Source of the DNA: a virus
Length of the DNA: 57,363 nt
Strand: one strand, 5' to 3'
IMG/VR virus record: IMGVR_UViG_3300020420_000002
Span: 1-57,363 of that record
Shown: piece by piece, positions 1 through 57,363 of the stretch
Layout of the letters: each line of letters opens with the position of its first letter
How positions within the stretch are numbered: position 1 is the first letter of the stretch
Made by a program: the position numbers and the translations under genes
Notes under the pieces: generated by a model
What the model was told of the DNA's origin: nothing
The model's input: only the letters and a program-made list of their open reading frames with translations
The model's database searches: none

Positions 1-77
1 GAATTTCGCGTAGAAGGCGAAGAATTCAAACATTATGCGAACGAATGGTGGAAAAAAGTAGATCAATATTACAAACA
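1..77. repeat. Terminal direct repeat, left copy
   Basis: The first 77 bases are identical to 57287-57363. A gene truncated at the right edge resumes in frame here, so the repeat closes a circle. An overlap of exactly 77 bases is what a de Bruijn assembler using k=77 leaves on a circular contig. It is therefore more likely an assembly overlap than a biological terminal repeat. Confidence 0.95.
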
Positions 78-99
78 AAAGGTTGACAAAGGTAAATAA
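1..99 (+). CDS. RecB-type PD-(D/E)XK exonuclease, C-terminal part
   Basis: This is the 3' end of the gene that begins at 56690. Reading frame 1 gives 32 residues and a TAA stop at 97-99. Joined across the contig ends, the protein is 231 residues. This part holds only the C-terminal helical tail, rich in Trp, Lys and Tyr, after the nuclease core; the catalytic motifs are described under 56690-57363. The sigma70-like promoter at 83-110 starts inside the last codons of this gene, so the downstream small genes can be transcribed separately from it. Confidence 0.9.
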   Translation, partial: EFRVEGEEFKHYANEWWKKVDQYYKQKVDKGK

Positions 100-110
100 T
101 ATCCTATATT
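83..110 (+). promoter_or_regulatory. Sigma70-like promoter with TCCTA box
   Basis: TTGACA at 83-88, a 16-bp spacer and TATATT at 105-110. TCCTA at 102-106 and ACCTA at 112-116 lie 10 bp apart across the -10 element, the same tandem arrangement seen at 2551, 3629, 4260 and 5794. It precedes the small gene at 133, which has a GAAAGGA ribosome binding site. The promoter call is by pattern only. Confidence 0.65.
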
Positions 111-132
111 AACCTATAACGAAAGGATGAAT

Positions 133-306
133 ATGAAACTAACAAACTGTAATGACTGCGAAGGCAAAGGCTACTATACTGACGTTATAAGTAGCGGTTT
201 ATCTGACCCAAATGACCCTTATCACGAGCCACATATTGAGAGATGTGATACATGTAAGGTATTTAATGACGACGTAGAGGCAAAAGAATATCATGAAAAA
301 AATTAA
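133..306 (+). CDS. Small DnaJ-like zinc-finger protein
   Basis: A 57-residue protein, cytoplasmic by composition. It has a Cys6-x2-Cys9-x-Gly-x-Gly motif, the signature of one half of a DnaJ-type zinc knuckle, followed by Cys38-x2-Cys41, so four cysteines can bind one zinc. There is no J domain. Free-standing DnaJ-finger peptides are common among small phage genes; their function is unknown, though they plausibly bind protein or nucleic acid. GAAAGGA lies 8-15 bases upstream of the ATG, and the promoter at 83-110 is close by. The last 14 bases overlap the next gene, so it opens a short operon running to 808. Confidence 0.75.
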   Translation: MKLTNCNDCEGKGYYTDVISSGLSDPNDPYHEPHIERCDTCKVFNDDVEAKEYHEKN

Positions 307-460
307 AATAGAATTGACCGAGGATGAACTTCATTCAATTATGAGCATCCTAACTGTTAAATCTATGGGTGGTAATTTAGATGCTGACGATAAAACATTA
401 GGTAAAAAAATTCACGAAGCATTAAAAAAACTGGAGAAGAAAAATGAAAAACATGCTTGA
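293..460 (+). CDS. Small hypothetical protein, 55 aa
   Basis: I do not recognise this protein. It is 55 residues, charged and probably helical, starting with a Lys/Ile-rich strand, then an acidic segment and a Lys-rich C-terminus. No cysteines, signal peptide or membrane segment are visible. It begins inside the preceding zinc-finger gene and ends 17 bases inside the next one. This tight coupling is the main reason to believe it is expressed. Confidence 0.55.
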   Translation: MKKIKIELTEDELHSIMSILTVKSMGGNLDADDKTLGKKIHEALKKLEKKNEKHA

Positions 461-632
461 TATACTAGAGACATTTACTGATGAGGAATGGAAGAAGGCT
501 AAAAAAGAAATGACTAAAAGAATTCCTAGTATGAAAATTGATAAGATGTCAATGGAGGAGTTTAAATTATTATCTAAATTTTTAGCAGGCCCTAACTTTG
601 AAGACATAAACAAAAGCAAGAGGATACACTAA
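444..632 (+). CDS. Small hypothetical helical protein
   Basis: A 62-residue protein of unknown function. The sequence is amphipathic and helical, with alternating acidic and lysine residues and several methionines and no cysteines. It overlaps the preceding gene, where the purine-rich sequence GGAGAAGAAA just before its ATG serves as ribosome binding site. Its TAA stop shares one base with the ATG of the next gene. It belongs to the short early operon 133-808. Confidence 0.65.
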   Translation: MKNMLDILETFTDEEWKKAKKEMTKRIPSMKIDKMSMEEFKLLSKFLAGPNFEDINKSKRIH

Positions 633-808
633 TGATAAATGAGAACATGGCAGCAAAATCGGAAAAATCGGTAAAAACGGCAAAATCGGAAAAACCAGTA
701 AAAATAGATCTAAAAGGAGTTGTTTTTTGTAAGGCTAAAAAATGTATGAATTCTTTGTATAAAAATGAGAGCAGTAGTTTTAAGGGATATTGTCAGGATT
801 GTGATTAA
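632..808 (+). CDS. Small zinc-ribbon-like protein
   Basis: A 58-residue protein. The first 26 residues are a low-complexity Lys/Ser/Ala-rich tail with a repeated Lys-Ser-Glu-Lys pattern, written at DNA level by near-repeats of AAATCGGAAAAA. The C-terminal half has Cys33-x4-Cys38 and Cys54-x2-Cys57, which could form a single zinc site. The function is unknown; a nucleic-acid-binding zinc ribbon is a reasonable guess. The ATG overlaps the upstream stop by one base. It is the last gene of the operon before a 316-bp non-coding stretch. Confidence 0.6.
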   Translation: MINENMAAKSEKSVKTAKSEKPVKIDLKGVVFCKAKKCMNSLYKNESSSFKGYCQDCD

Positions 809-1124
809 AATACAACAATGTGTTGTAAATAAGTCACAATAAAGGCAGGTATTTACCTATAGACTTTTTTTGCCAGAAAAATTTTTTTGTTTTTCAATTT
901 ACGAATCGTGGTTACAATGGTTACAATGACATTCAATCGACTATTATTAGCAAATACCAACGGTTCTAGGCCATAATTTTGTAACAAATCTTGGTTACAA
1001 TGTGGTTACAGTGGTTACAATCCAGTAAAATCAACACTTTTAGCAAACCCGTACGCGCGCATAAGAAAATGTTTTTGAAAAAAATGTGTCCTAGAGAAAA
1101 AAACTATAGGTGCTATAAGTAGAT
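809..1124. other. Non-coding region with TGGTTACAA iterons
   Basis: No convincing gene is present here. The stretch has a T-rich tract at about 866-898, a group of five TGGTTACAA-type repeats at 909-1020 and a short CGTACGCGCGC segment near 1051. A TATAAG at 1114-1119 sits only five bases before the next ATG, so that gene may be read from a nearly leaderless transcript. Repeats of this kind fit an operator array or an iteron-type origin. Confidence 0.6.
909..1020 (+). repeat. Five TGGTTACAA iterons
   Basis: Copies of TGGTTACAA lie at 909-917, 918-926, 992-1000 and 1012-1020. A fifth copy at 1003-1010 lacks the last A. The first two abut; the other three are 9-11 bp apart, start to start. All are in the same orientation within a non-coding region, so coding constraint does not explain them. 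Repeats at helical-turn spacing suggest a protein-binding array. Confidence 0.7.
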
Positions 1125-1412
1125 ATGCGTAGAAATAAGAAATCCAAATTTAAACACGTCGTGATCGGTTCAAAGAAGTATTATTTTTACCGCCTCGAGT
1201 GGATCGATATAACGGGGGACGCAGGCCATGCATCAATAGAAGAATTTGATAAATTCGAATGCAGCAAAATGATAACGCATGCATACATTTACAAACGAAA
1301 TAAAAAATTCGTTTGGACATTTGCATCATATGAAGATAAAGACGTTTCATTTTCAGACCGTAATATATTTCCTGTGGGATGTATTGTTAAATTAGAGAAG
1401 ATTACTCTTTAG
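1125..1412 (+). CDS. Hypothetical basic protein, 95 aa
   Basis: A 95-residue protein I do not recognise. It starts with a Lys/Arg-rich stretch, then aromatic-rich segments suggesting a small beta-rich fold. No catalytic motif, signal peptide or membrane helix is visible. The start at 1125 follows a TATAAG hexamer by five bases and has no clear Shine-Dalgarno sequence, so leaderless translation is possible. Its 3' end overlaps the 3' end of the minus-strand terminase small subunit by 11 bases, so the two genes converge. Confidence 0.6.
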   Translation: MRRNKKSKFKHVVIGSKKYYFYRLEWIDITGDAGHASIEEFDKFECSKMITHAYIYKRNKKFVWTFASYEDKDVSFSDRNIFPVGCIVKLEKITL

Positions 1413-1881
1413 ATTCCTCGACTACTTCTGCGTTGCCATCAATGATAGGCTTGAAATTCTTCAAAGCTTTTTCTAACATTTTATCTAACTCAGACTCTTC
1501 CAGGTTATCTAAGTTTTTATGCAGATGTAGATTGGTATTATTTTGATAGCCGCCGGCCTTACCTCTGGCAACTTCAGCGTTGATAGCAGCGCTCCAGGCT
1601 TTTGATTCTCTTGCTTCATCTCTCAATTGGCCCAGTTCACCTAAGTGAGATTCCATACTAATATCGTATTTTTTTAATTTTTCACTTCTTAACCTGCCTA
1701 TGTACTGACTAACTAGAGGGTACATTGATGGGTTTTGAAGCTTACTTGCAGAGACATAGGCAGAATTAGGATCATAACCCGCTTCGATAGCACAGTCGGT
1801 AGCAGTTTTCCTACCTTCATTTGCTACTACTAAATTAGCGAACTTAACTTGTTTTTCTGTAAGTCTTTTTGGTAAACCCAT
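1402..1881 (-). CDS. terS: Terminase small subunit
   Basis: The protein is 159 residues from the ATG at 1881. An in-frame TTG at 1890 is less likely as a start. The N-terminal third matches the terminase small-subunit pattern: LTEKQ, a helix, AT.CAIEAGY and a following Ser-Ala-Ser-x-Leu-x-Asn-Pro helix, which form the DNA-binding helix-turn-helix. A central coiled region and an acidic C-terminal tail follow, the usual oligomerisation and large-subunit contact parts. It recognises the packaging start on concatemeric DNA and hands it to TerL. Unusually, it lies on the opposite strand and about 4 kb from terL (6018). The -10 of its promoter ends eight bases before the ATG, which predicts a leaderless mRNA. 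Confidence 0.85.
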   Translation of the reverse strand: MGLPKRLTEKQVKFANLVVANEGRKTATDCAIEAGYDPNSAYVSASKLQNPSMYPLVSQYIGRLRSEKLKKYDISMESHLGELGQLRDEARESKAWSAAINAEVARGKAGGYQNNTNLHLHKNLDNLEESELDKMLEKALKNFKPIIDGNAEVVEESKE

Positions 1882-1884
1882 AAC

Positions 1885-1917
1885 TTGCAATATAAATTAT
1901 TTTTGGTATATGTTCAA
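1885..1917. promoter_or_regulatory. Overlapping divergent promoters, terS and 1921 gene
   Basis: Plus strand: TTGCAA at 1885-1890, a 16-bp spacer and TATATG at 1907-1912, with the ATG at 1921. Minus strand: TTGAAC at 1917-1912, a 17-bp spacer and TATATT at 1894-1889, with the terS ATG at 1881. The two promoters occupy the same 33 bp, so polymerase cannot use both at once. Both predict almost leaderless transcripts, which fits the absence of Shine-Dalgarno sequences. The core shares ATACCAAAA with the divergent promoter at 43441-43475. Confidence 0.6.
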
Positions 1918-1920
1918 GTG

Positions 1921-2148
1921 ATGGTAACAGGAAAGCTATTAAGGAAAGTCTTAGATAAATTCTTAAAGTCACCCGTAGTGCAAGAAGCTAGAGTGCAGAT
2001 CTGCATGCCCAATGGCGAGATGTTTGATATCAAGGATATTAAATTAATGGAAAACCAATTACTTGGTGTCCGTGAATCTCATAGATTAGTGATGACAGTT
2101 TATAAATCTAAGTGGAATATGGGTGAAGTCATAAAAAAAATTGATTAG
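1921..2148 (+). CDS. Hypothetical protein, 75 aa
   Basis: A 75-residue protein of unknown function. The N-terminal half is a basic amphipathic helix, followed by beta-like segments. There are no membrane segments. The ATG at 1921 is chosen because it lies eight bases after the -10 hexamer of the plus-strand promoter at 1885-1912; an upstream TTG at 1885 would put the promoter inside the gene. It is followed 28 bp later by the VRR-NUC-type nuclease gene, and the two may be co-transcribed. Confidence 0.65.
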   Translation: MVTGKLLRKVLDKFLKSPVVQEARVQICMPNGEMFDIKDIKLMENQLLGVRESHRLVMTVYKSKWNMGEVIKKID

Positions 2149-2176
2149 CCAGAGAGTAACGGACTTAGCCTAAAAA

Positions 2177-2548
2177 ATGATTAAAGGTGAGACTAAATTC
2201 TGGCATGAAATTAAGACGTTCAACACTAAAAATAATTGCGAATTATCATTTACACGCGTGGAAAATAGTGCTGCACATGGGACTCCTGATCTACTGGGCT
2301 ACAATACTTCTGGCCACTTTTTTACCGTCGAATTAAAGTTAAAAAAAGCTAAAAAAATTCTTTTTTCTCCACATCAAATTGGCTTTCATTTGACTCATCC
2401 GAACAATAGTTTCATCATGCTAAAGGCCCTCGGTCCTTTAGCCATAAAACTTTATGAGGGAAGGTTTATAGAAGAACTAATTAAGGGGAAGGCAGAACCG
2501 TGTGCCACGGGTATGTTGTCAAGCTTAAAATTTTTACAAAAAGTTTAG
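2177..2548 (+). CDS. VRR-NUC-type endonuclease
   Basis: A 123-residue protein with the compact PD-(D/E)XK nuclease pattern of the VRR-NUC/Holliday-junction-resolvase-like family. It has Gly-Thr-Pro-Asp38, then Glu52-Leu-Lys54 on the next strand, then a Ser-Pro-His-Gln67 helix start. Asp38, Glu52 and Lys54 would bind the metal and water. In phages such enzymes resolve branched DNA before packaging or degrade host DNA. The length is normal for a stand-alone phage VRR-NUC domain. It follows the 1921 gene and precedes a GC-rich palindrome region that may end transcription. Confidence 0.8.
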   Translation: MIKGETKFWHEIKTFNTKNNCELSFTRVENSAAHGTPDLLGYNTSGHFFTVELKLKKAKKILFSPHQIGFHLTHPNNSFIMLKALGPLAIKLYEGRFIEELIKGKAEPCATGMLSSLKFLQKV

Positions 2549-2610
2549 CGTCCTATAATATCCTACACAAAAGTCAACGGACAAAGTGTCGCGGCCCGAG
2601 AGAAGAGCTT

Positions 2611-2627
2611 GTGGGCGGGACCCACCC
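2611..2627 (+). repeat. GC palindrome copy 1
   Basis: GTGGGCGGGACCCACCC, a 5-bp stem GTGGG/CCCAC around CGGGA. It is preceded by AGAGAAGAGCTT, shared in variant form with copies 5, 6 and 7. No T-run follows. Confidence 0.85.
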
Positions 2628-2674
2628 GTGGCCTGCGGCCTGTGCTTGCGACTTGTGGACTATGGTGCGTGCTT

Positions 2675-2698
2675 GTGGGCGGGACCCACCCAATTTTT
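2675..2698 (+). repeat. GC palindrome copy 2, terminator-like
   Basis: GTGGGCGGGACCCACCC at 2675-2691, followed by AATTTTTTT. This copy fits a Rho-independent terminator for the plus-strand genes ending at 2548. Confidence 0.8.
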
Positions 2699-2793
2699 TT
2701 ATTTATGCTTGAGGGCTGGTGGAATACAACCAGCCCCCGCTTGAGGGTTTCCCAATTTTAGGTGTAGTACAACCCCACAATCGAACACCATTC

Positions 2794-3402
2794 CTAATGT
2801 TCACCATAAGAAATATTTTTAATTTTTGGATTCCAGCATTTTCTACAGTCGAGACATTGCCCGCCCTGCTGCGGCGCTGGACATGTTGCTTTTTTAGTCA
2901 CAACAGTGGAAGTATTCGGCCAGCTTTTAATTGGTCCCTGATCAACCATTGGTGAAGAAATTCTAATTGTTAAATTCTTCGGCGCTCTTTGTAAGTGGTC
3001 CTTGATCCAAGCTTCTTTGGTTGGCATCCAATGGCGCCTTGATGGCGTCCGTTTACATACTTCAAAAATTTTATTTAAATGATCCAGGCTTTGTACATCG
3101 CCTGAGTCGTGCCATCTAAAAACATCGGGCTTTTTATTATTAATCAAAGTCGTCATTGCGTGGACCCATAACTCATGTTTAAGGGCCTTCAATCTTCTGT
3201 ATTGTGCATCTTGTACGATCTTAAAAACGTAACAACCTTTAAGAGCATAACAATTGCTACAGACGCTGCCTTCTACTTTTTGCAGCTTGCCGCCCGTGTT
3301 GCATTCTTTAGCAGGAAGGCCAATTGACCATCCAGGCATTTTGCCAGGCTTGCTTAGGCCTCCTACTATCTCCCACGCTTGAGCCGTGTTTAATTCTTTC
3401 AT
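2794..3402 (-). CDS. Gene product 88-like protein
   Basis: A 202-residue protein resembling the phage gp88 family, known from actinobacteriophages and marine phages; the biochemical role is not established. Visible features are a Cys-x2-Cys-Tyr-Ala cluster near residue 50 and a Trp-His-Asp-Ser-Gly-Asp motif near residue 98. A C-terminal set of cysteines (CPAPQQGGQCLDCRKCW) could bind a metal or an iron-sulfur cluster. The Cys pattern recalls radical SAM proteins, but a canonical Cx3Cx2C is not evident. It is read with the 40-residue gene at 3399-3521, with which it shares an ATGA overlap, from the promoter at 3625-3652. Confidence 0.7.
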   Translation of the reverse strand: MKELNTAQAWEIVGGLSKPGKMPGWSIGLPAKECNTGGKLQKVEGSVCSNCYALKGCYVFKIVQDAQYRRLKALKHELWVHAMTTLINNKKPDVFRWHDSGDVQSLDHLNKIFEVCKRTPSRRHWMPTKEAWIKDHLQRAPKNLTIRISSPMVDQGPIKSWPNTSTVVTKKATCPAPQQGGQCLDCRKCWNPKIKNISYGEH

Positions 3403-3521
3403 TTTTTATTTTTTTTAATTACCGCTTTTTCTAGTTCCATTATGAAACCCGAATATTCTTTTGTAATTTCTTCGCCGTAACACTTTTTCCAAGCGTCTAA
3501 TATTTCCTTAATTGTAAGCAT
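3399..3521 (-). CDS. Small hypothetical protein, 40 aa
   Basis: A 40-residue mostly helical protein that ends in a Lys/Asn-rich tail. Two things support it: a strong ribosome binding site (GGAAGGAAT, reading the minus strand) just upstream, and an ATGA overlap with the gp88-like start, which implies translational coupling. The function is unknown. It is first in a two-gene minus-strand operon with a roughly 100-nt leader. Confidence 0.65.
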   Translation of the reverse strand: MLTIKEILDAWKKCYGEEITKEYSGFIMELEKAVIKKNKK

Positions 3522-3548
3522 AATTATTATATTCCTTCCTTTTAATGC

Positions 3549-3617
3549 GGCTAGTAAACGTCAGTTTAAAACATCTTTCAATTCACCAGAACAAGCTGGC
3601 CGCCTCTCTTACTAGCC
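3549..3617 (-). promoter_or_regulatory. Leader inverted repeat of gp88-like operon
   Basis: GGCTAGTAA at 3549-3557 is matched by TTACTAGCC at 3609-3617, a perfect 9-bp stem closing a 51-nt loop in the 5' leader of the minus-strand operon. A closed long-range stem in a leader can be a regulatory RNA domain. I recognise no known riboswitch class. Confidence 0.45.
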
Positions 3618-3624
3618 TGTTTTA

Positions 3625-3652
3625 TATATAGGATATTATAGGAATATGTCAA
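3625..3652 (-). promoter_or_regulatory. Sigma70-like promoter with tandem TCCTA
   Basis: On the minus strand: TTGACA (3652-3647), a 16-bp spacer and TATATA (3630-3625). Two TCCTA boxes 10 bp apart fall in the spacer (plus-strand TAGGA at 3629-3633 and 3639-3643), the second touching the -10. It drives the 40-aa gene and the gp88-like gene. Confidence 0.7.
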
Positions 3653-3714
3653 GCGTTTAAAAATTTTATTTTCAACTAAAAAGTGATTGACACAACATAT
3701 AGTGGTTAGTGCAT

Positions 3715-3731
3715 GTGGGCGGGACCCACCC
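3715..3731 (+). repeat. GC palindrome copy 3
   Basis: GTGGGCGGGACCCACCC preceded by GTTAGTGCAT. Copy 4, 39 bp later, has the near-identical lead GTTAGTGCTT, so the two look like a local duplication. Confidence 0.85.
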
Positions 3732-3753
3732 TTTGAGCTTGTGGTTAGTGCTT

Positions 3754-3770
3754 GTGGGCGGGACCCACCC
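3754..3770 (+). repeat. GC palindrome copy 4
   Basis: GTGGGCGGGACCCACCC, followed by an A-rich run and then the hairpin cluster at 3781. Confidence 0.85.
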
Positions 3771-3780
3771 TAAAAAATAA

Positions 3781-4090
3781 AAAGGCTTAGCCTGTTGCCT
3801 CGAGTACCTACCCATTCCTCGACATTTTAACGGTAGAATTAACAACAGGTTCCACGCCTGAGCGCATTGCTCGATCAGAACTCTGATCCCAGATCCATCG
3901 TTGGACTAATCGCTAGCTAGAACGCCCACGGTGGATCTGGGATCAGCCCCGAGGAATTGTTAGGGTATCCTCGGGGCCTAGGATCCTTGCATCACCTAAC
4001 CAGTGCAAGGATCTTAGCCCTTGGAAGATTCATATTTATCGAGGTGAACCTTCCGAACACCTCAGTGTTTGCCAGAGGTAGTTGCCCTTC
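3781..4090 (+). ncRNA. Candidate structured RNA or hairpin cluster
   Basis: About 300 bp, clearly GC-richer than its surroundings and without a credible gene. Successive inverted repeats are: (1) GATCAG/CTGATC at 3873-3878/3883-3888 with a 4-nt loop. (2) A perfect 14-bp stem 3884-3897/3932-3945, extendable inward by seven positions with one mismatch and one wobble. (3) A perfect 10-bp stem 3946-3955/3968-3977 with a 12-nt loop. (4) A 14-bp stem with one G-U wobble, 3978-3991/4004-4017, 12-nt loop. (5) GAGGTG/CACCTC at 4041-4046/4058-4063. Stems 2, 3 and 4 are contiguous and could stack; stems 1 and 2 exclude each other. I match it to no known RNA family. DNA-level cruciforms at an origin or packaging site are the main alternative. 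The strand is assumed. Confidence 0.55.
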
Positions 4091-4249
4091 AACTTAACAA
4101 TACAAATCCACAATAACAGAATATCCTATAATGTAAAGGACAATATTGTCGCACCTTATTTAGAATCGTTCCAATGTAGAGAAGAGCATGTGGGCGGGGC
4201 CCACCCTAAAAAAAGAAAAAATTTTTTTTAGTTTTTTTAAATTATTTGT
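4091..4249. other. Non-coding stretch before the 4320 gene
   Basis: This contains ATATCCTATAAT at 4122-4133, a -10-like element carrying one TCCTA box (4124-4128). It also has palindrome copy 5 (4190-4206) and a long A/T-homopolymer tract to about 4240. No gene is visible. Confidence 0.6.
4190..4206 (+). repeat. GC palindrome copy 5
   Basis: Variant GTGGGCGGGGCCCACCC (A to G in the loop side), preceded by GTAGAGAAGAGCAT. It is followed by an A-rich and then T-rich tract, so it may terminate transcription leaving the hairpin cluster. Confidence 0.85.
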
Positions 4250-4278
4250 TTGACAGTTATCCTATAATTTCCTATAAC
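4250..4278 (+). promoter_or_regulatory. Sigma70-like promoter with tandem TCCTA
   Basis: TTGACA at 4250-4255, a 17-bp spacer and TATAAC at 4273-4278. TCCTA boxes at 4260-4264 and 4270-4274 are 10 bp apart, the second overlapping the -10. It precedes the gene at 4320. Confidence 0.75.
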
Positions 4279-4319
4279 AAATCAGTTGTAATAATAACAA
4301 AAACAGAAAGGAATACATT

Positions 4320-4910
4320 ATGCAACCATTAAGAAAAGACCACGTTGACCACTACAAAGATGTTGTGCATGAAGAGTTTAATAATGCGTCTTCATCTATT
4401 GAAAGTGAAATCCATGTTAAAGCTAGTGAGATAACAGATAAGAAATCACCTCACTTTGCAAAGGAACTTGGGTTTGATAAATTAATTTCAGAACTAGATA
4501 AGAGAGTTAAAAAACTTCTGAAATTTCAAAACGAAAAAGCCAGAATAGAGCATGACCTTGAGGTTGAAGCTAGAAAAGTAGCTGAAAAAATTGAGGACAA
4601 ATTTTCTGGTTTAAGAAGATATAGAAAATGGAGTACTGATATGAGTTCTATTAAGGTTAAAGATGAAAACCCAATAGACTATGTAACAAAAAAAATAAAA
4701 AAAGTTTGTTACGAGGAAGCAGAAAAGCATGTCAGGAAAGGTCATAAATTATATCATGCACTTGGAAATAAAAGAAAAAAGTGTTTGAATATACTTTATA
4801 CTGGAAGCCATATTCAACCAACATTAGTTGAGTTGAGTAAGGAAATGAAAACCGCTAATATTGAATTACAGATACCAAGTTCTTTATTAGCTTTACCACC
4901 GACTAAATAA
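4320..4910 (+). CDS. Hypothetical coiled-coil protein, 196 aa
   Basis: A 196-residue protein I cannot assign. Residues 45-95 are a highly charged helix with heptad-like spacing of Leu, Ile and Val, likely a coiled coil. A Lys-rich segment follows, and a Pro/Leu-rich C-terminus ends the protein. No membrane segment or enzyme motif is seen. The promoter at 4250-4278 and an AGAAAGGA ribosome binding site precede the ATG closely, marking it as an early gene with its own control. A 58-residue membrane protein gene follows after one base, so the two form an operon. Confidence 0.7.
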   Translation: MQPLRKDHVDHYKDVVHEEFNNASSSIESEIHVKASEITDKKSPHFAKELGFDKLISELDKRVKKLLKFQNEKARIEHDLEVEARKVAEKIEDKFSGLRRYRKWSTDMSSIKVKDENPIDYVTKKIKKVCYEEAEKHVRKGHKLYHALGNKRKKCLNILYTGSHIQPTLVELSKEMKTANIELQIPSSLLALPPTK

Positions 4911-4911
4911 T

Positions 4912-5088
4912 ATGGAAATATTATTATATTCTGGCATGGTTTTAATCATTGGTGGTTTTGGATTGTTTTTATATTCAGAAATAAAGTTACGAGAAATAGA
5001 TCGTAAAATGTTTTTGAATGAGCAATTACATAAATCATTCATGGAAGCAAAAAAAGAAAGTGAGGATAAACAATTAAAATTATTCTAA
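4912..5088 (+). CDS. Small single-span membrane protein
   Basis: A 58-residue protein with one hydrophobic segment (residues 3-21) of Leu, Ile, Val, Gly and Phe. A highly charged cytoplasmic-type helix rich in Glu and Lys follows. The layout fits an N-out/C-in inner-membrane peptide. It starts one base after the stop of the 196-aa gene, so co-translation is likely. The function is unknown: an early host-takeover, superinfection-exclusion or antiholin-like peptide are all possible, and nothing in the sequence decides between them. Confidence 0.65.
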   Translation: MEILLYSGMVLIIGGFGLFLYSEIKLREIDRKMFLNEQLHKSFMEAKKESEDKQLKLF

Positions 5089-5098
5089 CTTAAAACTT

Positions 5099-5123
5099 GG
5101 CGCGAGATTAACACACTCGCGCC
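5099..5123 (+). terminator. GC-rich hairpin after the 4912 gene
   Basis: A perfect 8-bp inverted repeat GGCGCGAG/CTCGCGCC around a 9-nt loop lies 10 bp after the stop codon at 5088. The following run is A-rich rather than T-rich, so it is a weak intrinsic terminator in either direction. It could instead protect the 3' end of the transcript. Confidence 0.45.
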
Positions 5124-5149
5124 ACCGAAAAAAAATTAGATAAGAGCAT

Positions 5150-5166
5150 GTGGGCGGGACCCACCC
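5150..5166 (+). repeat. GC palindrome copy 6
   Basis: GTGGGCGGGACCCACCC preceded by AGATAAGAGCAT, close to the lead of copies 5 and 7. It lies 30 bp before the DnaA box. Confidence 0.85.
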
Positions 5167-5184
5167 ATATAAAAAAACAATATG

Positions 5185-5300
5185 TTGTGGTTAAGTTATC
5201 CACAGGCACTAAAATTAATTTAAAAATAATGAATTATTTTCTTGCAAATAAAATCCTATAAATTATATTACATTTAAATTAACTTAACGAAAGGAATACA
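5185..5300. other. Candidate replication origin
   Basis: TTATCCACA at 5196-5204 is a perfect consensus DnaA box. TGTGG at 5186-5190 makes a short inverted repeat with the CCACA of the box. The next 90 bp (5211-5300) are almost pure A/T with several runs, as expected of a DNA-unwinding element. A promoter (5242-5269) reads through it. Only one perfect box is present, so the origin call is tentative; phage origins often rely on transcription rather than DnaA. Confidence 0.45.
5242..5269 (+). promoter_or_regulatory. Sigma70-like promoter
   Basis: TTGCAA at 5242-5247, a 16-bp spacer and TATATT at 5264-5269. A single TCCTA box at 5254-5258 lies ten bases before the -10. It precedes the 5302 gene and its GAAAGGA ribosome binding site. 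Confidence 0.6.
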
Positions 5301-5301
5301 A

Positions 5302-5760
5302 ATGGCTTTAATAATACACTACGAAGGTTTAAAGCACTTTAACAATGACGGCGGTTTTCTTCCAGGTGGCTTTGGAAAAAAACAAGCTGATCAAATCGGT
5401 TGGTTTATGATGTCAGCTGGCATCACGGAAATCACAGAAAAAAATATTCCAGAACTTTTATTTAGAGCAAAGTTTATGGATACTTGTTGTGGTGGAGTAC
5501 CGGTTTTTTATAACCCAAATGTTTTTGAAGAGAAGGGTACTAAAGTTTGTGACTACAAAGATGTAGCTTATAACTTTAAAAAACATTTAGGTTTAAAAAT
5601 AGAGGTAACAAATCAAGGAATAAAATTACCTGGAACTAGACATCAATTCATGGTCCAAGTTATGAGAAGCATGGAACGAGATATCTTATGGGATATAAAA
5701 GATATCGATACAGATGTTAGTTGGAAAGATCATGTAAAGGAGGAACACGTGAATAATTAG
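5302..5760 (+). CDS. Hypothetical protein, 152 aa
   Basis: A 152-residue soluble protein of unknown function. The N-terminal half has a Gly/Phe-rich loop and a Cys-Cys-Gly-Gly stretch near residue 61. The C-terminus is acidic and helical. It is an early-type gene: the promoter at 5242, the GAAAGGA ribosome binding site and the AT-rich upstream tract all match those before the genes at 133 and 4320. It is the last gene before the parS-containing gap and does not share an operon with terL, which has its own promoter. Confidence 0.7.
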   Translation: MALIIHYEGLKHFNNDGGFLPGGFGKKQADQIGWFMMSAGITEITEKNIPELLFRAKFMDTCCGGVPVFYNPNVFEEKGTKVCDYKDVAYNFKKHLGLKIEVTNQGIKLPGTRHQFMVQVMRSMERDILWDIKDIDTDVSWKDHVKEEHVNN

Positions 5761-5782
5761 TTTCGTTAAGCCATGCGGTTCT

Positions 5783-5812
5783 TGCATAGGGTATCCTACA
5801 ATATCCTATGCA
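5783..5812. repeat. Inverted repeat enclosing tandem TATCCTA
   Basis: TGCATAGG at 5783-5790 and CCTATGCA at 5805-5812 form a perfect 8-bp inverted repeat. TATCCTA occurs at 5792-5798 and 5802-5808, 10 bp apart, the second partly inside the right arm. The tandem boxes match those at the early promoters, but here no well-spaced -35 is seen. It may be an operator, or a terminator for the 5302 gene. Confidence 0.55.
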
Positions 5813-5851
5813 GAAACTGCATACCACTCTGGGTTGTGTAGAGAAGAGCAT

Positions 5852-5867
5852 GTGGGCGGGACCCACC
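5852..5867 (+). repeat. GC palindrome copy 7
   Basis: GTGGGCGGGACCCACC preceded by GTAGAGAAGAGCAT, shared exactly with copy 5. It lies 45 bp upstream of the parS site. Confidence 0.85.
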
Positions 5868-5869
5868 AC

Positions 5870-5949
5870 TAGGGGTCCCAATAGGAATTACTTTTATGTT
5901 TCACGTGAAACATTTTTTGCGATCCCCCCTTTGGCTAGTAGGGGTCCCA
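5870..5949. repeat. TAGGGGTCCCA pair flanking parS
   Basis: TAGGGGTCCCA occurs at 5870-5880 and 5939-5949. The parS palindrome sits almost midway between them. The 10-mer AGGGGTCCCA recurs at 6172-6181 inside terL. The element is itself nearly palindromic. Confidence 0.6.
5897..5912. promoter_or_regulatory. parS: parS-like centromere site
   Basis: TGTTTCACGTGAAACA is a perfect 16-bp palindrome and matches the canonical bacterial chromosomal parS consensus TGTTNCACGTGAAACA at every position. Chromosomal ParB loads at such sites and spreads. No ParA or ParB gene is recognisable in this genome, so host ParB would be the expected reader. The palindrome is followed by ATTTTTT, so a weak intrinsic terminator (6-bp stem, ACGT loop) is an alternative reading. 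Confidence 0.75.
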
Positions 5950-5966
5950 GACATACACTATAGTGT

Positions 5967-5994
5967 TTGATTTACTCAGTCATTCGGATATAAT
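5967..5994 (+). promoter_or_regulatory. Promoter for the terL/structural block
   Basis: TTGATT at 5967-5972, a 16-bp spacer and a perfect TATAAT at 5989-5994. A 12-bp perfect palindrome ACACTATAGTGT (5955-5966) abuts the -35 and could be an operator. The terL ATG lies 23 bp after the -10, and no strong ribosome binding site is seen. Confidence 0.6.
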
Positions 5995-6017
5995 ACTTTC
6001 TACCCATATTGAATTAT

Positions 6018-7493
6018 ATGCTAACAGTACAAGATATAAATAAAATTGAAGATCCTATCGAAAGAAAAAAACTAAAGATACAGATCATACAAAGACATCA
6101 AAGAAAAGAGCTCAAACAAATTCGTACCAATTTTTTGACTTTTGTAAAAAAGATGTGGCCAGATTTTATAGAGGGGTCCCACCATGAGACTATCGCAGAT
6201 AAGTTTAATAAACTTGCAACAGGAGAGCTCACTCGTTTAATTATCAATATGCCACCCAGGCATACCAAATCAGAATTTGCATCATTCTTTTTACCTGCTT
6301 GGATGATCGGGCAGAATCCAAAATTAAAAATTATTCAAGCAACTCACACAGCCGAGCTTGCAATAAACTTTGGAAGAAAAACAAAACATCTAATTGATTC
6401 TAGTGAATATCAAAATGTTTTTAAAACAAGACTCCAAGAAGATAGTAAAGCTGCAGGACGTTGGAATACTTCTGATGGCGGTGAGTATTTTGCAGTCGGT
6501 GTCCAAGGTGCGGTAACCGGTAGAGGTGCAGACTTATTAATTATAGATGATCCACATTCAGAGCAAGATGTGAGCTCACCAAATGCATTCGATAAAGCAT
6601 ACGAGTGGTATACTAGTGGACCGAGGCAAAGGCTTCAACCAGGAGGAAGAATTGTTTTGGTTATGACACGTTGGTCAACAAAAGATCTTACACAAAAATT
6701 ATTAAACGCACAGTCGAACGAGAACGGTGATCAGTGGGACGTGATTGAGTTTCCTGCGGTCTTACCTAATGGTAAACCAGTCTGGCCAGAATATTGGAAG
6801 CTCGAGGACCTCGAATCTGTTAAGGCGGCAACAGGTGTTGCAAAATGGAACGCGCAGTACATGCAGAACCCAACATCAGAAGAAGGAGCTCTAATCAAAA
6901 GAGAGTGGTGGAAAGATTGGGAACACGATCATTTACCAGTTATCGATCACATTATTCAAAGTTACGATACAGCATATCTTAAAAAAGAGACTGCCGATTA
7001 TTCTGCTATTACAACATGGGGAATTTTTCGTCCGAACGAGGACAGCGGACCTAATTTAATATTATTAGATTCGTTTAAAGATAGGTTAGAGTTTCCAGAA
7101 CTTCGTCGTGTTGCATTAGAACAATATAAATATTGGAATCCTGAAACAGTTATCATAGAAGCAAAAGCATCAGGACTTCCGTTGATGTACGAATTACGAC
7201 AGATGGGAATTCCTGCTATGAATTTTACACCATCAAAAGGTCAAGATAAAATTGCAAGAGTTAATGCAGTCTCTCCTATGTTCGAAGCCGGACAAGTGTG
7301 GGCACCTTTGAAAGAAGAGTTTGCCCAAGAGTTAGTTGAAGAGTGTGCTGCGTTTCCATATGGCGACCATGATGATTTAGTTGACTCCACGACTCAAGCT
7401 CTGTTAAGATACAGACAAGGTGGTTTAGTAAGACACCCAGAAGACTATCAAGATGAACCTGGTCCCAAACGTAAAAAGAAGTTTTATTGGTAA
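6018..7493 (+). CDS. terL: Terminase large subunit
   Basis: A 491-residue packaging motor: an N-terminal ATPase drives DNA into the procapsid and a C-terminal RNase H-like nuclease cuts concatemers. A Walker-A-like MPPRHTKSEF lies near residue 80 (the Arg-x-x-Lys-Ser form usual for terminases), and Walker B LLIIDDP near 174. In the nuclease half, the first aspartate is in QSYDTAY and the last in GDHDDLVD near the C-terminus. The length is typical of this class. ATG 6018 is chosen; an in-frame TTG at 6009 is possible. The next gene overlaps its stop by one base. Its small-subunit partner is on the other strand at 1402-1881. Confidence 0.95.
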   Translation: MLTVQDINKIEDPIERKKLKIQIIQRHQRKELKQIRTNFLTFVKKMWPDFIEGSHHETIADKFNKLATGELTRLIINMPPRHTKSEFASFFLPAWMIGQNPKLKIIQATHTAELAINFGRKTKHLIDSSEYQNVFKTRLQEDSKAAGRWNTSDGGEYFAVGVQGAVTGRGADLLIIDDPHSEQDVSSPNAFDKAYEWYTSGPRQRLQPGGRIVLVMTRWSTKDLTQKLLNAQSNENGDQWDVIEFPAVLPNGKPVWPEYWKLEDLESVKAATGVAKWNAQYMQNPTSEEGALIKREWWKDWEHDHLPVIDHIIQSYDTAYLKKETADYSAITTWGIFRPNEDSGPNLILLDSFKDRLEFPELRRVALEQYKYWNPETVIIEAKASGLPLMYELRQMGIPAMNFTPSKGQDKIARVNAVSPMFEAGQVWAPLKEEFAQELVEECAAFPYGDHDDLVDSTTQALLRYRQGGLVRHPEDYQDEPGPKRKKKFYW

Positions 7494-7675
7494 TGACATT
7501 TGTATTCAAACATCCTAGTAAATATAAGAAAAATCCAACATTGGTCAAAAACATGAAACATGTTAAACGAGACCAGATACCACCTTTAAGTGGCCCTGAT
7601 CCACGAGGCTTGATTAATGAATCAAAAGAGGATAAACCTAATCAATTGGAGAAAATAAATGGCAGAAATAGATAA
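7493..7675 (+). CDS. Small hypothetical protein between terL and portal
   Basis: A 60-residue basic protein with a Pro-rich centre and a Lys/Asn-rich end. It has no recognisable domain. The start at 7493 overlaps the terL stop by one base, and its end overlaps the portal start by 17 bases, so all three genes are translationally coupled. It may be a minor packaging or head-completion factor; this is inferred from position only. Confidence 0.6.
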   Translation: MTFVFKHPSKYKKNPTLVKNMKHVKRDQIPPLSGPDPRGLINESKEDKPNQLEKINGRNR

Positions 7676-10148
7676 ATCGTTAACCGAAGTAACAAAATCG
7701 GTAGAGATAGATGGGCCCGAGGAACAAGTCGAGCTTCAAGAAAATATTGTTGAAAGTTTACCTAACGCAGGAGAAACAGAAATTACCCCAACCGAAGATG
7801 GCGGTGTGGAGATTAATTTTGAACCTGGAGCATTTAATCAAGCACAAAGTGAAAACCACTTTGACAATTTAGCAGAATTATTACCAGACGATATATTAGG
7901 TCCTTTAGGTTCAGAGTTAAATCAAAACTATATGGACTACAAGGAGTCCCGTAAAGAATGGGAACGAACTTACATTACAGGTTTAGATTTATTAGGATTT
8001 AAATACGAAGATAGAACAGAACCTTTTTCTGGTGCAGCAGGAGCTACACACCCAGTTCTTGCAGAAGCGGTTACACAATTTCAAGCACAGGCCTACAAAG
8101 AATTACTCCCGGCCGACGGACCAGTAAGAACTCAGATCATAGGAGCCCCTTCTCCTGAAAAAGAAATGCAATCAACTAGAGTAAAAGATTTTATGAATTA
8201 CCAGTTGATGGATCAGATGAAGGAATACGAACCTGAGTTTGATCAGTTATTATTTTATTTACCACTTGCAGGATCTGCATTTAAAAAAGTTTACTATGAT
8301 GAATTATTAGGTAGAGCAGTTTCAAAATTTGTACCTGCAGAAGATTTAGTAGTCCCTTATAGTGCAACATCTTTAGAAGATGCAACAGCCGTTGTTCATT
8401 TAGTTAAGACTAAAGAAAATGATTTAACAAAACAAATGGTATCTGGTTTTTATAGAGATGTAGAAATTGGTCAACCTGGAGAAACAGAGTCTGATCTAGA
8501 GAGAAAAGAAAGAGAGCTAGAAGGAATTACAAAAACAAAAGACGAAGACATTTATAATATTTTAGAATTCCATGTTGATTTAGATTTAGAAGGTTTTGAA
8601 GATAGAGATCAACAAGGTCAACCTACAGGAGTTAAACTTCCATACATTGTAACAATCGAAGAAGCATCACGTGAAATATTATCCATTAGAAGAAATTATG
8701 AAATAGGAGATCCTTTAAGAAAAAAGATTTCTTACTTCGTACATTTTAAATTTTTACCCGGTTTAGGTTTTTATGGTTTTGGATTAATTCACATGATTGG
8801 TGGTCTATCAAGAACTGCAACAGCAGCTTTAAGATCACTACTAGACGCTGGTACTCTCTCCAATCTACCAGCAGGATTCAAGATGCGCGGCATCAGAATT
8901 AGAGATGACGCGCAATCCATAACTCCAGGTGAGTTTAGAGATGTTGATGCTCCAGGTGGAAATATAAAAGATGCTTTTATGGCCCTACCGTTTAAGGAAC
9001 CATCACAAACTTTATTACAGCTTATGGGTGTCGTTGTATCAGCCGGACAGCGTTTCGCGTCCACAGCTGACCTTCAAGTAGGAGATGGGAACCAACAAGC
9101 AGCAGTGGGGACGACAGTGGCTTTGTTGGAGCGAGGAAGCAGAACAATGTCTGCGATTCACAAAAGAATTTATGTGAGTCTTAAGAATGAGTTTAAAATG
9201 CTTGCTCGAGTATTTAAATTATATTTACCAGAACAATATCCTTACGATGTTGTTGGTGGTCAAAGGATGATTAAGAAGCAAGACTTTGACGACAAGATAG
9301 ATATTTTACCGATCGCCGATCCAAATATATTTTCTCAGACACAAAGAATATCAATTGCTCAAGCAGAATTACAGTTAGCACAATCTAATCCTGCAATGCA
9401 CAACATGTATAATGCGTATCGTGCAATGTACGAAGCTCTCGGTGTAAAAAATATTGACATGATTTTAAAACCTGTAGCAAGACCAGTTCCAATGGACCCA
9501 AGTGTTGAAGCAATTCAAGCTTTAGCAGGAAAACCTTTCCAAGCTTTTAAAGGACAAGACCATAGAGCTCACATTACTGCTCATTTAAACTTTATGACGT
9601 CATCAATGGCTAGAAATAATCCAATGGTAACAGCTTCTATGCAAAAAAATATTTTTGAACACATTTCTTTGATGGCATTAGAGCAAGTTGAGGTAGAATT
9701 TAAAGATCAAATTCTTCAAATGCAGCAAATGCAACAACAGATGCAAGCAAATCCTGCTTTAGCACAAGATCCGCAGCTTCAACAACAGATGATGGCGTTA
9801 AATATGCAGATTGAGTCTAGAAAAGCAGTGTTAATTGCAGAAATGTTTGAAGATTATGCAAAAGAAGAGCAAGAATTGATGGGCGAGTACGGAAATGACC
9901 CGATCGCTAAGTTAAAAGCAAGAGAATTGGACATCAGAGCTAAAGATGACTTTGTAAAAGCGGAACAAGCGCAAGAAAAAATTAATCTTGACCGAATGAA
10001 AGCAATGATGAACCAACAAAACAAGGATGAGAAGCTCGAACAGAACGAAGAACTTGCAGAATTGAGAGCGGCTACGTCTCTTGCAAAACAAGAAATGGCT
10101 AACCAAAGTAAGATTCACGATTTTGGTAGAAATTTTAGAAAAAAATAA
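7659..10148 (+). CDS. Portal protein
   Basis: An 829-residue protein placed directly after terL, where portals sit. The size matches the large P22/N4-type portals of podoviruses. The first 60 residues are acidic. A conserved block around residue 115 (the segment with EPFSGAAGATHPVLAEA) and the central alpha/beta region carry the wing and stem. From about residue 690 there is a Gln/Met-rich helical barrel region with QMQQMQQQMQ-like repeats, and the last 100 residues are a long charged helix. It forms the dodecameric ring at the capsid vertex through which DNA enters and leaves. GGAGAA just upstream is the ribosome binding site. Confidence 0.9.
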   Translation: MAEIDKSLTEVTKSVEIDGPEEQVELQENIVESLPNAGETEITPTEDGGVEINFEPGAFNQAQSENHFDNLAELLPDDILGPLGSELNQNYMDYKESRKEWERTYITGLDLLGFKYEDRTEPFSGAAGATHPVLAEAVTQFQAQAYKELLPADGPVRTQIIGAPSPEKEMQSTRVKDFMNYQLMDQMKEYEPEFDQLLFYLPLAGSAFKKVYYDELLGRAVSKFVPAEDLVVPYSATSLEDATAVVHLVKTKENDLTKQMVSGFYRDVEIGQPGETESDLERKERELEGITKTKDEDIYNILEFHVDLDLEGFEDRDQQGQPTGVKLPYIVTIEEASREILSIRRNYEIGDPLRKKISYFVHFKFLPGLGFYGFGLIHMIGGLSRTATAALRSLLDAGTLSNLPAGFKMRGIRIRDDAQSITPGEFRDVDAPGGNIKDAFMALPFKEPSQTLLQLMGVVVSAGQRFASTADLQVGDGNQQAAVGTTVALLERGSRTMSAIHKRIYVSLKNEFKMLARVFKLYLPEQYPYDVVGGQRMIKKQDFDDKIDILPIADPNIFSQTQRISIAQAELQLAQSNPAMHNMYNAYRAMYEALGVKNIDMILKPVARPVPMDPSVEAIQALAGKPFQAFKGQDHRAHITAHLNFMTSSMARNNPMVTASMQKNIFEHISLMALEQVEVEFKDQILQMQQMQQQMQANPALAQDPQLQQQMMALNMQIESRKAVLIAEMFEDYAKEEQELMGEYGNDPIAKLKARELDIRAKDDFVKAEQAQEKINLDRMKAMMNQQNKDEKLEQNEELAELRAATSLAKQEMANQSKIHDFGRNFRKK

Positions 10149-10172
10149 ATATAATAACTTGAAGGAGAAAAT

Positions 10173-10406
10173 ATGGCTTTAAAAGATAAAATGTCAGTAG
10201 GCAGAAAAGGAGAAGTTGTAATGGCTAACGCAACTGGTGGGCAAGAAATTCCTACACCAGAAGTAAAAACTGCAATTGATCCTAGATCTGAAATTCTTAC
10301 TAACCAAGACAGAGTCTACAACAAAATTGGTGTTGGAGAAGAAGTAGAAGTTAGAGGAACTAGAAGAATGCTGAAGTCTAAAAGTAAAAAAGCAACTTGG
10401 TACTAG
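10173..10406 (+). CDS. Small structural-region protein, 77 aa
   Basis: A 77-residue basic protein I do not recognise. It is soluble, with a short beta-rich centre and a Lys/Ser-rich C-terminus. A strong GAAGGAGAAAAT ribosome binding site precedes the ATG. It lies between portal and the holin-like gene, one base before the latter's ATG. Position suggests a minor head or packaging-associated protein. Confidence 0.65.
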   Translation: MALKDKMSVGRKGEVVMANATGGQEIPTPEVKTAIDPRSEILTNQDRVYNKIGVGEEVEVRGTRRMLKSKSKKATWY

Positions 10407-10407
10407 T

Positions 10408-10794
10408 ATGTGGTTATCAGCAATCAAATTAGCTGTCTCTGCGGGTAGTAAAATTTATGCTAACAAGCAAAGGGCAAAAGTCGCAATGTCCGATGCACAG
10501 CTATTGCACGCTGAACGACAAGCTCGAGGTGAGGAAGCTTACCAGGGTAAGTTGTTAGAGGCACGTCAGAATGACTACAAGGACGAGTTCGTTCTTGTCA
10601 TACTAAGCGCGCCCATAATTGTGCTCGCTTGGGGGGTCTTCTCGGACGATCCGGGCGCTCTCGATAAAGTAAAAACTTTCTTCGAGCATTTTGCGGCGCT
10701 GCCGACCTGGTTCAGTACCCTTTGGATCCTCGTCGTCGGAAGTATTTTTGGAATAAAGGGAACACAAATCTTTAAAAACGGAGGAAAAAAATAA
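10408..10794 (+). CDS. Holin-like membrane protein
   Basis: A 128-residue protein. Residues 1-55 are an Ala/Gln/Lys-rich helix. Two hydrophobic segments follow at about 61-78 and 99-117, separated by a short acidic loop, and the tail is Lys-rich. This resembles the GTA-type 3TM holin family, whose members have a helical head followed by membrane spans; here I count two clear spans. A holin would make the inner-membrane lesion for lysis. The second half (about 10560-10760) uses many GC-ending codons, unlike its neighbours, which suggests recent acquisition. The stop overlaps the next ATG by one base. Confidence 0.6.
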   Translation: MWLSAIKLAVSAGSKIYANKQRAKVAMSDAQLLHAERQARGEEAYQGKLLEARQNDYKDEFVLVILSAPIIVLAWGVFSDDPGALDKVKTFFEHFAALPTWFSTLWILVVGSIFGIKGTQIFKNGGKK

Positions 10795-11138
10795 TGCCAA
10801 ACAGAAGATTTAATAAACAAGTTGCTAATTCTAGAGCTGCTATGATGGCAGGTGGAAGAGCAAAGAAAAAAGGTGGTGGGAATATGATTTCTGGCACTGC
10901 AAGAAAAGACGAAGCATCTGGATATTACACACCTGACATGGGTATGAGAGGTGGAGCAATGATGAAAAAAGGTGGTAAAGTCGGTAAGAAAAAACAAGGT
11001 TACAAAGCTAGAAAAGATGAGTCTATTGCTATGAGAATTAAAAAGAAAAGAACTAAGAAGCAATTAAAAGCTTCAAGAGATGATTCTTATGGTAAGTTTG
11101 GATCTAAAGCTAAAAAATCTGGTAAAATAAATAGGTAG
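10794..11138 (+). CDS. Lys/Gly-rich basic protein 1, 114 aa
   Basis: A 114-residue, very basic, low-complexity protein with repeated Gly-Gly-Arg/Lys and Lys-Lys-Gly-Gly patterns and a RKDE motif that occurs twice. It starts on the stop of the holin-like gene. It is the first of eight consecutive small basic proteins (10794-12865). Such proteins are common in marine podoviruses but have no assigned function. The charge suggests binding to packaged DNA or to capsid inner surfaces. Confidence 0.7.
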   Translation: MPNRRFNKQVANSRAAMMAGGRAKKKGGGNMISGTARKDEASGYYTPDMGMRGGAMMKKGGKVGKKKQGYKARKDESIAMRIKKKRTKKQLKASRDDSYGKFGSKAKKSGKINR

Positions 11139-11141
11139 GTC

Positions 11142-11378
11142 ATGAACACTAGAAGAATGAATAGACTAGAGGAGCTCGGTAGAGTTGACGCTGAAAAAGG
11201 GTTTACTAAAAAAGGTAAAAGAAATCTTAAAGATGAAAAGAAAAGAATCGTCAGAGAATTAAAAAATAAAGGCGGCGCTTTAAAACCAGTTAAGCCATCT
11301 CAAAAAGGTTTAAAAAAATTACCTACAAAAGTTAGAAACAAAATGGGCTATATGAAAAAAGGTGGAAGAGCTAAGTAA
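11142..11378 (+). CDS. Lys/Gly-rich basic protein 2, 78 aa
   Basis: A 78-residue basic protein. The first half is a charged helix and the C-terminus ends in a Lys-Lys-Gly-Gly-Arg-Ala-Lys tag, like the N-terminal region of the preceding protein. No enzymatic motif is present. The stop overlaps the next ATG by one base, part of a run of coupled small genes. Confidence 0.65.
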   Translation: MNTRRMNRLEELGRVDAEKGFTKKGKRNLKDEKKRIVRELKNKGGALKPVKPSQKGLKKLPTKVRNKMGYMKKGGRAK

Positions 11379-11512
11379 TGGCTGGTCCTGGTTTATATGC
11401 CAACATCCACGCTAAAAGAAAGCGTGGAGGTAAAATGCGTAAGAAAGGTGCAAAGGGTGCACCGACAGCAGCTAACTTTAAAAGAGCAAAACAAACAGTG
11501 AGAAAAAAATAA
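11378..11512 (+). CDS. Lys/Gly-rich basic protein 3, 44 aa
   Basis: A 44-residue highly basic peptide with a short hydrophobic start, then Lys-Arg-Gly-Gly-Lys and further Lys/Ala segments. TAATG overlaps on both sides couple it to genes at 11142 and 11512. This placement, and a composition like the neighbours, support it as a real gene. Function unknown. Confidence 0.65.
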   Translation: MAGPGLYANIHAKRKRGGKMRKKGAKGAPTAANFKRAKQTVRKK

Positions 11513-11823
11513 TGACTAAACTTTGTCCTAGAGGTAAATCGGCAGCGAAGAGAAAATTTAAAGTTTATCCGTCAGCATATGCAAATGCATACGCTTCTAA
11601 AATTTGTGCAGGTAAAATTAAAGATCCTTCTGGAGTTAAAAGAAAAGATTTTAGAGGACCTAAACCTAATAAAGCAAAAGGTGGTAGAATTTACAAAGCA
11701 GGCGGTGGAGTTGCCGAGGCAACTGCAAGACTTAGAAGACAAGGTTTAAAAAAAGGATCTGTTGCTAGAGGTTGTGGAGCGATTATGTCCAACCGAGCAA
11801 AAGAAACAAAAATGTATACATAA
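11512..11823 (+). CDS. DUF5872-like basic protein, 103 aa
   Basis: A 103-residue basic protein. The N-terminus has CPRGK followed by an Ala/Lys helix and a Tyr-Pro-Ser-Ala-Tyr-Ala-Asn-Ala-Tyr motif with Cys32, a pattern I associate with DUF5872-type small phage proteins. A Gly-Gly-Arg-Ile motif appears near residue 57, resembling tags found in the large virion proteins downstream. The C-terminal Arg-Gly-Cys-Gly-Ala segment is also typical of this group. The biochemical role is unknown. Confidence 0.7.
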   Translation: MTKLCPRGKSAAKRKFKVYPSAYANAYASKICAGKIKDPSGVKRKDFRGPKPNKAKGGRIYKAGGGVAEATARLRRQGLKKGSVARGCGAIMSNRAKETKMYT

Positions 11824-11824
11824 G

Positions 11825-12103
11825 ATGGCTGGTTTAAAAACATGGTTCGATCAAAAATGGGTAGATATTGGTTCCAAGAAAAAGGATGGTTCATTTTCAA
11901 AATGTGGCCGTTCAAAACAAAAAGCAGATGCGAAACGAAAGTACCCGAAGTGCGTCCCACTTGCAAAAGCCACACGGATGAGCGACTCGCAAAGGGCGAG
12001 TGCTGTCAGCAGAAAAAGAGCTGCGGGTAACACAGGACCTAAACCAACTAACGTTGCAACATTTAAGAAAAGAAAAAGAGCATTCATTGGAGGGATAATA
12101 TGA
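11825..12103 (+). CDS. DUF5872-like basic protein, 92 aa
   Basis: A 92-residue protein starting one base after the previous stop. A Trp-Val-Asp-Ile segment and a Lys-Cys-Gly-Arg motif near residue 27 recall the DUF5872 group; a second cysteine follows at about residue 43. The rest is Lys/Arg-rich with Pro and Thr. A longer frame opening at 11762 would overlap the preceding gene by 60 bases, so ATG 11825 is preferred. It overlaps the next gene by four bases. Confidence 0.65.
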   Translation: MAGLKTWFDQKWVDIGSKKKDGSFSKCGRSKQKADAKRKYPKCVPLAKATRMSDSQRASAVSRKRAAGNTGPKPTNVATFKKRKRAFIGGII

Positions 12104-12483
12104 AAATGCCAAACACAAAATATGATGGCAGTTACATAATGGGTGGTCCAGGAACTAATCAGAGTTATAAAAAGTATTACGGAAGCATGCTTAAAGGTTT
12201 TAAAAGAGGTGGTGACGTAATGCCTAAAAGAAATAAAAAAAATTTTAGACCAACTGAAAAAGGTGCGGGTATGACTCAAGCCGGAGTAAAAGCTTATAGA
12301 GCAGCAAACCCTGGTTCTAAATTAAAAACAGCTGTAACTGGTAAAGTTAAAAAAGGGTCCGCTGCCGCTAAAAGACGAAAGTCTTACTGCGCAAGAAGTG
12401 CAGGACAAATGAAAAAATTTCCTAAAGCTGCAAGAGACCCTAATTCAAGACTAAGACAAGCTCGTAGAAGATGGAAATGTTAA
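12100..12483 (+). CDS. DUF6321-like basic protein, 127 aa
   Basis: A 127-residue protein with a Gly-rich N-terminus. From residue 50 it carries a well-known small phage domain: Thr-Glu-Lys-Gly-Ala-Gly-Met-Thr, Asn-Pro-Gly-Ser-Lys-Leu-x-Thr-Ala-Val-Thr, then Lys-Arg-Arg-Lys-Ser-Tyr-Cys-Ala-Arg-Ser and a C-terminal Arg-Arg-Arg-Trp-Lys-Cys. I recall this as DUF6321-like. The function is not known; the two conserved cysteines and the high charge suggest a small nucleic-acid-associated fold. The gene is preceded by GGAGGGATAAT, a strong ribosome binding site. Confidence 0.7.
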   Translation: MKMPNTKYDGSYIMGGPGTNQSYKKYYGSMLKGFKRGGDVMPKRNKKNFRPTEKGAGMTQAGVKAYRAANPGSKLKTAVTGKVKKGSAAAKRRKSYCARSAGQMKKFPKAARDPNSRLRQARRRWKC

Positions 12484-12621
12484 ATGAAAAAAGCTAAATT
12501 AAAAATAAAAAAAGTAATGAAAGGTTTGCAGAAAGCGTCTAAAACACATGCTGCACAAGCGAAGACTTTGAAAGGAGTATTACATGGCGGATCCAAAAAA
12601 AGGAACCGGAAAAAAGCCTAA
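12484..12621 (+). CDS. Lys-rich basic peptide, 45 aa
   Basis: A 45-residue peptide rich in Lys, with an Ala-Ala-Gln-Ala-Lys-Thr-Leu-Lys helix and a His-Gly-Gly-Ser-Lys-Lys tail. It begins directly after the preceding stop and its last 38 bases overlap the next gene in another frame. It matches the style of the surrounding basic proteins. Confidence is limited by length. Confidence 0.55.
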   Translation: MKKAKLKIKKVMKGLQKASKTHAAQAKTLKGVLHGGSKKRNRKKA

Positions 12622-12865
12622 AGGTTCTGGCAGAAGATTATATACCGACGAAAATCCTAAAGATACTGTGGGTATAAAATTTGCAACACCTACGGATGCT
12701 AGAAAAACTGTAGCTAAAGTAAAAAAAATTTCAAAACCATTTGCTAGAAAAATACAAATTTTAACTGTTGGTGAACAGCGCGCCAAAGTTATGGGTAAAA
12801 ACAAAGTCGCTGCAATATTTAAAAAAGGTAAAGAGTCTATTAGGAAAGGTAAAAAAAATGGATGA
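12584..12865 (+). CDS. Basic protein, 93 aa
   Basis: A 93-residue basic protein with an N-terminal Lys/Gly-rich segment (GTGKKPKGSGRRLYT) and then a helical core. AAAGGAG lies just before the ATG. It ends the run of eight consecutive small basic proteins between the holin-like and GroES-like genes. Its end overlaps the next gene by eight bases. No domain is recognised; a structural or DNA-condensing role is an inference from charge and location. Confidence 0.7.
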   Translation: MADPKKGTGKKPKGSGRRLYTDENPKDTVGIKFATPTDARKTVAKVKKISKPFARKIQILTVGEQRAKVMGKNKVAAIFKKGKESIRKGKKNG

Positions 12866-13097
12866 GTTAACTTTAATAACTAAAATACAAAAAAATTTAA
12901 AAGAATCTTATCAAAGGATAGGAGACGCCATGATTGCTGGAGGCGTTGACAATATGGAAAAATATAAGTATATGTTAGGACAAGCGCACGCTTACCAAAC
13001 TATTTCAGGGGAAATATCCAACCTGCTAAACAAAGGAGCTAAAGATGGAAACGGAAAAGTCGTCGATATCAGAGACGAAAGAAGTCCCAAAGCATAA
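12858..13097 (+). CDS. Small helical protein, 79 aa
   Basis: A 79-residue mostly helical, roughly neutral protein, unlike its basic neighbours. A pattern of Leu, Ile, Met and Tyr suggests a helical hairpin or dimer. It overlaps the upstream gene by eight bases and the GroES-like gene by 53. It resembles small virion-region helical proteins seen between head genes; I cannot assign it further. Confidence 0.6.
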   Translation: MDELTLITKIQKNLKESYQRIGDAMIAGGVDNMEKYKYMLGQAHAYQTISGEISNLLNKGAKDGNGKVVDIRDERSPKA

Positions 13098-13518
13098 AAA
13101 CGCTTTGGCAGAAAAGTACAAAAAACAAAACGAAGATGAACATCAAAAAGAAGTTGATGGTTACGAACGTTTAAAATCAAAAGAGTCAGAAAAATTACCT
13201 CAACCTACAGGGTGGAGACTTTTAGTTTTACCTTTTAAGATGCCGGAGAAAACTAAAGGTGGTCTTTATCTAGGAGCGGACACTTTAGAAAGACAACAAG
13301 TTGCATCTACATGTGGTTTAGTTTTAGAGATGGGACCACATTGTTATGACAAAGAAAAATTTCCTGAAGGGCCTTGGTGTAAAAAAGGTGATTGGGTAAT
13401 TTTTGCTAGATATGCTGGATCTAGAATTCAGATCGATGGCGGGGAAGTAAGATTGCTAAATGATGATGAAGTTTTAGCAACCATCGATAAACCCGAAGAT
13501 ATTCTTCATCAATATTAA
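13045..13518 (+). CDS. GroES-like co-chaperonin
   Basis: A 157-residue protein with a GroES (Cpn10) fold from about residue 50: PTGWRLLVLP, a mobile-loop region with Lys-Thr-Lys-Gly-Gly-Leu-Tyr-Leu, Val-Leu-Glu-Met-Gly-Pro and Lys-Lys-Gly-Asp-Trp-Val-Ile-Phe. Phage Cpn10 proteins such as T4 gp31 pair with host GroEL to fold the capsid protein. The first 50 residues are a charged extension absent from bacterial GroES. The position just before the scaffold and capsid genes fits a capsid-folding job. It overlaps the preceding gene by 53 bases. Confidence 0.85.
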   Translation: METEKSSISETKEVPKHKNALAEKYKKQNEDEHQKEVDGYERLKSKESEKLPQPTGWRLLVLPFKMPEKTKGGLYLGADTLERQQVASTCGLVLEMGPHCYDKEKFPEGPWCKKGDWVIFARYAGSRIQIDGGEVRLLNDDEVLATIDKPEDILHQY

Positions 13519-13532
13519 CATAGGAGGATGCT

Positions 13533-14576
13533 ATGCAAAACGTAGACAAACCCGTTGACATCGATACATCTGGTCCAGGTGCGGAAATAGAGTTAGACGA
13601 GAATAAAGAAACTCTTGTTGAAGGTGTAGTTGTACAAGACGACAAACAAACTTACGAAAAGAAAAAAGAACATGGAACGGATATATCGTATGAAAACGAA
13701 CGTGAAACAAAACTTGAAGACGGTGGTAGCGCCGATGACGCAAATGCGAAATCTGATGAGCCAACTGATGTTCAAAATGAAAAAACAGAAAGTAAAGACC
13801 AAAAGAAAGAATTAGAAGAATACTCTGATGGAGTAAAAAGAAGAATTGCTAAACTAACTAAAAAAATGCGTGAAGCAGAAAGACGTGAAGAAGCTGCAAC
13901 TATTTATGCAAAAAGTGTTTTAGCAGAGAAAGAAAAGTTAAGTACAAAACTTGCAAAATTAGATACAGGATTTGTATCTGAAAAAGAAAGTAGAATTAAA
14001 TCTGGAATGGAAGCTGCCGTAGCTAAGTTAGCTAAGGCTAGAGAAGACGGTGACATGAAAGGCGAAGTCGCTGCAACAGCTGAAATTTCTAGATTAGGTT
14101 ATGAAGAGGCTAGACTTGCAGATTTAAAATCACAACAAGCTGAATCTCAACCTCAAACATTAGTACAAAACCAACCTCAAGAACAAGTGGAAGTTCCAAG
14201 AAGAGTGGATCCAAGAGCTCAAGATTGGGCTAGAACCAATGCATGGTTTAATAAAGATCCAGTCATGACTGAAGGAGCAAAAGTAATACACAGACAATTG
14301 ACAGAAATTGAAGGATATGATCCTAATTCTGAACCGGATGACTATTATAAAGAAATAGACCGAAGAATTAGACTTGAATTTCCCCACAAGTTTGATACAA
14401 CTGCTTCTACGGAAACGGCCAAACCTACTCAAACTGTTGCATCCGCAACGCGTAGTAGTAAAACATCGGGTCGCAAAATTGTGAAACTCACGCCTTCACA
14501 GGTAGCAATTGCTAATAAATTAGGTGTGCCACTTAAAGACTATGCGGAACAATTAAAAATCACGGAAGGAGTATAG
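13533..14576 (+). CDS. Scaffolding-like protein
   Basis: A 347-residue, highly acidic and charged protein. About 110 residues of Glu/Asp/Lys-rich low-complexity sequence lead into a long coiled-coil helix (about 95-190), a Gln/Pro linker and a basic C-terminus. This is the usual architecture of podovirus scaffold or capsid assembly proteins, which line the procapsid and leave before DNA entry. It lies two genes before the decoration protein and three before the major capsid protein. AGGAGG precedes the ATG closely. Confidence 0.75.
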   Translation: MQNVDKPVDIDTSGPGAEIELDENKETLVEGVVVQDDKQTYEKKKEHGTDISYENERETKLEDGGSADDANAKSDEPTDVQNEKTESKDQKKELEEYSDGVKRRIAKLTKKMREAERREEAATIYAKSVLAEKEKLSTKLAKLDTGFVSEKESRIKSGMEAAVAKLAKAREDGDMKGEVAATAEISRLGYEEARLADLKSQQAESQPQTLVQNQPQEQVEVPRRVDPRAQDWARTNAWFNKDPVMTEGAKVIHRQLTEIEGYDPNSEPDDYYKEIDRRIRLEFPHKFDTTASTETAKPTQTVASATRSSKTSGRKIVKLTPSQVAIANKLGVPLKDYAEQLKITEGV

Positions 14577-14577
14577 C

Positions 14578-15036
14578 ATGGAAAAAGACGATAAAAAAAC
14601 TTCACGTGCGAGTCAGACTAGAGAAAAAACATCTCGACCAAAAGTCTGGTCTCCACCATCTTTATTAGATGCACCCCCTGCACCGGCAGGATATGTACAT
14701 AGATGGCTAAGAGCTGAGTCTATGGGATTCGACGATTCTAAAAACGTACAAGGTCGTATAAGATCTGGGTACGAATTAGTAAGAGCCGATGAATATAACG
14801 AAGTAGATTATGCAGTTGTACAGGACGGTAAATACAAGGGAGTGATCGGTCAAGGTGGCCTAGTGCTCGCTAGAGTACCCGAAGAGATCGCGAAACAATA
14901 CGCCGAATATTACGCAAGACAGGCGCGAGATCAAGAGGAAGCTTTTGATAACGATCTCATGAAGGAAGAGCATCCAAGTATGCCTATCAATATTGATAGA
15001 AATACTCGTGTAACTTTTGGTGGTACCAAGAAATAG
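14578..15036 (+). CDS. Conserved head-region protein, 152 aa
   Basis: A 152-residue protein with a basic, Ser/Thr/Pro-rich start, then a region with Tyr-Val-His-Arg-Trp-Leu-Arg. A helical C-terminal half is rich in Arg and Gln. Genes like this lie between scaffold and capsid in marine podoviruses. The function is unknown; a minor capsid or assembly role is likely from place alone. The start lies one base after the scaffold stop. Confidence 0.7.
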   Translation: MEKDDKKTSRASQTREKTSRPKVWSPPSLLDAPPAPAGYVHRWLRAESMGFDDSKNVQGRIRSGYELVRADEYNEVDYAVVQDGKYKGVIGQGGLVLARVPEEIAKQYAEYYARQARDQEEAFDNDLMKEEHPSMPINIDRNTRVTFGGTKK

Positions 15037-15087
15037 TTTTTTAACAATTTCTAGTTCATCATTTAAATTAACAAATGGAGATAAACT

Positions 15088-15657
15088 ATGGCAAATCAAA
15101 ACAGCCCTTTCGGTCTAAGAGCGATCGGAAAAGTTGGTCAAAATGATGACAACCAAGGTTTAGCAGAATTTAGTATTGCAGCATCTGCAGGCGCTACTTA
15201 CTTCCAAGATCCAGTAAAAGCATTAGCAACTGGAACTATTGGAGTAGCAGCAGCGGGTGATGTACTATTAGGAACGCTAAACGGTGTTTTTTTCACAGCA
15301 ACCGACACACAAAAACCAACGTTTGCGAATAATCTAAAAGCAGGTAACACTGCAACAGATATCGTAGGCTTTGTGTCTTCAGATCCGTATGAAAGATTTG
15401 AAGTACAATCAGACAACACACTCGCTTCAGCACAAACTGATGTCTTTATGAATTATGACATTAATTACACTGCAGGCGATTCAGCTAACTATGTTTCAGC
15501 TGTACAACTAGATGACTCGACTACGTCGACAACTAGTGGTCAGTTAAAAGTAATAGGTGTTTCAAAAGATATAGATAATAATGATTTAGGTGCTTCGCAC
15601 GTAAACTTTGTTGTTACTATCAATGAGCACTTCTTGAAACAAACAGCTGGAGTATAA
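15088..15657 (+). CDS. Capsid decoration-like protein
   Basis: A 189-residue protein rich in Ala, Gly, Thr, Asn and Asp with alternating beta segments and no Lys-rich tail. It resembles the head-decoration proteins encoded immediately before the major capsid protein in many phages, such as lambda gpD-position genes. It has a strong ribosome binding site, AATGGAGATAA. It probably stabilises the expanded capsid. A head-fibre role cannot be excluded. Confidence 0.7.
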   Translation: MANQNSPFGLRAIGKVGQNDDNQGLAEFSIAASAGATYFQDPVKALATGTIGVAAAGDVLLGTLNGVFFTATDTQKPTFANNLKAGNTATDIVGFVSSDPYERFEVQSDNTLASAQTDVFMNYDINYTAGDSANYVSAVQLDDSTTSTTSGQLKVIGVSKDIDNNDLGASHVNFVVTINEHFLKQTAGV

Positions 15658-15679
15658 TAGCAGAATAGGAGATTAAATT

Positions 15680-16582
15680 ATGGCTATATCAAGAGGACAA
15701 CTAGTTAAAGAACTAGAGCCAGGATTGAACGCCCTGTTCGGCCTGGAATACAAAAGATACGAAAACCAACACGCTGAGATCTACGCGACAGAAACTTCAG
15801 ACAGAGCTTTCGAAGAGGAAGTTATGTTATCTGGATTCGCTAACGCTCAAGTAAAACCAGAAGGTTCAGGAGTAGTTTTTGATAACGCTCAAGAAACTTT
15901 CACTGCAAGATACACTATGGAAACTGTGGCTCTTGCTTTCGCGATTACTGAGGAAGCGGTAGAAGATAACCTGTATGACAGACTGTCAAGCAGATACACA
16001 AAAGCATTAGCTAGAAGTATGGCTAACACTAAGCAAGTGAAATCAGTGGCTCCGTTGATAAACGGTTTCACAACTTTCAATTCAGGTGATAACACTACGC
16101 TGTTTAACACAGCTCACCCGACAATTGCTGGTACAGTGTCAAACACTTTAGCTACTGCAGCGGACTTAAACGAGACTTCATTAGAGCAGTCATTAATTGA
16201 CATTGCAGCGTTTACTGATGAAAGAGGTTTAAAAATTGCAGCCAAAGGAGTAAAAATGATTGTTCCTTCTGCGCTACAATTCCAAGCTGAAAGATTGATG
16301 AAATCTGAAGGCAGAGTCCAAACGGCTGATAATGATATCAACGCTATCAGATCAATGGGAATGGTTCCTCAAGGTTACAGAGTGAACAATTTCTTAACTG
16401 ATCCAAATGCGTTTTACATCATTACGGATGTTCCAAATGGAATGAAACATTTCATTAGAACTCCAATCAAAACAGCGATGGAAGGTGACTTCGATACTGG
16501 TAACCTTAGATTCAAAGCTAGAGAAAGATACCAATTTGGTGTATCTGACTATAGAGGAATCTTTGCATCACCAGGTGCGTAG
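15680..16582 (+). CDS. Major capsid protein
   Basis: A 300-residue protein with the layout of HK97-fold capsid proteins of the Mu gpT-like group. An N-terminal arm is rich in acidic residues, a spine helix spans residues 70-110 (TMETVALAFAITEEAVED), followed by an E-loop-like region. The C-terminal P domain ends in Tyr-Gln-Phe-Gly-Val-Ser-Asp-Tyr-Arg-Gly. The codons are more GC-rich and regular than in neighbouring genes, consistent with high expression. It follows the decoration gene and is followed by a strong hairpin (16593). Confidence 0.9.
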   Translation: MAISRGQLVKELEPGLNALFGLEYKRYENQHAEIYATETSDRAFEEEVMLSGFANAQVKPEGSGVVFDNAQETFTARYTMETVALAFAITEEAVEDNLYDRLSSRYTKALARSMANTKQVKSVAPLINGFTTFNSGDNTTLFNTAHPTIAGTVSNTLATAADLNETSLEQSLIDIAAFTDERGLKIAAKGVKMIVPSALQFQAERLMKSEGRVQTADNDINAIRSMGMVPQGYRVNNFLTDPNAFYIITDVPNGMKHFIRTPIKTAMEGDFDTGNLRFKARERYQFGVSDYRGIFASPGA

Positions 16583-16592
16583 TAACTAATTT

Positions 16593-16619
16593 TTGAGGCC
16601 GGACATAGTTCGGCCTCAA
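16593..16619. terminator. Hairpin after the major capsid gene
   Basis: TTGAGGCCG/CGGCCTCAA is a perfect 9-bp stem with a 9-nt loop, flanked by T-run left and A-run right so the stem can extend further. It lies ten bases after the capsid stop. The lack of a T-run after the stem means it may be a partial terminator or an mRNA 3' protection signal. Confidence 0.6.
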
Positions 16620-16639
16620 TTAAAAAATAGAAAGAAAAA

Positions 16640-16927
16640 ATGCACCCAAAACAATTCAGAGTACAGATTTATGCATATCAGTATTATGCTGATTTTGTTA
16701 TAACGTCTTTGGATGGTCCATTAGATATAGAAAATGCCATAGTTGACAAACTAGGAAAAAAAGATATAAAATGGGACTATCTTGGAGAAATGATGAACCC
16801 CAAGACAAAACGAATAACCTATGAGGAGGTTATTAATGGAGGAGATGATGCAACATCTACAAGACCTTTACAAGAAGAAAAGAGGTCTGGATCTTCAGTG
16901 GGAGCAGGAACATCTCAAGGAGGGTAG
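16640..16927 (+). CDS. Hypothetical structural-region protein, 95 aa
   Basis: A 95-residue protein with an aromatic beta-rich N-terminal half and a Gly/Ser-rich flexible C-terminus ending in a Gly-Thr-Ser-Gln-Gly-Gly tail. It follows the capsid hairpin. Its last 92 bases overlap the next gene in another frame, so one stretch encodes both a flexible tail here and a coiled-coil start there. The function is unknown. Confidence 0.6.
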   Translation: MHPKQFRVQIYAYQYYADFVITSLDGPLDIENAIVDKLGKKDIKWDYLGEMMNPKTKRITYEEVINGGDDATSTRPLQEEKRSGSSVGAGTSQGG

Positions 16928-17063
16928 ATATACCCTTAATATGGTTAAGATTGACCGACAAGTCAAAGAAGTTCTTACCCATATAAAAACTGCAGAGGCT
17001 AAAAAAGAGCATATGCAGAATAAAATTGAGGAAGCAGCTCCACAAGTTTCTGTAGCAACTTAA
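16836..17063 (+). CDS. Small coiled-coil protein, 75 aa
   Basis: A 75-residue, strongly helical protein rich in Glu, Lys, Gln and Met with heptad-like spacing; a coiled coil is likely. ATG 16836 is chosen because an exact AGGAGG lies eight bases upstream; a start at 16821 would lack this. It overlaps the preceding gene by 92 bases. It may be a head-completion or internal virion component; this is inferred from position. Confidence 0.6.
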   Translation: MEEMMQHLQDLYKKKRGLDLQWEQEHLKEGRYTLNMVKIDRQVKEVLTHIKTAEAKKEHMQNKIEEAAPQVSVAT

Positions 17064-17163
17064 ACAAAAAGCTACATCGTTGGAAAAACCAATCCGCATT
17101 GCAGGCCCTCTTGCGCTCTACTTAAAACTACTATATAAACTAATTACTATACAATTATTTATC

Positions 17164-17206
17164 GATATATAGACGCGTATAGTCGACGGCCTAGAGACTA
17201 TATATC
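17164..17206. repeat. GATATATAG inverted repeat
   Basis: GATATATAG at 17164-17172 and CTATATATC at 17198-17206 form a perfect 9-bp inverted repeat around 25 nt that include CGCGTATAGTCGAC. It sits in the 167-bp gap (17064-17230) before the 256-residue lectin-like gene, whose ribosome binding site is GGAAAAGGAGAAAA. It may be an operator or processing site. Confidence 0.5.
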
Positions 17207-17230
17207 ATTAACTAGGAAAAGGAGAAAATT

Positions 17231-18001
17231 ATGGCAGGAACACACTTTAGAAATCCGGTAATGTTTGCTGGATTAGCTAAAAACACTAAATGGTTTAAGG
17301 ATTTACCAGTAGACAACAATCCTAACTTCACATGTTATAAAGATGATTTTATTTATAACACTTTGCCTTCATCACAATGGTCAACATCTATTGCAGATGG
17401 TGGAGCTTCAGCAGGAATATCTAATGAGGTAAACGGAGCAGTAACTTTAACGTCTGCAAACACAACAGACAATAATGGTTTAGCTCTTGTTAAAACTCAA
17501 AATACTTTTCAGGCTGTAGCTGAAACTAGAGATAGCACAGGAGCAATCACTAACCCAGGAACAGTTATTTGGTATGAAGCGAGAATTAAAAATAATGACG
17601 CTAATGCTACTGACTACGGTACTGGATTAGTTGAAACTTTTACTGGAAGTTCTGGATGGAGATCTGCAAACAGAATCTCTATTGAGTCTAACAACGGTGA
17701 ACAGTTTTACAGATTTGTAACAAAAAATGCTTCTGGAACAAATCAAGTTCAATACACTGCATACACTATTACAGACGATGCGTATGACACTGTAGGATTT
17801 AGATGTGATAGAGCAGGTAAAGTTGAGTTTTTTGTAAACAGAGTTTTAGCAGCTACTGTTACGTCAAACATCAACACTGATGATATGCAAATGTTTGCAG
17901 CCTCTGTAACTGCATCTGCATCAGGACAAAGAGTAACTTCATTAGACTATATCACTTGTACAGCTAACAGAAATGCAGCTGAACTTATTGGTAATATCTA
18001 A
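17231..18001 (+). CDS. Jelly-roll structural protein, 256 aa
   Basis: A 256-residue protein with mostly beta composition. The central 120 residues have the alternating pattern of a concanavalin-like jelly roll: WYEARIK, a Gly/Thr-rich loop, GFRCDRAGKVEFFVN and a final strand with a Val-Thr-Ser-Leu-Asp motif. Such domains in marine phages are capsid or tail decoration proteins that may bind glycans. A UUCG-type terminator follows. The adhesive or decorative role is an inference. Confidence 0.65.
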   Translation: MAGTHFRNPVMFAGLAKNTKWFKDLPVDNNPNFTCYKDDFIYNTLPSSQWSTSIADGGASAGISNEVNGAVTLTSANTTDNNGLALVKTQNTFQAVAETRDSTGAITNPGTVIWYEARIKNNDANATDYGTGLVETFTGSSGWRSANRISIESNNGEQFYRFVTKNASGTNQVQYTAYTITDDAYDTVGFRCDRAGKVEFFVNRVLAATVTSNINTDDMQMFAASVTASASGQRVTSLDYITCTANRNAAELIGNI

Positions 18002-18012
18002 TAAATAATTAT

Positions 18013-18032
18013 TGAGGGCCTTCGGGCCCTCA
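18013..18032 (+). terminator. UUCG tetraloop terminator
   Basis: TGAGGGCC-TTCG-GGCCCTCA is an 8-bp stem with a UUCG tetraloop, followed by TCAATTTT. It follows the 256-residue gene by 12 bp and precedes the next ATG by 22 bp. The T-run is short, so read-through is likely. Confidence 0.75.
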
Positions 18033-18053
18033 TCAATTTTAACGGAGAAGAAT

Positions 18054-18359
18054 ATGATTACAAACGGCAATAGTGGAGACATATTTAATACAAATGTGAC
18101 CACAGAAAATAAAATTGTAAAATCAGGAAGAACAAGAGCTATGGGTGTTGTATTAAATACTACCGCCGCTTCAGGTGACTTTCATTTAAGAGATGGAGGA
18201 GCTTCTGGCACGGTAAAATTTAAATATAAAACTAGTGGAGTTACATCTGGCGGAAGCCCTATTGTAATAAATTTCCCTGGTCCTATTTTATTTGAAACAG
18301 ATTTATGTGTAGCTTTTACAACTGAACATGTAACAGTTTGTTCTGTGTTTTATAACTAG
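18054..18359 (+). CDS. Small virion-region protein, 101 aa
   Basis: A 101-residue beta-rich protein with many Gly, Ser and Thr residues and one Cys-Val-Ala-Phe segment. ATG 18054 is preferred because CGGAGAAGAAT lies just upstream and the terminator hairpin lies before it. It resembles small structural proteins with a jelly-roll pattern, such as the product of 28940-29281. Function unknown. Confidence 0.6.
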   Translation: MITNGNSGDIFNTNVTTENKIVKSGRTRAMGVVLNTTAASGDFHLRDGGASGTVKFKYKTSGVTSGGSPIVINFPGPILFETDLCVAFTTEHVTVCSVFYN

Positions 18360-18367
18360 GAGTTTAA

Positions 18368-19309
18368 ATGGCCAACACTACTTCTGGCACTACGACGTTT
18401 GATAAAACGTTTTCGATTGATGAGATAATTGAAGAGTCTTATAACAGACTCGGTCAATTTGACATGAGCGGTTATAATTTAAAAACTGCTAGACGTTCTT
18501 TAAATATTTTATTTCAAGAATGGGGTAATAGAGGTCTTCATTTTTGGGAAGTAGCTAAAACTAATATAACTTTAGTTGATGGTCAAAATGAATATAAAAT
18601 TTTTAGATCTACAGCCGATGGTAATTCAAATGGAGTTACAACAACGCTTACAGCTGCAATAGCTTCTACCACCGCCACTACTGGAATTACTATTGCGTCT
18701 AAAGATCGTATGCCTGACGTAGGAACCATAAATGTTGGATCAGAAAATATATCTTATACTGGATTTAATTCTTTAGAGCTCACTGGAGTAACCAGAGGGG
18801 TAAATGGAACAACTGCAGCCACTCATTCAGACGGAGCTGCGGTTACAAATTTTGTAAATCAAGCTACAGAAATTTTAGAAATGTCTTACAGAAATTCTTC
18901 TAATGTAGATTCTCCTTTAGAAAAAATTAATAGATCTCAGTTTCAAGCTTTATCTAATAAATCTTCTACAGGTCAGCCTTCACAATATTTTGTTCAAAGA
19001 TTTGTAGACCACATTTTAATTACTTTATATTTAACACCTGGTTCTACAGAAAATGGAAATGCTATAAATTTTTATTATGAAAAAAGAATACAAGATGCTG
19101 GTGCTTATACGAACGCTACTGATGTTCCGTATAGATTTGTGCCTTGCATGGTTGCAGGATTAACATATTATCTATCTATGAAATATGCAGCACCAAGAAT
19201 ACAAGAATTAAAATTAATTTATGAGGATGAATTAGCAAGAGCTTTAGAAGAAGATGGTTCTTCATCAAGTGTATACATTGCTCCTCGAACTTACTATCCG
19301 AGTATATAA
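18368..19309 (+). CDS. Tail accessory factor, P22 gp4-like
   Basis: A 313-residue protein that resembles the P22-type head-tail adaptor/stabilisation factor. It shows an N-terminal helical bundle (DEIIEESYNRLGQFDMSGYNL region), a long beta/Thr-rich insert and a C-terminal helical part ending with YYPSI. These proteins add to the portal ring after packaging and prepare the tail attachment site. It is followed by two further neck genes (19312, 19680), the order expected in P22-like podoviruses. Confidence 0.75.
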   Translation: MANTTSGTTTFDKTFSIDEIIEESYNRLGQFDMSGYNLKTARRSLNILFQEWGNRGLHFWEVAKTNITLVDGQNEYKIFRSTADGNSNGVTTTLTAAIASTTATTGITIASKDRMPDVGTINVGSENISYTGFNSLELTGVTRGVNGTTAATHSDGAAVTNFVNQATEILEMSYRNSSNVDSPLEKINRSQFQALSNKSSTGQPSQYFVQRFVDHILITLYLTPGSTENGNAINFYYEKRIQDAGAYTNATDVPYRFVPCMVAGLTYYLSMKYAAPRIQELKLIYEDELARALEEDGSSSSVYIAPRTYYPSI

Positions 19310-19311
19310 TT

Positions 19312-19683
19312 ATGGGAAATTTATCAAAAGGAAAATACGCATTATTTATTTCAGACCGATCGGGTTTAGCTTTTCCATATCGTGAAATGGTTAGAGAATG
19401 GAATGGTGCAAGAGTTCACACGTCAGAGTATGAACCCAAACAACCACAATTAGAACCAACACCTTATTCAGCAGATCCGCAAGGACTTCCGCATCCAAGA
19501 CCACAACAATTTAATTTATTGACCGGAGGAGGCGGAGGAATTATTGCCAATTTAACTTTGCCTGGAGATTTTGGATTTCAAACCATTACTGATAATAGCA
19601 TGACACCTGCAAATCCAAATACAGTCAATAATGCGAGACAAGCGTTAATGCAAATAGGGAGTGTAACAATTAATATATCATGA
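19312..19683 (+). CDS. Neck-region structural protein, 123 aa
   Basis: A 123-residue protein with a Lys/Arg start, a Pro-rich middle (LEPTPYSADPQGLPHPRPQQ) and a Gly-Gly-Gly-Gly-Ile-Ile turn. It recurs in marine podoviruses between the gp4-like and adaptor genes. The biochemical role is unknown. Its stop overlaps the next start by four bases. Confidence 0.65.
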   Translation: MGNLSKGKYALFISDRSGLAFPYREMVREWNGARVHTSEYEPKQPQLEPTPYSADPQGLPHPRPQQFNLLTGGGGGIIANLTLPGDFGFQTITDNSMTPANPNTVNNARQALMQIGSVTINIS

Positions 19684-20333
19684 CATACGATGAACTAAAA
19701 ACAAAAATTAAAAACTATACAGAGGTTGACGCTAATGTTTTTACAGATACTATTTTAAATGGTTTTATTGAAGATGCAGAATTTAGAATTTTAAGAGAAG
19801 TAGATTCCGATAATAACAGAAGATATGTTTCAGCTAATTTGATAGCTGGCACTAGATTTATAGACACTCCTACAGATCTATTGGTAATTAGGTCTGCTCA
19901 AATTGTGGATACAGCTCTACCATCTACTGATCAAAATAGAGATTTTTTACAGTTTCGAGACACTAGTTTTATGTCAGAATTTAACCCGACCGCAGCTCAA
20001 GGGGTGCCTAAATATTATAGTAACTGGGACGAGACTCGGATAGTGGTAGCTCCGACTCCAGATCAAACTTATATCATTCAGTTAAATTATATCTTGAAAC
20101 CAGCTGGATTATCGAGTACAGTTACCACTACATACTTAAGTACAGAATTTCCCAACGGCTTATTGTATGCATGCCTAGTAGAGGCTTACGGATTTTTAAA
20201 AGGACCCGTTGACATGCTCCAGCTTTATGATAAGAAATACATTGAGGCTGTCAAAGGATTCTCAATAGAACAAATGGGAAGACGAAGACGAGATGAATAC
20301 CAAGCAGGTGTTCCTCGAATAGGAAAACAGTAA
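19680..20333 (+). CDS. Phage adaptor-like protein, 217 aa
   Basis: A 217-residue protein that resembles the tail adaptor proteins encoded after the head-completion gene of podoviruses. It has an N-terminal helical region with Asp-Tyr-like spacing, a middle beta region and a C-terminal YDKKYIEA helix. Such proteins connect the portal/gp4 ring to the tail tube. It overlaps the preceding gene by four bases and precedes tail genes. Confidence 0.7.
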   Translation: MTYDELKTKIKNYTEVDANVFTDTILNGFIEDAEFRILREVDSDNNRRYVSANLIAGTRFIDTPTDLLVIRSAQIVDTALPSTDQNRDFLQFRDTSFMSEFNPTAAQGVPKYYSNWDETRIVVAPTPDQTYIIQLNYILKPAGLSSTVTTTYLSTEFPNGLLYACLVEAYGFLKGPVDMLQLYDKKYIEAVKGFSIEQMGRRRRDEYQAGVPRIGKQ

Positions 20334-20343
20334 GGAGAAAACT

Positions 20344-20781
20344 ATGGCTATAACACAAGCGATTGCAAACAACTTTAAAAAATTATTATTAGAGGGTGAT
20401 TCTAACTTTTCACAATCTGGTGGTGATAAATATAAGTTAGCTCTTTATACTTCTTCAGCTACTCTAAACTCAGCAACAACTTCATTCACAACTTCCAATG
20501 AAGTTTCATCATCTAATTACAGTTCTGGTGGTGGAGCACTTGTAAACAACCCAACTTCTATTACAGCTGGTGTTGCAAGAGCCGATTTCGCTGATCTGTC
20601 ATTTCAAAACGTAACTTTGACTGCAAGAGGAGCTTTAATTTACAACACATCATCTGCTACTACTAACTCTGCAGTTTGTGTTTTAGATTTTGGAGGAGAT
20701 AAAACAGCAACTTCAGGTACGTTTACAGTCCAGTTTCCAGCACCGACATCAACAGCAGCGATTTTAAGAATCTCTGGTTAA
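20344..20781 (+). CDS. Structural protein, 145 aa
   Basis: A 145-residue Ser/Thr/Ala/Gly-rich beta protein with no lysine-rich tail. It resembles the thin structural subunits found after the adaptor gene in marine podovirus genomes, which may decorate the tail or head. A strong AAGGAGAAAAC ribosome binding site precedes the ATG. Function beyond a virion role is unknown. Confidence 0.65.
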   Translation: MAITQAIANNFKKLLLEGDSNFSQSGGDKYKLALYTSSATLNSATTSFTTSNEVSSSNYSSGGGALVNNPTSITAGVARADFADLSFQNVTLTARGALIYNTSSATTNSAVCVLDFGGDKTATSGTFTVQFPAPTSTAAILRISG

Positions 20782-20798
20782 ATAGGAGGTAAACTCCT

Positions 20799-22148
20799 AT
20801 GGCGGATTTCACTTATACGGTTACCGTTGCAACTGGAAGTCTTTATGGCGGCGGTGGTAGCACCGGAAATGTTTTTTATGTAGATGGCGCAAGAAGTTCT
20901 ACAGGACCAGGAAACATTGTCTGGGCTGGTGGATCTACTTTACGGTTTGATCAAAGTGATGCTTCTAATGACAATCACCCTTTAATTTTTTCTACAAATA
21001 CCAGCACCTCTGGAATTATTTCTAGTGGAGTAACTTATTACCTTGATTCTCCCACAAGTTCTTCTAATTATTTAAACGTCGGCACCTTTAACGCCGCAAC
21101 AACTCGATACGTTGAAATAGATGTCAGCGCTCCAGATTTTTATTATCTATGCTACATTCACGGAATAGGAATGGGTGGGTTAATGGATGTGGCCACAGGA
21201 AAAACTTGGAACGTCGGTACATGGAGCATTAATCAATGGGGAGATCAAACTGATCCTACTATTCAAATTACAGGTCAAGCTCTTTCCGCAAATGTCGGAA
21301 GTGCAACTGTGGACACAGAAATTAATAATGGTTGGGGCAGAGTAGAATGGGGAAAACAAGCTTGGGGTATTGCAGGCACCCTTATCGCAACCGGAAATGC
21401 TTTAACAGGAAATTTAGGTACTTTAGGAATGCAGGGGGATGTAACTGTAATTCCCACAGGTCTACCACTTACAAATACTTTAAATAGCGTAACTGCTACA
21501 GGTTTAGCAGAAGTTGATTTAACAGGTTTTGCACTTACAAATTCTTTAGGTACAGCAGATGCTGGTCCTGATGCAATGTTAACAGGTATTGGTGCTACTA
21601 TGGGACTTGGTTCTGTAGAAGCGTTTAATGAACAAGGTTGGGGAAGACTTGCATGGGGAGATAATGACTGGGGTGAACCAGGAAGTTCTATTCAACCGAC
21701 TATAACTGGTTTTGGAATGACAGCTAACATAGCTGCACCACAATCTGTAACAGGAGATGCGAGTTTAACTCTTAACACACTAAATGTAGCTCAGGCGACT
21801 TTGGGCCAAGTGGATCCCGCGCCAGATGCGATGATCCAAGGAAATGCTGGTATTTTATCATTAGGTCAATTAGGACATCAAGGAGATGTAATTACCTCTC
21901 CAACAGGATTCGGTTTAACTGCGAGTTTAGGTACCGCGACCATAGATTTAAGAACTCTTGTTCCTACCACTGGAGTTTCTTTAAATAGTCAAGTAGCCGG
22001 AGTAACCGCATTTACGGACGTTACAGCAACATTTACTGGTCTTGGGTTGACTATGAATCTAAATAATGCTAATGCTTTAATTTGGAATGAAGTTCCTACA
22101 GGAAACGCACCAATAGATCCTCCTGGCTGGAGGGAAGTCGTTGCATAA
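20799..22148 (+). CDS. Tail-fibre-like protein with cupredoxin domain
   Basis: A 449-residue protein. Residues 40-128 read as a cupredoxin-like beta fold with a type-1 copper ligand set: His60 (NHPLIF), Cys118 and His121 (LCYIHG) and Met125. Then come three Trp/Gly-rich repeats (WSINQWGDQ, GWGRVEWGKQAWG, GWGRLAWGDNDWG) alternating with Gly/Leu/Thr-rich beta repeats typical of a fibrous shaft. It may bind a metal to stabilise a fibre tip or host receptor contact. AGGAGG precedes the ATG closely; a terminator follows at 22146. Confidence 0.7.
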   Translation: MADFTYTVTVATGSLYGGGGSTGNVFYVDGARSSTGPGNIVWAGGSTLRFDQSDASNDNHPLIFSTNTSTSGIISSGVTYYLDSPTSSSNYLNVGTFNAATTRYVEIDVSAPDFYYLCYIHGIGMGGLMDVATGKTWNVGTWSINQWGDQTDPTIQITGQALSANVGSATVDTEINNGWGRVEWGKQAWGIAGTLIATGNALTGNLGTLGMQGDVTVIPTGLPLTNTLNSVTATGLAEVDLTGFALTNSLGTADAGPDAMLTGIGATMGLGSVEAFNEQGWGRLAWGDNDWGEPGSSIQPTITGFGMTANIAAPQSVTGDASLTLNTLNVAQATLGQVDPAPDAMIQGNAGILSLGQLGHQGDVITSPTGFGLTASLGTATIDLRTLVPTTGVSLNSQVAGVTAFTDVTATFTGLGLTMNLNNANALIWNEVPTGNAPIDPPGWREVVA

Positions 22149-22175
22149 AGAGTTTGACACTAACTCTTTATTTTT
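22146..22175 (+). terminator. Rho-independent terminator
   Basis: TAAAGAGTT/AACTCTTTA forms a 9-bp stem around a 7-nt loop at 22146-22170, followed by TTTTT. It begins on the stop codon of the 449-residue fibre gene. Confidence 0.8.
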
Positions 22176-22203
22176 ATAAAATAAACGGTATAAGGAATTT
22201 AAT

Positions 22204-22905
22204 ATGGCGAATTCAACATCAGCAAGTTTAAAACTTACAGTACAAGCGACCGGTGAAAATTCGGGAACTTGGGGACAAATCACAAATACAAACTTATTAA
22301 TTTTAGAACAGGCAATTGGTGGTTATGATACTTTTAACGTAACTAATGCTAATAGAGCTCTGACTTTTACAAATGGGGCTTTATCTAATGGTAAAAATGA
22401 AGTTATAAAATTAACAGGCACATTAGCTTCTAATTTAAATGTCACTATTCCAGACTCAATAGAAAAAGTATACACAGTAATTGATGGATGTGATCACGCA
22501 AATAATACTTTAACTTTTAAAACATCTTCAGGTACAGGTGTTCTTTTATGTGAAGGCAACTGTTACACTTTATATTCTGACGGAACTAATGTTGTAAAAG
22601 CAAATGAATACAGAAAATGGAGAGCGGTTTCAGCAGCAGAAACAGTTCAAGCTGGAGCTAAACTTTTGGTAAATACAAGTGGTGGAGGAGTAACAATTAC
22701 GCTACCTGCATCACCGGCAACAGGTGACGAGGTTTCTTTTGTTGACCAAGGTTATGACTTTAATTCTAACGCATTGACTGTTGGTAGAAATTCTTCTAAT
22801 ATAGCTAATGCAGCATCTGATCTTGTAGTTAATACGCAAGGTGCAGCTTTTTCATTAGTTTTTTCTGGAGACGCTACAACAGGATGGACTTACACGGAGA
22901 AATAA
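22204..22905 (+). CDS. Tail-fibre protein, 233 aa
   Basis: A 233-residue protein. An N-terminal Ser-Thr-Ser-Ala-Ser-Leu-Lys-Leu-x-Val segment with a Gly-Glu-Asn-Ser-Gly-Thr-Trp motif is common in fibre proteins of marine podo- and myophages. Beta-rich repeats and two Cys residues (CDHANN, CEGNC) follow. It lies after the cupredoxin fibre and before a collar-domain fibre. The C-terminal Gly-Trp-Thr-Tyr-Thr segment resembles receptor-binding tips. Its exact role in adsorption is not known. Confidence 0.7.
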   Translation: MANSTSASLKLTVQATGENSGTWGQITNTNLLILEQAIGGYDTFNVTNANRALTFTNGALSNGKNEVIKLTGTLASNLNVTIPDSIEKVYTVIDGCDHANNTLTFKTSSGTGVLLCEGNCYTLYSDGTNVVKANEYRKWRAVSAAETVQAGAKLLVNTSGGGVTITLPASPATGDEVSFVDQGYDFNSNALTVGRNSSNIANAASDLVVNTQGAAFSLVFSGDATTGWTYTEK

Positions 22906-22906
22906 T

Positions 22907-23476
22907 ATGTCAAATTACGAAGCAACAAAATACGATTTCGATGGAGCAAATCTTACTGGTATCGAGGGAATTCCTACAGCAACTATTGTGCCGTGGTCTT
23001 CTTCTTCAGTGCCAACAGGTTTTTTAGAGTGTAATGGTCAAGCAGTTTCAAGATCAACTTACTCTGCATTATTTGCAATTGTAAGTACAACTTACGGATC
23101 TGGAGATGGTGCATCAACTTTTAACGTACCTGATTTACAAGACAACGTCGCAATGGGTAAATCTGGAACTAAAGCTTTAGCATCAACTGGCGGAGCAAAC
23201 ACTGTTACTTCTACAGGTAATGTAGGTGGAACGACTGCCAATGCAACTTTGTCAACTGCACAACTTGCATCACACAGTCACCCTGGAGGTGGATCAACTG
23301 GCGGTACTTACTTTAACCAATCTTTTCCTGGATCTAAAGCATTTTTTAGTCCATCAGGGACTGGTAGTACAGGTTCTGGTACTGGTCACTCTCATAATAT
23401 GAGTGCAACTTTTAGTGGTGATGCAACATCAGTTCTTCAACCTTATTTAACAATAATTTATATTATTAAGACATAG
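22907..23476 (+). CDS. Tail collar-domain fibre protein
   Basis: A 189-residue protein with the phage tail collar domain (Pfam Tail_Collar type): PTGFLECNGQAVSRSTYSAL, FNVPDLQDNVAMG and two His-Ser-His clusters (HSH near residue 123, HSH near 162) that in related fibres bind metal ions along the shaft. The C-terminus ends with LQPYLTIIYIIKT, a pattern often seen in such tips. It begins one base after the preceding fibre stop. Adsorption to host surface polysaccharide is likely. Confidence 0.85.
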   Translation: MSNYEATKYDFDGANLTGIEGIPTATIVPWSSSSVPTGFLECNGQAVSRSTYSALFAIVSTTYGSGDGASTFNVPDLQDNVAMGKSGTKALASTGGANTVTSTGNVGGTTANATLSTAQLASHSHPGGGSTGGTYFNQSFPGSKAFFSPSGTGSTGSGTGHSHNMSATFSGDATSVLQPYLTIIYIIKT

Positions 23477-23484
23477 GAGAAATT

Positions 23485-23901
23485 ATGGCGACAAGCGCAA
23501 AATGGACAATAATATTTGAAGATAAAAAAATAATTAAAAATTATGATGAAGGTGCTTCAGAAGGCATTCCATATAATATATCTGACGATTCTTTTTGGAG
23601 TCAATCTAAATTTTCAAACATTTGGGCTGTTCAATATGGAACAGCTAATCCAACTGACACGGTAGAATATAGAGACGAAACCCCTCACTCCACTTGGGAA
23701 GATGCAAACTTAGGTGATATTTTAGACTTTACCACTAAATGGGACTCTTTGCATTTAGCATCTTTACAAAAACAGTGGGATGATGATGTCATAGAAGTCT
23801 GGTCAGGTGAAGGAACAGATGCTGTGTTAGAATCTACAGAAAGTGAAGCGGATCAAATTGCTAGAAAAGGTCCAAGACCTACCTCTTATTCTTCCTCTTA
23901 A
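23485..23901 (+). CDS. Tail-fibre-region protein, 138 aa
   Basis: A 138-residue acidic protein with Trp-rich segments. Similar proteins follow the collar-domain fibre in marine phages and often act as small fibre caps or chaperones. Nothing catalytic is visible. Its 3' end overlaps the 3' end of the first minus-strand oxygenase by four bases, so transcription converges here with no clear terminator. Confidence 0.65.
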   Translation: MATSAKWTIIFEDKKIIKNYDEGASEGIPYNISDDSFWSQSKFSNIWAVQYGTANPTDTVEYRDETPHSTWEDANLGDILDFTTKWDSLHLASLQKQWDDDVIEVWSGEGTDAVLESTESEADQIARKGPRPTSYSSS

Positions 23902-24470
23902 CAATTTAACCAACCTGTCATAATATATTTTTCTCCTTCAAGAGGAGGGTTACCTCTGTGCACATAAGGGTAACCAGCAGGCCAAAAAACAATTCTACCA
24001 CTTTTTGGTTTTACTCTTACTGATTGATGTAAAAATTCAGTTTCCCCACCTTCATCAACATCATTTAAATATATTGTATAAACTATTACTCGGTTTGCAT
24101 GATCTCTAGGTTCTCCATGTTCTATATGCCAAGTATGATAACCTTGTCCTGGAAGAGTTAGTTGTATTTTCAGGGGAACAATTTTAAAAGAACTATAAAA
24201 ATTTTTTAAACCTGTGTTATCTACATACCTTCTTAAAGCCAAATCAAAATTTGCAAACAGTTCTTTAAAATCATCTACCCAAGTGTCCACGGTTACTGAA
24301 GTATCGTTCTTTTCAAGAAGAGATACTTTCTCTGTTTGAAACCTTTGATATGCTTCTCCAAACGCAGCTTTTTTCTTAAAATACTCAATAACTTTATTGC
24401 AATTTGTCTTGGAGATATAATTATCAAAAATTCCTATGTGATTTTGCATGGATATCGTTTTTTCACTCAT
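23898..24470 (-). CDS. 2OG-Fe(II) oxygenase 1, prolyl-4-hydroxylase-like
   Basis: A 190-residue dioxygenase. The double-stranded beta-helix core has metal ligands His115-x-Glu117 (WHIEHGE) and His171 (YVHRG), with Lys181 in GEKYIMTGWL placed to bind 2-oxoglutarate. The lysine there and the GGETEF strand resemble prolyl 4-hydroxylases. Substituting Glu for the usual Asp in HxD is uncommon but found in active family members. It would hydroxylate an unknown substrate using O2, Fe(II) and 2OG. It is the last gene of a five-gene minus-strand operon, with a one-base overlap to the upstream gene. Confidence 0.8.
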   Translation of the reverse strand: MSEKTISMQNHIGIFDNYISKTNCNKVIEYFKKKAAFGEAYQRFQTEKVSLLEKNDTSVTVDTWVDDFKELFANFDLALRRYVDNTGLKNFYSSFKIVPLKIQLTLPGQGYHTWHIEHGEPRDHANRVIVYTIYLNDVDEGGETEFLHQSVRVKPKSGRIVFWPAGYPYVHRGNPPLEGEKYIMTGWLNC

Positions 24471-24991
24471 TAATATTCCTTACTTTTATTATCATAAGCG
24501 TAATTTTTATACGGTCCGTATTTATTTACATAATGAAAAAAAACTTGTGCTATTCCATTACCTTTATAAACTCCCGGTCTTCCATGTTGTTGGTCACAAC
24601 CTGCATATAGTAGACCATCTCCTTCTTGTAATTCAAAAACGTTATTCTCTATTATAAAAGGCCAATCGTCATATTTTTTTATACATGCACTGATTGAAAT
24701 TTCACAAGATGGTCTATCCAAATGTGTTTTTAATGTTGCTCCAAAAACATAATATCTCCAGTAAGCATATGTTGGAAGTAATTCTAATTCTGTTTCTTTT
24801 TGAATTAAATTTAATTTTAAATCTAAGAACGAAGTCATTAAAGAATCTTTGTACCATGCAGGTGAAAAAGATTGGGCATCTAATTGATATTCTTTATTAG
24901 AGTCTAATTTATTATAACAATAAGGTTGTAATATATTTAATTCTTCCTGTGAAAAAAAGTTTTTTAAGATTTTAAAATTTACTGGAGCCAT
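24470..24991 (-). CDS. 2OG-Fe(II) oxygenase 2
   Basis: A 173-residue dioxygenase-like protein: His90-x-Asp92 in LKTHLDRPSC and His136 in QQHGRPG provide the iron triad. Arg138 or a following residue may hold 2OG, but the usual Arg two strands later is not clear. The core GDGLLYAGCDQQHGR is typical of a distal His turn. The protein is short, with few extra helices, suggesting a narrow substrate pocket. It overlaps both neighbours in the operon (13 bases with the upstream gene). Confidence 0.75.
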   Translation of the reverse strand: MAPVNFKILKNFFSQEELNILQPYCYNKLDSNKEYQLDAQSFSPAWYKDSLMTSFLDLKLNLIQKETELELLPTYAYWRYYVFGATLKTHLDRPSCEISISACIKKYDDWPFIIENNVFELQEGDGLLYAGCDQQHGRPGVYKGNGIAQVFFHYVNKYGPYKNYAYDNKSKEY

Positions 24992-25527
24992 GACACTATA
25001 CTATATCGAACTCCTTTTGTTATCGGTTCTATGCAATGTGGATACATAAAATTACTTGGAAAAAAAACTATAGATCCTTTTCCAAGTTTCATTCTTTTTA
25101 CTTCTTTTTGTTGCTGATTAGTAAATACAAGATCACCACCCTCATATCCTTCATTCAAATTTATTATTACACTTAAATTTCTGACACTAGTGGTGAAGTG
25201 ATCAGTATGAACTTCATACTTACCCCCGACTGAATATTTTAATAAATCTATTTGGTTTATTTTGTTACTTTCCATCATTGGAAATTTAGCTTTGTAAAAA
25301 CTGTACAGTCTAGTTATTTCCTGTTTTACATAGTTCCAGTAAAACAAATTGGTGGGGCTGGTAAAATCTAATTGATAACCTTTTACATTTCTTGTTTCAG
25401 TATTCAATTTATCTTCTCCGATTAATAAATTTTTTGTAGCTCTTTTTTTAATTAAAGAAATAATTCTATTATTAAAATCATTTTCTATTACATTTTTGAT
25501 TTCAACAATTGCTTCTAAATAATTCAT
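24979..25527 (-). CDS. 2OG-Fe(II) oxygenase 3
   Basis: A 182-residue dioxygenase with a full canonical motif set: His107-Thr-Asp109 in YEVHTDHF, His164 in YPHCIEP, and Arg174 in KGVRYSIVSW for 2OG. The GYEGGDLVF strand lies between, and GSIVFFPSN precedes the distal His. This is close to the prolyl-hydroxylase-like group widespread in marine phages. The best-defined motifs of the cassette make this the most likely active member. It starts at ATG 25527, just after the stop of the upstream gene (25528). Confidence 0.85.
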   Translation of the reverse strand: MNYLEAIVEIKNVIENDFNNRIISLIKKRATKNLLIGEDKLNTETRNVKGYQLDFTSPTNLFYWNYVKQEITRLYSFYKAKFPMMESNKINQIDLLKYSVGGKYEVHTDHFTTSVRNLSVIINLNEGYEGGDLVFTNQQQKEVKRMKLGKGSIVFFPSNFMYPHCIEPITKGVRYSIVSWLQ

Positions 25528-26142
25528 TTATATTAATACAAAATTACTGTTCTCGACGAGTTGTAAGGTTAAATCAAAAGCTACAGTAATTCGTCTTGAG
25601 GATGTAACATCAGTGTAATGTTCAATCCACGATGGAAATATTGTTATTCTACCAGGTTTGTTTTCTGATTTAAACGCTGTATCGTCAAAAGGATTTACGT
25701 AATAAGTACCAGTTTTATTTATTTCCACACAAAGATGTCCGCTTAGAAAAGAAGTATTTTCTACCGTATGTCTATGTCTTTTTATTTGTTCTTCTTCCCT
25801 CATTACATTGGCCCAACATTTACCGTAAATTTTTTTAGGCATTGGTATTTTTAATTCTTTAAAAAATAATTTTAAATTTTCTTTGATGTTGTCTTTTAAA
25901 AAAATAGTCTCATCTGAATCAAATAAATTAAACGACATATGTCGACTAGTGAGACTTTTTTTACCTAGCCCAGTTCGACCGTCTCCCTCTGATGTTGTAT
26001 TTTTTATAATGTCTTTTTCTATATTTAAAATATGATTTTTTAATTTTTTTATGTCTATATCAGACATGTTTTCATACATAAAATATTTATAAAAAGGACT
26101 AAAAAAATTAGTAGGAGCCAAACTTTCAAACACGTGTATCAT
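25528..26142 (-). CDS. 2OG-Fe(II) oxygenase 4, TIGR02466-like
   Basis: A 204-residue protein of the divergent 2OG-Fe(II) oxygenase group seen in marine phages and bacteria. HRH (His123, His125) precedes FLSGHLCVEI, then TGTYYVNPFDD. GRITIFPSWIEH carries the distal His175, and Arg183-Arg184 precede the last strand. In this group an HxH replaces HxD. The first 100 residues are a helical domain with a basic face. It overlaps the upstream oxygenase by 17 bases. Confidence 0.75.
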   Translation of the reverse strand: MIHVFESLAPTNFFSPFYKYFMYENMSDIDIKKLKNHILNIEKDIIKNTTSEGDGRTGLGKKSLTSRHMSFNLFDSDETIFLKDNIKENLKLFFKELKIPMPKKIYGKCWANVMREEEQIKRHRHTVENTSFLSGHLCVEINKTGTYYVNPFDDTAFKSENKPGRITIFPSWIEHYTDVTSSRRITVAFDLTLQLVENSNFVLI

Positions 26143-26683
26143 CAGCGTGTCCTATTATTATATTACAAGTTACCCTTTGCCAACTATGAGTTTCTGACTC
26201 AACCGATTCACCTGTATGAAATTCTTGTGAATCTAGTATCACTGCATTTCCCGGTTTAAATTTAAATTCTTCTCCGTCTACAAAAAATGAACCTCTCCAA
26301 TCTGGTTGCCAAAGAGGAGTCATAAATAATAAAATTGTTTTTGAATGAGATGTGACCATATCATCTTGATGTAACCAGTGTTGAGTTTTTTTACCGTGGT
26401 ATGTTGCATTAAACCACATTCTTTTTAATTCTGTCGGTATACCTATTTTTTTGTCCTCTAATATTTTTGCTATTCTATAAACCAAAGTTTGGCCCCAAAG
26501 ACATAACGGATAATTGTTAACATAACCATTATTGTCTTTGACTATTAAAGCTGGCCCAGACATAAAACCCTCATGTGGTCCCGATGCGCAGTTCATTACC
26601 CAGTTATGACTACCCGTGATTTGTTTATACATATAAAACAATTCTTTTTGAGAAAGCACCTGATCTAGCATTATTGTTTTCAT
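26126..26683 (-). CDS. 2OG-Fe(II) oxygenase 5
   Basis: A 185-residue protein from the ATG at 26683; an in-frame start 28 codons earlier lacks a ribosome binding site and would overlap the divergent gene. The motifs are His105-Gln-Asp107 (HWLHQDD), His156 (QEFHTG) and Arg170 (WQRVTCNIII), the typical Fe(II) triad and 2OG Arg. GSFFVDGEEFKFKPGNAVIL is the distal strand. It is the first gene of the five-gene minus-strand cassette; its start is only 43 bp from the divergent gene at 26727, so the operon promoter must lie in or near that gene's 5' end. Confidence 0.8.
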   Translation of the reverse strand: MKTIMLDQVLSQKELFYMYKQITGSHNWVMNCASGPHEGFMSGPALIVKDNNGYVNNYPLCLWGQTLVYRIAKILEDKKIGIPTELKRMWFNATYHGKKTQHWLHQDDMVTSHSKTILLFMTPLWQPDWRGSFFVDGEEFKFKPGNAVILDSQEFHTGESVESETHSWQRVTCNIIIGHADDTRV

Positions 26684-26726
26684 TTTGTATCTTTCATTAA
26701 TTATTAAACTGCTATATAACATATTT

Positions 26727-28643
26727 ATGGCCTTAAAAAAAGTAGATTTTGCAGCTGGATTCAACAAACAAGGTGTTCCTTCAGCCCTTCCTGGAAAATG
26801 GGTGGATGGAGATTTTGTGCGTTTTAGATATACAGCACCTGAAAAAATAGGAGGTTGGTCCCAACTTACAGCTTCATCAAAAACATTACCCGGAGCAGCT
26901 AGAGCTCAAGTAGCTTTTACTAGTTTAAAAGGTGAAAAATATGCAGCTATCGGAACTTCTCAAGGTTTGTTTTTGTATTACGGAAACGATTTTTATGATA
27001 TCTCTCCTTTGGATACAGCTATTTCGGGATGCACTTTAACCACTGTCAATGGTTCCAATGTAATAACCATAGATAAATCATCTCATAATTTAAAAGTAGG
27101 AAGATATATTACTTTATCTGGAGTTACAGTAACAGGTGCTTCTGATTATACGCCCACTGAATTACAAGTGGCTTATGAAATACTAACCGTTCCAACAGTA
27201 GATAAATTTACTATACAAGCTGTAAGGAACGAAGGTGGTTCGGGAATGACGGCTGCTGGAGCTGCAACTGTTAATCCTTACGTTGAGGTTGGACCTACTA
27301 TACAAACAACAGGTTATGGTTGGAGTACATCGACTTGGGGAGCATCTACTTGGGGAACGGAAAGATCTACAAGTTCTGTGGTATTAGATCCAGGAAATTG
27401 GAGTCTTGATAATTTTGGTGAAGTGTTAGTAGCCACAGTATTTAATGGTGAAACTTTTACGTGGAATGCAGGAGCTACAAACGCTCGAACAACAAGAGCA
27501 TCTAAATCAACTTCTGGTTTTTCTACTTCGGCTAACCCAACTGCAAGCAGATTTACGTTAGTGTCTGATAGAGACAGACATTTATTTCATTTTGGAACTG
27601 AAACAACTATCGGAGACTCGACCACTCAAGACCCGATGTTTGTAAGATTTTCAAACCAAGAAGATTTAAATACTTACACCCCAACAGCTACCAACACGGC
27701 TGGAACTTTTAGACTTGACACAGGAAATAAAATTACTTCAGCTATTCAAGGGAAAGACTATGTTTTTGTTTTAACGGATCAAGCTGCTTACGTTATTCAG
27801 TTTGTTGGTCCGCCATTTACATTTAGTGTTAGACAGGTAGGTACAAACTGTGGATGTTTAGCACAACACTCCGCCTCTTATGTAAATGGTGCTATCTATT
27901 GGATGTCTAATGAAGGTGGATTTTTTATGTATGATGGTACAGTAAAAGCTTTACCTTGTTTGGTGGAAGATTTTGTTTTTACAACACAGAATGGAAATCT
28001 TGGATTAAATTTTAATGCATCAGATGTAATTTTTTCCTCACCAAATAGTTTATTTACAGAAGTAAATTGGTTTTATCCTAAATCTGGTTCTGATCAAATT
28101 GATAGGTGTGTAACTTATAATTTTCAAGAAAATGCTTGGACTACTTCATCATTAGATAGAACAACTTATCAAGATCAAGGAGTATTTAATAAACCTTATG
28201 CAACAGACTATGAATCAACAACCTCTCCCGTATTTTCAGATATTTTAGGAATTACAAACAAATACGGCGCTAGTATTTATTATGCTCACGAAGTGGGTAA
28301 TGATCAGGTTAATAGCACCGGGACAACTTCTATAAATGCTTTTATTAGATCTGGGGATTTTGATATAGATGATGGTGAATTTTTTATGTCTATGAAAAGA
28401 TTTATGCCAGACTATAAATTTTTAATTGGTAATTCTAAGGTAACATTATTTATATCTGATTTTCCTTCAGACACACAAGCAAGCTCGTCTTTAGGACCCT
28501 TTACAATAACAAAGACCACTGATAAAGTAGACACGAGAGCAAGAGCTAGACTGCTATCTATTAAAATAGAATGTGACGCTGTAGGAGAAACTTGGCGTTA
28601 TGGTAGTTTTAGACTTGATGCTCAACCAGACGGAAGGAGATAG
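26727..28643 (+). CDS. Tail/DNA-stabilisation structural protein
   Basis: A 638-residue protein from ATG 26727. The N-terminal 60 residues (KKVDFAAGFNKQGVPSALPG, DGDFVRFRY, EKIGGW) match the opening of large podovirus structural proteins related to P22 gp10-like packaged-DNA stabilisation factors. The rest has repeated beta segments with Trp/Gly turns consistent with a beta-propeller. It would plug or extend the tail after packaging. The plus-strand structural block resumes here after the oxygenase cassette. Confidence 0.7.
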   Translation: MALKKVDFAAGFNKQGVPSALPGKWVDGDFVRFRYTAPEKIGGWSQLTASSKTLPGAARAQVAFTSLKGEKYAAIGTSQGLFLYYGNDFYDISPLDTAISGCTLTTVNGSNVITIDKSSHNLKVGRYITLSGVTVTGASDYTPTELQVAYEILTVPTVDKFTIQAVRNEGGSGMTAAGAATVNPYVEVGPTIQTTGYGWSTSTWGASTWGTERSTSSVVLDPGNWSLDNFGEVLVATVFNGETFTWNAGATNARTTRASKSTSGFSTSANPTASRFTLVSDRDRHLFHFGTETTIGDSTTQDPMFVRFSNQEDLNTYTPTATNTAGTFRLDTGNKITSAIQGKDYVFVLTDQAAYVIQFVGPPFTFSVRQVGTNCGCLAQHSASYVNGAIYWMSNEGGFFMYDGTVKALPCLVEDFVFTTQNGNLGLNFNASDVIFSSPNSLFTEVNWFYPKSGSDQIDRCVTYNFQENAWTTSSLDRTTYQDQGVFNKPYATDYESTTSPVFSDILGITNKYGASIYYAHEVGNDQVNSTGTTSINAFIRSGDFDIDDGEFFMSMKRFMPDYKFLIGNSKVTLFISDFPSDTQASSSLGPFTITKTTDKVDTRARARLLSIKIECDAVGETWRYGSFRLDAQPDGRR

Positions 28644-28644
28644 A

Positions 28645-28779
28645 ATGCCATTAACCACAAAAGGTAAAAAAATAATGAAGTCCATGAAAAAACAATATGG
28701 GAAGAAAAAAGGAGAAGCTGTTTTTTATGCTTCTAAAAATAAGAAAAAAATAAAAGGTGTAGATAAGAAAAGAGCGTAA
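28645..28779 (+). CDS. Small basic protein, 44 aa
   Basis: A 44-residue Lys-rich peptide with a Met-Pro-Leu-Thr-Thr-Lys-Gly start and Gly-Glu-Ala-Val-Phe-Tyr-Ala-Ser-Lys segment, a pattern found in many small phage proteins with no assigned role. AAGGAGAT lies just upstream. Its stop overlaps the next ATG by one base. Confidence 0.7.
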   Translation: MPLTTKGKKIMKSMKKQYGKKKGEAVFYASKNKKKIKGVDKKRA

Positions 28780-28943
28780 TGGCTAAATTAACTAATTATA
28801 TACCAGAACCAAAACAAGAGTACGATGTAGAAAATCAAAGACAAATAATTGAGTCCATGACCACCATGAAACAACAACTTAATTTTTCTTTTCAAGAAGA
28901 TTTAAAAAACGAACAGGACGCTTTTAATTACTTTTTATCATGA
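28779..28943 (+). CDS. Small helical protein, 54 aa
   Basis: A 54-residue protein with a charged N-terminus and a Gln/Met/Phe-rich helix. It is coupled to both neighbours by one- and four-base overlaps. Nothing identifies its function. Possibly a minor virion or assembly protein. Confidence 0.55.
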   Translation: MAKLTNYIPEPKQEYDVENQRQIIESMTTMKQQLNFSFQEDLKNEQDAFNYFLS

Positions 28944-29281
28944 CAATACAATATAAAAACGCAACTAAGTCTTTAGGGGACACTAATCTTAATACTGTTT
29001 TAACTATTTCTACGTCAGCCGTGGCCATAGTCAAAAGTGTTTATTTTAGCAATTCTAGCTCAGGAAGTATTTTGTGTAACGCCTCTTTAAGAGATAGCTC
29101 TGCTTCTGCTGACACGGAATTTTTTAGAGATACGGTCACAGCCAGCACTCAAATAAATGCTGCACCACAGGGGTTGAATTTAGAAGCAGGAGATGCTATA
29201 AAAGCCCAAGCAGCTACCGCAAGTAAAGTAACAGTTGTTGTTAGTTATGCTTTAATAAACAGAGAGAATGAAAACGGATAA
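28940..29281 (+). CDS. Small virion-region beta protein, 113 aa
   Basis: A 113-residue Ser/Thr/Ala-rich protein with predicted beta strands throughout, close in style to the product of 18054-18359. A central Cys occurs in SILCNAS. It probably forms a small jelly-roll decoration or tail subunit. The ATG overlaps the preceding stop (ATGA). Confidence 0.6.
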   Translation: MTIQYKNATKSLGDTNLNTVLTISTSAVAIVKSVYFSNSSSGSILCNASLRDSSASADTEFFRDTVTASTQINAAPQGLNLEAGDAIKAQAATASKVTVVVSYALINRENENG

Positions 29282-29459
29282 CATACATAAAATAGACTGT
29301 ACCACTACAACAGTTTATAGAAATACAAAGACAGGCGAAACGTCTAAAGAAAAAATAGAAGGACCAGATATTGTAACGGATGTTACAGTTGAAATTTCTC
29401 CAAAAGGTTTAGATGTGTTTCAGAAAGTAATGAATGAAAACAAGAAACCAAAACCCTAA
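29268..29459 (+). CDS. Small hypothetical protein, 63 aa
   Basis: A 63-residue protein with a Cys-Thr-Thr-Thr strand and a basic end. It overlaps the preceding gene by 14 bases and the glycosyltransferase by 26. The function is unknown. Its position between virion and glycosyltransferase genes does not decide which group it serves. Confidence 0.55.
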   Translation: MKTDNIHKIDCTTTTVYRNTKTGETSKEKIEGPDIVTDVTVEISPKGLDVFQKVMNENKKPKP

Positions 29460-30381
29460 AGGGGGAACCGAGTTACAGCTTGGTTTTTTAAACAAATACG
29501 TAGATAAAAAATTATTAGATCAAGTACAAATATGCACTAGTGTGCCTGGTAAAGTACCTATAGACCCTAATAAGCTTAACATACTCTGGCAAAAAAATTC
29601 TTACGACCAACCTAATCTTTATGGTTGGTTCAAGGACCGAGGAAATCACAAACAATATGATTGGTATGTTTTTAACTCTCATTGGAACTATGAAAAATTT
29701 AGAATGATGTTTGGTATTCCTACAGAAAAATGCATTGTAATTAAAAACGGAATAGAAAAAATAGAACAATCAAAGCATTACAGAAAAGGTGACCCAGTAA
29801 AAATTATTCATCAAAACACCCCTTGGCGTGGTTTATCTGTATTGTTAGGTGCGATGCAGTTGGTTAAAAATCCTTTAATTAGTTTAGATGTTTATTCTTC
29901 TTGTGAAGTTTATGGAAAAGATTTTATGGATAAAAATGACAGTAACTATAGAGCTCTTTATGATCAAGCCGAACAACTTCCTAATGTAAATTACATTGGT
30001 TACAGACCTAATGAATATATTAGAGAACACATTAAAGATTATAACATGTATGTCTATCCTAGTATTTTTGAAGAAACTTCTTGTATATCTTTACTTGAAG
30101 CAATGGCTGGAGGACTTTATTGTATTACTACTAATTATGGAGCTCTATTTGAAACAGGGGCCGAGTTTCCCATGTATATTCCGTACGACAATAATTATAA
30201 AGCTTTAGCAGAAAAATTTGCCTATGGAATTTCTGCTGCTGTTGAAACTTTACATGAACCTCAAATTCATAGTCATTTAACAACTCAATCTAATTACGCG
30301 CAAATATATTATTCTTGGCCTAAACAGGCGTCGGTGTGGACTAGATTTTTACAAGGAGCACTTAATGCAAAAAGCAAATGA
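29434..30381 (+). CDS. GT-B glycosyltransferase, family 4-like
   Basis: A 315-residue glycosyltransferase with the GT-B fold. The N-terminal Rossmann domain begins at GGTELQLGFL; the C-terminal domain holds PVKIIHQNTPWRGL and the donor-site Glu-x7-Glu in EETSCISLLEAMAGG. It transfers a nucleotide-sugar glycose, cytoplasmically. Next to a GT-A enzyme, it may modify virion proteins, host surface polysaccharide or phage DNA bases; the target is unknown. The gene overlaps both neighbours (26 and 17 bases), so the two transferases are co-translated. Confidence 0.8.
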   Translation: MKTRNQNPKGGTELQLGFLNKYVDKKLLDQVQICTSVPGKVPIDPNKLNILWQKNSYDQPNLYGWFKDRGNHKQYDWYVFNSHWNYEKFRMMFGIPTEKCIVIKNGIEKIEQSKHYRKGDPVKIIHQNTPWRGLSVLLGAMQLVKNPLISLDVYSSCEVYGKDFMDKNDSNYRALYDQAEQLPNVNYIGYRPNEYIREHIKDYNMYVYPSIFEETSCISLLEAMAGGLYCITTNYGALFETGAEFPMYIPYDNNYKALAEKFAYGISAAVETLHEPQIHSHLTTQSNYAQIYYSWPKQASVWTRFLQGALNAKSK

Positions 30382-31294
30382 ACCCATATGGTTTAATGTA
30401 GATAAAGAAGAAGCACCTAATAACGATACGTATCAAACAATTAAAACTAATAAAGTAGAAGATAAAGTAACTGAAATAAATGTGGGGGTTTCTCCTTACA
30501 AAGTCATGGTGTGTACACCGTGTCATAGCGATGTAAGCATGCACTATTGTCAAGCAGTTTTAAAGTTTCAACAGGCTTGTTGGAAAAAAGGAATTTTATG
30601 TAGTTTTACTTTATTAAAATCATCATTAGTCACACAAGGTAGAAATTTATGTGTAGCAGAATTTTTAAACCATGAAGATAAATATACTCATTTATTATTT
30701 ATAGATTCGGACATTGATTTTAGAGCTAAAACTATTTTTAAAATGTTAGACTTTGATAAAGACATAATTAGTGTTCCATATCCAATGAAGACGATGAGTT
30801 GGGATAAGATATGGAGAAGATTAGATACTAAAGAAGGTGCAATTAATAACGCAGACGAGTTAGCTAGATCTGGTTTTACTTTTCCAGTTAAAGTAAAAGA
30901 TCCTGATTCTATTACAGTAGAGAAAGGATTAGCTGAACTTACTCATGCTCCCACAGGATGCATGTTAATAAAAAGAAATGTTATTGAAAAAATGATTGAA
31001 GCTTATCCTCATTTAGAAATATACCAGCCAACAAATATTAATGGTAAAGAAGAAAAGAAAGATAACATGTATAATTTATTTGACACTTTACATGATACTA
31101 AGTCTAAGCGTTATTTTGGAGAGGACTTTGGTTTTTGTCAAAGATGGGCTGATATAGGGGGCAAAGTATATGGTTATATAGATGACCCTATTAGTCACGT
31201 TGGAGAGTATTGTTACACTGGTCGATTTAGAGATGATTTGTGGCAGGCGACAAGGCCTGTCAAATCTGTTGACGACACTACAAAAATCAAATAA
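30365..31294 (+). CDS. GT-A-like glycosyltransferase
   Basis: A 309-residue protein. From residue 45 it has a GT-A nucleotide-sugar fold: KVMVCTPCHSD (first strand), a Gln-Gly-Arg-Asn turn, LLFIDSDIDF with the metal-binding Asp-x-Asp near residue 113, and GEDFGFCQRW plus a late His (DDPISHVGE). This matches Anp1-type or family 2-like transferases. The first 45 residues are charged and specific to this phage. It overlaps the GT4 gene by 17 bases; both likely act on one glycan. Confidence 0.75.
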   Translation: MQKANEPIWFNVDKEEAPNNDTYQTIKTNKVEDKVTEINVGVSPYKVMVCTPCHSDVSMHYCQAVLKFQQACWKKGILCSFTLLKSSLVTQGRNLCVAEFLNHEDKYTHLLFIDSDIDFRAKTIFKMLDFDKDIISVPYPMKTMSWDKIWRRLDTKEGAINNADELARSGFTFPVKVKDPDSITVEKGLAELTHAPTGCMLIKRNVIEKMIEAYPHLEIYQPTNINGKEEKKDNMYNLFDTLHDTKSKRYFGEDFGFCQRWADIGGKVYGYIDDPISHVGEYCYTGRFRDDLWQATRPVKSVDDTTKIK

Positions 31295-31349
31295 AGTAAA
31301 CTATTACAGGATTTCTGCGCCTGCTCAACAATATAAATGTACTTAAATT

Positions 31350-33470
31350 ATGGCGATATCACGATCTTTAATGAACAGACAATTACAAGCAAACGGTGGA
31401 ATTATGAATGTTTCACCCAGAGAGAAGTTTGGTCTAGGTAGCAAATTAAAAAAATTTGTTAGAAAAATTATACCCAATGAAGTTGCCGAAGTTGCTGTTA
31501 GAGCAGCACCTTTTGTAGCTCCTTTTAACCCGGCTCTTGCAGCGGCTATGGGCGGTTTAGGGACATTTGATCAAACAGGTAGAATAGGAGAGTCTCTTAA
31601 ACAAGGTGCCTTAACATACGGCCTAGGACAAGGGGCAAGATTTCTAGGTGGAGCAGGGCTCCAAGGTAACCCATTTGAAGCACCGTTGTTTAGCTCACCT
31701 TTAGGAAACGTTTCGGGTTTTAAATTAGGTAACCCAGTTGAGGGTGTTGACGGCTTAGAGCAAAGCACTTTCTTTGAAGATGCAACAGTAGATGCACTTC
31801 CAGGTGATATAATTACAACTGTTGATAAAACTACAGTCAGTAATGACCCTGGATTTTTAAAAAATTTATTCGATGGAATAAGCAATCAAAATTATGAAAA
31901 AGTAGGTAAGACTATTTTAGACGGCAGTAAGAAATTCGGTAAGGCTATGTTTACAAACAAAGATGGTTCTATTGATAAAGCAGCCGTTTTAGGAGCTGCA
32001 GCTTTTGCAACCTCATATGCAGAAGCAAGAGCTCTGGCTAACCAGGCAGGTGTTGATATCACAGAAGAAGAATACGATGAAGCTACCAAGGCTGACAAAC
32101 AAGCTGAGTATGCAAGTTACTTAACTAACTTCTTTGGTGGTAAAAAAGAGGGCGGAAGAATAGGATATGCAGAGGGGACAGAAAGTTCAGATATGAAATT
32201 TCTTAATGAACTTATGAACGATTTGGATGGTAAGTACGATGAAGACGAAAAAGATTTTTATTACAAGTCTATAGTGCCTCAATTAATTAGATCAGGAGAA
32301 ATGACTTATGAAGACGGTATGAAATTATTAAACGAACTTGTCCCAGAGATGAGAGCCGTTGGAGGTAGAATAGGTTTTGAACAAGGCACCGCCCCTTCTG
32401 GAATATTTACTTTAGGAGACTATGCAAGATTTTTAGAAACGGCAGGTGATTTTAATAAAACGTACGACAAAGGCGAGGATGTAGTGGCTGAAGCAGGAGA
32501 GTTTGTAAAATCAGTTGGAGACAAAGAATATGGAGACTTAACTAAAGAGGAATTATTAAAAGAAAAAGAAATAGAAGATAAATTAGAAACTTTAGAAAAG
32601 TTGTTTATGAAAAATATGGATAAGTATGATGACGAGTACGGTATAGAAGGAAGAGATATACCAGACCCAGATGCTATGGGAGCATATGCTCGTGAATTAA
32701 TTAGAGATTTAGATAGAAGAGATAAAAAACTTAACGCTCTTGCTGAAATAGCAGGTTTAAAAGACGGCGGTAGAATAGGTTTAAAAAGAGGAACGGATCC
32801 TGAAGAAGCAGAAATAGGTATCATGACAATTGATGTTGAAGCTGGAGACGATGAAGATATGGAGGATATGGACGATATGTTAATGGCCTACTCTGATGCA
32901 GTATTTACTAGAGATGAAAAATCACGTTTGTTTAGAGCTTTAGGAGATCCTAAAATAAGACAGACAAATAGCTCATTTAAAAATTTACATAAAATTCTTA
33001 AAAACCCAGGTATGTTTCCAGATGATGAACTGATCTTAAAAGGATTTTTAAAAATGGGAAAAGCTAAAGGTGGCAGAATTAAATATGCAAGTGGTGCTAA
33101 CAGAGTCTCAGAATTATTAATTTTAAGAGATGAAAAAATAGCAAAGGGTGAAGACGTCACTGACATTGAAGCAGAGATATTTCAATTGACAGGTAAAGAA
33201 TTTAAGTCTGTAGGAGGTATTAGTAATGTACCTACGGGTAAAATAAGAAAAAATAGTGCTGGAATAAAAGAGAGAGATTACCGAGATGAAGGTGGTTTTG
33301 TACCAGTAGGTATTAAAGAAAAGGCTGACGACGTACCAGCTATGTTAAGTAAAAACGAATTTGTAATAACAGCCGATGCCGTGCGAGGTATTGGTGGAGG
33401 TGATGTTGAAAAAGGATCTAAAAAACTTTATAACCTCATGAAAAATGCAGAACAGGTAGGAAAAGCATAA
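31350..33470 (+). CDS. Large virion protein with GGRIG repeats
   Basis: A 706-residue protein. A basic N-terminus and a Pro/Ala-rich hydrophobic stretch (residues 40-75) are followed by an acidic helical body. Four copies of a Gly-Gly-Arg-Ile motif followed by Gly-Thr or Gly-Ala occur near 32151, 32361, 32766 and 33071. The last 50 residues match a domain found at the end of many marine phage structural proteins (DDVPAMLSKNEFVITADAV, GGGDVEKGSKKLYNLMKNAE). It is probably an internal head/ejection protein. The stop overlaps the next start by one base. Confidence 0.75.
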   Translation: MAISRSLMNRQLQANGGIMNVSPREKFGLGSKLKKFVRKIIPNEVAEVAVRAAPFVAPFNPALAAAMGGLGTFDQTGRIGESLKQGALTYGLGQGARFLGGAGLQGNPFEAPLFSSPLGNVSGFKLGNPVEGVDGLEQSTFFEDATVDALPGDIITTVDKTTVSNDPGFLKNLFDGISNQNYEKVGKTILDGSKKFGKAMFTNKDGSIDKAAVLGAAAFATSYAEARALANQAGVDITEEEYDEATKADKQAEYASYLTNFFGGKKEGGRIGYAEGTESSDMKFLNELMNDLDGKYDEDEKDFYYKSIVPQLIRSGEMTYEDGMKLLNELVPEMRAVGGRIGFEQGTAPSGIFTLGDYARFLETAGDFNKTYDKGEDVVAEAGEFVKSVGDKEYGDLTKEELLKEKEIEDKLETLEKLFMKNMDKYDDEYGIEGRDIPDPDAMGAYARELIRDLDRRDKKLNALAEIAGLKDGGRIGLKRGTDPEEAEIGIMTIDVEAGDDEDMEDMDDMLMAYSDAVFTRDEKSRLFRALGDPKIRQTNSSFKNLHKILKNPGMFPDDELILKGFLKMGKAKGGRIKYASGANRVSELLILRDEKIAKGEDVTDIEAEIFQLTGKEFKSVGGISNVPTGKIRKNSAGIKERDYRDEGGFVPVGIKEKADDVPAMLSKNEFVITADAVRGIGGGDVEKGSKKLYNLMKNAEQVGKA

Positions 33471-34396
33471 TGGCAACAGATTATACAACTATTAATAGGC
33501 AAGCCCCTTTTATAGAAGCGGCCCAAGAAAATTTTATTGATTTATTAGCACAACAAGTAGGAAGAGCTCCTGGCTCACAAATTACAGACGCTCAAGGAAA
33601 TGTAATAGGAACAGTTCCGACTTTAGCTCAACTTGGACCACAGATTGCAGGTCAAAATGCATTAACACAAGCTGCTCAACAGGCAGCGGCAACACAAGCT
33701 GGACTTGGTCAGTTAACATTTGATGCAGAAGGAGCAGTTAGTGGAGTGGGTACCGGCACTGGAGTTGCAGGCTACCAACCTTTCTTAGACGAAGCAGCAA
33801 AACTTTCTGGCCCACAAGCTTTTCAACAGTTTATGTCGCCATATCAACAACAAGTTATTGACACAACTTTGACAGAATTTGATAGACAAACAGCAAAAGG
33901 TGTTCCTCAACTAGCAGCCAATGCTATTCAAGCAGGAGCTTTTGGTGGAGGCAGAGAAGGTGTGGCTGCAGCAGAGTACGCATCACAAGCAGCTCAAGAC
34001 AGAGCAGCTTTACAAGCGCGGTTATTAGGTGAAGGATTTACTCAAGCACAAAATTTAGCTCAAACAGCTTTTAATCAACAAAGAGGTCTTGCCTCATTAC
34101 AGCCATCATTAGCGGCAACAACCACACAATCTTTAGGCGCTGCTGGCACAGGAGATCTAGCTTACAGACAAGCAGTATTAGATGCAGCTCAACAAAGAAG
34201 TCAACTAGCTTACCAAGAACCTTTAAATAGAATACAGAGTTTTGGATCAGGGATAGCGAGTCAAGTTGGTGGGGTTCCTTTTTCAACTACTAATCAATCT
34301 TTAGGAGGAGGACAGACTTTAGGTCCTTTATCACAAGCCCTTACTGCTGGACTAAGTGCTTATGGATTGGGTAGCATATTTGGAGGCAGAAGATAA
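33470..34396 (+). CDS. Ala/Gln-rich structural protein, 308 aa
   Basis: A 308-residue protein very rich in Ala, Gln and Gly, with a long helical middle and a Gly-rich C-terminus (GSIFGGRR). It resembles internal head or ejection proteins found beside the 706- and 1476-residue proteins in marine podoviruses. No enzymatic motif is seen. One-base overlaps join it to both neighbours. Confidence 0.7.
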   Translation: MATDYTTINRQAPFIEAAQENFIDLLAQQVGRAPGSQITDAQGNVIGTVPTLAQLGPQIAGQNALTQAAQQAAATQAGLGQLTFDAEGAVSGVGTGTGVAGYQPFLDEAAKLSGPQAFQQFMSPYQQQVIDTTLTEFDRQTAKGVPQLAANAIQAGAFGGGREGVAAAEYASQAAQDRAALQARLLGEGFTQAQNLAQTAFNQQRGLASLQPSLAATTTQSLGAAGTGDLAYRQAVLDAAQQRSQLAYQEPLNRIQSFGSGIASQVGGVPFSTTNQSLGGGQTLGPLSQALTAGLSAYGLGSIFGGRR

Positions 34397-35835
34397 TGAA
34401 TTTTAAAAGACCATCATTTAGAAGAGGTGGATCAACTGGCATAGATCAATTAACACCTAGAATTAAAGCACAAAGAGGTTACATAGGTGATTATCCTATA
34501 TCTTTTCAAAACCCTACTAAACAAATTGGAATAGATTTTCCCTCTACAACAATGGGTATGTCAATTCCTACAGGTAATCAAGTAATGGCAAAAAGTTTTC
34601 CTGCGGACGCTTCTAAAATGGGTGTAGCCTCAGTTGCAAAAACTCGACCAACAAAAAAAATTACATCTGATTTTGAAGAAATGGTAGAGATAGGTGGATA
34701 CGGGACAATACCAAAAGGGCCAGAAACAGATTTAAATAAATTACCTAGTTGGATGTTAAGTGCTATAGGTACTGAAGAAACTAGAAAAATATTAAGGGAT
34801 AGAGAAAATTTAGAAGAAATAAAAAAACAAGAAAATAAATTTTTACCCAATGAAGGTCCTAAAAAAGTTAATTTTGATGAAATTGTAGAAGAGGTAGTTA
34901 TTAATCCAAAAGATAAAAAAGAACCAGAAGAAAAACCAGAAGAAACTTTTGAAGATATTTTTGAAAAAGAAAAATCTAAATTAGAAAAATTAATAGGCGA
35001 AGATGAAGATAAAGGTTTAGCAGCCATAGCTCTGTCTGAGGCAATAGGAACACCTGGAAATCTTGCAGATAAAGCTGCAGTTTTAAATAAACAGCTTTTA
35101 AAGATACTAGGTGATAGGAAAAAAGATAGAAAAGATATTGCTAAGTTAGCTTACAGTGCAACTAAAGAAATACAAAAAGCTAAAATTGTAGCTGGCAAAG
35201 AAGGTTTTAGTGAAAAACAATTTAATAACTTAAGATCTTTAAAGAAAATTGTAAATGACAAAACTGGATCTTATACTGAAGCACAGAAAAAAGCTGCTGC
35301 AGCAGAAATAAAAATTACAGAAGATGTTATAAAATCAATTGGAGGCAAAGACGAAAAAGATATTAGTTTAACAGGTCTTAATCAGGCAGGCGCATTAATA
35401 GATGATTTAAGTAAAATTGCTAGAAGACTTAAAAAATTAGAAAAAGGTTCTGCTAAATACATAGAACTTTTAGAAGAATATACCGCTAAACGTAATTTTG
35501 CACTTGGGTTTAATAATGCTGGTTTAAATAATGGGATCCGTACAACCGATGCTATTTTAAAAAGCGGAGGAATTAATCTTAAAGATGGAGGAAGAATAAA
35601 ATTAGCTGAAGGAACTCCCATAGGCCAAGGTGAAACGCCAACAGCTCAAGTAGAACAATTATCTTATGCTGAGTTAAGAAATAGATTGCCTAAAGAAATA
35701 ACAAACGACGTAGTTCAATTATTAGCTAACAGCCAAGAAGCACTACAAGATTTTGCTTATATTAGAACTCAAGGTGATGTATCAAAATTTAACATGAAAT
35801 ATGGGGTGACTTTAGTATTACCTGCTTCAACATAG
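34396..35835 (+). CDS. Structural protein, 479 aa, charged helical
   Basis: A 479-residue protein. The basic N-terminus has an Arg-Gly-Gly-Ser tag, then an acidic Glu/Lys-rich linker (about 170-220), then long helices. One Gly-Gly-Arg-Ile-Lys tag appears near residue 400, like those in the 706-residue protein, followed by Gly-Thr. It is probably an internal virion protein. The function is unknown. Confidence 0.7.
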   Translation: MNFKRPSFRRGGSTGIDQLTPRIKAQRGYIGDYPISFQNPTKQIGIDFPSTTMGMSIPTGNQVMAKSFPADASKMGVASVAKTRPTKKITSDFEEMVEIGGYGTIPKGPETDLNKLPSWMLSAIGTEETRKILRDRENLEEIKKQENKFLPNEGPKKVNFDEIVEEVVINPKDKKEPEEKPEETFEDIFEKEKSKLEKLIGEDEDKGLAAIALSEAIGTPGNLADKAAVLNKQLLKILGDRKKDRKDIAKLAYSATKEIQKAKIVAGKEGFSEKQFNNLRSLKKIVNDKTGSYTEAQKKAAAAEIKITEDVIKSIGGKDEKDISLTGLNQAGALIDDLSKIARRLKKLEKGSAKYIELLEEYTAKRNFALGFNNAGLNNGIRTTDAILKSGGINLKDGGRIKLAEGTPIGQGETPTAQVEQLSYAELRNRLPKEITNDVVQLLANSQEALQDFAYIRTQGDVSKFNMKYGVTLVLPAST

Positions 35836-35843
35836 GAGGTTAA

Positions 35844-38800
35844 ATGGCTGAAGAAGATAAAGGCATATTCGGTGGTTTTTTTGATCCCCCTGAACAAAAC
35901 ATTAGTCCTGAAACAGTTGGAGCAATAGATTATCTTACAGACATTCCAATAGGCGCTATTAAAGGTGTTAGTCAAGCTGTTCAAGGTTTACTTCAATTAG
36001 GTGCATTGCCTATTGATTATTTAGCAGACACCAACTTAATCACTGCAATTGATAATATTTTTGAAAAAATTACTCCCGAAACAGATACCGCTGTTGGAGA
36101 TATAACTTCTATTTTAGGACAGTTTGCTTTGCCTGCAGGTGTTGCAATTAAACTTGCAAACGGAATTACAAAGTTAAGCAAGGCTAGTCAAATAGTAAAA
36201 TTAAATAGTCTGCCAACTGTTGGTGCTAAAAGTGCAGAACTTGCAAAACGTGCAGGTTATTACGGAAGCATTGGTGGTATTACAGATTTTGCAGTATCAA
36301 CTCCAGGTGATCTTACAACCCTTAGTGAAACATTTGGATTTGGAGAGGCCTACAAAGGAGATGAACTTGAAGGATCTGCAAAGGCAGCAGAATTTTTTAA
36401 AGAAAAAATTAGATTTGGTGCAGAGGGCACGGTGTTAGGTGGTGGTATTACGGCTGCGCTGCCCGTAGCAGGAACACTAGGTCTTAAATATGGTTTAATG
36501 CCTGCAGGAAAATACGTTGCCTTACCTGTAGGAAGAGCCACTTTAAGAACGGTTAACAATTTAGTTTTTAATCCTTTAAGTAAAGTGATTGGAAGTGAAA
36601 CAGTAGGAGCTGCTGCTAGAACCACAGGTGAATTTTTAGGAAATCAATCTACTAAACTAAGACAAAAATTAAACATACCTGATCCAAAAGAATGGAAATT
36701 TTACAGTACGTCTTCAAACGCACCTTTACTAGAAAGATTGTTAAAAAGATTCGATAATATTAAAAATGCTTTTAAATCAGATGGACCTATAAGTGTAAGT
36801 CAAGCCGACGAATTAAGACAGTACGAAAATTTAGTGCAAAAAGATGAAAAAGGTTTGGTTAAAATTATGAATCAAATTGATGATCAATTTAAAGAAATAG
36901 CTAAAGGTGCTGATGTTTTAGAGTTACCCAAATACTTAACTACTCCAGGATTAAAATATCCTAAACCTATTACTGCAGTAGATGATGCAATATACTTAAG
37001 AAATAATGATTTACTTTATAATTACATTCAAGCTCCTAGAGTATTAGATGATGCTGGAAAAAAAATACTTGGGGATTCTAGTGAAGCTTTAGGTTTTTTA
37101 AAACAATTGGAAGACTCTGTTAATACTAGTGGTATTAATAAAAAAACTGCTGCGTCTGTTATTAAAAACGCTAAAGAATTAAAAAATAAAATTAATGACC
37201 TAGGTCTAGAATACGGTAGACTTTTATCAGAGAACACGGACCAAGCATTAAAGGATCTTGGAGCAAGTATTGTAGCAAATGGTGGAGCTTATTTAAAACA
37301 AGTTTATAGTGTGATGAAAAACAAAGCTTATCAATTTGATCCACAAAAAATTGAAGGGGCTAAACAATTTTTTATTAAAAACACACTACCTAAATTAGAA
37401 AAAGAAACTCCTGAAATAATAGAAGACTTAATGAAAAATAAAGGCATAACTAGAAAAGAAGCTATAGAACTATCCGCAGACAATACCATGGCTCAACTAC
37501 AAAAATCTTTGATTGAAAGTAATCGTAGTCCTGAAAGTTTATTTAAATTAATAGGTGATACTTTTAGAATAAGTAAAAGAGGAGAATTAATAGACATTAC
37601 AAAAAAAGTTATTCAAGAAGGTAAAGAAGTAGAAGTATTTACTTCAACAGGTAAATTACTTAAAGCTGGCGGAGATGTGCCAACTATCATGAAAAAAGTA
37701 ATGGATGATGAAGGTTTAGAAAAAGTTACTGGAGCGTTTTTAGAACCTTTAAAAGACTATAGAGCTGCTGTAACAGATACATTTTTACAAACAGCCAAAC
37801 AAGTTCACAAGAAAAAATTTTTCGATAGTTTTGCAGACAGTGCGTTACTAAATGGTTACGCGTTTAGATCTGTTCAAGAAGCAATTAATAAAGGAATTCC
37901 TAACGCAAACAATTTAGTTTCTGTAGCAGCTGATTTAGCACCAGGTAGTAAAACATTTGATTTATTTGAAAGTAAATTATTTAAAGGTGGATTAGCAAGA
38001 GATGGAAGATCTCAAACAGGACTGTATACTACGCCAGAAATAGCAAACGCTGTTAAAGGCACAGAAGAATATCTAACAAGAATGTATGACATTCCGTTAT
38101 ACAGCGCATTAATGTCTGTTAAAGCTGCAGGTCAAATCGGTAAAACAGTATTTTCTCCTATGACTCAAATAAGAAACGTTTCAACAGCATCTTTTTTTGC
38201 ATTAGCAAGTGGTTTAATTGGAGGTAGAGTAAGTTTAACTAACGCATTTAAGTTAATGGCTGATGATATTTTTCCAGGTAAGTTTATAAATGCTGCAGAT
38301 GTAGCTAAACAAATGGAAGATAGAATAGCTAGAGGAGTGGTAGATCAAAACATTGAAGTAAACGAAATAAAAGCAGTTTTAGAAAAAGCTAAAAAAGGCA
38401 AATTTACATTATCTGCTTTAATGCAAAACCCTACAGTTAAAAAAGCTTTTGATTTGTATCAAGGGGGTGACAATGTTTGGAAAATTTATGCCGATGATTT
38501 TTATCAAGATGCATTAGGTCAGGCGTTTCAATATAGTTCTAAAGGTTTAAAAGGGGACGTAGCTATTAGAGACAATATAATTGACTGGTACAGAACAGTA
38601 GGTAAACAAGAAGATGTTGCGTTACAATTAACTAAAGCAAATGACGACATAGCTAAAATAGATGACGCTTTAAAAACTGCTAACGCTGCTAATAAACAAT
38701 CTTTATTAAATCAAAAAGAAGCTCTAGTTCAAAATTTTAAAACTGTAAAAGATATTTCTGCTTATTTAACAACAAACACTATACCAACATACAGTAAAGT

Positions 38801-40274
38801 TCCTCAAATTATAAAAAATATTAGAAACTTACCTTTAGGTAATTTTGTAGCTTTTCCCGCAGAAATTTTAAGAACCAGCGCACATTTAATTGAGATAGCT
38901 GCAAGAGAATTAACAAGCACGAATCCTTTTATAAGACAAATGGGTGCAAGAAGATTAATTGGTGCAGCTTCTGTTTTTGGAGGAACTGGCACAATTATTG
39001 CTGAGACAGCAGAAAAAATAACAGGAGTAACGTCAGAAAAAATGGAAGCCTTTCAAAGATCTGTAGCGCCTAACTATCAAAAAAATTCAACGTTGATTCC
39101 GTTAACGGAATCTGATGAAAATGGTAATTTTAAATATTTTAATTTTTCATACACTAATCCTTATGACTCTATGATTAGACCCATAAACGCGGTGTTAAAT
39201 GCATATGGTAATGGTACTTTAACTAACCAAAACGCAAGTCAAATAGTTTATAATGCATTAATCTACGATACATTAAATGATAAACCTGGCGCACTTTTAG
39301 AATTTTTAGATCCTTTTATTTCAGAATCCATTGGAGCAGGTGCAATAGCGGATCTTACAATTAGAAATGGTAAAACTAAAGATGGTCGAACAATTTATTT
39401 TCCGCAAGATAATGCAATGGAAAAAATTGATGCGTCTCTAGGACACTTATTGTCTCAACTAGAACCGGGTGCTTCAAGAAGTTCAAGAAGGGTGTGGAAA
39501 GGGGTTACCCAAGACTTTACTGACTATGGTACTACTTATGATAGTGCAACAGAAATAGTTGCATTGATGTCAGGACTTCGTGTAGAGGAAGCAAAACCTA
39601 TGGACAGTTTACCTTTTATTGTAACGTCTTATGCAAAAGATTTAGAAAACATACAGAAAAAATTTTCATCTAATATCTATAGCCCTAATATAGATCTTAA
39701 TGGTCGAATAGGATACATGACAGAATATTTAACTGATAATTATGATACACAAAGTAGAATGTATCAAGTAATTAAAGACATGGAATCAATGGGAGCAGAC
39801 ATAGATGAAATAGAAAATAAAATTGATGTTAGATTAAAAAATAAAAAAAGATTAAATGCGTTAATGGATGGGGAATTTATTGCTCCTAACATAAGTGAAG
39901 CTAGAGTAGAGTCTATAATTGAAAGATTGTATGATGAAAATCCTACAAAAGCTGCAGAAGTAGAAGATCAATTTGAGACAGCTATTGACATATTTGAAGA
40001 TATAAGATCTGATTTAGAAGCTATAGAACTTGGAGAGGGTGTCTCTGATTTTAAAGAATTTATTGACTTTACTTTAAATCCACCTGCAGCAGATGTTACT
40101 GGAGCTAGTCCAGTTGTAAATATACCTATAGAAACAAATGTTAATTTACCAACTCCTGTAGGAATTGGAGAGGGAGTCAATGCTTCCTTATTTAGAAACA
40201 ATACAAACGCAGGGACACAATTTAATCTTCTACCAAACAACGTAAAATTTGATAAACTGTTCCCTTTAGGATAA
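35844..40274 (+). CDS. Giant internal virion / DNA-ejection protein
   Basis: The longest gene: 1476 residues. The N-terminal 200 residues contain amphipathic helices and Gly/Ala-rich turns; later regions are long charged helices with few cysteines. No transglycosylase or nuclease catalytic motif is visible, unlike T7 gp16. Size, place after other internal proteins and lack of fibre repeats suggest an ejection protein that forms a channel across the cell envelope. AGGAGG lies just before the ATG. It is followed by three small structural genes. Confidence 0.7.
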   Translation: MAEEDKGIFGGFFDPPEQNISPETVGAIDYLTDIPIGAIKGVSQAVQGLLQLGALPIDYLADTNLITAIDNIFEKITPETDTAVGDITSILGQFALPAGVAIKLANGITKLSKASQIVKLNSLPTVGAKSAELAKRAGYYGSIGGITDFAVSTPGDLTTLSETFGFGEAYKGDELEGSAKAAEFFKEKIRFGAEGTVLGGGITAALPVAGTLGLKYGLMPAGKYVALPVGRATLRTVNNLVFNPLSKVIGSETVGAAARTTGEFLGNQSTKLRQKLNIPDPKEWKFYSTSSNAPLLERLLKRFDNIKNAFKSDGPISVSQADELRQYENLVQKDEKGLVKIMNQIDDQFKEIAKGADVLELPKYLTTPGLKYPKPITAVDDAIYLRNNDLLYNYIQAPRVLDDAGKKILGDSSEALGFLKQLEDSVNTSGINKKTAASVIKNAKELKNKINDLGLEYGRLLSENTDQALKDLGASIVANGGAYLKQVYSVMKNKAYQFDPQKIEGAKQFFIKNTLPKLEKETPEIIEDLMKNKGITRKEAIELSADNTMAQLQKSLIESNRSPESLFKLIGDTFRISKRGELIDITKKVIQEGKEVEVFTSTGKLLKAGGDVPTIMKKVMDDEGLEKVTGAFLEPLKDYRAAVTDTFLQTAKQVHKKKFFDSFADSALLNGYAFRSVQEAINKGIPNANNLVSVAADLAPGSKTFDLFESKLFKGGLARDGRSQTGLYTTPEIANAVKGTEEYLTRMYDIPLYSALMSVKAAGQIGKTVFSPMTQIRNVSTASFFALASGLIGGRVSLTNAFKLMADDIFPGKFINAADVAKQMEDRIARGVVDQNIEVNEIKAVLEKAKKGKFTLSALMQNPTVKKAFDLYQGGDNVWKIYADDFYQDALGQAFQYSSKGLKGDVAIRDNIIDWYRTVGKQEDVALQLTKANDDIAKIDDALKTANAANKQSLLNQKEALVQNFKTVKDISAYLTTNTIPTYSKVPQIIKNIRNLPLGNFVAFPAEILRTSAHLIEIAARELTSTNPFIRQMGARRLIGAASVFGGTGTIIAETAEKITGVTSEKMEAFQRSVAPNYQKNSTLIPLTESDENGNFKYFNFSYTNPYDSMIRPINAVLNAYGNGTLTNQNASQIVYNALIYDTLNDKPGALLEFLDPFISESIGAGAIADLTIRNGKTKDGRTIYFPQDNAMEKIDASLGHLLSQLEPGASRSSRRVWKGVTQDFTDYGTTYDSATEIVALMSGLRVEEAKPMDSLPFIVTSYAKDLENIQKKFSSNIYSPNIDLNGRIGYMTEYLTDNYDTQSRMYQVIKDMESMGADIDEIENKIDVRLKNKKRLNALMDGEFIAPNISEARVESIIERLYDENPTKAAEVEDQFETAIDIFEDIRSDLEAIELGEGVSDFKEFIDFTLNPPAADVTGASPVVNIPIETNVNLPTPVGIGEGVNASLFRNNTNAGTQFNLLPNNVKFDKLFPLG

Positions 40275-40277
40275 ATT

Positions 40278-41105
40278 ATGGCAACAATAAATGAATTAAT
40301 TGCAGAATTAAACGCAAAGTCTGATAGCATTACTAGCACCTATAACGAAAGAATGACCCCATTAGTAAACCGTGCTAATAAAACTATAGATAATATGGAT
40401 GGTATTCTTGCAGTAGAAGAAGTACAACCTCTTGACAGAGATGAAACAGAATCCTTTACAACAACCAATGTAGTTGATGGTCCACAAACTGAAGTAGGAC
40501 TAACTGAAACTGGTGTACCAATAATAGGAGCGGAGGCACCACTTGCACCTCAAAATTTTTTTTCTAACACAATAGATTCTATTAAAAACTATATTCAAGA
40601 GGGAGGAATGATAGGAAAGGTAGCTAGAGGTATAGGCTCACTTGTTCCAGAAATGGACCCACGTCAATCAGCTCTTAGAAGTTTTTACGGATACGATAGC
40701 ATAGGTAGAGTGCCAGTAGGCGATCCTACTAATCCAAATTTAATGGCAGGATATAATCCTGTATCAGGAGGCGCTTTAAACTTTTTAACTGGTGGCAGAC
40801 TTGGTGAACCTACAAATTACGGTCTACAAAGAGCGTATCAAAAAAGAATAGATATGAGAACTGATCCAAAAACTTTGGCTAGAATAGATAAATTATCTGA
40901 AGAAAGACAAAAGGCTTTCTTTGACAAAACAAAAGCTTTACAAGATGCTAAAATACAAGAGTCTATGATGTTAGATCGAGTTAACGAAGATACGGCTTTT
41001 AGAGAATATAATAAGGATCCAGGTGCAGCAAGTTATTCTGGAAGTTACGATGTTACGGACGATACTTCTTACAGTGATCCATTTAATCTAGGGGGCGGAG
41101 AATAA
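40278..41105 (+). CDS. Structural protein, 275 aa
   Basis: A 275-residue protein with helical ends and a Pro/Gly/Asn-rich centre (GDPTNPNLMAGYNPVSGG). No catalytic motif. Follows the giant internal protein by three bases and overlaps the next ATG by one base. It is probably a minor internal virion protein; position is the main evidence. Confidence 0.65.
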   Translation: MATINELIAELNAKSDSITSTYNERMTPLVNRANKTIDNMDGILAVEEVQPLDRDETESFTTTNVVDGPQTEVGLTETGVPIIGAEAPLAPQNFFSNTIDSIKNYIQEGGMIGKVARGIGSLVPEMDPRQSALRSFYGYDSIGRVPVGDPTNPNLMAGYNPVSGGALNFLTGGRLGEPTNYGLQRAYQKRIDMRTDPKTLARIDKLSEERQKAFFDKTKALQDAKIQESMMLDRVNEDTAFREYNKDPGAASYSGSYDVTDDTSYSDPFNLGGGE

Positions 41106-41602
41106 TGGCTGGTATAGAAGAGATGATTGAATTATTTAGAGGAGAAGCTCCTTCAAGATCTAAAATGGATTTTGGAGACAATAGGGGAAGATCTTTTACT
41201 TCAGACAAAAGTTTTGCTAAATACATGGCTCGAGGAGGATCTCAAAAAGTTGGGGACCTTATTGGAGATTTAAGTGGAAAAGTAAAATCTTTAAAAATAC
41301 CGGTATCAAAATTTAAAGAACTTGGTGGAAATACTTTGGAGGTGCTTTTAGATGATGCTTCACTTAGTAAAGCTAAAACAAACATGCTTCAAACTTTTTT
41401 AGCAAGAGCTGGAAGTTTAACTCCTTTAGCTTTAGAAGGACTAAAGTTTATAACAAGTTTACCCGTGGCAACAGCAACAATGATATTACAATCAACACCT
41501 GCAAACGCAGATGAAGCAAATATGCAATTGGAAGATTTTGCTAAACTAGCAGAAAAAGAAAAAATAGGTATAGAAACAATTGAAATGGAAGATTTTGAAT
41601 AA
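41105..41602 (+). CDS. Structural protein, 165 aa
   Basis: A 165-residue protein. A basic N-terminus has Arg-Gly-Gly-Ser-Gln-Lys, then a hydrophobic segment (residues about 100-128) resembling a membrane or channel helix (LTPLALEGLKFITSLPVATATMIL), and an acidic tail. It may be an internal protein that enters the membrane during DNA ejection. One-base overlaps on both sides. Confidence 0.6.
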   Translation: MAGIEEMIELFRGEAPSRSKMDFGDNRGRSFTSDKSFAKYMARGGSQKVGDLIGDLSGKVKSLKIPVSKFKELGGNTLEVLLDDASLSKAKTNMLQTFLARAGSLTPLALEGLKFITSLPVATATMILQSTPANADEANMQLEDFAKLAEKEKIGIETIEMEDFE

Positions 41603-41790
41603 TGGCTAAGAACGCAATACAAAAAATAGAAGAACATGAAAAGCTTTGCAGAATTATGCAAAAGCAAACGCATGATAAGATACATAAACTTGAACGTCAA
41701 ATAAATAGAGTTGAAAGTATTTTATTGGTTTCTACTGGTGCTTTAATTTCTGGTATGGCTTATGTTATATTTGCTTTAATTATAAGATAA
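41602..41790 (+). CDS. Small coiled-coil membrane protein, 62 aa
   Basis: A 62-residue protein. Residues 1-36 form a charged coiled-coil helix (Lys/Glu/Gln-rich), and residues 38-60 a single hydrophobic span (LLVSTGALISGMAYVIFALII). The layout, coiled coil then C-terminal span, resembles small XhlA-type haemolysin or holin-accessory proteins. It ends just before the convergent minus-strand genes. Confidence 0.65.
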   Translation: MAKNAIQKIEEHEKLCRIMQKQTHDKIHKLERQINRVESILLVSTGALISGMAYVIFALIIR

Positions 41791-41792
41791 AA

Positions 41793-42002
41793 TTAATTAC
41801 ACATACACCCATAAAAATATCCACTACCGTCATTCATCATATGAAGATTAAGGGGATAGTCCGCATAGGTGCTTAATTTAAGTCTTAATATTTCACATAA
41901 ACTAGAACAATCTATTTCACCTACTATCTCTACCCCTTGTAACATTTGTTTTGTTACTTCTATTAGTTGATAAACACCATCATTTAATATTATTAAATCC
42001 AT
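41793..42002 (-). CDS. Small hypothetical protein, 69 aa
   Basis: A 69-residue acidic protein with three cysteines, one in a Cys-x-Cys pair near the C-terminus (YGCMCN). Starts inside the SNF2 helicase gene's 3' end (10-base overlap) and is read with it. Function unknown; perhaps a helicase accessory factor. It converges on the structural block with only two bases between stop codons. Confidence 0.55.
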   Translation of the reverse strand: MDLIILNDGVYQLIEVTKQMLQGVEIVGEIDCSSLCEILRLKLSTYADYPLNLHMMNDGSGYFYGCMCN

Positions 42003-43423
42003 GCTTTTAATTCCTCGCCCATAACTTCTGAAGCTATGTTTATTTTTTTACGCAAAGCTTTTACAATTCTTTCATCAACAGTCTTTTCTGCTATGATATC
42101 AATGTAAGTCATTTTTCTTTTTTGACCAATACGATTTATTCTGGCCTCTGATTGAGTTCTTTTTTCAAGATCATAACCATTAGAATAATAAATCATTACG
42201 TTAGCTTCTGTCAGCGTAATTCCATATCCACCAGTTTGAGGTGTACCAACTAAAAATCTAATATTAGAATTTGGATCTTGAATTTTTTTAATGGCCTCAG
42301 CTCTGTCTTCAGTAGAGGTGTCTCCATAATAAGTCATCACGGAACCCGGATATTGTTTTTCTACCGCTTTAACTATGGCGTCTATATCGTGTCTCCAATG
42401 GGCCCAGATGATAGCTTTACCCTCTACCTCTTCTAAGATATCTAATAAAGTATTAATTCTTTCATTCTTTATAAATTGAATGGTGCCATCATCAGCTTTA
42501 AAGTGACCGCAGGTAATCTGTTGCATTCTCATTAATTGTACTAAGGCAGTAGAGGTTGTCATTAGTTTACCATCCATTTGAGCCAAAGCCACATTTTTCA
42601 TTTGATTGTATATTTTTTGTTGTTCTGGACTTAATTGAATAATTCTTTTTTGATGAGTGTATGGTGGTAAATCTAGACAATCTTCTTTCAAAACTCTATC
42701 AGAAAAATTAGATATTATTTCAGATAACTCGTCTAAATTTTTATAACCCACAGGAACTTTTGCACTATGAGAACCGAAATTCATAGTTTTTAAAATAGCG
42801 TATCTAGTTCTAAAAGTGTAAAAAGACTCATGACCCAATAAGGTGGGACTTAAAAATTCACATTGTTTATATAAATCTAATGGTGATTTAGTAACAGGAG
42901 AACCTGTAAGTATTCTTCTGTATCTAGCAAACTCACCTAAAGAACAAATATGTTTGGATCTTTTGGCATCAGGATTTTTAATGGTAGTTGACTCATCGAC
43001 AGCCATTAAAGTTCTATGACAACGTAAAAATTTAGCTGCAAATTCTACACCTTTGCTTGTACTAAAAGCATCTACATTCATTATAATGATATGCAAATCT
43101 TCACCTGGTTCAAATAAAGAATCTAATTTTAGTTGTTGTGATTTAGTAATATTAGCTTGCCACAACACCATCTTTTTTTCAATATGATCTACCATATGCA
43201 CAGGTATTTCAGAGTCGTACCAATTTTTATAAACACCTTTAGGTGCAATTAAAAGTAATCCATTTATTTTTCCTTTATCATAAAGCATAGATACATTATC
43301 TATTAATACTTTAGATTTACCCGTACCCATTTCCATAAAGTATGCAAAGTTTTCTTTATTACATGACTTTTCTAACGCTCTTAATTGATGAGCATACGGT
43401 TTTGTTTTAAATTTATAATTCAT
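41993..43423 (-). CDS. SNF2/DEAD-like ATP-dependent helicase
   Basis: A 476-residue superfamily 2 helicase of the SNF2/Rad54 type. It has Walker A MGTGKS (about residue 32), DEST in place of DEAH (motif II), TGSP (motif III), and in the second lobe TGGYGITLTEA and the arginine-finger motif VI QSEARINRIGQ. It uses ATP to move along double-stranded DNA or remodel nucleoprotein complexes. Start at ATG 43423 because AGAAAGAAGA precedes it. It is transcribed away from the replication operon, from the overlapping promoter at 43441-43475. DNA replication, recombination or anti-host functions are possible. Confidence 0.85.
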   Translation of the reverse strand: MNYKFKTKPYAHQLRALEKSCNKENFAYFMEMGTGKSKVLIDNVSMLYDKGKINGLLLIAPKGVYKNWYDSEIPVHMVDHIEKKMVLWQANITKSQQLKLDSLFEPGEDLHIIIMNVDAFSTSKGVEFAAKFLRCHRTLMAVDESTTIKNPDAKRSKHICSLGEFARYRRILTGSPVTKSPLDLYKQCEFLSPTLLGHESFYTFRTRYAILKTMNFGSHSAKVPVGYKNLDELSEIISNFSDRVLKEDCLDLPPYTHQKRIIQLSPEQQKIYNQMKNVALAQMDGKLMTTSTALVQLMRMQQITCGHFKADDGTIQFIKNERINTLLDILEEVEGKAIIWAHWRHDIDAIVKAVEKQYPGSVMTYYGDTSTEDRAEAIKKIQDPNSNIRFLVGTPQTGGYGITLTEANVMIYYSNGYDLEKRTQSEARINRIGQKRKMTYIDIIAEKTVDERIVKALRKKINIASEVMGEELKAWI

Positions 43424-43440
43424 AATATTTCTTCTTTCTA

Positions 43441-43475
43441 TTGACACGCATACCAAAACAGATATAACAAGTCAA
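43441..43475. promoter_or_regulatory. Overlapping divergent promoters, helicase and replication operon
   Basis: Plus: TTGACA at 43441-43446, a 16-bp spacer and TATAAC at 43463-43468, serving the gene at 43487. Minus: TTGACT at 43475-43470, a 17-bp spacer and TATGCG at 43452-43447 (preceded by TGG), serving the SNF2 gene. The two share one 35-bp segment bounded by TTGAC/GTCAA inverted ends. ATACCAAAA in the middle also occurs in the terS divergent promoter (1885-1917). Confidence 0.65.
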
Positions 43476-43486
43476 TAGGAAAGATT

Positions 43487-43840
43487 ATGGAAAAAACAGT
43501 TTACGTTATTCAAGAATTACCAGGTACTAAATCTGGATCTCCAAAATTTAACATTATGGGGGCTCAAAAGTTTGGTACATTAAAAGCTTTACTACCAGAA
43601 CACTCACAAATTATATTGTCTCCAGGGCCTTTAATTTTTAAATTAAGAAAACTGTTAGATAAATATACCTCCGATGATTATTTACTACTTACAGGTGATC
43701 CTGCAATCATAGGCGTAGCTTGTTCAATTGTGGCAGATAAAACCGGGGGAAAATTTAATTTACTAAAATGGGATAGACAAGAAAAAACATATTATCCCAT
43801 AGAAATAAATTTATATGAACAAGGAAAGATTGAAGAATAA
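43487..43840 (+). CDS. Hypothetical protein, 117 aa
   Basis: A 117-residue protein of unknown function, with a mix of beta strands and helices and a C-terminal Glu-Gln-Gly-Lys end. Its start is 19 bases from the -10 of the plus divergent promoter and has a GGAAAGA ribosome binding site. It is the first gene of the replication region, transcribed apart from the following genes, which also have their own promoter (43843). Confidence 0.65.
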   Translation: MEKTVYVIQELPGTKSGSPKFNIMGAQKFGTLKALLPEHSQIILSPGPLIFKLRKLLDKYTSDDYLLLTGDPAIIGVACSIVADKTGGKFNLLKWDRQEKTYYPIEINLYEQGKIEE

Positions 43841-43842
43841 AC

Positions 43843-43870
43843 TTGACATAGGATATTATGACAATATATT
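43843..43870 (+). promoter_or_regulatory. Sigma70-like promoter of replication operon
   Basis: TTGACA at 43843-43848, a 16-bp spacer and TATATT at 43865-43870. The spacer holds TAGGATATTATG, the reverse complement of a TCCTA box. A 21-bp leader from 43877 to 43897 is identical to 54901-54921 before another early gene. Confidence 0.7.
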
Positions 43871-43899
43871 AACACTACTAACCACGAAAGGAAAAAGAC

Positions 43900-44448
43900 A
43901 TGAGTATAAACTTAGAAGAAGACAAAGTTGATTCGTTAAAAAATACGAATGACTTTAAACAATTATCAGAACAGGTTGTTAAGTTAAGAACCTTGGAAGA
44001 TAAATATACAGCTAAAGAAGAAGAGTTGAAAAAAATAAAAAAAGATATGGACGTTCTGTCAGGAGAGGTTATACCTACCATGATGACAGAAATGAATGTA
44101 GCAAAATTCAGTTTAGAAGATGGGGCTGGTGTAGAAGTTAAGCCCGTCTATGGTGCTTCAATTCCCAAAGCAAGAGAAGAAGAAGCATTTAACTGGCTTC
44201 GTAAAAACGGCCTAGGTGATCTTATTAAAAATATGGTCACCGTTTCCTTTGGTCGTAACGAGGACAACAAGGCAGCAGATTTTGCTGTCCTTGCGCAAGG
44301 TCAAGGATATCAACCTTCCCAGAAGTTAAAGGTTGAGCCTATGACTCTTAAAGCATTGGTCCGTGAGCGTCTTGAGTCTGGGAAAGAGATGCCTACGGAT
44401 CTATTTAACGTGTTCGCAGGAAGCCGAACCAAAATAACGAGGAAATAG
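43900..44448 (+). CDS. Conserved replication-region protein, 182 aa
   Basis: A 182-residue protein. An acidic start, a Lys/Glu coiled coil (residues 25-50), then a folded domain with a Gly-Ala-Gly-Val-Glu-Val strand. I recognise the type in marine podoviruses only as a replication-module gene of unknown function. It has an AAAGGAAAA ribosome binding site in the 21-bp conserved leader. Its stop is four bases before the next gene. Confidence 0.65.
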   Translation: MSINLEEDKVDSLKNTNDFKQLSEQVVKLRTLEDKYTAKEEELKKIKKDMDVLSGEVIPTMMTEMNVAKFSLEDGAGVEVKPVYGASIPKAREEEAFNWLRKNGLGDLIKNMVTVSFGRNEDNKAADFAVLAQGQGYQPSQKLKVEPMTLKALVRERLESGKEMPTDLFNVFAGSRTKITRK

Positions 44449-44452
44449 AAAA

Positions 44453-45226
44453 ATGAACAAAGAACCAACAATCAAGAAGAATGGTGCATTGTCAACAAAC
44501 GTTGTGTTTGAGGCAGATGCGAACGTTCAAACTGGAACAGTAACTCAAGATGATCTTGCGTTACCGTTTCTTAAAATACTTGGACAGTTATCTCCAGAAG
44601 TAAATAAGAGAGACGGCAAGTATGTAGATGGAGCAGAGCCTGGAATGATATACAATTCAGTAACAGGTGAACTCTTTAGTGGTGAGAACGGAGTCCAAGT
44701 GATTCCATGTTACTACAAACTCGAATACGTCGAGTGGAAAGATAGAGGAAAAGATGGGTCTGGTGCTCCGGTAAACATCTATCCTTCATCTAGTGACATC
44801 ATGACTAAAACAACTAGAGGTGGGGATTTCAAAGATAGATTACCTAACGGTAATTATATCGAGAAGACTGCACAACATTTTGTTTTAGTTAATAGTGGCT
44901 CACCATCTACAGCATTAATTGCTATGAAATCTACTCAATTAAAAATTAGTAGAAAATGGAATAGCATGATGCAAAGTATAAAGATGCAAGGTAAAAACGG
45001 TTTGTTTACACCAGCATCTTTTAGCCATCTTTATCAACTAAAAACTGTGCAACAGTCTAACGACAAAGGCACATGGTTTGGTTGGGAAGTGAGCAAGGTA
45101 GGTCCAATCGAAGACGCTGCATTATATCAGACTGCTAGAACTTTTGCTGAAAGTATCTCTAAAGGAGATGTTCAAGTAAAACATGGTGAGGATGATGCTG
45201 CAAAAGCGACGGACGCTCACTACTAG
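44453..45226 (+). CDS. Replication-region protein, candidate ssDNA-binding
   Basis: A 257-residue protein widespread in marine phage replication modules. It lacks a signal peptide or membrane part. Its body is beta-rich with conserved aromatic residues (CYYKLEYVEW, FGWEVSKVG) of the kind that stack on bases, a basic region near Lys161-Arg167 and an acidic C-terminal tail, the layout of ssDNA-binding proteins. No OB-fold signature proves it. Place before the primase gene is consistent. The name is a working hypothesis. Confidence 0.55.
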   Translation: MNKEPTIKKNGALSTNVVFEADANVQTGTVTQDDLALPFLKILGQLSPEVNKRDGKYVDGAEPGMIYNSVTGELFSGENGVQVIPCYYKLEYVEWKDRGKDGSGAPVNIYPSSSDIMTKTTRGGDFKDRLPNGNYIEKTAQHFVLVNSGSPSTALIAMKSTQLKISRKWNSMMQSIKMQGKNGLFTPASFSHLYQLKTVQQSNDKGTWFGWEVSKVGPIEDAALYQTARTFAESISKGDVQVKHGEDDAAKATDAHY

Positions 45227-45252
45227 AATTCCTTAAAGGAATTGTTGCAACC

Positions 45253-45282
45253 GAGGTGGCGGCGCGAGAGTTACGCCACCTC
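45253..45282. terminator. GC-rich hairpin before the primase gene
   Basis: GAGGTGGCG at 45253-45261 and CGCCACCTC at 45274-45282 form a perfect 9-bp stem around a 12-nt loop. A weaker AATTCC/GGAATT hairpin lies just before it. The loop shares GGCGCGAGA with the hairpin at 5099. There is no T-run, so attenuation or mRNA processing is as likely as termination. Confidence 0.5.
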
Positions 45283-45295
45283 TACTAATATAAAG

Positions 45296-46915
45296 ATGGA
45301 ACAGAAATTTATAGAGATATTTACAGGTCTTAAAAGAGACTATGGTTATGCAGATATAAACTCTGCATTTAAAGACCCATCGACTGGTAAATTAAAATTA
45401 AAGTACGGATGGGCAGCTAAAGAATTAAACGAATCAGATTACATAGCACATTTAAATGGTTCTAAATCTATAGGTATTCAACCCTGTGATGATGATGGGT
45501 TAGCACGATTTGGTGCAATAGATATAGACTCTGAGGCATACAATGATTTTAATATTAGAAAATACCTGGAGATTATTGATCAAAAAAATTTACCAGTGGT
45601 ACCTGTTAAATCTAAAAGCGGTGGTCTTCATATCTATGTATTTTTAAAAGAACCAGTAAAGGCTTCTTTCATAAGAAATTTTTTAGATAAATTATTATTT
45701 ACATTTAATTTAAAAGCTTCAACTGAAATTTTTCCTAAACAAACTCAATTAGGAGTGGGATCTGATGGTAAAGCTATAAACGGAAACTTTATTAATCTTC
45801 CTTATTACAATCGCAAAGAACGAGTAGGTGTTAATTTAGATGGGAGTGAGTTTACTTTTGATCAATTTATAAAAGTCGTGGAGTCTAACACAAAGACAAA
45901 AGAAGATCTAGAAAACTTTGCTAACGATTTAATAAAATTAGAATTGACAGGAGGTGCCGACGAGTTCGTAGACGGACCAGTTTGTTTACAAAGATTATCA
46001 AAATCTAAGTTAGATGATTATCGAGACAGGTTTATTTATAACTATATGGTGTTTGCTAAAAAGAAATATCCAGATAATTGGGAAGATAAAGTATTAGAAG
46101 CCGCTAGAAATTACATTGTGTATGATAGTGTTTGGGGTGATGAAAAAGTAAAACAAAAAGTTAAAGCTTGGAAAAAAGATACTGCAGGACATACCTGTCT
46201 AGAAGAACCTATTTATAGTATGTGTGTTAAATCAGAATGTTTAAAAAGAAAGTTCGGTGTAGCATCTGACAAAGTAAAAAAATTTCCAACTCTTTCAGCG
46301 TTGATTAAAATAGATTACTCTCCAGATCCAGAGTTTAGGTTTACTGTGCACTACAATGATAAAATTGAAGGTGAAACTACTCAGCAAATAATAGCTAGAG
46401 ATATTAATTATATAATGGACCAAGAAAAATTAAGACGTTTAATTGGGGCTCACACACCTATTCCACCCCCACGAATCAAAGGTGATGATATGCAAAATAT
46501 ATTAGACAATTTATGGCAAGGTATGAAAACAGAAAAGGCTCCTCCAGGCACATCGCCAAAAGAAATTCTTCATAAACATTTAGATGATTATATTCATGGA
46601 GTGCCAGCAGTGAGTGATGCATCATTTAGAAGTGGCAGTACTTTAATTGATGATGGATATGCTTACTTTGTGTTTGACCCTTTTTATAATTTTTTAAAAA
46701 ACAAAGAATGGAAATCTAAAATAGACAGAACAGGTCAAATGATGATGGATTTTTTTAACGCTGAGTTAAGAAGTTTAAAAAGATATCCTAAAAAAGAAAG
46801 TGAAAAGAAATCCCATAACCCAGTAAGATGTGTAAAAGTATCTATGACTTATTTTCAAAGAGAAGAAAACAAAGTAGAGATTTTACCAATGAAAAGTAAA
46901 ACTAATATTCTTTAA
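45296..46915 (+). CDS. Archaeo-eukaryotic primase-like protein
   Basis: A 539-residue protein from ATG 45296. The first 200 residues read as an archaeo-eukaryotic primase (AEP) core of the TOTE/LigD-like kind: metal-binding Asp76-x-Asp78 (GAIDID), then SKSGGLHIYVF with His112. The middle has a Cys cluster (CLEEPIYSMCVKSECLKR) that could bind zinc, and the C-terminal 200 residues are helical, perhaps the helicase-contact part. It would make primers for the DNA polymerase at 48725. Such AEP primases replace the T7-type primase-helicase in some marine phages. It shares one base with the following helicase gene. Confidence 0.75.
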   Translation: MEQKFIEIFTGLKRDYGYADINSAFKDPSTGKLKLKYGWAAKELNESDYIAHLNGSKSIGIQPCDDDGLARFGAIDIDSEAYNDFNIRKYLEIIDQKNLPVVPVKSKSGGLHIYVFLKEPVKASFIRNFLDKLLFTFNLKASTEIFPKQTQLGVGSDGKAINGNFINLPYYNRKERVGVNLDGSEFTFDQFIKVVESNTKTKEDLENFANDLIKLELTGGADEFVDGPVCLQRLSKSKLDDYRDRFIYNYMVFAKKKYPDNWEDKVLEAARNYIVYDSVWGDEKVKQKVKAWKKDTAGHTCLEEPIYSMCVKSECLKRKFGVASDKVKKFPTLSALIKIDYSPDPEFRFTVHYNDKIEGETTQQIIARDINYIMDQEKLRRLIGAHTPIPPPRIKGDDMQNILDNLWQGMKTEKAPPGTSPKEILHKHLDDYIHGVPAVSDASFRSGSTLIDDGYAYFVFDPFYNFLKNKEWKSKIDRTGQMMMDFFNAELRSLKRYPKKESEKKSHNPVRCVKVSMTYFQREENKVEILPMKSKTNIL

Positions 46916-48360
46916 TGACTGTAGTTACCAAAATCTACGGACCACCTGGTACAGGTAAAACAGAAAAATTAATTAGAAGAGCGATGGCCTATATCAGAAT
47001 AGGAACACCAATTGATAAGATAGGTTACTTTGCTTTTACACGTAAAGCAGCTAACGAGGCCAAGGATAGAATGCTTAAAAAGAACCCTAAATATAAAAAG
47101 AAACAATTAAAATATTTTCAAACTTTACACTCTTTAGCTTTTCATAGTTTAGGCTTACGAGAAGAGAACGTTATGCAAGATTATCATTACAATGATTTTG
47201 GAAAAGAGCTCAGTATAAGAGTCAACGCTAAAAAAGATGCCGATGCCTCACCTTATTTAACTTGCGATAATGAATATTTTCAAATCATACTGAAAGCAAA
47301 AGAAAAAGATATTCCTGTATGGGATGAATTTTGTACAGGAGAACATTCAACTAATGTGGACCCAGATTTATTAAAACACATAGAAGCAAATTATAATAAA
47401 TATAAACACCCGGACATAAATAATTTAATAGATTTTACTGATATGATTCACGACATCGTAAGTAATCCTAAAAAAATTCCTGAGTTTGATGTGGTCTTTA
47501 TTGATGAAGCTCAGGATCTTTCACCCATACAATGGAAACTTTATGACATATTAAAATCTAAATCAAAAAATATTTATTTAGCAGGAGATGACGACCAAGC
47601 TATCTATGGTTGGGCAGGTGCAGACGTGGATAGATTTATACAAGAACCAGCAAAAGAAAAAGTACTATCTAAATCTAGAAGGATTCCAAAAGCAGTTCAA
47701 GATATTTCAGAAATTATTACAGCACGAATCGAAGGACTTCGAGCAACAAAAAATTATTTACCTAGAGCTGAAGAAGGATTATGTAGTAAAATCAATAGTT
47801 TAGAGAACGTTGATTTGTATCAAAATAAATGGTTAATTTTAACAAGGACTATATCTAGGTCAAAAGAAATATGTAATTTATTAAAAGTAAAAGGTCTATA
47901 TTTTGAAAACAAACATCAAAAAAGTTACAACACCAAACTTTATAAAGCAATAATTAATCACACCAAATGGTTAAATGGAGAAAAGATAGCTGACACAGAA
48001 CTAGAAGATATTAAAGAATACATGGGAAATAGAGAGCTTAAAAAAGATTTAAAATGGTTTGAATGTTTTGACAACGCATCCGCAGAAGATAAAATTTATA
48101 TAAGATTATTGTTATCTTACAAAGAAAAATTAAGTGAAGAGGCACGAATCAAAGTTTCAACTATTCATGCAGCAAAAGGAGGTGAATGTGAAAATGTAAT
48201 TTTAGTATTAGACAATGCTAAAAAAATAAGAGAGGCTACTACCAAAAGCATAATAAAGCGTGACGAAGAGCATAGAGTATGGTATGTAGGTTGCACTAGA
48301 GCAAAAAGAAATTTATATTTAATGAGAGCAAAAATAGAACGAAAGGGTTATCAGTTATGA
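46915..48360 (+). CDS. UvrD-like superfamily 1 helicase
   Basis: A 481-residue SF1 helicase. Motifs: Walker A GPPGTGKT (residues 9-16), FAFTRKAANEA (motif Ia), DEAQDLSPIQW (motif II) near residue 200, GDDDQAIYGWAGA (motif III), and in the second lobe VSTIHAAKGGE (motif V) and YVGCTRAKRNLYLM (motif VI). This order is typical of UvrD/Rep-type 3'-5' DNA helicases. Placed between primase and polymerase, it is the likely replication helicase, as no DnaB-like gene is seen. Stop overlaps the next start by four bases. Confidence 0.85.
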   Translation: MTVVTKIYGPPGTGKTEKLIRRAMAYIRIGTPIDKIGYFAFTRKAANEAKDRMLKKNPKYKKKQLKYFQTLHSLAFHSLGLREENVMQDYHYNDFGKELSIRVNAKKDADASPYLTCDNEYFQIILKAKEKDIPVWDEFCTGEHSTNVDPDLLKHIEANYNKYKHPDINNLIDFTDMIHDIVSNPKKIPEFDVVFIDEAQDLSPIQWKLYDILKSKSKNIYLAGDDDQAIYGWAGADVDRFIQEPAKEKVLSKSRRIPKAVQDISEIITARIEGLRATKNYLPRAEEGLCSKINSLENVDLYQNKWLILTRTISRSKEICNLLKVKGLYFENKHQKSYNTKLYKAIINHTKWLNGEKIADTELEDIKEYMGNRELKKDLKWFECFDNASAEDKIYIRLLLSYKEKLSEEARIKVSTIHAAKGGECENVILVLDNAKKIREATTKSIIKRDEEHRVWYVGCTRAKRNLYLMRAKIERKGYQL

Positions 48361-48599
48361 CAGTTAAGAATATATTTGACGAAGCTTTTCCTCAATATAC
48401 GCAGGTCGGTGGGAATCACTACACTAAGTTTCCTATTCAGCCATACGAATTTATTTCAAAAAATAATCTCTCGTTCTTTCAAGGGAACGTTGTGAAATAT
48501 GTTTGTCGTTATCAGCGGAAAGGGGGAGCGGAGGATCTCAAAAAAATCGTACATTATTGTCAACTAGAAATGTTGAAAATGAAAGATGCAAAAAAATAA
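48357..48599 (+). CDS. DUF3310 protein
   Basis: An 80-residue protein with the DUF3310 pattern: GGNHYTKFPIQPYEFI, then FFQGNVVKYVCRYQRKGG and EDLKKIVHYCQLE. DUF3310 proteins are common in phages and often called nucleotide kinase-like, although the fold is small and the activity is not proven. A role in nucleotide or DNA metabolism would fit the place between helicase and polymerase. It overlaps the helicase gene by four bases. Confidence 0.85.
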   Translation: MTVKNIFDEAFPQYTQVGGNHYTKFPIQPYEFISKNNLSFFQGNVVKYVCRYQRKGGAEDLKKIVHYCQLEMLKMKDAKK

Positions 48600-48765
48600 T
48601 ATTTTAATTTTGCACGCAGAATGGTTGAAAGAAAATGTATCACATAAAGCAGCTAAAGAATGTTTACAACAAGCCGAAGATGATAAGCGTTCAGAAAAAT
48701 CTTACAAATTAAAAAAGGATCGACATGAAGATACCACTATTCGAAGCACAGACAGAATGGAATGA
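48586..48765 (+). CDS. Small protein overlapping polymerase start
   Basis: A 59-residue basic, helical protein. The frame overlaps both the DUF3310 gene (14 bases) and the polymerase start (41 bases). The weak ribosome binding site (AAATGAAAG) and short length leave doubt. It fills what would otherwise be a 125-bp gap in a compact operon. Function unknown. Confidence 0.5.
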   Translation: MQKNNILILHAEWLKENVSHKAAKECLQQAEDDKRSEKSYKLKKDRHEDTTIRSTDRME

Positions 48766-50581
48766 ACCAGAAGAATATCCAGATCTACGAAAGTATGATG
48801 AGATTGCAATCGACTTGGAAACAAGAGATCCTGATTTAAAATCAAAAGGATCAGGATCCGTAATTGGTAACGGTGAGGTCGTAGGTATTGCTGTTGCCGT
48901 GCCAGGGAGAAAATTTTATTTTCCAATCGCTCATGGAGCAGGACCAAACATGGATAAGAAAAAAACCTTAGAGTGGTTTAAGGATATTTTACTTTCCGAT
49001 GCTATAAAAATATTTCATAACGCAATGTATGATGTGTGTTGGATTAGATCTATGGGTTTAAAAATTAATGGACAGATAGTCGACACAATGATCGCAGCGT
49101 CTTTGATTGATGAAAACAGATATAGGTTTGATTTAAATAGTTTATCTTGGGATTATTTAGGTCACGGTAAAAACGAAGCTGCTCTTAATGAAGAAGCAAA
49201 GTCTAGGGGTTTAGATCCAAAAGCAGATATGTGGCAGCTACCTGCAATGTATGTTGGATCTTACGCGGAGAAAGATGCAGAACTCACATTAGAACTTTGG
49301 CAGATATTTAAAAAAGAATTAATACATCAAGACATCGAATCTATTTTTCAATTGGAGACTGATCTATTTCCTTGTCTTGTTGATATGAAATTTCTCGGAG
49401 TGAGGGTGGACGTTGAAAGAGCTCATAAATTGAAGCAACAATTAACATTACAAGAAAAAGAACTCCTGCACCAAATAAAAAAAGAAACAGGAGTAGAGGT
49501 TCAATTAATGGCTGCAAGAAGTGTTGCCAAAGTTTTTGATAAACTTCGTTTAACTTATGAAAGAACTGCAAAATCACAAGCACCTTCTTTTACTAAAAAT
49601 TTTATTTCGAATCATGAGCATCCTGTTGTTAGAATGATAGCCAAAGCTAGAGAAGTTAACAAAGCACATACTACATTTATAGATACCATAGTTAAGCACG
49701 AGCATAAAGGTAGGATTCACGCTGACATAAATCAAATAAGGTCAGATCAAGGCGGAACTGTGACTGGTAGATTTAGTTATTCTAACCCTAATTTACAGCA
49801 ACTTCCTGCTAGAAATAAGGATCTTGGACCTATGATTAGGTCTATATTTATACCCGAGGAAAGCCATACATGGGGTTGTTTTGACTATTCTCAACAAGAG
49901 CCTAGGTTGGTAGTGCACTATGCTGCTTTACACAAATTTCCGTCTGTAAATGACGTAATTGATAATTATGAAAATGATACCTCAACTGACTTTCACCAGG
50001 TAGTAGCAGACATGGCAAAGATACCTAGATCCCAAGCTAAGGTTATAAATCTAGGATTATTTTATGGCATGGGTAAAGCTAAACTACAGGCGGAGTTAGG
50101 TGTATCAAAAGATAAAGCTGTAGAATTGTTCGACCAATACCACGCTAAAGTTCCCTTTGTTAAGCAACTTATGAACAGTGCTTCCAATCGTGCCCAGGAG
50201 CGTGGACAAATTCGAACTCTACTGGGACGATTGTGTAGGTTTCATTTGTGGGAGCCAAATCAATTTGGTATGCATAAAGCATTGCCTCACGAAGAAGCAT
50301 TACAGGAACACGGACCAGGGATTAGAAGAGCATATACTTACAAATCTTTAAATAAATTAATACAAGGAAGCGCTGCAGATATGACAAAAAAAGCAATGTT
50401 AGATTTATATAAGGAAGGTATAGTAGCCCATATACAAATTCATGACGAACTTTGTGTAAGTGTTGAAGACGAAACTCACGCAAAAAAAATAGTTGATGTT
50501 ATGGAGAACGCGGTTACTTTAGAAGTCCCCAATAAAGTTGACTACGAAAAAGGTGAAACCTGGGGAGATATTAATGGATAA
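48725..50581 (+). CDS. polA: DNA polymerase I (family A)
   Basis: A 618-residue replicative polymerase with 3'-5' exonuclease and no 5'-3' exonuclease. Exo I is Asp30-Leu-Glu32 (AIDLETRD), exo II is HNAMYD (98-103) and exo III YAEKDAE. Polymerase motif A is CFDYSQQEPR (Asp387; Gln391 where Ile is usual). Motif B is RSQAKVINLGLFYG with Leu443 at the position of E. coli Phe762. Motif C is IHDELCVSVE. Leu at that site is common in marine virus polymerases and has been linked with temperate or slow lifestyles. It lies at the end of the replication operon with primase and helicase upstream. Confidence 0.95.
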   Translation: MKIPLFEAQTEWNEPEEYPDLRKYDEIAIDLETRDPDLKSKGSGSVIGNGEVVGIAVAVPGRKFYFPIAHGAGPNMDKKKTLEWFKDILLSDAIKIFHNAMYDVCWIRSMGLKINGQIVDTMIAASLIDENRYRFDLNSLSWDYLGHGKNEAALNEEAKSRGLDPKADMWQLPAMYVGSYAEKDAELTLELWQIFKKELIHQDIESIFQLETDLFPCLVDMKFLGVRVDVERAHKLKQQLTLQEKELLHQIKKETGVEVQLMAARSVAKVFDKLRLTYERTAKSQAPSFTKNFISNHEHPVVRMIAKAREVNKAHTTFIDTIVKHEHKGRIHADINQIRSDQGGTVTGRFSYSNPNLQQLPARNKDLGPMIRSIFIPEESHTWGCFDYSQQEPRLVVHYAALHKFPSVNDVIDNYENDTSTDFHQVVADMAKIPRSQAKVINLGLFYGMGKAKLQAELGVSKDKAVELFDQYHAKVPFVKQLMNSASNRAQERGQIRTLLGRLCRFHLWEPNQFGMHKALPHEEALQEHGPGIRRAYTYKSLNKLIQGSAADMTKKAMLDLYKEGIVAHIQIHDELCVSVEDETHAKKIVDVMENAVTLEVPNKVDYEKGETWGDING

Positions 50582-50583
50582 CT

Positions 50584-51240
50584 ATGGCTTATTTAAATGC
50601 AAATATCCCCGTCATAGAGTGTTATGTTAGGGGTAACTATCTAAGAGATCAAAAAGATTCACACGATAAATATTTTGAAGTAGGAGTATTTGGTTTTAGT
50701 TCTATACCAAATAGAGTGCCTCTGTTTCATTTCTTAATGGAGGATGGTGGCTTATGGTGGAGAGCACCCATCACTGCATTTTGTACTAAACCTGGAGTAA
50801 AAGAGCTGCCTCTTGATGAAGTGGTAATGTGGGACAGCTTCAGCTACAATGTCAGCGTCACAACTTTTTATGAATTAGCTGGTGCCACTATGCAATACAC
50901 TTCAAGACGTAAAGTAAAACGTAAAGGCAAGTATTTATTTACCATTGATTGGTGTGCAGGTGATTTTAATGAGTTAAATTTTGGTTATGCAGAAAAACCA
51001 GATCAACATAAATGTGGTCATGTATTAGAATTAGAGGATGGAAACTTTGCAATACAGCCTAATAATAGGCTTAAAATGTTTGATGCATCTATGGGAGTTG
51101 ACCCAAACAAAAACTTGATTAACAGACTTGTAACAAGTAAGATATACTCCGTAGAAAATTCAGCAAAGTGGATTACCGACGAACATGAAGAAGGTAGCTA
51201 CGACTATAAGCTGAAAAATTTAGACGAAGATAAGGATTAA
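50584..51240 (+). CDS. Hypothetical protein, 218 aa
   Basis: A 218-residue protein of unknown function, beta-rich with many Trp and Tyr residues (LWWRAPI) and two isolated Cys in CAGDF and KCGH. It follows the polymerase by two bases, so it is expressed with it. It may process or bind DNA, or be a lysis-timing factor; the sequence gives no clear clue. Confidence 0.65.
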   Translation: MAYLNANIPVIECYVRGNYLRDQKDSHDKYFEVGVFGFSSIPNRVPLFHFLMEDGGLWWRAPITAFCTKPGVKELPLDEVVMWDSFSYNVSVTTFYELAGATMQYTSRRKVKRKGKYLFTIDWCAGDFNELNFGYAEKPDQHKCGHVLELEDGNFAIQPNNRLKMFDASMGVDPNKNLINRLVTSKIYSVENSAKWITDEHEEGSYDYKLKNLDEDKD

Positions 51241-51249
51241 GGAGGAGTT

Positions 51250-51423
51250 ATGGATCAATTAAAAAATATTATAGCAATAATATGGTCTTTTATTAGTGAT
51301 CAATTACGTTTGTTATATAACGTGGTAATGAACCCGAGTTTATTTCATCCAAGGGACCTGTTAAACTGGCAGTTTGGAATTTTTACACTCGTTATTATAT
51401 TAATAATTATAGGATTAGTTTAA
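51250..51423 (+). CDS. Small membrane protein, 57 aa
   Basis: A 57-residue protein with two hydrophobic stretches, residues 6-26 and 42-57 (FGIFTLVIILIIIGLV), and a short basic loop between. GGAGGAGTT precedes the ATG closely. Size, two spans and place before the coiled-coil membrane genes and the endolysin suggest a holin or antiholin. The first span is amphipathic, so a single-span topology remains possible. Confidence 0.6.
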   Translation: MDQLKNIIAIIWSFISDQLRLLYNVVMNPSLFHPRDLLNWQFGIFTLVIILIIIGLV

Positions 51424-51424
51424 A

Positions 51425-51511
51425 ATGAAAAAAATGTTAAAAGATATTTGGCATCATATGTGTTGGCCATTTAGAAAAATTAAAAATCTATACACAGCTA
51501 AGAAACAATAA
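51425..51511 (+). CDS. Very short basic peptide, 28 aa
   Basis: A 28-residue Lys/Trp/His-rich peptide immediately after the small membrane protein, before the coiled-coil gene at 51524. It is cationic and amphipathic. Evidence is limited to location and a clean start one base after the previous stop. It could be spurious. Confidence 0.35.
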   Translation: MKKMLKDIWHHMCWPFRKIKNLYTAKKQ

Positions 51512-51523
51512 AAGTGTTAAACA

Positions 51524-51823
51524 ATGAACTTAGTAGATCTGTTAAAGAAAAATATAGTAATGGTACCTATTGTGGCCTCAGTTTTAGTGGGGACATTTAC
51601 AGGTGTCCGTTATGTTGTTAATCTTACAGATACTATTAATGCTTCAGAACAAGAAATTATAAATCTTGAACGAGATTTAAAACAAGCTCAAAAAAATATT
51701 TCAGAAATAAATACAAGATTGTCATCTGCTGAAGCAACTTGGCAGATGGCAGAAAATTTATACAGACAATTAGCTGATCAAGTTAGAGAAAACAGTTATG
51801 ATATTAAGGATTTAAATAGGTAG
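51524..51823 (+). CDS. Membrane-anchored coiled-coil, spanin-like
   Basis: A 99-residue protein. One membrane helix at residues 11-30 (VMVPIVASVLVGTFTGVRYV) near the N-terminus is followed by a long heptad-rich coiled coil (Leu, Glu, Lys, Gln) through the periplasm. This is the architecture of an i-spanin or tail-lysis accessory protein. It starts 12 bases after the preceding peptide. No partner lipobox is obvious in the next gene. Confidence 0.65.
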   Translation: MNLVDLLKKNIVMVPIVASVLVGTFTGVRYVVNLTDTINASEQEIINLERDLKQAQKNISEINTRLSSAEATWQMAENLYRQLADQVRENSYDIKDLNR

Positions 51824-51844
51824 TTATGCATGGAGATAGCCAGG

Positions 51845-52366
51845 ATGAATTATTATTTTACGGGACTTCTAATATTGATGCTAACAGCTTTAGCTTTCTG
51901 TGCAACACCAGCATATCCTAGAAATGAGTATCTCAATGACGGTACTAATACTTGCAGTACTGGCGACCTTAGCTTATCAATCGAACAAAGAGACTCGGAG
52001 TCTAGGTATCGACACTATAATCCTGATAATAATTATAGCAGCCCTAGTGATGATCAATCGATAAGACTTACCTGGAGGAAATACTTAGGTTCAGCCTGCA
52101 CGAAAGAATTTAGAGAAGTACAAACAGAAAATGCACAATTAAAACAGCAATTAGAGTTGATGAAAATGTGTGGAAAAGTCAACAATAATCCCACTATTGC
52201 ACGTAATCCTAACTTCGCATTGCTAGTACAAAAATGTTCTGGTATAATCATTCCTGAAAACAAGAAGCCTGACAACAGTCATTGGGATGGTCTAAAGGAT
52301 CAATATAAAAAAGAAAATCCTGATATAAAACTAATGGGCGACAAGTTTATAGGACCAAATGAATAA
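51845..52366 (+). CDS. Secreted protein with signal peptide, 173 aa
   Basis: A 173-residue protein from ATG 51845 (an earlier ATG at 51830 adds five residues). Residues 1-25 are a hydrophobic signal peptide ending at CATPAYP-type cleavage. The mature part has a Tyr/Ser/Asn-rich region, a Glu/Gln coiled coil (about 100-115), and three cysteines. It acts outside the inner membrane, possibly with the coiled-coil protein before it in envelope disruption. The assignment is inferred from context. The end overlaps the next gene by eight bases. Confidence 0.6.
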   Translation: MNYYFTGLLILMLTALAFCATPAYPRNEYLNDGTNTCSTGDLSLSIEQRDSESRYRHYNPDNNYSSPSDDQSIRLTWRKYLGSACTKEFREVQTENAQLKQQLELMKMCGKVNNNPTIARNPNFALLVQKCSGIIIPENKKPDNSHWDGLKDQYKKENPDIKLMGDKFIGPNE

Positions 52367-52739
52367 AAAACCATTAAACATATCTGAATCTGCCGCCGTG
52401 CAGATGCCTATGAAAACGGTTGCTAGTCTAATTTTACTCGTCGCAGCCGGCGTCTTCGCTTATACCGAATTGACTGCCAGGTTAGTATCGTTAGAGACTT
52501 CACGTGAATTGTTTGAAAATGATTTACTCAAGAAATCCGAACAAGTGCCCGTGGATCAAGAACAACATTTTTTATTGGAAGACCTTTATAAGTCCGTAGA
52601 AAAAATGGAAGAAACTCAAGAAATGAATATGACTAACAAAGTTAATATAGAATTTTTAAGAGAACAATTAGACAAAGCATTATCTGATATTGAAGATTTA
52701 AAAGACAAAGTAAGAGCCAATGGAAAGAGTGCACACTAA
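52359..52739 (+). CDS. Membrane-anchored coiled-coil protein, 126 aa
   Basis: A 126-residue protein. One membrane helix (residues 18-36, KTVASLILLVAAGVFAYTEL) followed by a long acidic heptad-rich coiled coil to the C-terminus. Like the 99-residue protein, it fits an i-spanin-type layout. It overlaps the preceding gene by eight bases and the next by one. Confidence 0.65.
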   Translation: MNKKPLNISESAAVQMPMKTVASLILLVAAGVFAYTELTARLVSLETSRELFENDLLKKSEQVPVDQEQHFLLEDLYKSVEKMEETQEMNMTNKVNIEFLREQLDKALSDIEDLKDKVRANGKSAH

Positions 52740-52960
52740 TGACAGAATTAATAGTAGCTTTACTTATGATTGTACACGGAGAGATCCAGGAAGCACGTAT
52801 CCAGCCTTCAATGGGAAAATGTTTGGAAGGGAAAAGAAAAGCGGGCGGCACGAGATCTGTTGGTGGAAATGTTAGATATCAATGCATAAAATCTATGGCA
52901 GAATTAGAGGAGAATATTGATGGATCCAAAAGCATTAAGAAACTTATCTTATCTAAATAA
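52739..52960 (+). CDS. Small exported protein, 73 aa
   Basis: A 73-residue protein. Residues 1-14 are hydrophobic, like a short signal peptide, and the rest has two cysteines (Cys28, Cys49), probably disulfide-bonded in the periplasm, with a basic middle. Shares one base with the preceding stop. Function unknown; lysis-region exported factor. Confidence 0.6.
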   Translation: MTELIVALLMIVHGEIQEARIQPSMGKCLEGKRKAGGTRSVGGNVRYQCIKSMAELEENIDGSKSIKKLILSK

Positions 52961-53066
52961 GTTTGCACAAAACCTAAGAAACGCAAGATTTTATCAACGT
53001 AGAAAAAATAGTAAAAAAGTGTATAACAGAAAAAAAATTAAAGATGAATCTTTCACGAAACTTTAG
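52920..53066 (+). CDS. Small basic protein, 48 aa
   Basis: A 48-residue Arg/Lys/Asn-rich protein with an amphipathic helix. Overlaps the preceding gene by 41 bases and the endolysin by 23. GAGGAGAAT lies just before the ATG, a good ribosome binding site. Function unknown. Confidence 0.55.
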   Translation: MDPKALRNLSYLNKFAQNLRNARFYQRRKNSKKVYNRKKIKDESFTKL

Positions 53067-53520
53067 CCTTCAGGAATTAATTAAAAGCGATACGGCCGTT
53101 CGTATGGATATTGATAACAATCCTAATGCAGATCAAATAGAAAAATTAAAAGCATTGTGTGAAAATATTTTGCAGCCAGTACGTGATCATTTCGGCAGAG
53201 TTAAAGTGACAAGCTGCTATCGTAGTGTAGCATTGTGTCAAGCCATAAATAGTTCTGTCAACAGCCAACATGCAAAAGCGGAGGCGGCAGACTTCGAAGT
53301 GGTGGGCACAGACAACGCAGAATTAGCGGATTGGATATATAAAAATCTTGAACCAGATCAGCTTATACTCGAGTTCTACAAACCCGGAGAACCCAACTCG
53401 GGATGGATACATTGCTCCTGGATACCTGAAGGCAGGCGCGCGCAGTTCTTGCATGCTTTTAAACAAGATGGTAAAACAAAGTATAAACCTGTAATAGGAA
53501 AAGCAACAGATATAGTATGA
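53044..53520 (+). CDS. Endolysin, peptidase M15-type
   Basis: A 158-residue peptidase of the M15 (D-Ala-D-Ala carboxypeptidase/L-Ala-D-Glu endopeptidase) family. Zinc ligands are His76-x6-Asp83 (SQHAKAEAADFE) and His123 (GWIHCSW), with TSCYRS and a nearby Glu as the catalytic base. It cuts peptidoglycan stem peptides during lysis. No signal peptide, so a holin is needed for release. It follows membrane and coiled-coil proteins, which together form the lysis module. The stop overlaps the next ATG by four bases. Confidence 0.85.
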   Translation: MNLSRNFSLQELIKSDTAVRMDIDNNPNADQIEKLKALCENILQPVRDHFGRVKVTSCYRSVALCQAINSSVNSQHAKAEAADFEVVGTDNAELADWIYKNLEPDQLILEFYKPGEPNSGWIHCSWIPEGRRAQFLHAFKQDGKTKYKPVIGKATDIV

Positions 53521-54119
53521 CAGAAGCAAGAAGAATAGATTACCGATTTTTACATTGGGGTCCATATGTATGTCAGTTTAAATTAATTCCGGAAGAAGTT
53601 GAAGAATTTAAATCATTAGAAAAAGAAGAAGATTATAGAGATAATTTAGCCGGCCACTTAGAAGATGAAAAAACTTTAGATAAAAATAAAGTTTTTAAAT
53701 TACTAACTCCATATTTAAATAGCTATTTCAAGGGATATTATGATTTTCGAGGCAAACCTTTAGCAAAGAGTTATGAATTAATCTCAGCTTGGATAAATAC
53801 TCAAAAAGAGGGTGAATTTAATCCACCACATACACATGATGGTGATTTATCTTTTGTGGTTTACACAGAGGTTCCTAAAAATTTAATTAAAGAGTCCACT
53901 GATAATGTTTCTCTAAGCCCTGGACCTGGTTGCATAACTTTTGATTTTAACTTGGCTGGAACTAGAATGCACAAATTTTTTTTACAAACACATTCACATT
54001 TACCTGAAGTGGGTGATGTATTTATTTTCCCCGCAGGTTTACCTCACTGGGTATATCCTTATACTAAAACAGAGGGACAAAGAGTTTCAATATCAGGCAA
54101 TTTAAAATTAATAGAATGA
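53517..54119 (+). CDS. 2OG-Fe(II) oxygenase 6, TIGR02466-like
   Basis: A 200-residue protein with His105-Thr-His107-Asp108 (FNPPHTHDGDLSFVVY), distal His177 (FPAGLPHWVYP) and Arg189 (GQRVSISGN), the pattern of the marine-phage 2OG oxygenase group that also includes the product of 25528-26142. An acidic loop precedes the core. It is separate from the five-gene cassette and co-translated with the endolysin (ATGA overlap). The substrate is unknown. Its end overlaps the zinc-ribbon gene by four bases. Confidence 0.8.
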   Translation: MTEARRIDYRFLHWGPYVCQFKLIPEEVEEFKSLEKEEDYRDNLAGHLEDEKTLDKNKVFKLLTPYLNSYFKGYYDFRGKPLAKSYELISAWINTQKEGEFNPPHTHDGDLSFVVYTEVPKNLIKESTDNVSLSPGPGCITFDFNLAGTRMHKFFLQTHSHLPEVGDVFIFPAGLPHWVYPYTKTEGQRVSISGNLKLIE

Positions 54120-54337
54120 TAAAAAAATTAAGTTTTAATTTTTCAAATATAGACACGGTGGTAGGTCACTGTCATCAGTGTGATGAAGAATCTATATTAG
54201 TTGCAATCGTTACAGAGTTTTATAGATGTACAAATTGTGGGGCAGACACCAAGCAACATGTAAATGGTAAGATAAGATACATACAACTTACCGATGCGGA
54301 TAAAGAATGGCTAAGAAAAAATGGCGAGAAAATTTAA
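54116..54337 (+). CDS. Zinc-ribbon protein, 73 aa
   Basis: A 73-residue protein with Cys-x2-Cys (GHCHQCDEE) and Cys-x2-Cys (YRCTNCGAD), 17 residues apart, a classic zinc ribbon. The C-terminus is helical and basic. It may bind DNA, RNA polymerase or another phage factor. Overlaps neighbours on both sides. Confidence 0.7.
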   Translation: MIKKLSFNFSNIDTVVGHCHQCDEESILVAIVTEFYRCTNCGADTKQHVNGKIRYIQLTDADKEWLRKNGEKI

Positions 54338-54455
54338 AGCATTCGTCGAAAGACCAAAACCTAAAAAACGACCACGTCGTCACAAGAAAAATTTAAATAA
54401 AAATGAAAAACGTAGTTTTAAAAAATATAACCGACAAGGCCGACGAGATAGCTAG
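54321..54455 (+). CDS. Arg/Lys-rich basic peptide, 44 aa
   Basis: A 44-residue, highly basic protein with about 20 Arg and Lys residues, resembling ribosomal-protein-like or nucleic-acid-binding tails. The frame overlaps the zinc-ribbon gene by 17 bases. It has no hydrophobic core. Similar peptides occur in small-gene clusters of marine podoviruses. The composition is the main support. Confidence 0.6.
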   Translation: MARKFKAFVERPKPKKRPRRHKKNLNKNEKRSFKKYNRQGRRDS

Positions 54456-54540
54456 ATCTGCTGTACCGGTTGGCAATAAAACTTCACGTGATAGTAGTAT
54501 TTATTTACCTCTTCAGGTCCCAAAAGAACAATTTTTTTAG
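54403..54540 (+). CDS. Small hypothetical protein, 45 aa
   Basis: A 45-residue protein with a Lys/Ala-rich helix and a Leu-Pro-Leu-Gln-Val-Pro tail. Overlaps the basic peptide gene (53 bases) and, on the opposite strand, the exported protein gene at 54452-54664 (89 bases). The composition looks protein-like, but overlap on two sides weakens the call. Confidence 0.4.
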   Translation: MKNVVLKNITDKADEIARSAVPVGNKTSRDSSIYLPLQVPKEQFF

Positions 54541-54664
54541 AAGCTGCCTCGTATCCCACCATTAAACAATCATACATATTATCAAATGTAGAGGACGCTT
54601 GGAAAGGTTTTAAGCACTCCCCTGATACACCAGAACATAGTATTAATGTTAAAATAAATTTCAT
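54452..54664 (-). CDS. Small exported Cys-containing protein, 70 aa
   Basis: A 70-residue protein with a signal peptide (MKFILTLILCSGVSGEC) and cysteines including Cys17, Cys33 and Cys64 that may pair in the periplasm. The layout is familiar from marine phage small genes. AAGGGG lies just before the ATG on the minus strand. It converges on the plus-strand genes before it and lies back to back with the promoter at 54673. Possibly an envelope-directed early protein. Confidence 0.65.
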   Translation of the reverse strand: MKFILTLILCSGVSGECLKPFQASSTFDNMYDCLMVGYEAASKKIVLLGPEEVNKYYYHVKFYCQPVQQI

Positions 54665-54672
54665 TTGACCCC

Positions 54673-54701
54673 TTGACAGTAATTAGATTATTTTATAGGA
54701 T
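54673..54701 (+). promoter_or_regulatory. Promoter of the RHH regulator operon
   Basis: TTGACA at 54673-54678, a 17-bp spacer and TAGGAT at 54696-54701 (or TATAGG with a 15-bp spacer). The -10 region contains TATAGGATA, the inverted form of the TATCCTATA box found at other early promoters. It precedes the ribbon-helix-helix gene by 29 bp, so autoregulation is plausible. Confidence 0.6.
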
Positions 54702-54730
54702 AACCGAATAACAAGGAAAGGATATAACAT

Positions 54731-54901
54731 ATGACTGATTTTAACAAGTATCAAAACATCTCAGTAAAGAGAGAAACTTATAGTAAAATCGACAAAATTA
54801 GAAAAGTAATAGTACCTGATGATCCAAACGTATCTCGAGCACAGGTAGTAACTATTCTAGTAAACAAAGAAGCCAAACGTTTAAATGGCAAACTTAAATA
54901 A
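54731..54901 (+). CDS. Ribbon-helix-helix regulator
   Basis: A 56-residue protein with the RHH (Arc/MetJ) pattern: a short beta ribbon with ISVKRETY (residues 10-17), helix A (SKIDKIRKV), a loop DDPNV, and helix B (SRAQVVTILVNKEAKRL). Such proteins bind DNA as dimers on short repeats, usually close to their own promoter. The TATCCTATA boxes at early promoters, about 10 bp apart, suit the half-site spacing of RHH dimers. It is the only clear transcription regulator in this genome. A GGAAAGGA ribosome binding site lies just upstream. Confidence 0.75.
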   Translation: MTDFNKYQNISVKRETYSKIDKIRKVIVPDDPNVSRAQVVTILVNKEAKRLNGKLK

Positions 54902-54922
54902 CTAACCACGAAAGGAAAAAGT

Positions 54923-55177
54923 ATGAAATATACATTAGTAAAAGTAGTGAACTTTACATTCTCTAAGACGAGATCAGTTCACGTAATTAAAGAAGCAGAC
55001 TCTATAGAGGAGGCGATGAAATATAAATTAGGGGCAGAGATGTTAGAAGCAAAAGATTCTAACAATACATTTGAAATTTTAATAAATGTAGACACTGTCT
55101 TTGATTATATTCACCAACAGACTGAACCTGTTACGACACAAGGTTCATCTAACACAGTTAAGGGAATAGCGGTGTGA
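54923..55177 (+). CDS. Hypothetical protein, 84 aa
   Basis: An 84-residue protein with alternating strands and helices and a Thr/Ser/Gly-rich tail. The 21-bp leader just upstream (54901-54921, with the GAAAGGA ribosome binding site) is identical to the leader of the replication-region gene at 43900. Function unknown. Couples to the next gene by a GTGTGA overlap. Confidence 0.65.
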   Translation: MKYTLVKVVNFTFSKTRSVHVIKEADSIEEAMKYKLGAEMLEAKDSNNTFEILINVDTVFDYIHQQTEPVTTQGSSNTVKGIAV

Positions 55178-55356
55178 CGGAGTTAACGCAAGCACACTTT
55201 GAGGTTATAGATAAAAACAAAGCTGAAGGTTTTCATAAAGAAAATACTAAAAAACTTTTAGAGGCTCGAGAAATCTATAACCGAACAAAAGGTTTGCAAA
55301 ATATTTCGGAACACGAGTTAAAAAAATTTAATGAGTTAATGAAATATAATTTATGA
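55174..55356 (+). CDS. Small helical protein, 60 aa
   Basis: A 60-residue, charged, all-helical protein rich in Lys, Glu and Asn. The start codon is GTG at 55174, overlapping the preceding stop, typical of coupled translation. No motif is recognised. Likely part of the same early operon as 54731 onward. Confidence 0.6.
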   Translation: MTELTQAHFEVIDKNKAEGFHKENTKKLLEAREIYNRTKGLQNISEHELKKFNELMKYNL

Positions 55357-55565
55357 TGAGTGACACAGACATAAAGAACCACCACAAGCTAGTGAAAGAT
55401 CTAGAAAATAAAAAACCAAAGGGCCCCGCTGAGGATCGGGGCCCACTAGATTTAACTAAACGTATTGAAGTATTAGAATTTAGAAACGAAAAATTACATA
55501 AGTATAACGAGAAACTAACTGAAGAAGTTAGAACATTAAGGAGAAAATTAGATGATAAAGGGTGA
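55353..55565 (+). CDS. Small coiled-coil protein, 70 aa
   Basis: A 70-residue protein with a C-terminal coiled coil (EVLEFRNEKLHKYNEKL, heptads of Leu and Arg/Glu). The middle is encoded by a perfect 8-bp palindrome GGGCCCCG/CGGGGCCC at 55421-55444, whose GC content differs sharply from the surroundings. Overlaps its neighbours by four and 14 bases. Function unknown. Confidence 0.6.
   Translation: MMSDTDIKNHHKLVKDLENKKPKGPAEDRGPLDLTKRIEVLEFRNEKLHKYNEKLTEEVRTLRRKLDDKG
55421..55444. repeat. GC-rich hairpin inside the 55353 gene
   Basis: GGGCCCCG and CGGGGCCC are separated by an 8-nt loop, inside codons for Lys-Gly-Pro-Ala-Glu-Asp-Arg-Gly-Pro. It is a strong stem in an AT-rich mRNA and may slow translation or mark an RNA cut site. 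Confidence 0.7.
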
Positions 55566-56220
55566 TAGCGGAGACTATAATTTATTAGCCAAGTGGGTTG
55601 GAGAAATGAATCCAAAAGATTTTTATTTAACATTAGAGATAGGAGTGAGAGAAGGTTATGGATCTCATGTTATTATGGACACATTAAAAAAATTAAATAG
55701 AGATCATTTTCATATAGGCATGGATCCTTATGGAGATATCACATACACACACGTTGACCCCAAGCCAGGTTTTGTTCCTACGTGGACAGATTTTGAAGGC
55801 AACGTACTATACAATGAAGATGGAAGTTATAAGACTCCAACGTATCCTAACTCTATGAAACAAACTTTCTTGAGTGCTTTTAAACATCACGAAAATTTTA
55901 TGTTGTATCAATTAGATGATTATGAATTCTTTAATTCTTTTGGTCATGGTGTTCCTGTGTATCGTCAAGGCCAAAAAGTATTTATGACTAAATATGATTT
56001 CGTACACTTTGATGGGCCCCATACAACGAAAGCTGTTTTAAGTGAGGCTTTATTTTTTGCGGTTAGATCTAACCCAGGTGCTAGATTTGTATTCGATGAT
56101 GTAGATACTTATAACATGAAACTAATTCAAGAAGCTTTGTCTTACTATGACTTCTATTTAATAGGCAGCGGCGAAAGAAAAAAATGTTTAGAAAAAGCTA
56201 TCGGACATAAAAAACAGTGA
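55552..56220 (+). CDS. Class I methyltransferase-like protein, 222 aa
   Basis: A 222-residue protein with a class I SAM-dependent methyltransferase-like layout: motif I TLEIGVREGYGS (residues 27-38), then HIGMDPYGD after the second strand. A mid-domain DFVHFDGPHT follows, and ARFVFDDVDTYN. This arrangement resembles the Methyltransf_24/cephalosporin hydroxylase-like group often linked to glycan or small-molecule modification. The acceptor is unknown. It overlaps the preceding gene by 14 bases; the next gene's ATG shares one base with its TGA stop. Confidence 0.7.
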   Translation: MIKGDSGDYNLLAKWVGEMNPKDFYLTLEIGVREGYGSHVIMDTLKKLNRDHFHIGMDPYGDITYTHVDPKPGFVPTWTDFEGNVLYNEDGSYKTPTYPNSMKQTFLSAFKHHENFMLYQLDDYEFFNSFGHGVPVYRQGQKVFMTKYDFVHFDGPHTTKAVLSEALFFAVRSNPGARFVFDDVDTYNMKLIQEALSYYDFYLIGSGERKKCLEKAIGHKKQ

Positions 56221-56693
56221 TGGCTTACAAAGATCCTAACGACGAGCGAAGAGTCCAGAAGGATTTTGAATACATGAACTCGGAACGCGGATATGTAGGT
56301 CGAGCAATTGGCAATAAACTTAAACCAAGCTACGGTAAATACGGAGGACACAAACCAGATAAGTCTATGGATAAAAAAGAATTCTGGAGATTGTATATGA
56401 ATCATATAATTAAGATGAAAGAAAAATTTCCAGAATCTACAGGACGACTTTGTATTTATTGTGAAAGACCTTTTACTTTTAAGGCAAGACGTGGAACTCG
56501 AGGTAAAGGATACCAGGGACGTAAGTCTCAAATAACTACGAACTTTAGTATTGATCGATACGACCCAAGAATTACGTATAAGGTAAACAATGTTGTCTTT
56601 TGTTGTGTAGATTGTAATGAAAAAAAGAAAAATAGTAACCCAGATGATTGGCTAAATTTTATAAGAATAGGTAAGGAGTTATATAAGACATGA
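56220..56693 (+). CDS. HNH-type endonuclease
   Basis: A 157-residue nuclease of the HNH/zinc-ribbon type: Cys78-x2-Cys81 and Cys129-x2-Cys132-Asn133 hold a zinc, with FSIDRYDP (Asp112) and NNVVF (Asn124) forming the beta-beta-alpha-metal site. The His usually found next to Asp112 is replaced by Arg, a known variant but one that might lower activity. Such genes are common in phages as homing or packaging-linked nicking enzymes. A GTG at 56217 is an alternative start. It ends in an ATGA overlap with the exonuclease gene. Confidence 0.75.
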   Translation: MAYKDPNDERRVQKDFEYMNSERGYVGRAIGNKLKPSYGKYGGHKPDKSMDKKEFWRLYMNHIIKMKEKFPESTGRLCIYCERPFTFKARRGTRGKGYQGRKSQITTNFSIDRYDPRITYKVNNVVFCCVDCNEKKKNSNPDDWLNFIRIGKELYKT

Positions 56694-57363
56694 TTAAAAT
56701 AAATAAAAAATTTTATTATCCGAGTTCGACTCGAAAAATTATAGATGGTAAAAGACATTACTTGGTGGGTGAAGAGAAGCTGCCATCGGTAACTTCTATC
56801 TTATCTGCGTGTCAGAGTGAAGAGAAGCGGGCGTCATTGGAGGCGTGGAAAAATAGAGTGGGAGAGAAAGAAGCAACACGGATCAAGGACAGTGCTGCAT
56901 CGAGAGGAACTCTTATGCATACGATTCTTGAAGGGTATATGCTAGACAAACCTATCGTTAATCTAACTCCTGAAGGTGTATTGGCCGGGAAGATGGCACA
57001 ACAGATCGTGGACCAGGGATTGAACGACAAACTAGAAGAGTTATGGGCCAGTGAGGCCGTAGTTTTTTATCCTGATATGTATGCAGGTGCAACAGATGGT
57101 GTAGGAATTTACGAGGGTAAAGAGGCCATCATAGATTTTAAACAAACAAATAAACCGAAACGAAAAGAATGGATCGAGGATTATTTTTTACAGTTGGCTG
57201 CATATGCAATTGCTCACAACCAGATCTATCAAACTAATATAAACTTTGGAATTATTCTAATGTGCAGTAAAGATAATTACTACCAAGAATTTCGCGTAGA
57301 AGGCGAAGAATTCAAACATTATGCGAACGAATGGTGGAAAAAAGTAGATCAATATTACAAACA
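56690..57363 (+). CDS. RecB-type PD-(D/E)XK exonuclease, N-terminal part
   Basis: The first 224 residues of a 231-residue protein that continues at base 1. The RecB/Cas4/MGME1-like nuclease core reads: a GTLMHTILE helix with His77 and Glu81, AGATDGVG with Asp136, AIIDFKQ with Asp149 and Lys151, and DYFLQLAAY with Gln168. These are the metal and catalytic residues of PD-(D/E)XK exonucleases. Phage enzymes of this type degrade host DNA for nucleotides or resect ends for recombination. It follows the HNH nuclease by an ATGA overlap. Confidence 0.9.
   Translation, partial: MIKINKKFYYPSSTRKIIDGKRHYLVGEEKLPSVTSILSACQSEEKRASLEAWKNRVGEKEATRIKDSAASRGTLMHTILEGYMLDKPIVNLTPEGVLAGKMAQQIVDQGLNDKLEELWASEAVVFYPDMYAGATDGVGIYEGKEAIIDFKQTNKPKRKEWIEDYFLQLAAYAIAHNQIYQTNINFGIILMCSKDNYYQEFRVEGEEFKHYANEWWKKVDQYYK
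57287..57363. repeat. Terminal direct repeat, right copy
   Basis: Identical to 1-77. It lies inside the exonuclease gene, in the same reading frame as its continuation, so removing one copy restores a circular sequence of about 57,286 bp. Confidence 0.95.

Follow-up and report, generated by a model that had tools for sequence, protein, structure and literature searches.

A candidate modular structured RNA on the minus strand upstream of GP88 in marine phages of the Pelagibacter phage HTVC027P group

Main finding

A hairpin cluster in a marine phage genome probably encodes a separately transcribed, modular structured RNA that is read from the minus strand and would act in trans, its constant hairpin ends serving as a handle and its tips being variable; we put the probability of this reading at roughly 0.62. 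The presence of a structured RNA on the minus strand of the locus is well supported by sequence comparison, which shows conserved structure, strand and position together with cassette turnover. We infer that the RNA is transcribed as its own unit and ends before the gene GP88, and that a constant handle is combined with diversifying tips.

SAR11 bacteria are the most abundant marine bacteria, and pelagiphages are their phages. The window, i.e. the whole stretch of DNA analysed here, comprises positions 1 to 57,363 (57,363 bases) of the IMG/VR record IMGVR_UViG_3300020420_000002. Its sequence assigns this marine phage to the group of Pelagibacter phage HTVC027P; the TerL is 68-70% identical to those of HTVC027P and phage 023Pt_psg01, and the host is deduced from these relatives. 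HTVC027P itself is described in PMC12753301 as a lytic, HTVC023P-type pelagiphage.

The hairpin array of the window

The cluster occupies the gap upstream of GP88, which spans 917 bases between GP88 (2794-3402, minus) and a function-unassigned gene (4320-4910, plus). The original prediction placed at least four strong inverted repeats at 3781-4090, and the stems are found there. Specifically, stem 1 has 22-nt arms (3883-3904/3925-3946) that are 91% complementary with the outer 15 bp perfect, stem 2 is a perfect 10-bp stem (3946-3955/3968-3977), and stem 3 has arms that are 88% complementary (3975-3991/4004-4020). Two further hairpins follow stem 3 at 4023-4054 and 4058-4079. The segment folds with -125.6 kcal/mol (z -7.58) on the plus strand and -131.3 kcal/mol (z -5.84) on the minus strand, and beats its dinucleotide shuffles on both, 0 of 100 being as good on either. 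Its GC-richness within an AT-rich genome (0.43 at 3501-4000 vs mostly 0.30-0.40 across the window) and its lack of a credible gene (no ORF of at least 80 aa) were likewise borne out. The window matches no known RNA class, as Rfam gave no match at gathering level and no meaningful match at relaxed level, and a tRNA search of the window found none. The 310-bp unit first proposed does contain the cluster, but the unit is probably longer, covering about 3772-4118, and is best read on the minus strand. The features are as follows, in the direction of the proposed RNA.

4125-4152, minus: weak promoter match GCGACA-16-TATAGG with the perfect palindrome GACAATATTGTC (4139-4150), read from the sequence
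3772-4118, minus: proposed structured RNA with approximate, deduced ends; fold -131.7 kcal/mol (z -5.38), equalled by none of 100 shuffles; strand taken from the wobble asymmetry of relatives and from the minus strand being the more stable in 91 of 104 arrays
4023-4079, minus: two predicted 5' hairpins (4023-4054 and 4058-4079)
4063-4058 with 4046-4041, minus: possible pseudoknot of GAGGUG with CACCUC, a weak candidate with 3 sequences only (L003 and L010 alike, L004 with GACC/GGUC)
3978-4018, minus: hairpin C, whose stem is variable and whose loop, containing GUUAGGUGA, is the putative partner of the hairpin B loop; fold z -3.45
3946-3977, minus: hairpin B, variable stem, loop AUACCCUAACAAU; fold z -5.44
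3883-3946, minus: hairpin A, in which the end CUGAUCCC/GGGAUCAG is conserved and the paired stem and the tip vary; fold z -7.44; 185 dereplicated relatives
3772-3859, minus: terminator candidate, a hairpin (3783-3859; -23.0 kcal/mol, z -1.45 for the hairpin alone) followed directly by the U-tract UUUUUAUUUUUU (3783-3772; U5AU6)
3625-3652, minus: promoter-like TTGACA-16-TATATA of the GP88 operon (40-aa ORF at 3399-3521, then GP88), read from the sequence
2794-3402, minus: GP88 (Pfam PF17338, E 1.6e-26), the first large gene met downstream of the RNA

Several observations concern the surroundings. The 40-aa ORF overlaps the GP88 start by ATGA, and its position resembles that of HTVC027P gp34. 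GP88 has no solved relative by structure search (best E 0.1), and a nucleotide search of the phage collection with 721 window bases gave no match. GP88 and the RNA locus are flanked by the terminase genes, the small one at 1402-1890 and the large one at 6009-7493, which are encoded on opposite strands at a distance of 4 kb. Seven copies (at most 2 mismatches) of a palindromic, GC-rich box, GTGGGCGGGACCCACCC, occur in the window, all of them at 2611-5868, where shuffles expect 0; they adjoin promoters in the neighbourhood of GP88, of the array and of the 4320 gene, and are possibly binding sites of a phage regulator. A module right after the GP88 stop codon (2732-2790; GAGGGTTTCCCAATTTTAGGTGTAGTACAACCCCACAATCG on the plus strand) recurs within the arrays of loci L020 and L152; hence, modules of the array can also be located immediately behind GP88.

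Relatives carry the array at the same place

Scans of IMG/VR with the two flanking proteins gave 80 and 60 loci. Both flanking genes were present in 95 loci, representing 53 distinct gaps of 184 to 1,603 nt. Forty-eight of these exceed 500 nt; the hairpin CTGATC[CT]..[GA]GATCAG, referred to as class A, occurs in 32 of the 48 and is absent by that pattern from 16. Homologous regions lacking the stems had been named as evidence against the prediction; such gaps exist, but they are few, namely 5 of the 53 distinct gaps (184, 184, 217, 276, and 407 nt; loci L013, L014, L015/L017, L043, and L054), which have no class A hairpin. Together with the 16 long gaps, they indicate that class A is dispensable or has moved in some relatives. 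When 29 of the 53 distinct gaps were folded, all 25 long gaps among them had a z below -3 on the minus strand and 24 of 25 on the plus strand. These folds, the shuffles that never reach the fold of the window, and the same hairpin class in the cultured phage HTVC027P refute a chance cluster or assembly artefact without function.

A pattern scan of the viral collection for class A ends returned at least 120 stretches. Among the matches listed, homologues of window proteins are found in 116 of 118 newly fetched loci, and GP88 and TerL typically lie on either side of the hairpins; class A therefore belongs to one place in one phage family. The array takes the same place in HTVC027P and in phage 023Pt_psg01, whose first hairpin end reads CGATCCC, and CTGATCC was not seen in the stretches fetched from HTVC023P, DSL-LC04, and HTVC033P. 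In total, a hairpin/pseudoknot array occurs at this place in 104 dereplicated relatives among the matches listed (dereplicated on the 330 nt before the first class A hairpin, loci with short flanks dropped). A search of open-licence titles and abstracts, including those on pelagiphage noncoding RNA and Flavobacterium-1 RNA, found no description of this locus.

Bacterial genomes were considered as a source of class A and rejected: they hold 18 pattern matches vs about 29 expected by chance (257 Gb x 2 strands x 31 gap lengths x 2 / 4^20 = ~29), and 17 of the 18 have no window-like phage gene. The exception, L261, is KB911123.1, a single-cell scaffold of Flavobacterium sp. SCGC AAA160-P02 that carries phage genes like those of the window as well as the Flavobacterium-1 RNA (RF02976).

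A constant end on a variable but paired stem

In class A, represented by hairpin 3883-3946 of the window, the 8-bp end CTGATCCC/GGGATCAG is kept, while the stem changes completely and yet stays paired. We collected 210 distinct class A hairpins among the matches listed, 185 after dereplication, with a median length of 68; positions 1-8 are fixed by the search pattern and 9-10 partly. The position after the 8 outer pairs is an A.A mismatch in 162 of the 185. Pairs 10-18 take up to four pair types, with a Watson-Crick fraction falling from 0.98 to 0.64. Across pairs 10-17 this fraction is 0.914, compared with 0.591 (maximum 0.615) when the right arms are redealt (n=185). The covariation check proposed with the original prediction thus finds extensive compensatory change with the structure kept in about a hundred relatives, a signal that in part reflects cassette exchange rather than point change. 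Each relative locus has 1-3 class A copies at the same place (among the matches listed), and in the window CTGATCCCAG and its complement occur once each, at 3883 and 3937. The window's class A hairpin has no Rfam family at gathering or relaxed level. At class A tips, TTCTAG, TCTAGA, and GCTAGC are mildly enriched (10-15 of 183 vs 1.3-1.6 shuffled).

Wobble pairs point to an RNA read from the minus strand

Flanked mismatches within class A stems comprise, on the window's plus strand, 63 A.C, 3 G.T, and 8 others. The excess of A.C over G.T on this strand points to an RNA that is read from the minus strand, where these are G.U pairs, toward GP88. Because class A positions 1-8 are fixed by the search and 9-10 partly, the test was rerun on protein-fetched loci, which gave A.C vs G.T at 18 to 1 (binomial p 4e-5); pattern-fetched loci gave 51 to 2. 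Outside class A, the minus strand has 18 G.T vs 7 A.C. Moreover, the minus strand folds better in 91 of the 104 arrays vs 29 of 104 random coding pieces of the window. A minus-strand reading also fits the minus promoters ahead of the arrays and RF02976, which lies on the minus strand in several of them. The window is an exception in that its own wobbles run opposite (on the plus strand, T.G in A and G.T in C) and its z is better on the plus strand (-7.58 vs -5.84), though its energy is lower on the minus strand.

The original prediction regarded stems 1 and 2, which share bases 3884-3888, as an attenuator- or riboswitch-like switch of two exclusive stems. On the plus strand this is now highly improbable and largely refuted: the overlap is present in the window, where the plus fold has the larger z, but it (GATCAG..CTGATC, 3874-3889) occurs in only 7 of 176 distinct flanks, promoters enter the array from the far side on the plus strand in only 3 of 104 relatives, and the wobbles point to minus. 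What stands of that interpretation is a structured RNA outside the named classes in the window; the switch does not.

Promoters and the relation to GP88

A TTGACA-16..18-TATA promoter precedes the array on the minus strand in 42 of the 104 relatives, compared with 8 on the other strand. Array-leading promoters in relatives often form the dyad CTTGACAATAGGATTGTCAAG, and that of HTVC027P reads TTGACAATGGGATAGTCAAGGATTATATA. The window's weak match at 4125-4152 sits at the same place as the strong, dyad-bearing TTGACA-17-TATAT promoters of relatives; this copy is non-canonical and does not appear among the promoter-scan hits.

In 91 of the 104 arrays, GP88 follows downstream at no more than 1.5 kb (median distance 425 nt) and has the same orientation, which is consistent with the array being a cis-acting leader of the GP88 operon, e.g. 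an antitermination or processing leader. Terminators counted between array and GP88 on minus vs plus number 12 and 12, or 23 and 27, of 91, which does not separate the strands, and the absence of a detectable family-wide terminator there is also consistent with a leader. So is the grouping of HTVC027P gp33 (GP88) and gp34 in their own expression cluster, high at 6-9 h, as given in PMC12753301 for a cluster that covers the genes and not the array. However, GP88 has its own promoter-like site (TTGAC-15..20-TAw) within 110 nt in 54 of the 91 arrays, vs 2 of 91 on the other strand, and in the window a hairpin with a U-tract precedes the promoter of GP88. In addition, class A cassettes are wholly different at 95-97% GP88 identity, which is unusual for a cis regulator, and elsewhere GP88 sits in tight phage operons without such a gap. 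We consider the leader doubtful, at odds of somewhat worse than one in four.

GP88 as an obligate partner of the array was rejected, as the annotation of other GP88 phages (Caulobacter phage Seuss, Roseobacter CRP-2, Acinetobacter AM24, and uncultured MW202796) has no comparable gap directly upstream; Roseobacter phage CRP-125, with a 714-nt gap, is the exception among those compared by annotation. Degenerate tandem CAAGC repeats (AAGCTTCAAGCCGCAAGC..) precede the promoter of GP88 in 77 of 91 arrays (at least 3 CAAGC; e.g. L185 and L218), and were not noticed in the window.

Class A cassettes change more quickly than the adjoining gene

Grouped by GP88 nucleotide identity, locus pairs share the class A cassette in 12 of 12 cases at 99% or more, 4 of 7 at 97-99%, 0 of 9 at 95-97%, 3 of 134 at 90-95%, and 38 of 1116 at 80-90%; contigs fetched by both proteins are counted twice, and a small number of contigs accounts for the 9 pairs at 95-97% (L003/L083, L004/L085, L005/L091, and L156/L259). 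Yet 32 pairs share a cassette with GP88 below 85% identity or not alignable. Between the window and L004, the flanks align at 95% and 89% and the break falls at the tip of A. Hence, cassettes are exchanged with the structure retained, and their turnover is faster than that of the neighbouring gene.

Hairpins acting as DNA would account for several of these features: recombination or mobile hairpin sites of the attC or REPIN kind would have conserved ends, variable paired interiors, tandem copies, and cassette exchange, also between the 32 pairs with diverged GP88, and a position between terminase genes would suit a packaging signal or a replication origin. Nevertheless, the 63 to 3 ratio of A.C to G.T has no reason in double-stranded DNA, and an attC-like folded single strand would need to tolerate G.T on one strand only. 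Conserved-loop pseudoknots and an Rfam RNA occur in the same arrays on the same strand, the hairpins keep to one locus rather than spreading through genomes (among the matches listed), and the bacterial pattern matches stay within chance expectation, 17 of 18 being without a window-like phage gene. A role as DNA is thus unlikely.

Three features make a free RNA that acts in trans the likeliest reading: the array is preceded by a promoter of its own, phages with near-identical GP88 have completely different arrays, and the arrays of some relatives include RF02976, which Rfam lists as a stand-alone sRNA. On this reading, the product of the locus would be a structured RNA rather than a protein, encoded by the window's minus strand and transcribed from a separate promoter that has an operator-like dyad. 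Modules would follow in the order of 5' H-type pseudoknots and hairpins, class A, and others such as RF02976, and the RNA would end before the separate GP88 operon. The constant class A ends may be a handle for one common partner, either a host or phage protein or a second copy of the RNA, whereas pressure to diverge would act on the variable tips, as for a decoy or scaffold RNA that is produced in the infected cell and acts in trans. More tentatively, the locus may be a hypervariable RNA-cassette island, where HTVC027P-group phages gain, lose, and swap whole RNA modules by recombination faster than the adjoining genes. Each phage would then make, from one transcription unit, its own trans-acting RNA variant, perhaps a decoy or counter-defence under diversifying selection.

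Other modules of the arrays

Besides class A, the arrays contain other modules with a constant loop on a variable stem. The loops of the neighbouring hairpins B and C could kiss, and in the window CCUAAC (B) may pair with GUUAGG (C). C/B loop pairs in relatives are UUUAGG/CCUAAA (3 of 6), GUUUGG/CCAAAU, and AUUAGG/CCUAAG (one mismatch); this set comprises 6 dereplicated of 18 modules, with GG/CC fixed by the search and four free positions.

Near the 5' end of several arrays, the window's not among them, lies an H-type pseudoknot (15 sequences, 98.9% of cells paired). Seven of its 12 pairs are changed on both sides, with 31 double-changed cells vs 8.8 shuffled. The covariation score is 0.512 vs 0.139 shuffled; none of 500 shuffles reaches 0.512, and slid versions give 0.054-0.118. 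As the script returned 82 dereplicated segments, most of them chance, from which the 15 with conserved loops were picked by eye, these figures describe a selected set. A downstream module, CUUGCACC..AAAAGCAAGUAGG, was considered as a pseudoknot and rejected, its second stem being missing from some copies read.

Flavobacterium-1 RNA (RF02976) is found on the minus strand of HTVC027P with a covariance-model score of 90.2 bits. It exceeds the cut-off of 58.9 bits in 5 of 50 further records, and two of 12 other records match below it. At gathering level, Rfam finds RF02976 in L279 only among 20 relatives. The order A, RF02976, GP88 in one direction holds in 5 of the 5 records with all three nearby, and L285, L286, and L291 have RF02976 with no class A hairpin within 1.5 kb. 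Of 199 genomes from the family to which the Flavobacterium single cell belongs, its own is the only one with RF02976; the RNA lies on scaffold L261, which also carries homologues of GP88 and of three other window proteins. Therefore, Flavobacterium-1 RNA is probably a phage RNA with a misplaced bacterial name.

Comparison with known systems

A conserved, structured, and fast-changing pelagiphage RNA locus would join a small group of large RNAs from phages whose function is unexplained. Since host and phage are both in culture and directional RNA-seq has been published (PRJNA1253180), the role of such RNAs becomes a testable question. Judged from sequence, the array RNA would be a little-known kind of viral RNA whose hairpin shape is kept while its sequence is swapped between viruses. 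Flavobacterium-1 RNA, despite the bacterium in its Rfam name, probably belongs to phages. It is a module of several arrays and shares their strand, as well as their location in those cases where class A and GP88 are close by; it differs from the array in being one of many modules, and the window holds no match of at least 58.9 bits.

GOLLD and ROOL RNAs often lie near tRNA islands, whereas the window is without tRNA. PMC12286853 describes both as large structured RNAs of phages and prophages with open function, ROOL with pseudoknots and GOLLD with a conserved 3' part and a less conserved 5' part. The array would resemble them as a large structured phage RNA. It differs in that the window and 20 relatives give no covariance-model match (Rfam 15) to either and in that exchange affects the array modules themselves.

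Integron attC sites and REPINs have conserved ends and a variable but paired interior, as does the array. They differ from the array, which keeps to one locus in one phage family and has strand-specific wobbles. Integron attC sites have conserved core sites, a site-specific integrase, and gene cassettes, whereas no cargo genes lie between the array hairpins read. Unlike a dispersed, many-copy REPIN, CTGATCCCAG and its complement occur once each in the window. PeSL cassettes of T4-type phages are small modules of promoter/terminator and stem-loop in intergenic gaps, shuffled between related phages. The arrays share with them exchangeable stem-loop modules with a promoter in an intergenic gap, and differ in comprising hundreds of bases of putative structured RNA under one promoter.

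Follow-up and report, generated by a model that had tools for sequence, protein, structure and literature searches.

What does a phage gain from a chromosomal partition site when it does not seem to encode the proteins that act on it? The question is raised by IMG/VR virus record IMGVR_UViG_3300020420_000002, analysed over its whole length of 57,363 nucleotides (the window), in which positions 5897-5912 are an exact TGTTTCACGTGAAACA, matching all 16 positions of the palindrome (parS) bound by the ParB family. The first and last 77 bases of the window (1-77 and 57287-57363) are the same, an exact overlap that indicates a circular and probably complete genome with about 57,286 unique bases. Its large terminase subunit (TerL) shares 68% identity with the TerL of HTVC027P, a cultured phage of Pelagibacter, and 59% with that of HTVC023P. 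The window is an HTVC027P-related phage, probably a pelagiphage, and SAR11 is taken as the host because of this kinship.

A host-type parS in a putative pelagiphage

The site and the features around it are the following.

5897..5912, no strand assigned: parS-type palindrome TGTTTCACGTGAAACA, exact, at a position common to part of the relatives
5967..5994, plus strand: predicted sigma-70-like promoter TTGATT-16-TATAAT, a consensus match before terL
6009..7493, plus strand: terL, terminase large subunit (phrog_38, E 1.5e-108; likely ATG at 6018)
1402..1890, minus strand: terS, terminase small subunit (phrog_51, E 5.9e-11)
5870..5880, plus strand: TAGGGGTCCCA repeat, copy 1, sequence match
5939..5949, plus strand: TAGGGGTCCCA repeat, copy 2, sequence match
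5846..5867, plus strand: GAGCATGTGGGCGGGACCCACC repeat, with a further copy at 5144-5165
5196..5204, plus strand: DnaA box TTATCCACA, about 700 bp from parS
2794..3402, minus strand: gene of the GP88 family (Pfam PF17338)

The site is the only match to TGTTTCACGTGAAACA in the whole window at up to three mismatches, which bears out the original prediction of a perfect canonical parS, and the same 16-mer is given as the parS consensus in a passage of PMC10197239. Any match at this tolerance was found in 28 of 100 shuffled windows (mean 0.38), and the chance of an exact 16-mer in 57 kb, calculated from base composition, is about 2 in 100,000. The parS falls within the interval between terS and terL, and the predicted terL promoter begins, on its -35 side, 54 bases past the end of the site; promoter-like consensus matches numbered 12 in the scanned region, against 9.2 expected from shuffles. 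The TAGGGGTCCCA repeats, the DnaA box, terL and the predicted promoter that had been named as neighbours of parS are indeed all there.

Repeats of the GAGCATGTGGGCGGGACCCACC and AGGGGTCCC types lie in the window at 5144-5165, 5846-5867, 5870-5880, 5939-5949 and 6172-6180. Words taken from them are found upstream of terL in 34 to 35 of 35 loci picked from the window's clade (the 9-mer AGGGGTCCC in 35/35, the 8-mer CGGGACCC from the GAGCATGTGGGCGGGACCCACC repeat in 34/35) and are absent from the downstream DNA compared. The 9-mer GTTAAGTTA, which overlaps the DnaA box, is upstream of terL in 32 of these 35 loci. Actually, when k-mers upstream and downstream of terL are compared in this set, it is such other repeats that lead, and not parS. 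Words similar to the GAGCATGTGGGCGGGACCCACC and AGGGGTCCC repeats also adjoin parS in some loci of other phage groups.

That the window holds no parA or parB agrees with all the searches made. The ParB family PF02195 matched none of the records in two sets that both include the window (0/6 and 0/42), while it matched 11 of 14 control genomes, and the second ParB domain, PF17762, was found in 0/42 records including the window and in 9 of the 14 controls. Pfam comparison of 69 of the 137 window ORFs (37 + 32) at E 1e-4 gave no match to ParA, ParB or an integrase; for ParA the search covered these 69 window proteins by Pfam and, by motif, 119 parS loci of other viruses. A partition system encoded by the phage itself would have parA and parB on the same element, and such a pair was not found.

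The genomes of the presumed host offer the obvious comparison. The core TTTCACGTGAAA was found in 17 of 20 SAR11 genomes (picked from 80 listed), one or two per genome, and its reversed-pattern control in none of the 20. A ParA-like ORF is located at 16 of the 17 SAR11 parS loci, and 10 of the 23 sites in these loci are identical to the exact 16-mer, the others differing at the ends. All 12 SAR11 genomes searched contain exactly one parB, and the closest solved relative of one SAR11 ParB is that of Caulobacter (6t1f/7bm8, E 6.6e-56), Noc scoring lower. Identity with SAR11 sites that stand beside parA indicates that the phage and its likely host have one and the same parS, a host deduced through the kinship with HTVC027P.

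Conservation of the site among relatives

The window's clade was sampled as the best 80 loci with a close TerL, many of them short. The exact 16-mer is present in 32 of them, a site with at most one mismatch in 47 and with at most two in 48. Sixteen window-like loci extend 4.2 kb or more ahead of terL, and every one of them contains exactly one site within two mismatches (that of L080 has two, and some of these loci are near-duplicates), as do the window and HTVC027P. Seven of the 16 sites are located at -111 to -113 from terL and nine at -2.3 to -4.3 kb, so that part of the relatives have the site where the window has it. The flanks also take different forms: parS can stand beside the terL promoter, after a GTGGGCGGGACCCAC repeat past the 3' end of the GP88 gene in relatives with a remote site, or, in L046, on the other side of GP88. 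HTVC027P carries CGTTTCACGTGAAACA, located at a convergent gene junction. In the remote-site loci L016, L048, L055, L061, L046 and L069 the terL promoter hexamers are unchanged with parS 2-4 kb off, these hexamers being common to relatives with and without an adjoining parS. One site in differing flanks, together with the unchanged hexamers, indicates that the sequence is kept while its place shifts. The compact control locus that had been suggested is recognizable only in part of the clade; in other relatives parS lies 2-4 kb away at another junction.

An alignment of the flanks agrees with a site kept in changing places as far as the outer bases are concerned, which alone are informative since the rows were picked by the inner 12 bases and the alignment is circular there. 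The 264 contexts of the site form 168 flank clusters and, with its presence in 16/16 long relatives, this amounts to a conservation of parS beyond that of its flanks. In a quick version of a TerL tree, 14 of 15 window-clade rows have the site, and the presence label needs nine gains or losses; the label "none" there means no site within one mismatch and 5 kb upstream, and L488, L490 and L582 were so scored because their sites lie further out. Outside the 16 long loci, G002 (L038) has two TTTCACGTGAAA cores, at 274-285 and 58602-58613, near both ends of the record. A terminal repeat holding parS was considered for G002 and discarded, as the ends do not overlap exactly.

Among 80 HTVC027P-like loci there is no exact site, five have one within one mismatch and eight within two. 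Loss of the core with the stem kept, a pattern that would speak against a parS, was absent in the window's clade; in the HTVC027P-like branch, three of the eight sites within two mismatches do have a broken core. The exact site was found in one of 80 HTVC023P-like loci, in yet another flank, and the core in 3 of 16 long HTVC023P-like and HTVC027P-like records. No site within two mismatches is present in HTVC023P, psg01, DSL-LC04 and twelve other cultured pelagiphage records (15/15), and none within one mismatch in MinM2, CRP-901, CRP-902 and CRP-810. A general need of parS for infecting SAR11 can be rejected, given its absence from cultured pelagiphages of other groups.

parS in other phage groups

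An exact-match scan found the 16-mer in at least 120 IMG/VR stretches and the reversed palindrome in one. These parS-carrying loci span 27 to 72% GC and belong to phages of several unrelated kinds. A homolog of the window TerL is present in 33 of the 119 listed loci. Of the 25 loci whose TerL is at least 52% identical, 14 have parS no more than 120 bp ahead of the terL start as extrapolated, with differing flanks; in seven of the 33 (L148, L188, L133, L162, L087, L145 and L199) there is a site downstream of terL. For the remaining 86 loci, 128 out of 165 candidate proteins near parS were scanned, and the commonest named families are terminase, portal and connector. However, no family exceeds five of the 128 proteins, and replication, metabolic and tail genes are found too, so that the idea of parS marking packaging genes wherever it occurs is not supported. 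Among the proteins near parS in these 86 loci there are three Pfam matches to the phi29-type Gp16, and near the site of L129 there is a terminase of phrog_2150, which proteins of L172 and L174 resemble.

A ParB-like ORF was detected with a SAR11 ParB profile in one of the 119 loci, which are fragments, L158 being its sole carrier. The motif KGG[VTS]GK[ST] was found in none of these 119 fragments, and PF02195 matched 0/50 parS-bearing or related records and 0/42 mostly long records. Three short contigs (L085, L104 and L154, 4.4-6.0 kb) share related genes and have an exact parS, and one of them matches a replication initiation protein (phrog_942). They look like microviruses, and small ssDNA phages may then share the feature.

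Two groups could be studied in more depth, by gathering the relatives of L197 and L096 by TerL alone; both seeds had been picked for having parS and are included in the counts. In the L197-like set (80 loci), 60 loci have a site with at most two mismatches, and 59 of them an exact one. Of the 71 sites counted, 64 stand no more than 200 bp ahead of terL and the others farther upstream; the 390 kb that begin with terL hold none. The variant TGTTCCACGTGGAACA, which we take to be a parS sequence as well, makes up 11 of the 71 sites (at most two mismatches); in 11 loci (L608, L609 and L613-L621) this palindrome adjoins an exact parS about 75-100 bp upstream of terL. Of 14 L197-like loci inspected, 12 have parS, then TTGTTAACTG and then CATATT or CATAAA, and the order of parS and TTGTTAACTG holds with terS (L569) or a longer spacer (L583, L548) before terL. 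Furthermore, 59 of the 80 loci have CAGTTAACA ahead of terL.

In the L096-like set, 40 of 80 loci have between one and five sites each, which makes 111 in total, 102 of them exact; every site precedes terL, and the 372 kb that begin with terL are free of them. None of sixty control palindromes matched for composition has an exact copy in the two sets. Words from parS rank with the most upstream-enriched k-mers in the L197-like set and are nearly the sole strong ones in the L096-like set. Among long records of both groups, 15 of 21 have sites, all upstream of terL (-107 bp to -6.7 kb); of six further records picked for having the site, G072 and G075 have downstream ones and G086 was not placed. 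The unique exact match in the window, the counts of the site in the TerL-based samples, the difference between parS and its reversed palindrome across IMG/VR and the empty result of the control palindromes lead us to reject a chance origin of the phage parS.

Possible roles of the phage parS

Comparison shows an orphan site, maintained by selection, that has the form of the host chromosomal parS and lies near packaging genes, typically as one copy in the window's clade and as one to five in the L096-like phages, with no parA or parB found. At chromosomal parS, ParB loads, clamps and slides. Host ParB-CTP would very probably behave in the same way at the phage site, closing as a clamp and spreading onto the adjoining DNA, and an orphan loading site for host ParB is, both steps taken together, the likely nature of the locus. 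As to the consequences, our first choice, which we advance tentatively, is control of the late genes by spreading ParB. ParB lying over the start of the packaging operon would keep terL and the late genes repressed as long as the cell contains few phage genomes; replication would multiply parS and dilute the fixed ParB pool per genome until the block is lifted, the titration of ParB acting as a copy-number timer.

That the sites tend to lie where the packaging operon begins speaks for such a control in cis, which is also favoured by the 54 bp between parS and the -35 box in the window and by the arrangement of parS and TTGTTAACTG in the L197-like loci. Gene silencing through ParB spreading is not general among bacteria. 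In P. aeruginosa, ParB represses promoters adjoining parS3/parS4, according to a passage of PMC5521831. A strict coupling to the promoter is weakened by the genomes with identical terL promoter hexamers and a remote site; these, and the convergent junction in HTVC027P, indicate that tight coupling is not required. That several unrelated tailed-phage groups would use host ParB as a copy-number timer coupling packaging to replication is a wider claim, and a rather doubtful one. The remote sites in window relatives and L096-like phages, as well as the downstream ones, keep roles in partition, as a decoy and in packaging in play.

Partition or positioning would make the phage a passenger on host ParABS: host ParB on the phage parS, with ParA and possibly SMC, would place, compact or separate replicating genomes or share them between daughter cells. 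Chromosomal parS sites have this very function, for which a single copy can be enough, and the window is a circular record. The parS mimics of SGI1 are described in part of PMC10954446 as using the ParABS of the IncC plasmid for the element's own stability, and a long latent period of about 18 h is given for HTVC027P in PMC12753301. However, the latter source describes HTVC027P as obligately lytic, so the circular carrier state once proposed for the window gains nothing from it, and lytic phages reach high copy numbers and would have little need of partition. Neither does this role explain the bias towards the neighbourhood of terL in the L197-like and L096-like groups, and we consider it unlikely, if worth keeping in mind.

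More improbable is that the phage copies act as a decoy, titrating ParB off the few host parS and disturbing chromosome segregation or division. With 0-2 exact parS cores per SAR11 genome (n=20), tens of phage copies would compete strongly, and PMC10954446 describes SGI1 as making its helper plasmid unstable in this way. A decoy, however, could sit anywhere and would gain from many copies, and the window's clade typically has one, within about 4.3 kb of terL. An aid to packaging, in which ParB or ParB-loaded SMC at the start of the packaging region would mark or untangle the DNA where terminase begins, appears slightly less probable still. The sites between terS and terL or directly before terS in the window's clade and the L197-like group are consistent with it, as is the presence of as many as five sites ahead of terL in the L096-like group. 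On the other hand, phi29-type phages, which to our knowledge have no pac site, are among the parS carriers (L129 with its phrog_2150 terminase, L172 and L174 with proteins resembling it), and the terS profile matched 1 of 16 L096-like records, too few to place terS in that group.

It is quite improbable that the palindrome is the operator of another phage or host protein sharing this sequence by chance. A predicted promoter is close by, as would suit an operator, but the identical 16-mer recurs in unrelated kinds of phages over the whole GC range given above, equals the host parS and adjoins TGTTCCACGTGGAACA in 11 loci. The intrinsic terminator or RNA hairpin, raised originally on account of a T-run that does follow the site at 5913, can practically be dismissed: a terminator scan of 4900-7600 found none, so that there is no GC-rich stem followed by a T-run of the intrinsic type, Rfam gave no match at E up to 1 in 4900-6100, six T in eight on either strand occur in the representatives of 16 of 168 flank clusters only, and conservation spans the central CACGTG while substitutions at the ends, as in GGTTTCACGTGAAACA, disrupt the outer base pair.

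The preferred reading, an orphan loading site for host ParB, has parallels in known systems. Chromosomal parS sites and ParABS systems were reportedly surveyed by Livny et al. in 2007, where a mention of phages is possible; our literature search found no report of an orphan chromosomal parS in phages. The phage site shares with chromosomal parS the same consensus 16-mer, identical to SAR11 sites beside parA, but lies near packaging genes instead of the parAB region and has no parA or parB that could be found on the phage. Within the literature searched, the nearest precedent is SGI1, an integrative element parasitising a plasmid, as portrayed in part of PMC10954446. Both are mobile elements with parS copies for the ParB of another replicon, binding being presumed for the phages, and the sequence side of an SGI1-type hijack (a parS mimic matching the host sites, no parAB) seems to be present here; the target in SGI1 is a plasmid system, whereas in these tailed phages it would be that of the host chromosome. 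The phage-plasmids P1 and N15 and the cyanophage Mic1 (for Mic1, PMC7156551) also have a partition site on phage DNA but encode ParA and ParB and have their own different parS. The window is a relative of the HTVC023P-type pelagiphages (treated in PMC9599517, and HTVC027P, with its CGTTTCACGTGAAACA, in PMC12753301); parS and ParB are not mentioned in the main text of PMC9599517, nor is ParB in PMC12753301.

The presence of parS in several phage groups suggests that viruses borrow host ParB. If true, viruses would be in contact with the bacterial segregation machinery through a DNA sequence alone, and the action of the ParB CTP clamp on a genome under replication and packaging becomes a new question. 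An orphan parS near terL is a signature that can be computed, and HTVC027P growing on HTCC1062 provides a cultured test case.

A replication origin was also sought from GC skew, the profile of G105 being uninformative. Lastly, a block of five ORFs with low GC is located on the minus strand of the window at 23898-26767, and its last ORF (26126-26767) matches an endonuclease V (phrog_274).

Follow-up and report, generated by a model that had tools for sequence, protein, structure and literature searches.

The oxygenase locus

The window, by which we mean the whole stretch of viral DNA analysed here (57,363 nucleotides, IMG/VR record IMGVR_UViG_3300020420_000002), has a virion block that is syntenic and homologous with that of HTVC027P and HTVC023P, which makes the virus an HTVC023P-type pelagiphage. 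Inside this plus-strand block five different oxygenase genes, O1 to O5, lie head to tail on the minus strand; an earlier note on this DNA had described them so, and the open reading frames, the Pfam matches and the structure models agree. The features of the locus, together with a sixth oxygenase gene further downstream, are as follows.

22204-22905, plus strand: tail protein adjoining the island
22907-23476, plus strand: tail collar domain protein (PF07484)
23485-23901, plus strand: chapT, a small tail-block gene at the left border of the island, with a conserved C-terminal RPTSYS
23898-24470, minus strand: O1, 190 aa, 2OG-Fe(II) oxygenase of the prolyl-4-hydroxylase type (PF13640)
24470-24991, minus strand: O2, 173 aa, 2OG-Fe(II) oxygenase fold, from a family annotated 'ferrochelatase' (phrog_2954)
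24979-25527, minus strand: O3, 182 aa, 2OG-Fe(II) oxygenase (PF13640)
25528-26142, minus strand: O4, 204 aa, PF13759 2OG-FeII_Oxy_5 type
26126-26683, minus strand: O5, 185 aa from the ATG at 26683 (start chosen), 2OG-Fe(II) oxygenase fold
26684-26726: divergent intergenic gap of 43 bp between the island and the 'stab' gene
26727-28643, plus strand: 'stab', a virion structural protein at the right border of the island (phrog_3287)
53517-54119, plus strand: sixth oxygenase (phrog_81, PF13759), beside the endolysin gene

The five genes overlap or abut one another (13 bp for O3/O2), and the plus-strand genes that flank them end at 23901 and start at 26727. The chapT gene is convergent with O1, with a 4-bp overlap. 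On the other side, the divergent gap shows no more than a weak match of the sigma70 type (26697-26670, minus strand). The gene at 53517-54119, overlooked by the earlier note, constitutes a second, minor oxygenase site outside the tail block. Two glycosyltransferase-like genes are also present downstream of stab.

Fold, families and active sites

All five proteins have the double-stranded beta-helix fold of the 2OG-Fe(II) superfamily. Pfam assigns O1 and O3 to PF13640 (1.4e-13 and 1.6e-17, respectively) and O4 to PF13759 (8.5e-10); O2 and O5 gave no match in the Pfam search of the five proteins, and for these the fold is given by AlphaFold models (pLDDT 92.7 and 83.7, respectively), both of which match prolyl-hydroxylase/2OG-oxygenase structures over their full length. 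The HxE, HxD, HTD, HRH and HQD forms of the iron triad previously noted for O1, O2, O3, O4 and O5, respectively, were all recovered, as H115-I-E117...H171...K181, H90-L-D92...H136, H107-T-D109...H164...R174, H123-R-H125...H175...R184 and H105-Q-D107...H156...R170. In family alignments the first ligand and the distal His are invariant or near-invariant, and the complete HxD/E...H metal triad is invariant or nearly so in O1, O2, O3 and O5. The O4 triad is without a carboxylate, and H-x-H...H is found in 76/76 sequences of the PF13759 group (O4, the C0 cluster and the sixth gene); their membership in PF13759 holds by profile score, and their activity is uncertain. The Arg or Lys that follows the distal His and binds 2OG is present in O1 (K181), O3 (R174), O4 (R184) and O5 (R170); O2 is missing a clear equivalent, the candidates being the invariant Q149 and K105/K106.

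The proposal that the five proteins have only fold and triad in common is true of most pairs but not of O1 and O3, which are 35% identical over 66 aa (E 3e-8) and both belong to PF13640. Since the remaining pairs showed no significant similarity in sequence comparison, a recent tandem duplication is ruled out, in line with the earlier note.

O1 is a homologue of the prolyl-4-hydroxylases (P4H), aligning with the Bacillus P4H (5e-9) and the viral enzyme of PBCV-1 (1.5e-5) over nearly its full length and having the P4H-type Lys. It differs from these two enzymes in carrying H-x-E, and its substrate is only putative.

As for O2, the modelled fold is that of a 2OG oxygenase and PF00762 is absent, which rules out a ferrochelatase identity and indicates that the label of the family is wrong. 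Six phage genomes, with annotated ferrochelatases among their O2 relatives, gave no PF00762 match, the control being positive in 8/14 genomes. The correction affects the annotation underlying a published iron/haem interpretation. The neighbourhoods of cellular O2 homologues (29 loci) are inconsistent, apart from an O3-type gene that recurs in several; the tail-collar genes adjoining some of them all come from a single phage-like contig of a Maricaulis bin (L303) and so are not independent evidence.

The structural comparisons also bear on whether the enzymes modify or repair nucleic acids in the manner of TET/JBP or AlkB and so protect phage DNA, given that O5 resembles AlkB and P4H structures to about the same degree and that thymidine hypermodification genes are present in other clades of the phage group (PMC9599517). 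This appears quite improbable: none of O1-O5 has a Pfam match to Tet_JBP (PF12851) or AlkB (the genome search with Tet_JBP is weak, being without a positive control), no thymidylate synthase was found in the window, and the published DNA-modification genes lie near PolA, outside the island.

A hypervariable island in related phages

O1-O5 represent one of the states in which a hypervariable island is found; the tail-collar genes border this island on one side and a divergent virion gene on the other. The 132 distinct islands compared, delimited by chapT/collar and stab, contain 1-9 genes each in 90 gene orders, and 512 of their 567 genes are oxygenase-type; among the cultured relatives, HTVC027P has three of the genes and HTVC023P four. 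Neighbouring island genes overlap or sit within 20 bp in 416/435 pairs, as expected of an operon arrangement. The earlier note would have been contradicted by genes broken or absent in relatives; we found them intact and under purifying selection, with a median dN/dS of 0.12-0.26, similar to that of the flanking virion genes.

O1 is found in 130/132 islands, and the sole stably linked pair is O3-O2, O3 being directly upstream of O2 in 104/112 and the two being fused in cyanophage ACG-2014f. A fixed stepwise pathway on one substrate, as had been suggested, is difficult to reconcile with such variable gene numbers and orders, with a single stable link and with copies located near an endolysin gene. 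The same rapid turnover fits poorly with conserved host targets such as EF-Tu or ribosomal proteins, whose hydroxylation could redirect translation. The structures matched by O2 and O5 include that of a bacterial P4H in complex with EF-Tu (4iw3); however, structures of this type match every enzyme of the fold and the gene neighbourhood gives no pointer to translation, and we regard host-protein hydroxylation as rather improbable.

The non-oxygenase island genes include carbamoyltransferases, sulfotransferases (phrog annotation 'Galactose-3-O-sulfotransferase'), methyltransferases, one type being a TylF-type O-methyltransferase, and a Trp-halogenase homologue. Replacement by such unrelated tailoring enzymes, along with conserved but diverse active sites, points to specific products rather than to a general effect on 2-oxoglutarate or iron metabolism (2OG draw-down, iron carriage). 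The latter has been proposed for cyanophages (PMC3037559), and host iron uptake genes rise during HTVC027P infection (PMC12753301), but the protein taken for a ferrochelatase partner is an oxygenase too, and we consider a metabolic role very improbable.

The carbamoyl-, sulfo- and methyltransferases would also suit the tailoring of a glycan, be it LPS, capsule or another sugar of the infected host, or else a glycan of the virion. One purpose could be the exclusion of competing phages, and the island would then be a host-interaction cluster. The glycosyltransferase-like genes downstream of stab favour glycan tailoring, as do the pelagimyophage tail regions, which have been described as host-recognition clusters with glycosyltransferases (PMC7029224); the pelagimyophage cluster is similarly a hypervariable island of the structural block with tail genes and modifying enzymes, although it is much larger and was described by its glycosyltransferases and not as an oxygenase operon. 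Glycan tailoring is possible but doubtful, considering that the near-universal O1 is closest to peptidyl-prolyl hydroxylases and that glycosyltransferases are dispensable: oxygenases occur without glycosyltransferases in 13 loci, and glycosyltransferases without oxygenases in 7, so a pathway involving those downstream genes is not required.

Mantel tests showed no clear tracking of any flanking gene by island content. The best partial correlation was r 0.15 (collar given stab), with a p of 0.048 that is uncorrected for several tests, and co-variation with tail genes is essentially none. The small tail protein encoded by chapT is otherwise hypervariable but retains its C-terminal RPTSYS in 150/161 sequences. 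Because synonymous sites vary, this conservation is at the protein level, and a role of the 3' end as a DNA recombination anchor was rejected. Between clades, the occurrence of O1 (130/132 vs 3/28) is suggestive of a link with chapT but is confounded by ancestry, and three O1 copies exist without chapT; we therefore do not accept a functional link.

Oxygenase cassettes and tail genes in other phages

The O1-O5 cassette is not unique, and such clusters were partly reported earlier: Wittmers et al. 2022 (PMC9599517) found eight non-orthologous oxygenase families in HTVC023P-type pelagiphages, to which the present virus belongs, with the genes frequently close to each other and to 'ferrochelatases'. 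That paper describes the genes as non-adjacent with ferrochelatase partners, whereas here they form tight operons and the 'ferrochelatase' is an oxygenase. The site and strand are defined here, and the carbamoyl-, sulfo- and methyltransferase and halogenase co-occupants are unnamed in the main text of that paper.

That single phage oxygenases are known, as the earlier note put it, understates the case, since cyanophages have up to five annotated 2OG-Fe(II) genes (PMC3037559) and HTVC008M has a five-gene cassette. In the T4-like pelagiphages HTVC008M (gp068-gp072) and Mosig (Mosig_00055-00060), 5 or 6 adjacent genes of the O1/O2/O3/C0 (and C4) families lie in the virion block. The HTVC008M genes (families O2, O1, C0, C0 and O3) have baseplate genes on one side and neck genes on the other and, as in the window, run antisense to the flanking virion genes. 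These phages differ in being of an unrelated lineage with other flanking genes, and HTVC008M is without the O5 family. The Mosig cassette adjoins tail-fibre genes, as does that of cyanophage P-RSM4, with O2-, O3-, C0- and carbamoyltransferase-family genes; in some other cyanophages the genes are scattered, as in Syn33, with single genes near gp23 and uvsY.

A persistent linkage of oxygenase genes with tail genes, on either strand and also in unrelated phages, is thus supported. In a divergent subclade that lacks chapT, every one of the 73 oxygenase genes detected, in 24/28 loci, runs in the direction of the tail genes and lies among them. In 11 large records, the 6 kb upstream of stab contain 27 of the 31 oxygenase genes detected, compared with roughly 3 expected from the area. 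The sixth oxygenase of the window and a minority of O3-O2 pairs (L007-L009, L058, G003) are near lysis/replication genes.

Putative function of the cassette

We propose, with a probability of roughly 0.45, that the five genes are an exchangeable tailoring operon hydroxylating one or more phage tail proteins, the substrate being putative. A polypeptide, namely a tail protein, appears to be the best-supported substrate class in view of the homology of O1, present in nearly all islands, to prolyl-4-hydroxylases. During infection the enzymes would hydroxylate side chains of phage tail or adsorption proteins. O1 would serve as a peptidyl-prolyl hydroxylase, and O3 and O2 would work as a pair, either as two components or in sequence; in those relatives that have them, the carbamoyl-, sulfo- and methyltransferases and the halogenase could modify the hydroxyl groups or neighbouring residues. 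The phage would gain a cheap, horizontally exchangeable virion surface chemistry that may adjust adsorption or protect the virion.

Several observations count against tail-protein hydroxylation, among them the Mantel results and the oxygenase genes near lysis/replication genes given above. The antisense orientation of the island in this clade implies no co-transcription with the tail genes, and the tail proteins of the window have no collagen-like run of more than 4 triplets and few proline-rich stretches. The search for a collagen-like or strongly proline-rich substrate in the window gave no convincing candidate, the best being 8 Pro in 30 residues in the product of 19312-19683. The common position could also reflect a cargo-tolerant insertion hotspot instead of function. 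A search of the open-access literature gave no proven phage tail hydroxylase. It is also conceivable, although unlikely, that the island belongs to a modular system of chemical variation through which marine phages exchange hydroxylases and carbamoyl, sulfo, methyl and halogen enzymes, varying the covalent chemistry of an adsorption protein. This protein may be the chapT product, whose RPTSYS could be the tag that the enzymes recognise or the site that they modify.

2OG-Fe(II) oxygenases are among the commonest accessory genes of marine phages. The question of their substrate is directly testable here, given that the site is defined, that O3 and O2 form a stable pair, that a P4H homologue is near-universal and that relatives carrying some of the genes are in culture. 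In this virus, which infects the commonest bacteria of the ocean, five different oxygenase genes form one operon next to tail genes, and the free exchange of such enzymes among relatives at the same location suggests a changeable chemical 'decorating kit', whose putative target is probably the phage's own tail.

An antisense island in the virion block

The genome of 57,363 bases has a direct terminal repeat of 77 bases, and the nearest isolates for its virion block are pelagiphages HTVC027P (74% protein identity in stab, a structural gene) and HTVC023P (53% in stab). The plus-strand virion run, which leads from capsid, tail proteins and tail collar to chapT, a small tail-block gene, and then to stab, glycosyltransferase-like genes and large structural proteins, is broken up at 23898-26683 by five minus-strand 2OG-Fe(II) oxygenase-fold genes, O1 (leftmost) to O5. 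Two adjoining plus-strand glycosyltransferase-like genes of the block (29434-31294; GT group 1 and a phrog_1574 gene with only a weak Anp1 match) are common in relatives, and chapT (23485-23901, +) has a variable body with a C-terminal RPTSYS kept at the protein level in 150/161 relatives.

Relatives were gathered with O2, O5, stab and chapT as queries and their genes called using family profiles, which gave 132 distinct complete islands of 1 to 9 genes between chapT/collar and stab; the O2 and O5 queries bias this locus set, and stab-anchored loci, chosen independently of oxygenases, give the same picture. All genes are antisense in 122 islands, and the operon structure is tight, neighbours overlapping or lying ≤20 bp apart in 416 of 435 cases. 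Oxygenase-type genes account for 512/567 island genes (mean 3.9 per island), O1 being present in 130/132 islands, and 90 different gene orders occur. By Pfam, the non-oxygenase genes encode carbamoyltransferases (17 genes in 13 loci), sulfotransferase-like proteins, TylF-type and other methyltransferases, a tryptophan-halogenase homologue and cupin/JmjC-like proteins.

Non-oxygenase homologues inside islands of relatives (locus:coordinates)
L023:3720-5246, carbamoyltransferase
L059:2380-3489, tryptophan halogenase
L109:2524-3165, sulfotransferase
L207:2129-2797, TylF-type methyltransferase

Identity of the enzymes

Pfam places O1 and O3 in PF13640 and O4 (25528-26142) in PF13759, and has no model matching O2 or O5. 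The structures of these two, predicted with relatives from viral contigs (pLDDT 92.7 and 83.7), resemble 2OG-Fe(II) oxygenases over their full length, O2 with VIA Z of about 15-16 to SnoN, PHD2 and P4H, and O5 with Z of about 14-15 to SnoN, a Burkholderia oxygenase, AlkB and P4H. Family-wide conservation picks out the expected catalytic residues in O1 (H115/E117/H171/K181), O2 (H90/D92/H136, in 111/111 sequences), O3 (H107/D109/H164/R174) and O5 (H105/D107/H156/R170). In contrast to this H-x-D/E...H pattern, O4, a sixth oxygenase of the genome and 69 sequences of island cluster C0 (including those of L079 and L099) have H-x-H...H in 76/76 cases, a triad without the carboxylate ligand, and an Arg in most; this invariance possibly reflects a three-His iron site in the phages' PF13759 group. 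Only O1 is clearly related in sequence to characterised enzymes, namely prolyl-4-hydroxylases including the viral enzyme of PBCV-1, while O3 is closest to PKHD-type hydroxylases (PiuC) and prolyl 3-hydroxylase.

PHROGs, like many records of cyanophages and pelagiphages, annotates the O2 family as "ferrochelatase", and a 2022 study of the HTVC023P-type group described oxygenase-ferrochelatase partners (PMC9599517). The ferrochelatase model PF00762 matched none of six phage genomes whose O2 relatives include annotated ferrochelatases, but did match 8/14 control genomes, and the predicted fold is an oxygenase one; the label is rejected. O2 has O3 immediately upstream in 104/112 distinct cases, with an identical 13-bp overlap in 102. 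Synechococcus phage ACG-2014f has them as a fusion, and they probably form a functional pair.

Placement in relatives and in unrelated phages

The tail-block position is found on both strands. On the HTVC023P/023Pt_psg01 side of the group, where chapT is absent, the oxygenase genes are co-directional with and among the tail genes (73/73 detected genes, 24/28 loci). In 11 large records, 27/31 detected oxygenase genes lie ≤6 kb upstream of stab, where about 3 are expected by area, clustered genes not being independent. Close to endolysin/replication genes is a second, minor site. It is occupied by O3-O2 in L007-L009, in L058 and probably in G003, and in the present genome by the sixth oxygenase:

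53517-54119, +, 2OG-Fe(II)-type gene (phrog_81, PF13759), directly after the endolysin gene

A methyltransferase (PF13578; 55552-56220, +) towards the genome's right end is conserved at this second site in relatives. Some loci have O5-like genes at yet another site, which lies between g113 and GT1. Locus L303 (NZMJ01000150.1) was binned as bacterial, in a Maricaulis MAG, yet is part of an HTVC023P-type phage genome with O3, O2, O1, chapT, three collar genes and tail genes. Adjacent O2-type and O3-type genes also occur on a 275-kb SAR11 single-cell contig (Pelagibacterales SAG-MED28, L311:5998-7193).

The same families recur in virion blocks of unrelated phages. In the T4-like pelagiphage HTVC008M, the families of gp068-gp072 are, in order, O2, O1, C0, C0 and O3; these genes run opposite to the baseplate and neck genes that flank them, and a tryptophan halogenase and an additional C0-family gene are close by. 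Mosig has six genes of such families between tail-fibre and neck genes, and in P-RSM4 the fibre genes are followed by a C3-family carbamoyltransferase, O3- and O2-like genes and further oxygenases.

That one phage can have several oxygenases, and that these cluster in the HTVC023P-type group, was already published (PMC3037559, PMC9599517), and a 2026 paper noted that marine phage oxygenases are structurally related to prolyl hydroxylases (PMC12774648). We found no prior description of the antisense island at its defined place in the tail block, whose content is combinatorial and includes tailoring enzymes other than oxygenases, of the H-x-H subgroup, of the same family set in virion blocks of unrelated phages, or of the oxygenase identity of the "ferrochelatase".

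Content exchange and possible function

Island content is essentially uncorrelated with core virion gene divergence, while the divergences of collar, tail233 and stab are mutually correlated (pairwise rank r 0.54-0.86); content therefore turns over faster than the lineage. Judging from median dN/dS, which is 0.12-0.26 for the island enzymes and 0.12-0.28 for the flanking tail and stab genes, the enzymes are nevertheless maintained by selection. G+C is 0.28-0.31 in the island versus about 0.33-0.42 on both sides. Since genes are gained and lost so freely, the fixed stepwise hydroxylation of one substrate proposed in the earlier note is unlikely.

The sugar- or small-molecule-type transferases in the island would fit surface or glycan tailoring, with a glycan or the host surface as target, but a polypeptide substrate is favoured because the near-universal O1 has prolyl-4-hydroxylase kinship, and we regard the glycan or host-surface target as the less probable alternative. 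Modification of a virion protein is our leading reading, at a probability of about 0.45: the O1-O5 products would act as hydroxylases on tail or adsorption proteins of the phage, a modification on which additional island enzymes of some relatives may build.
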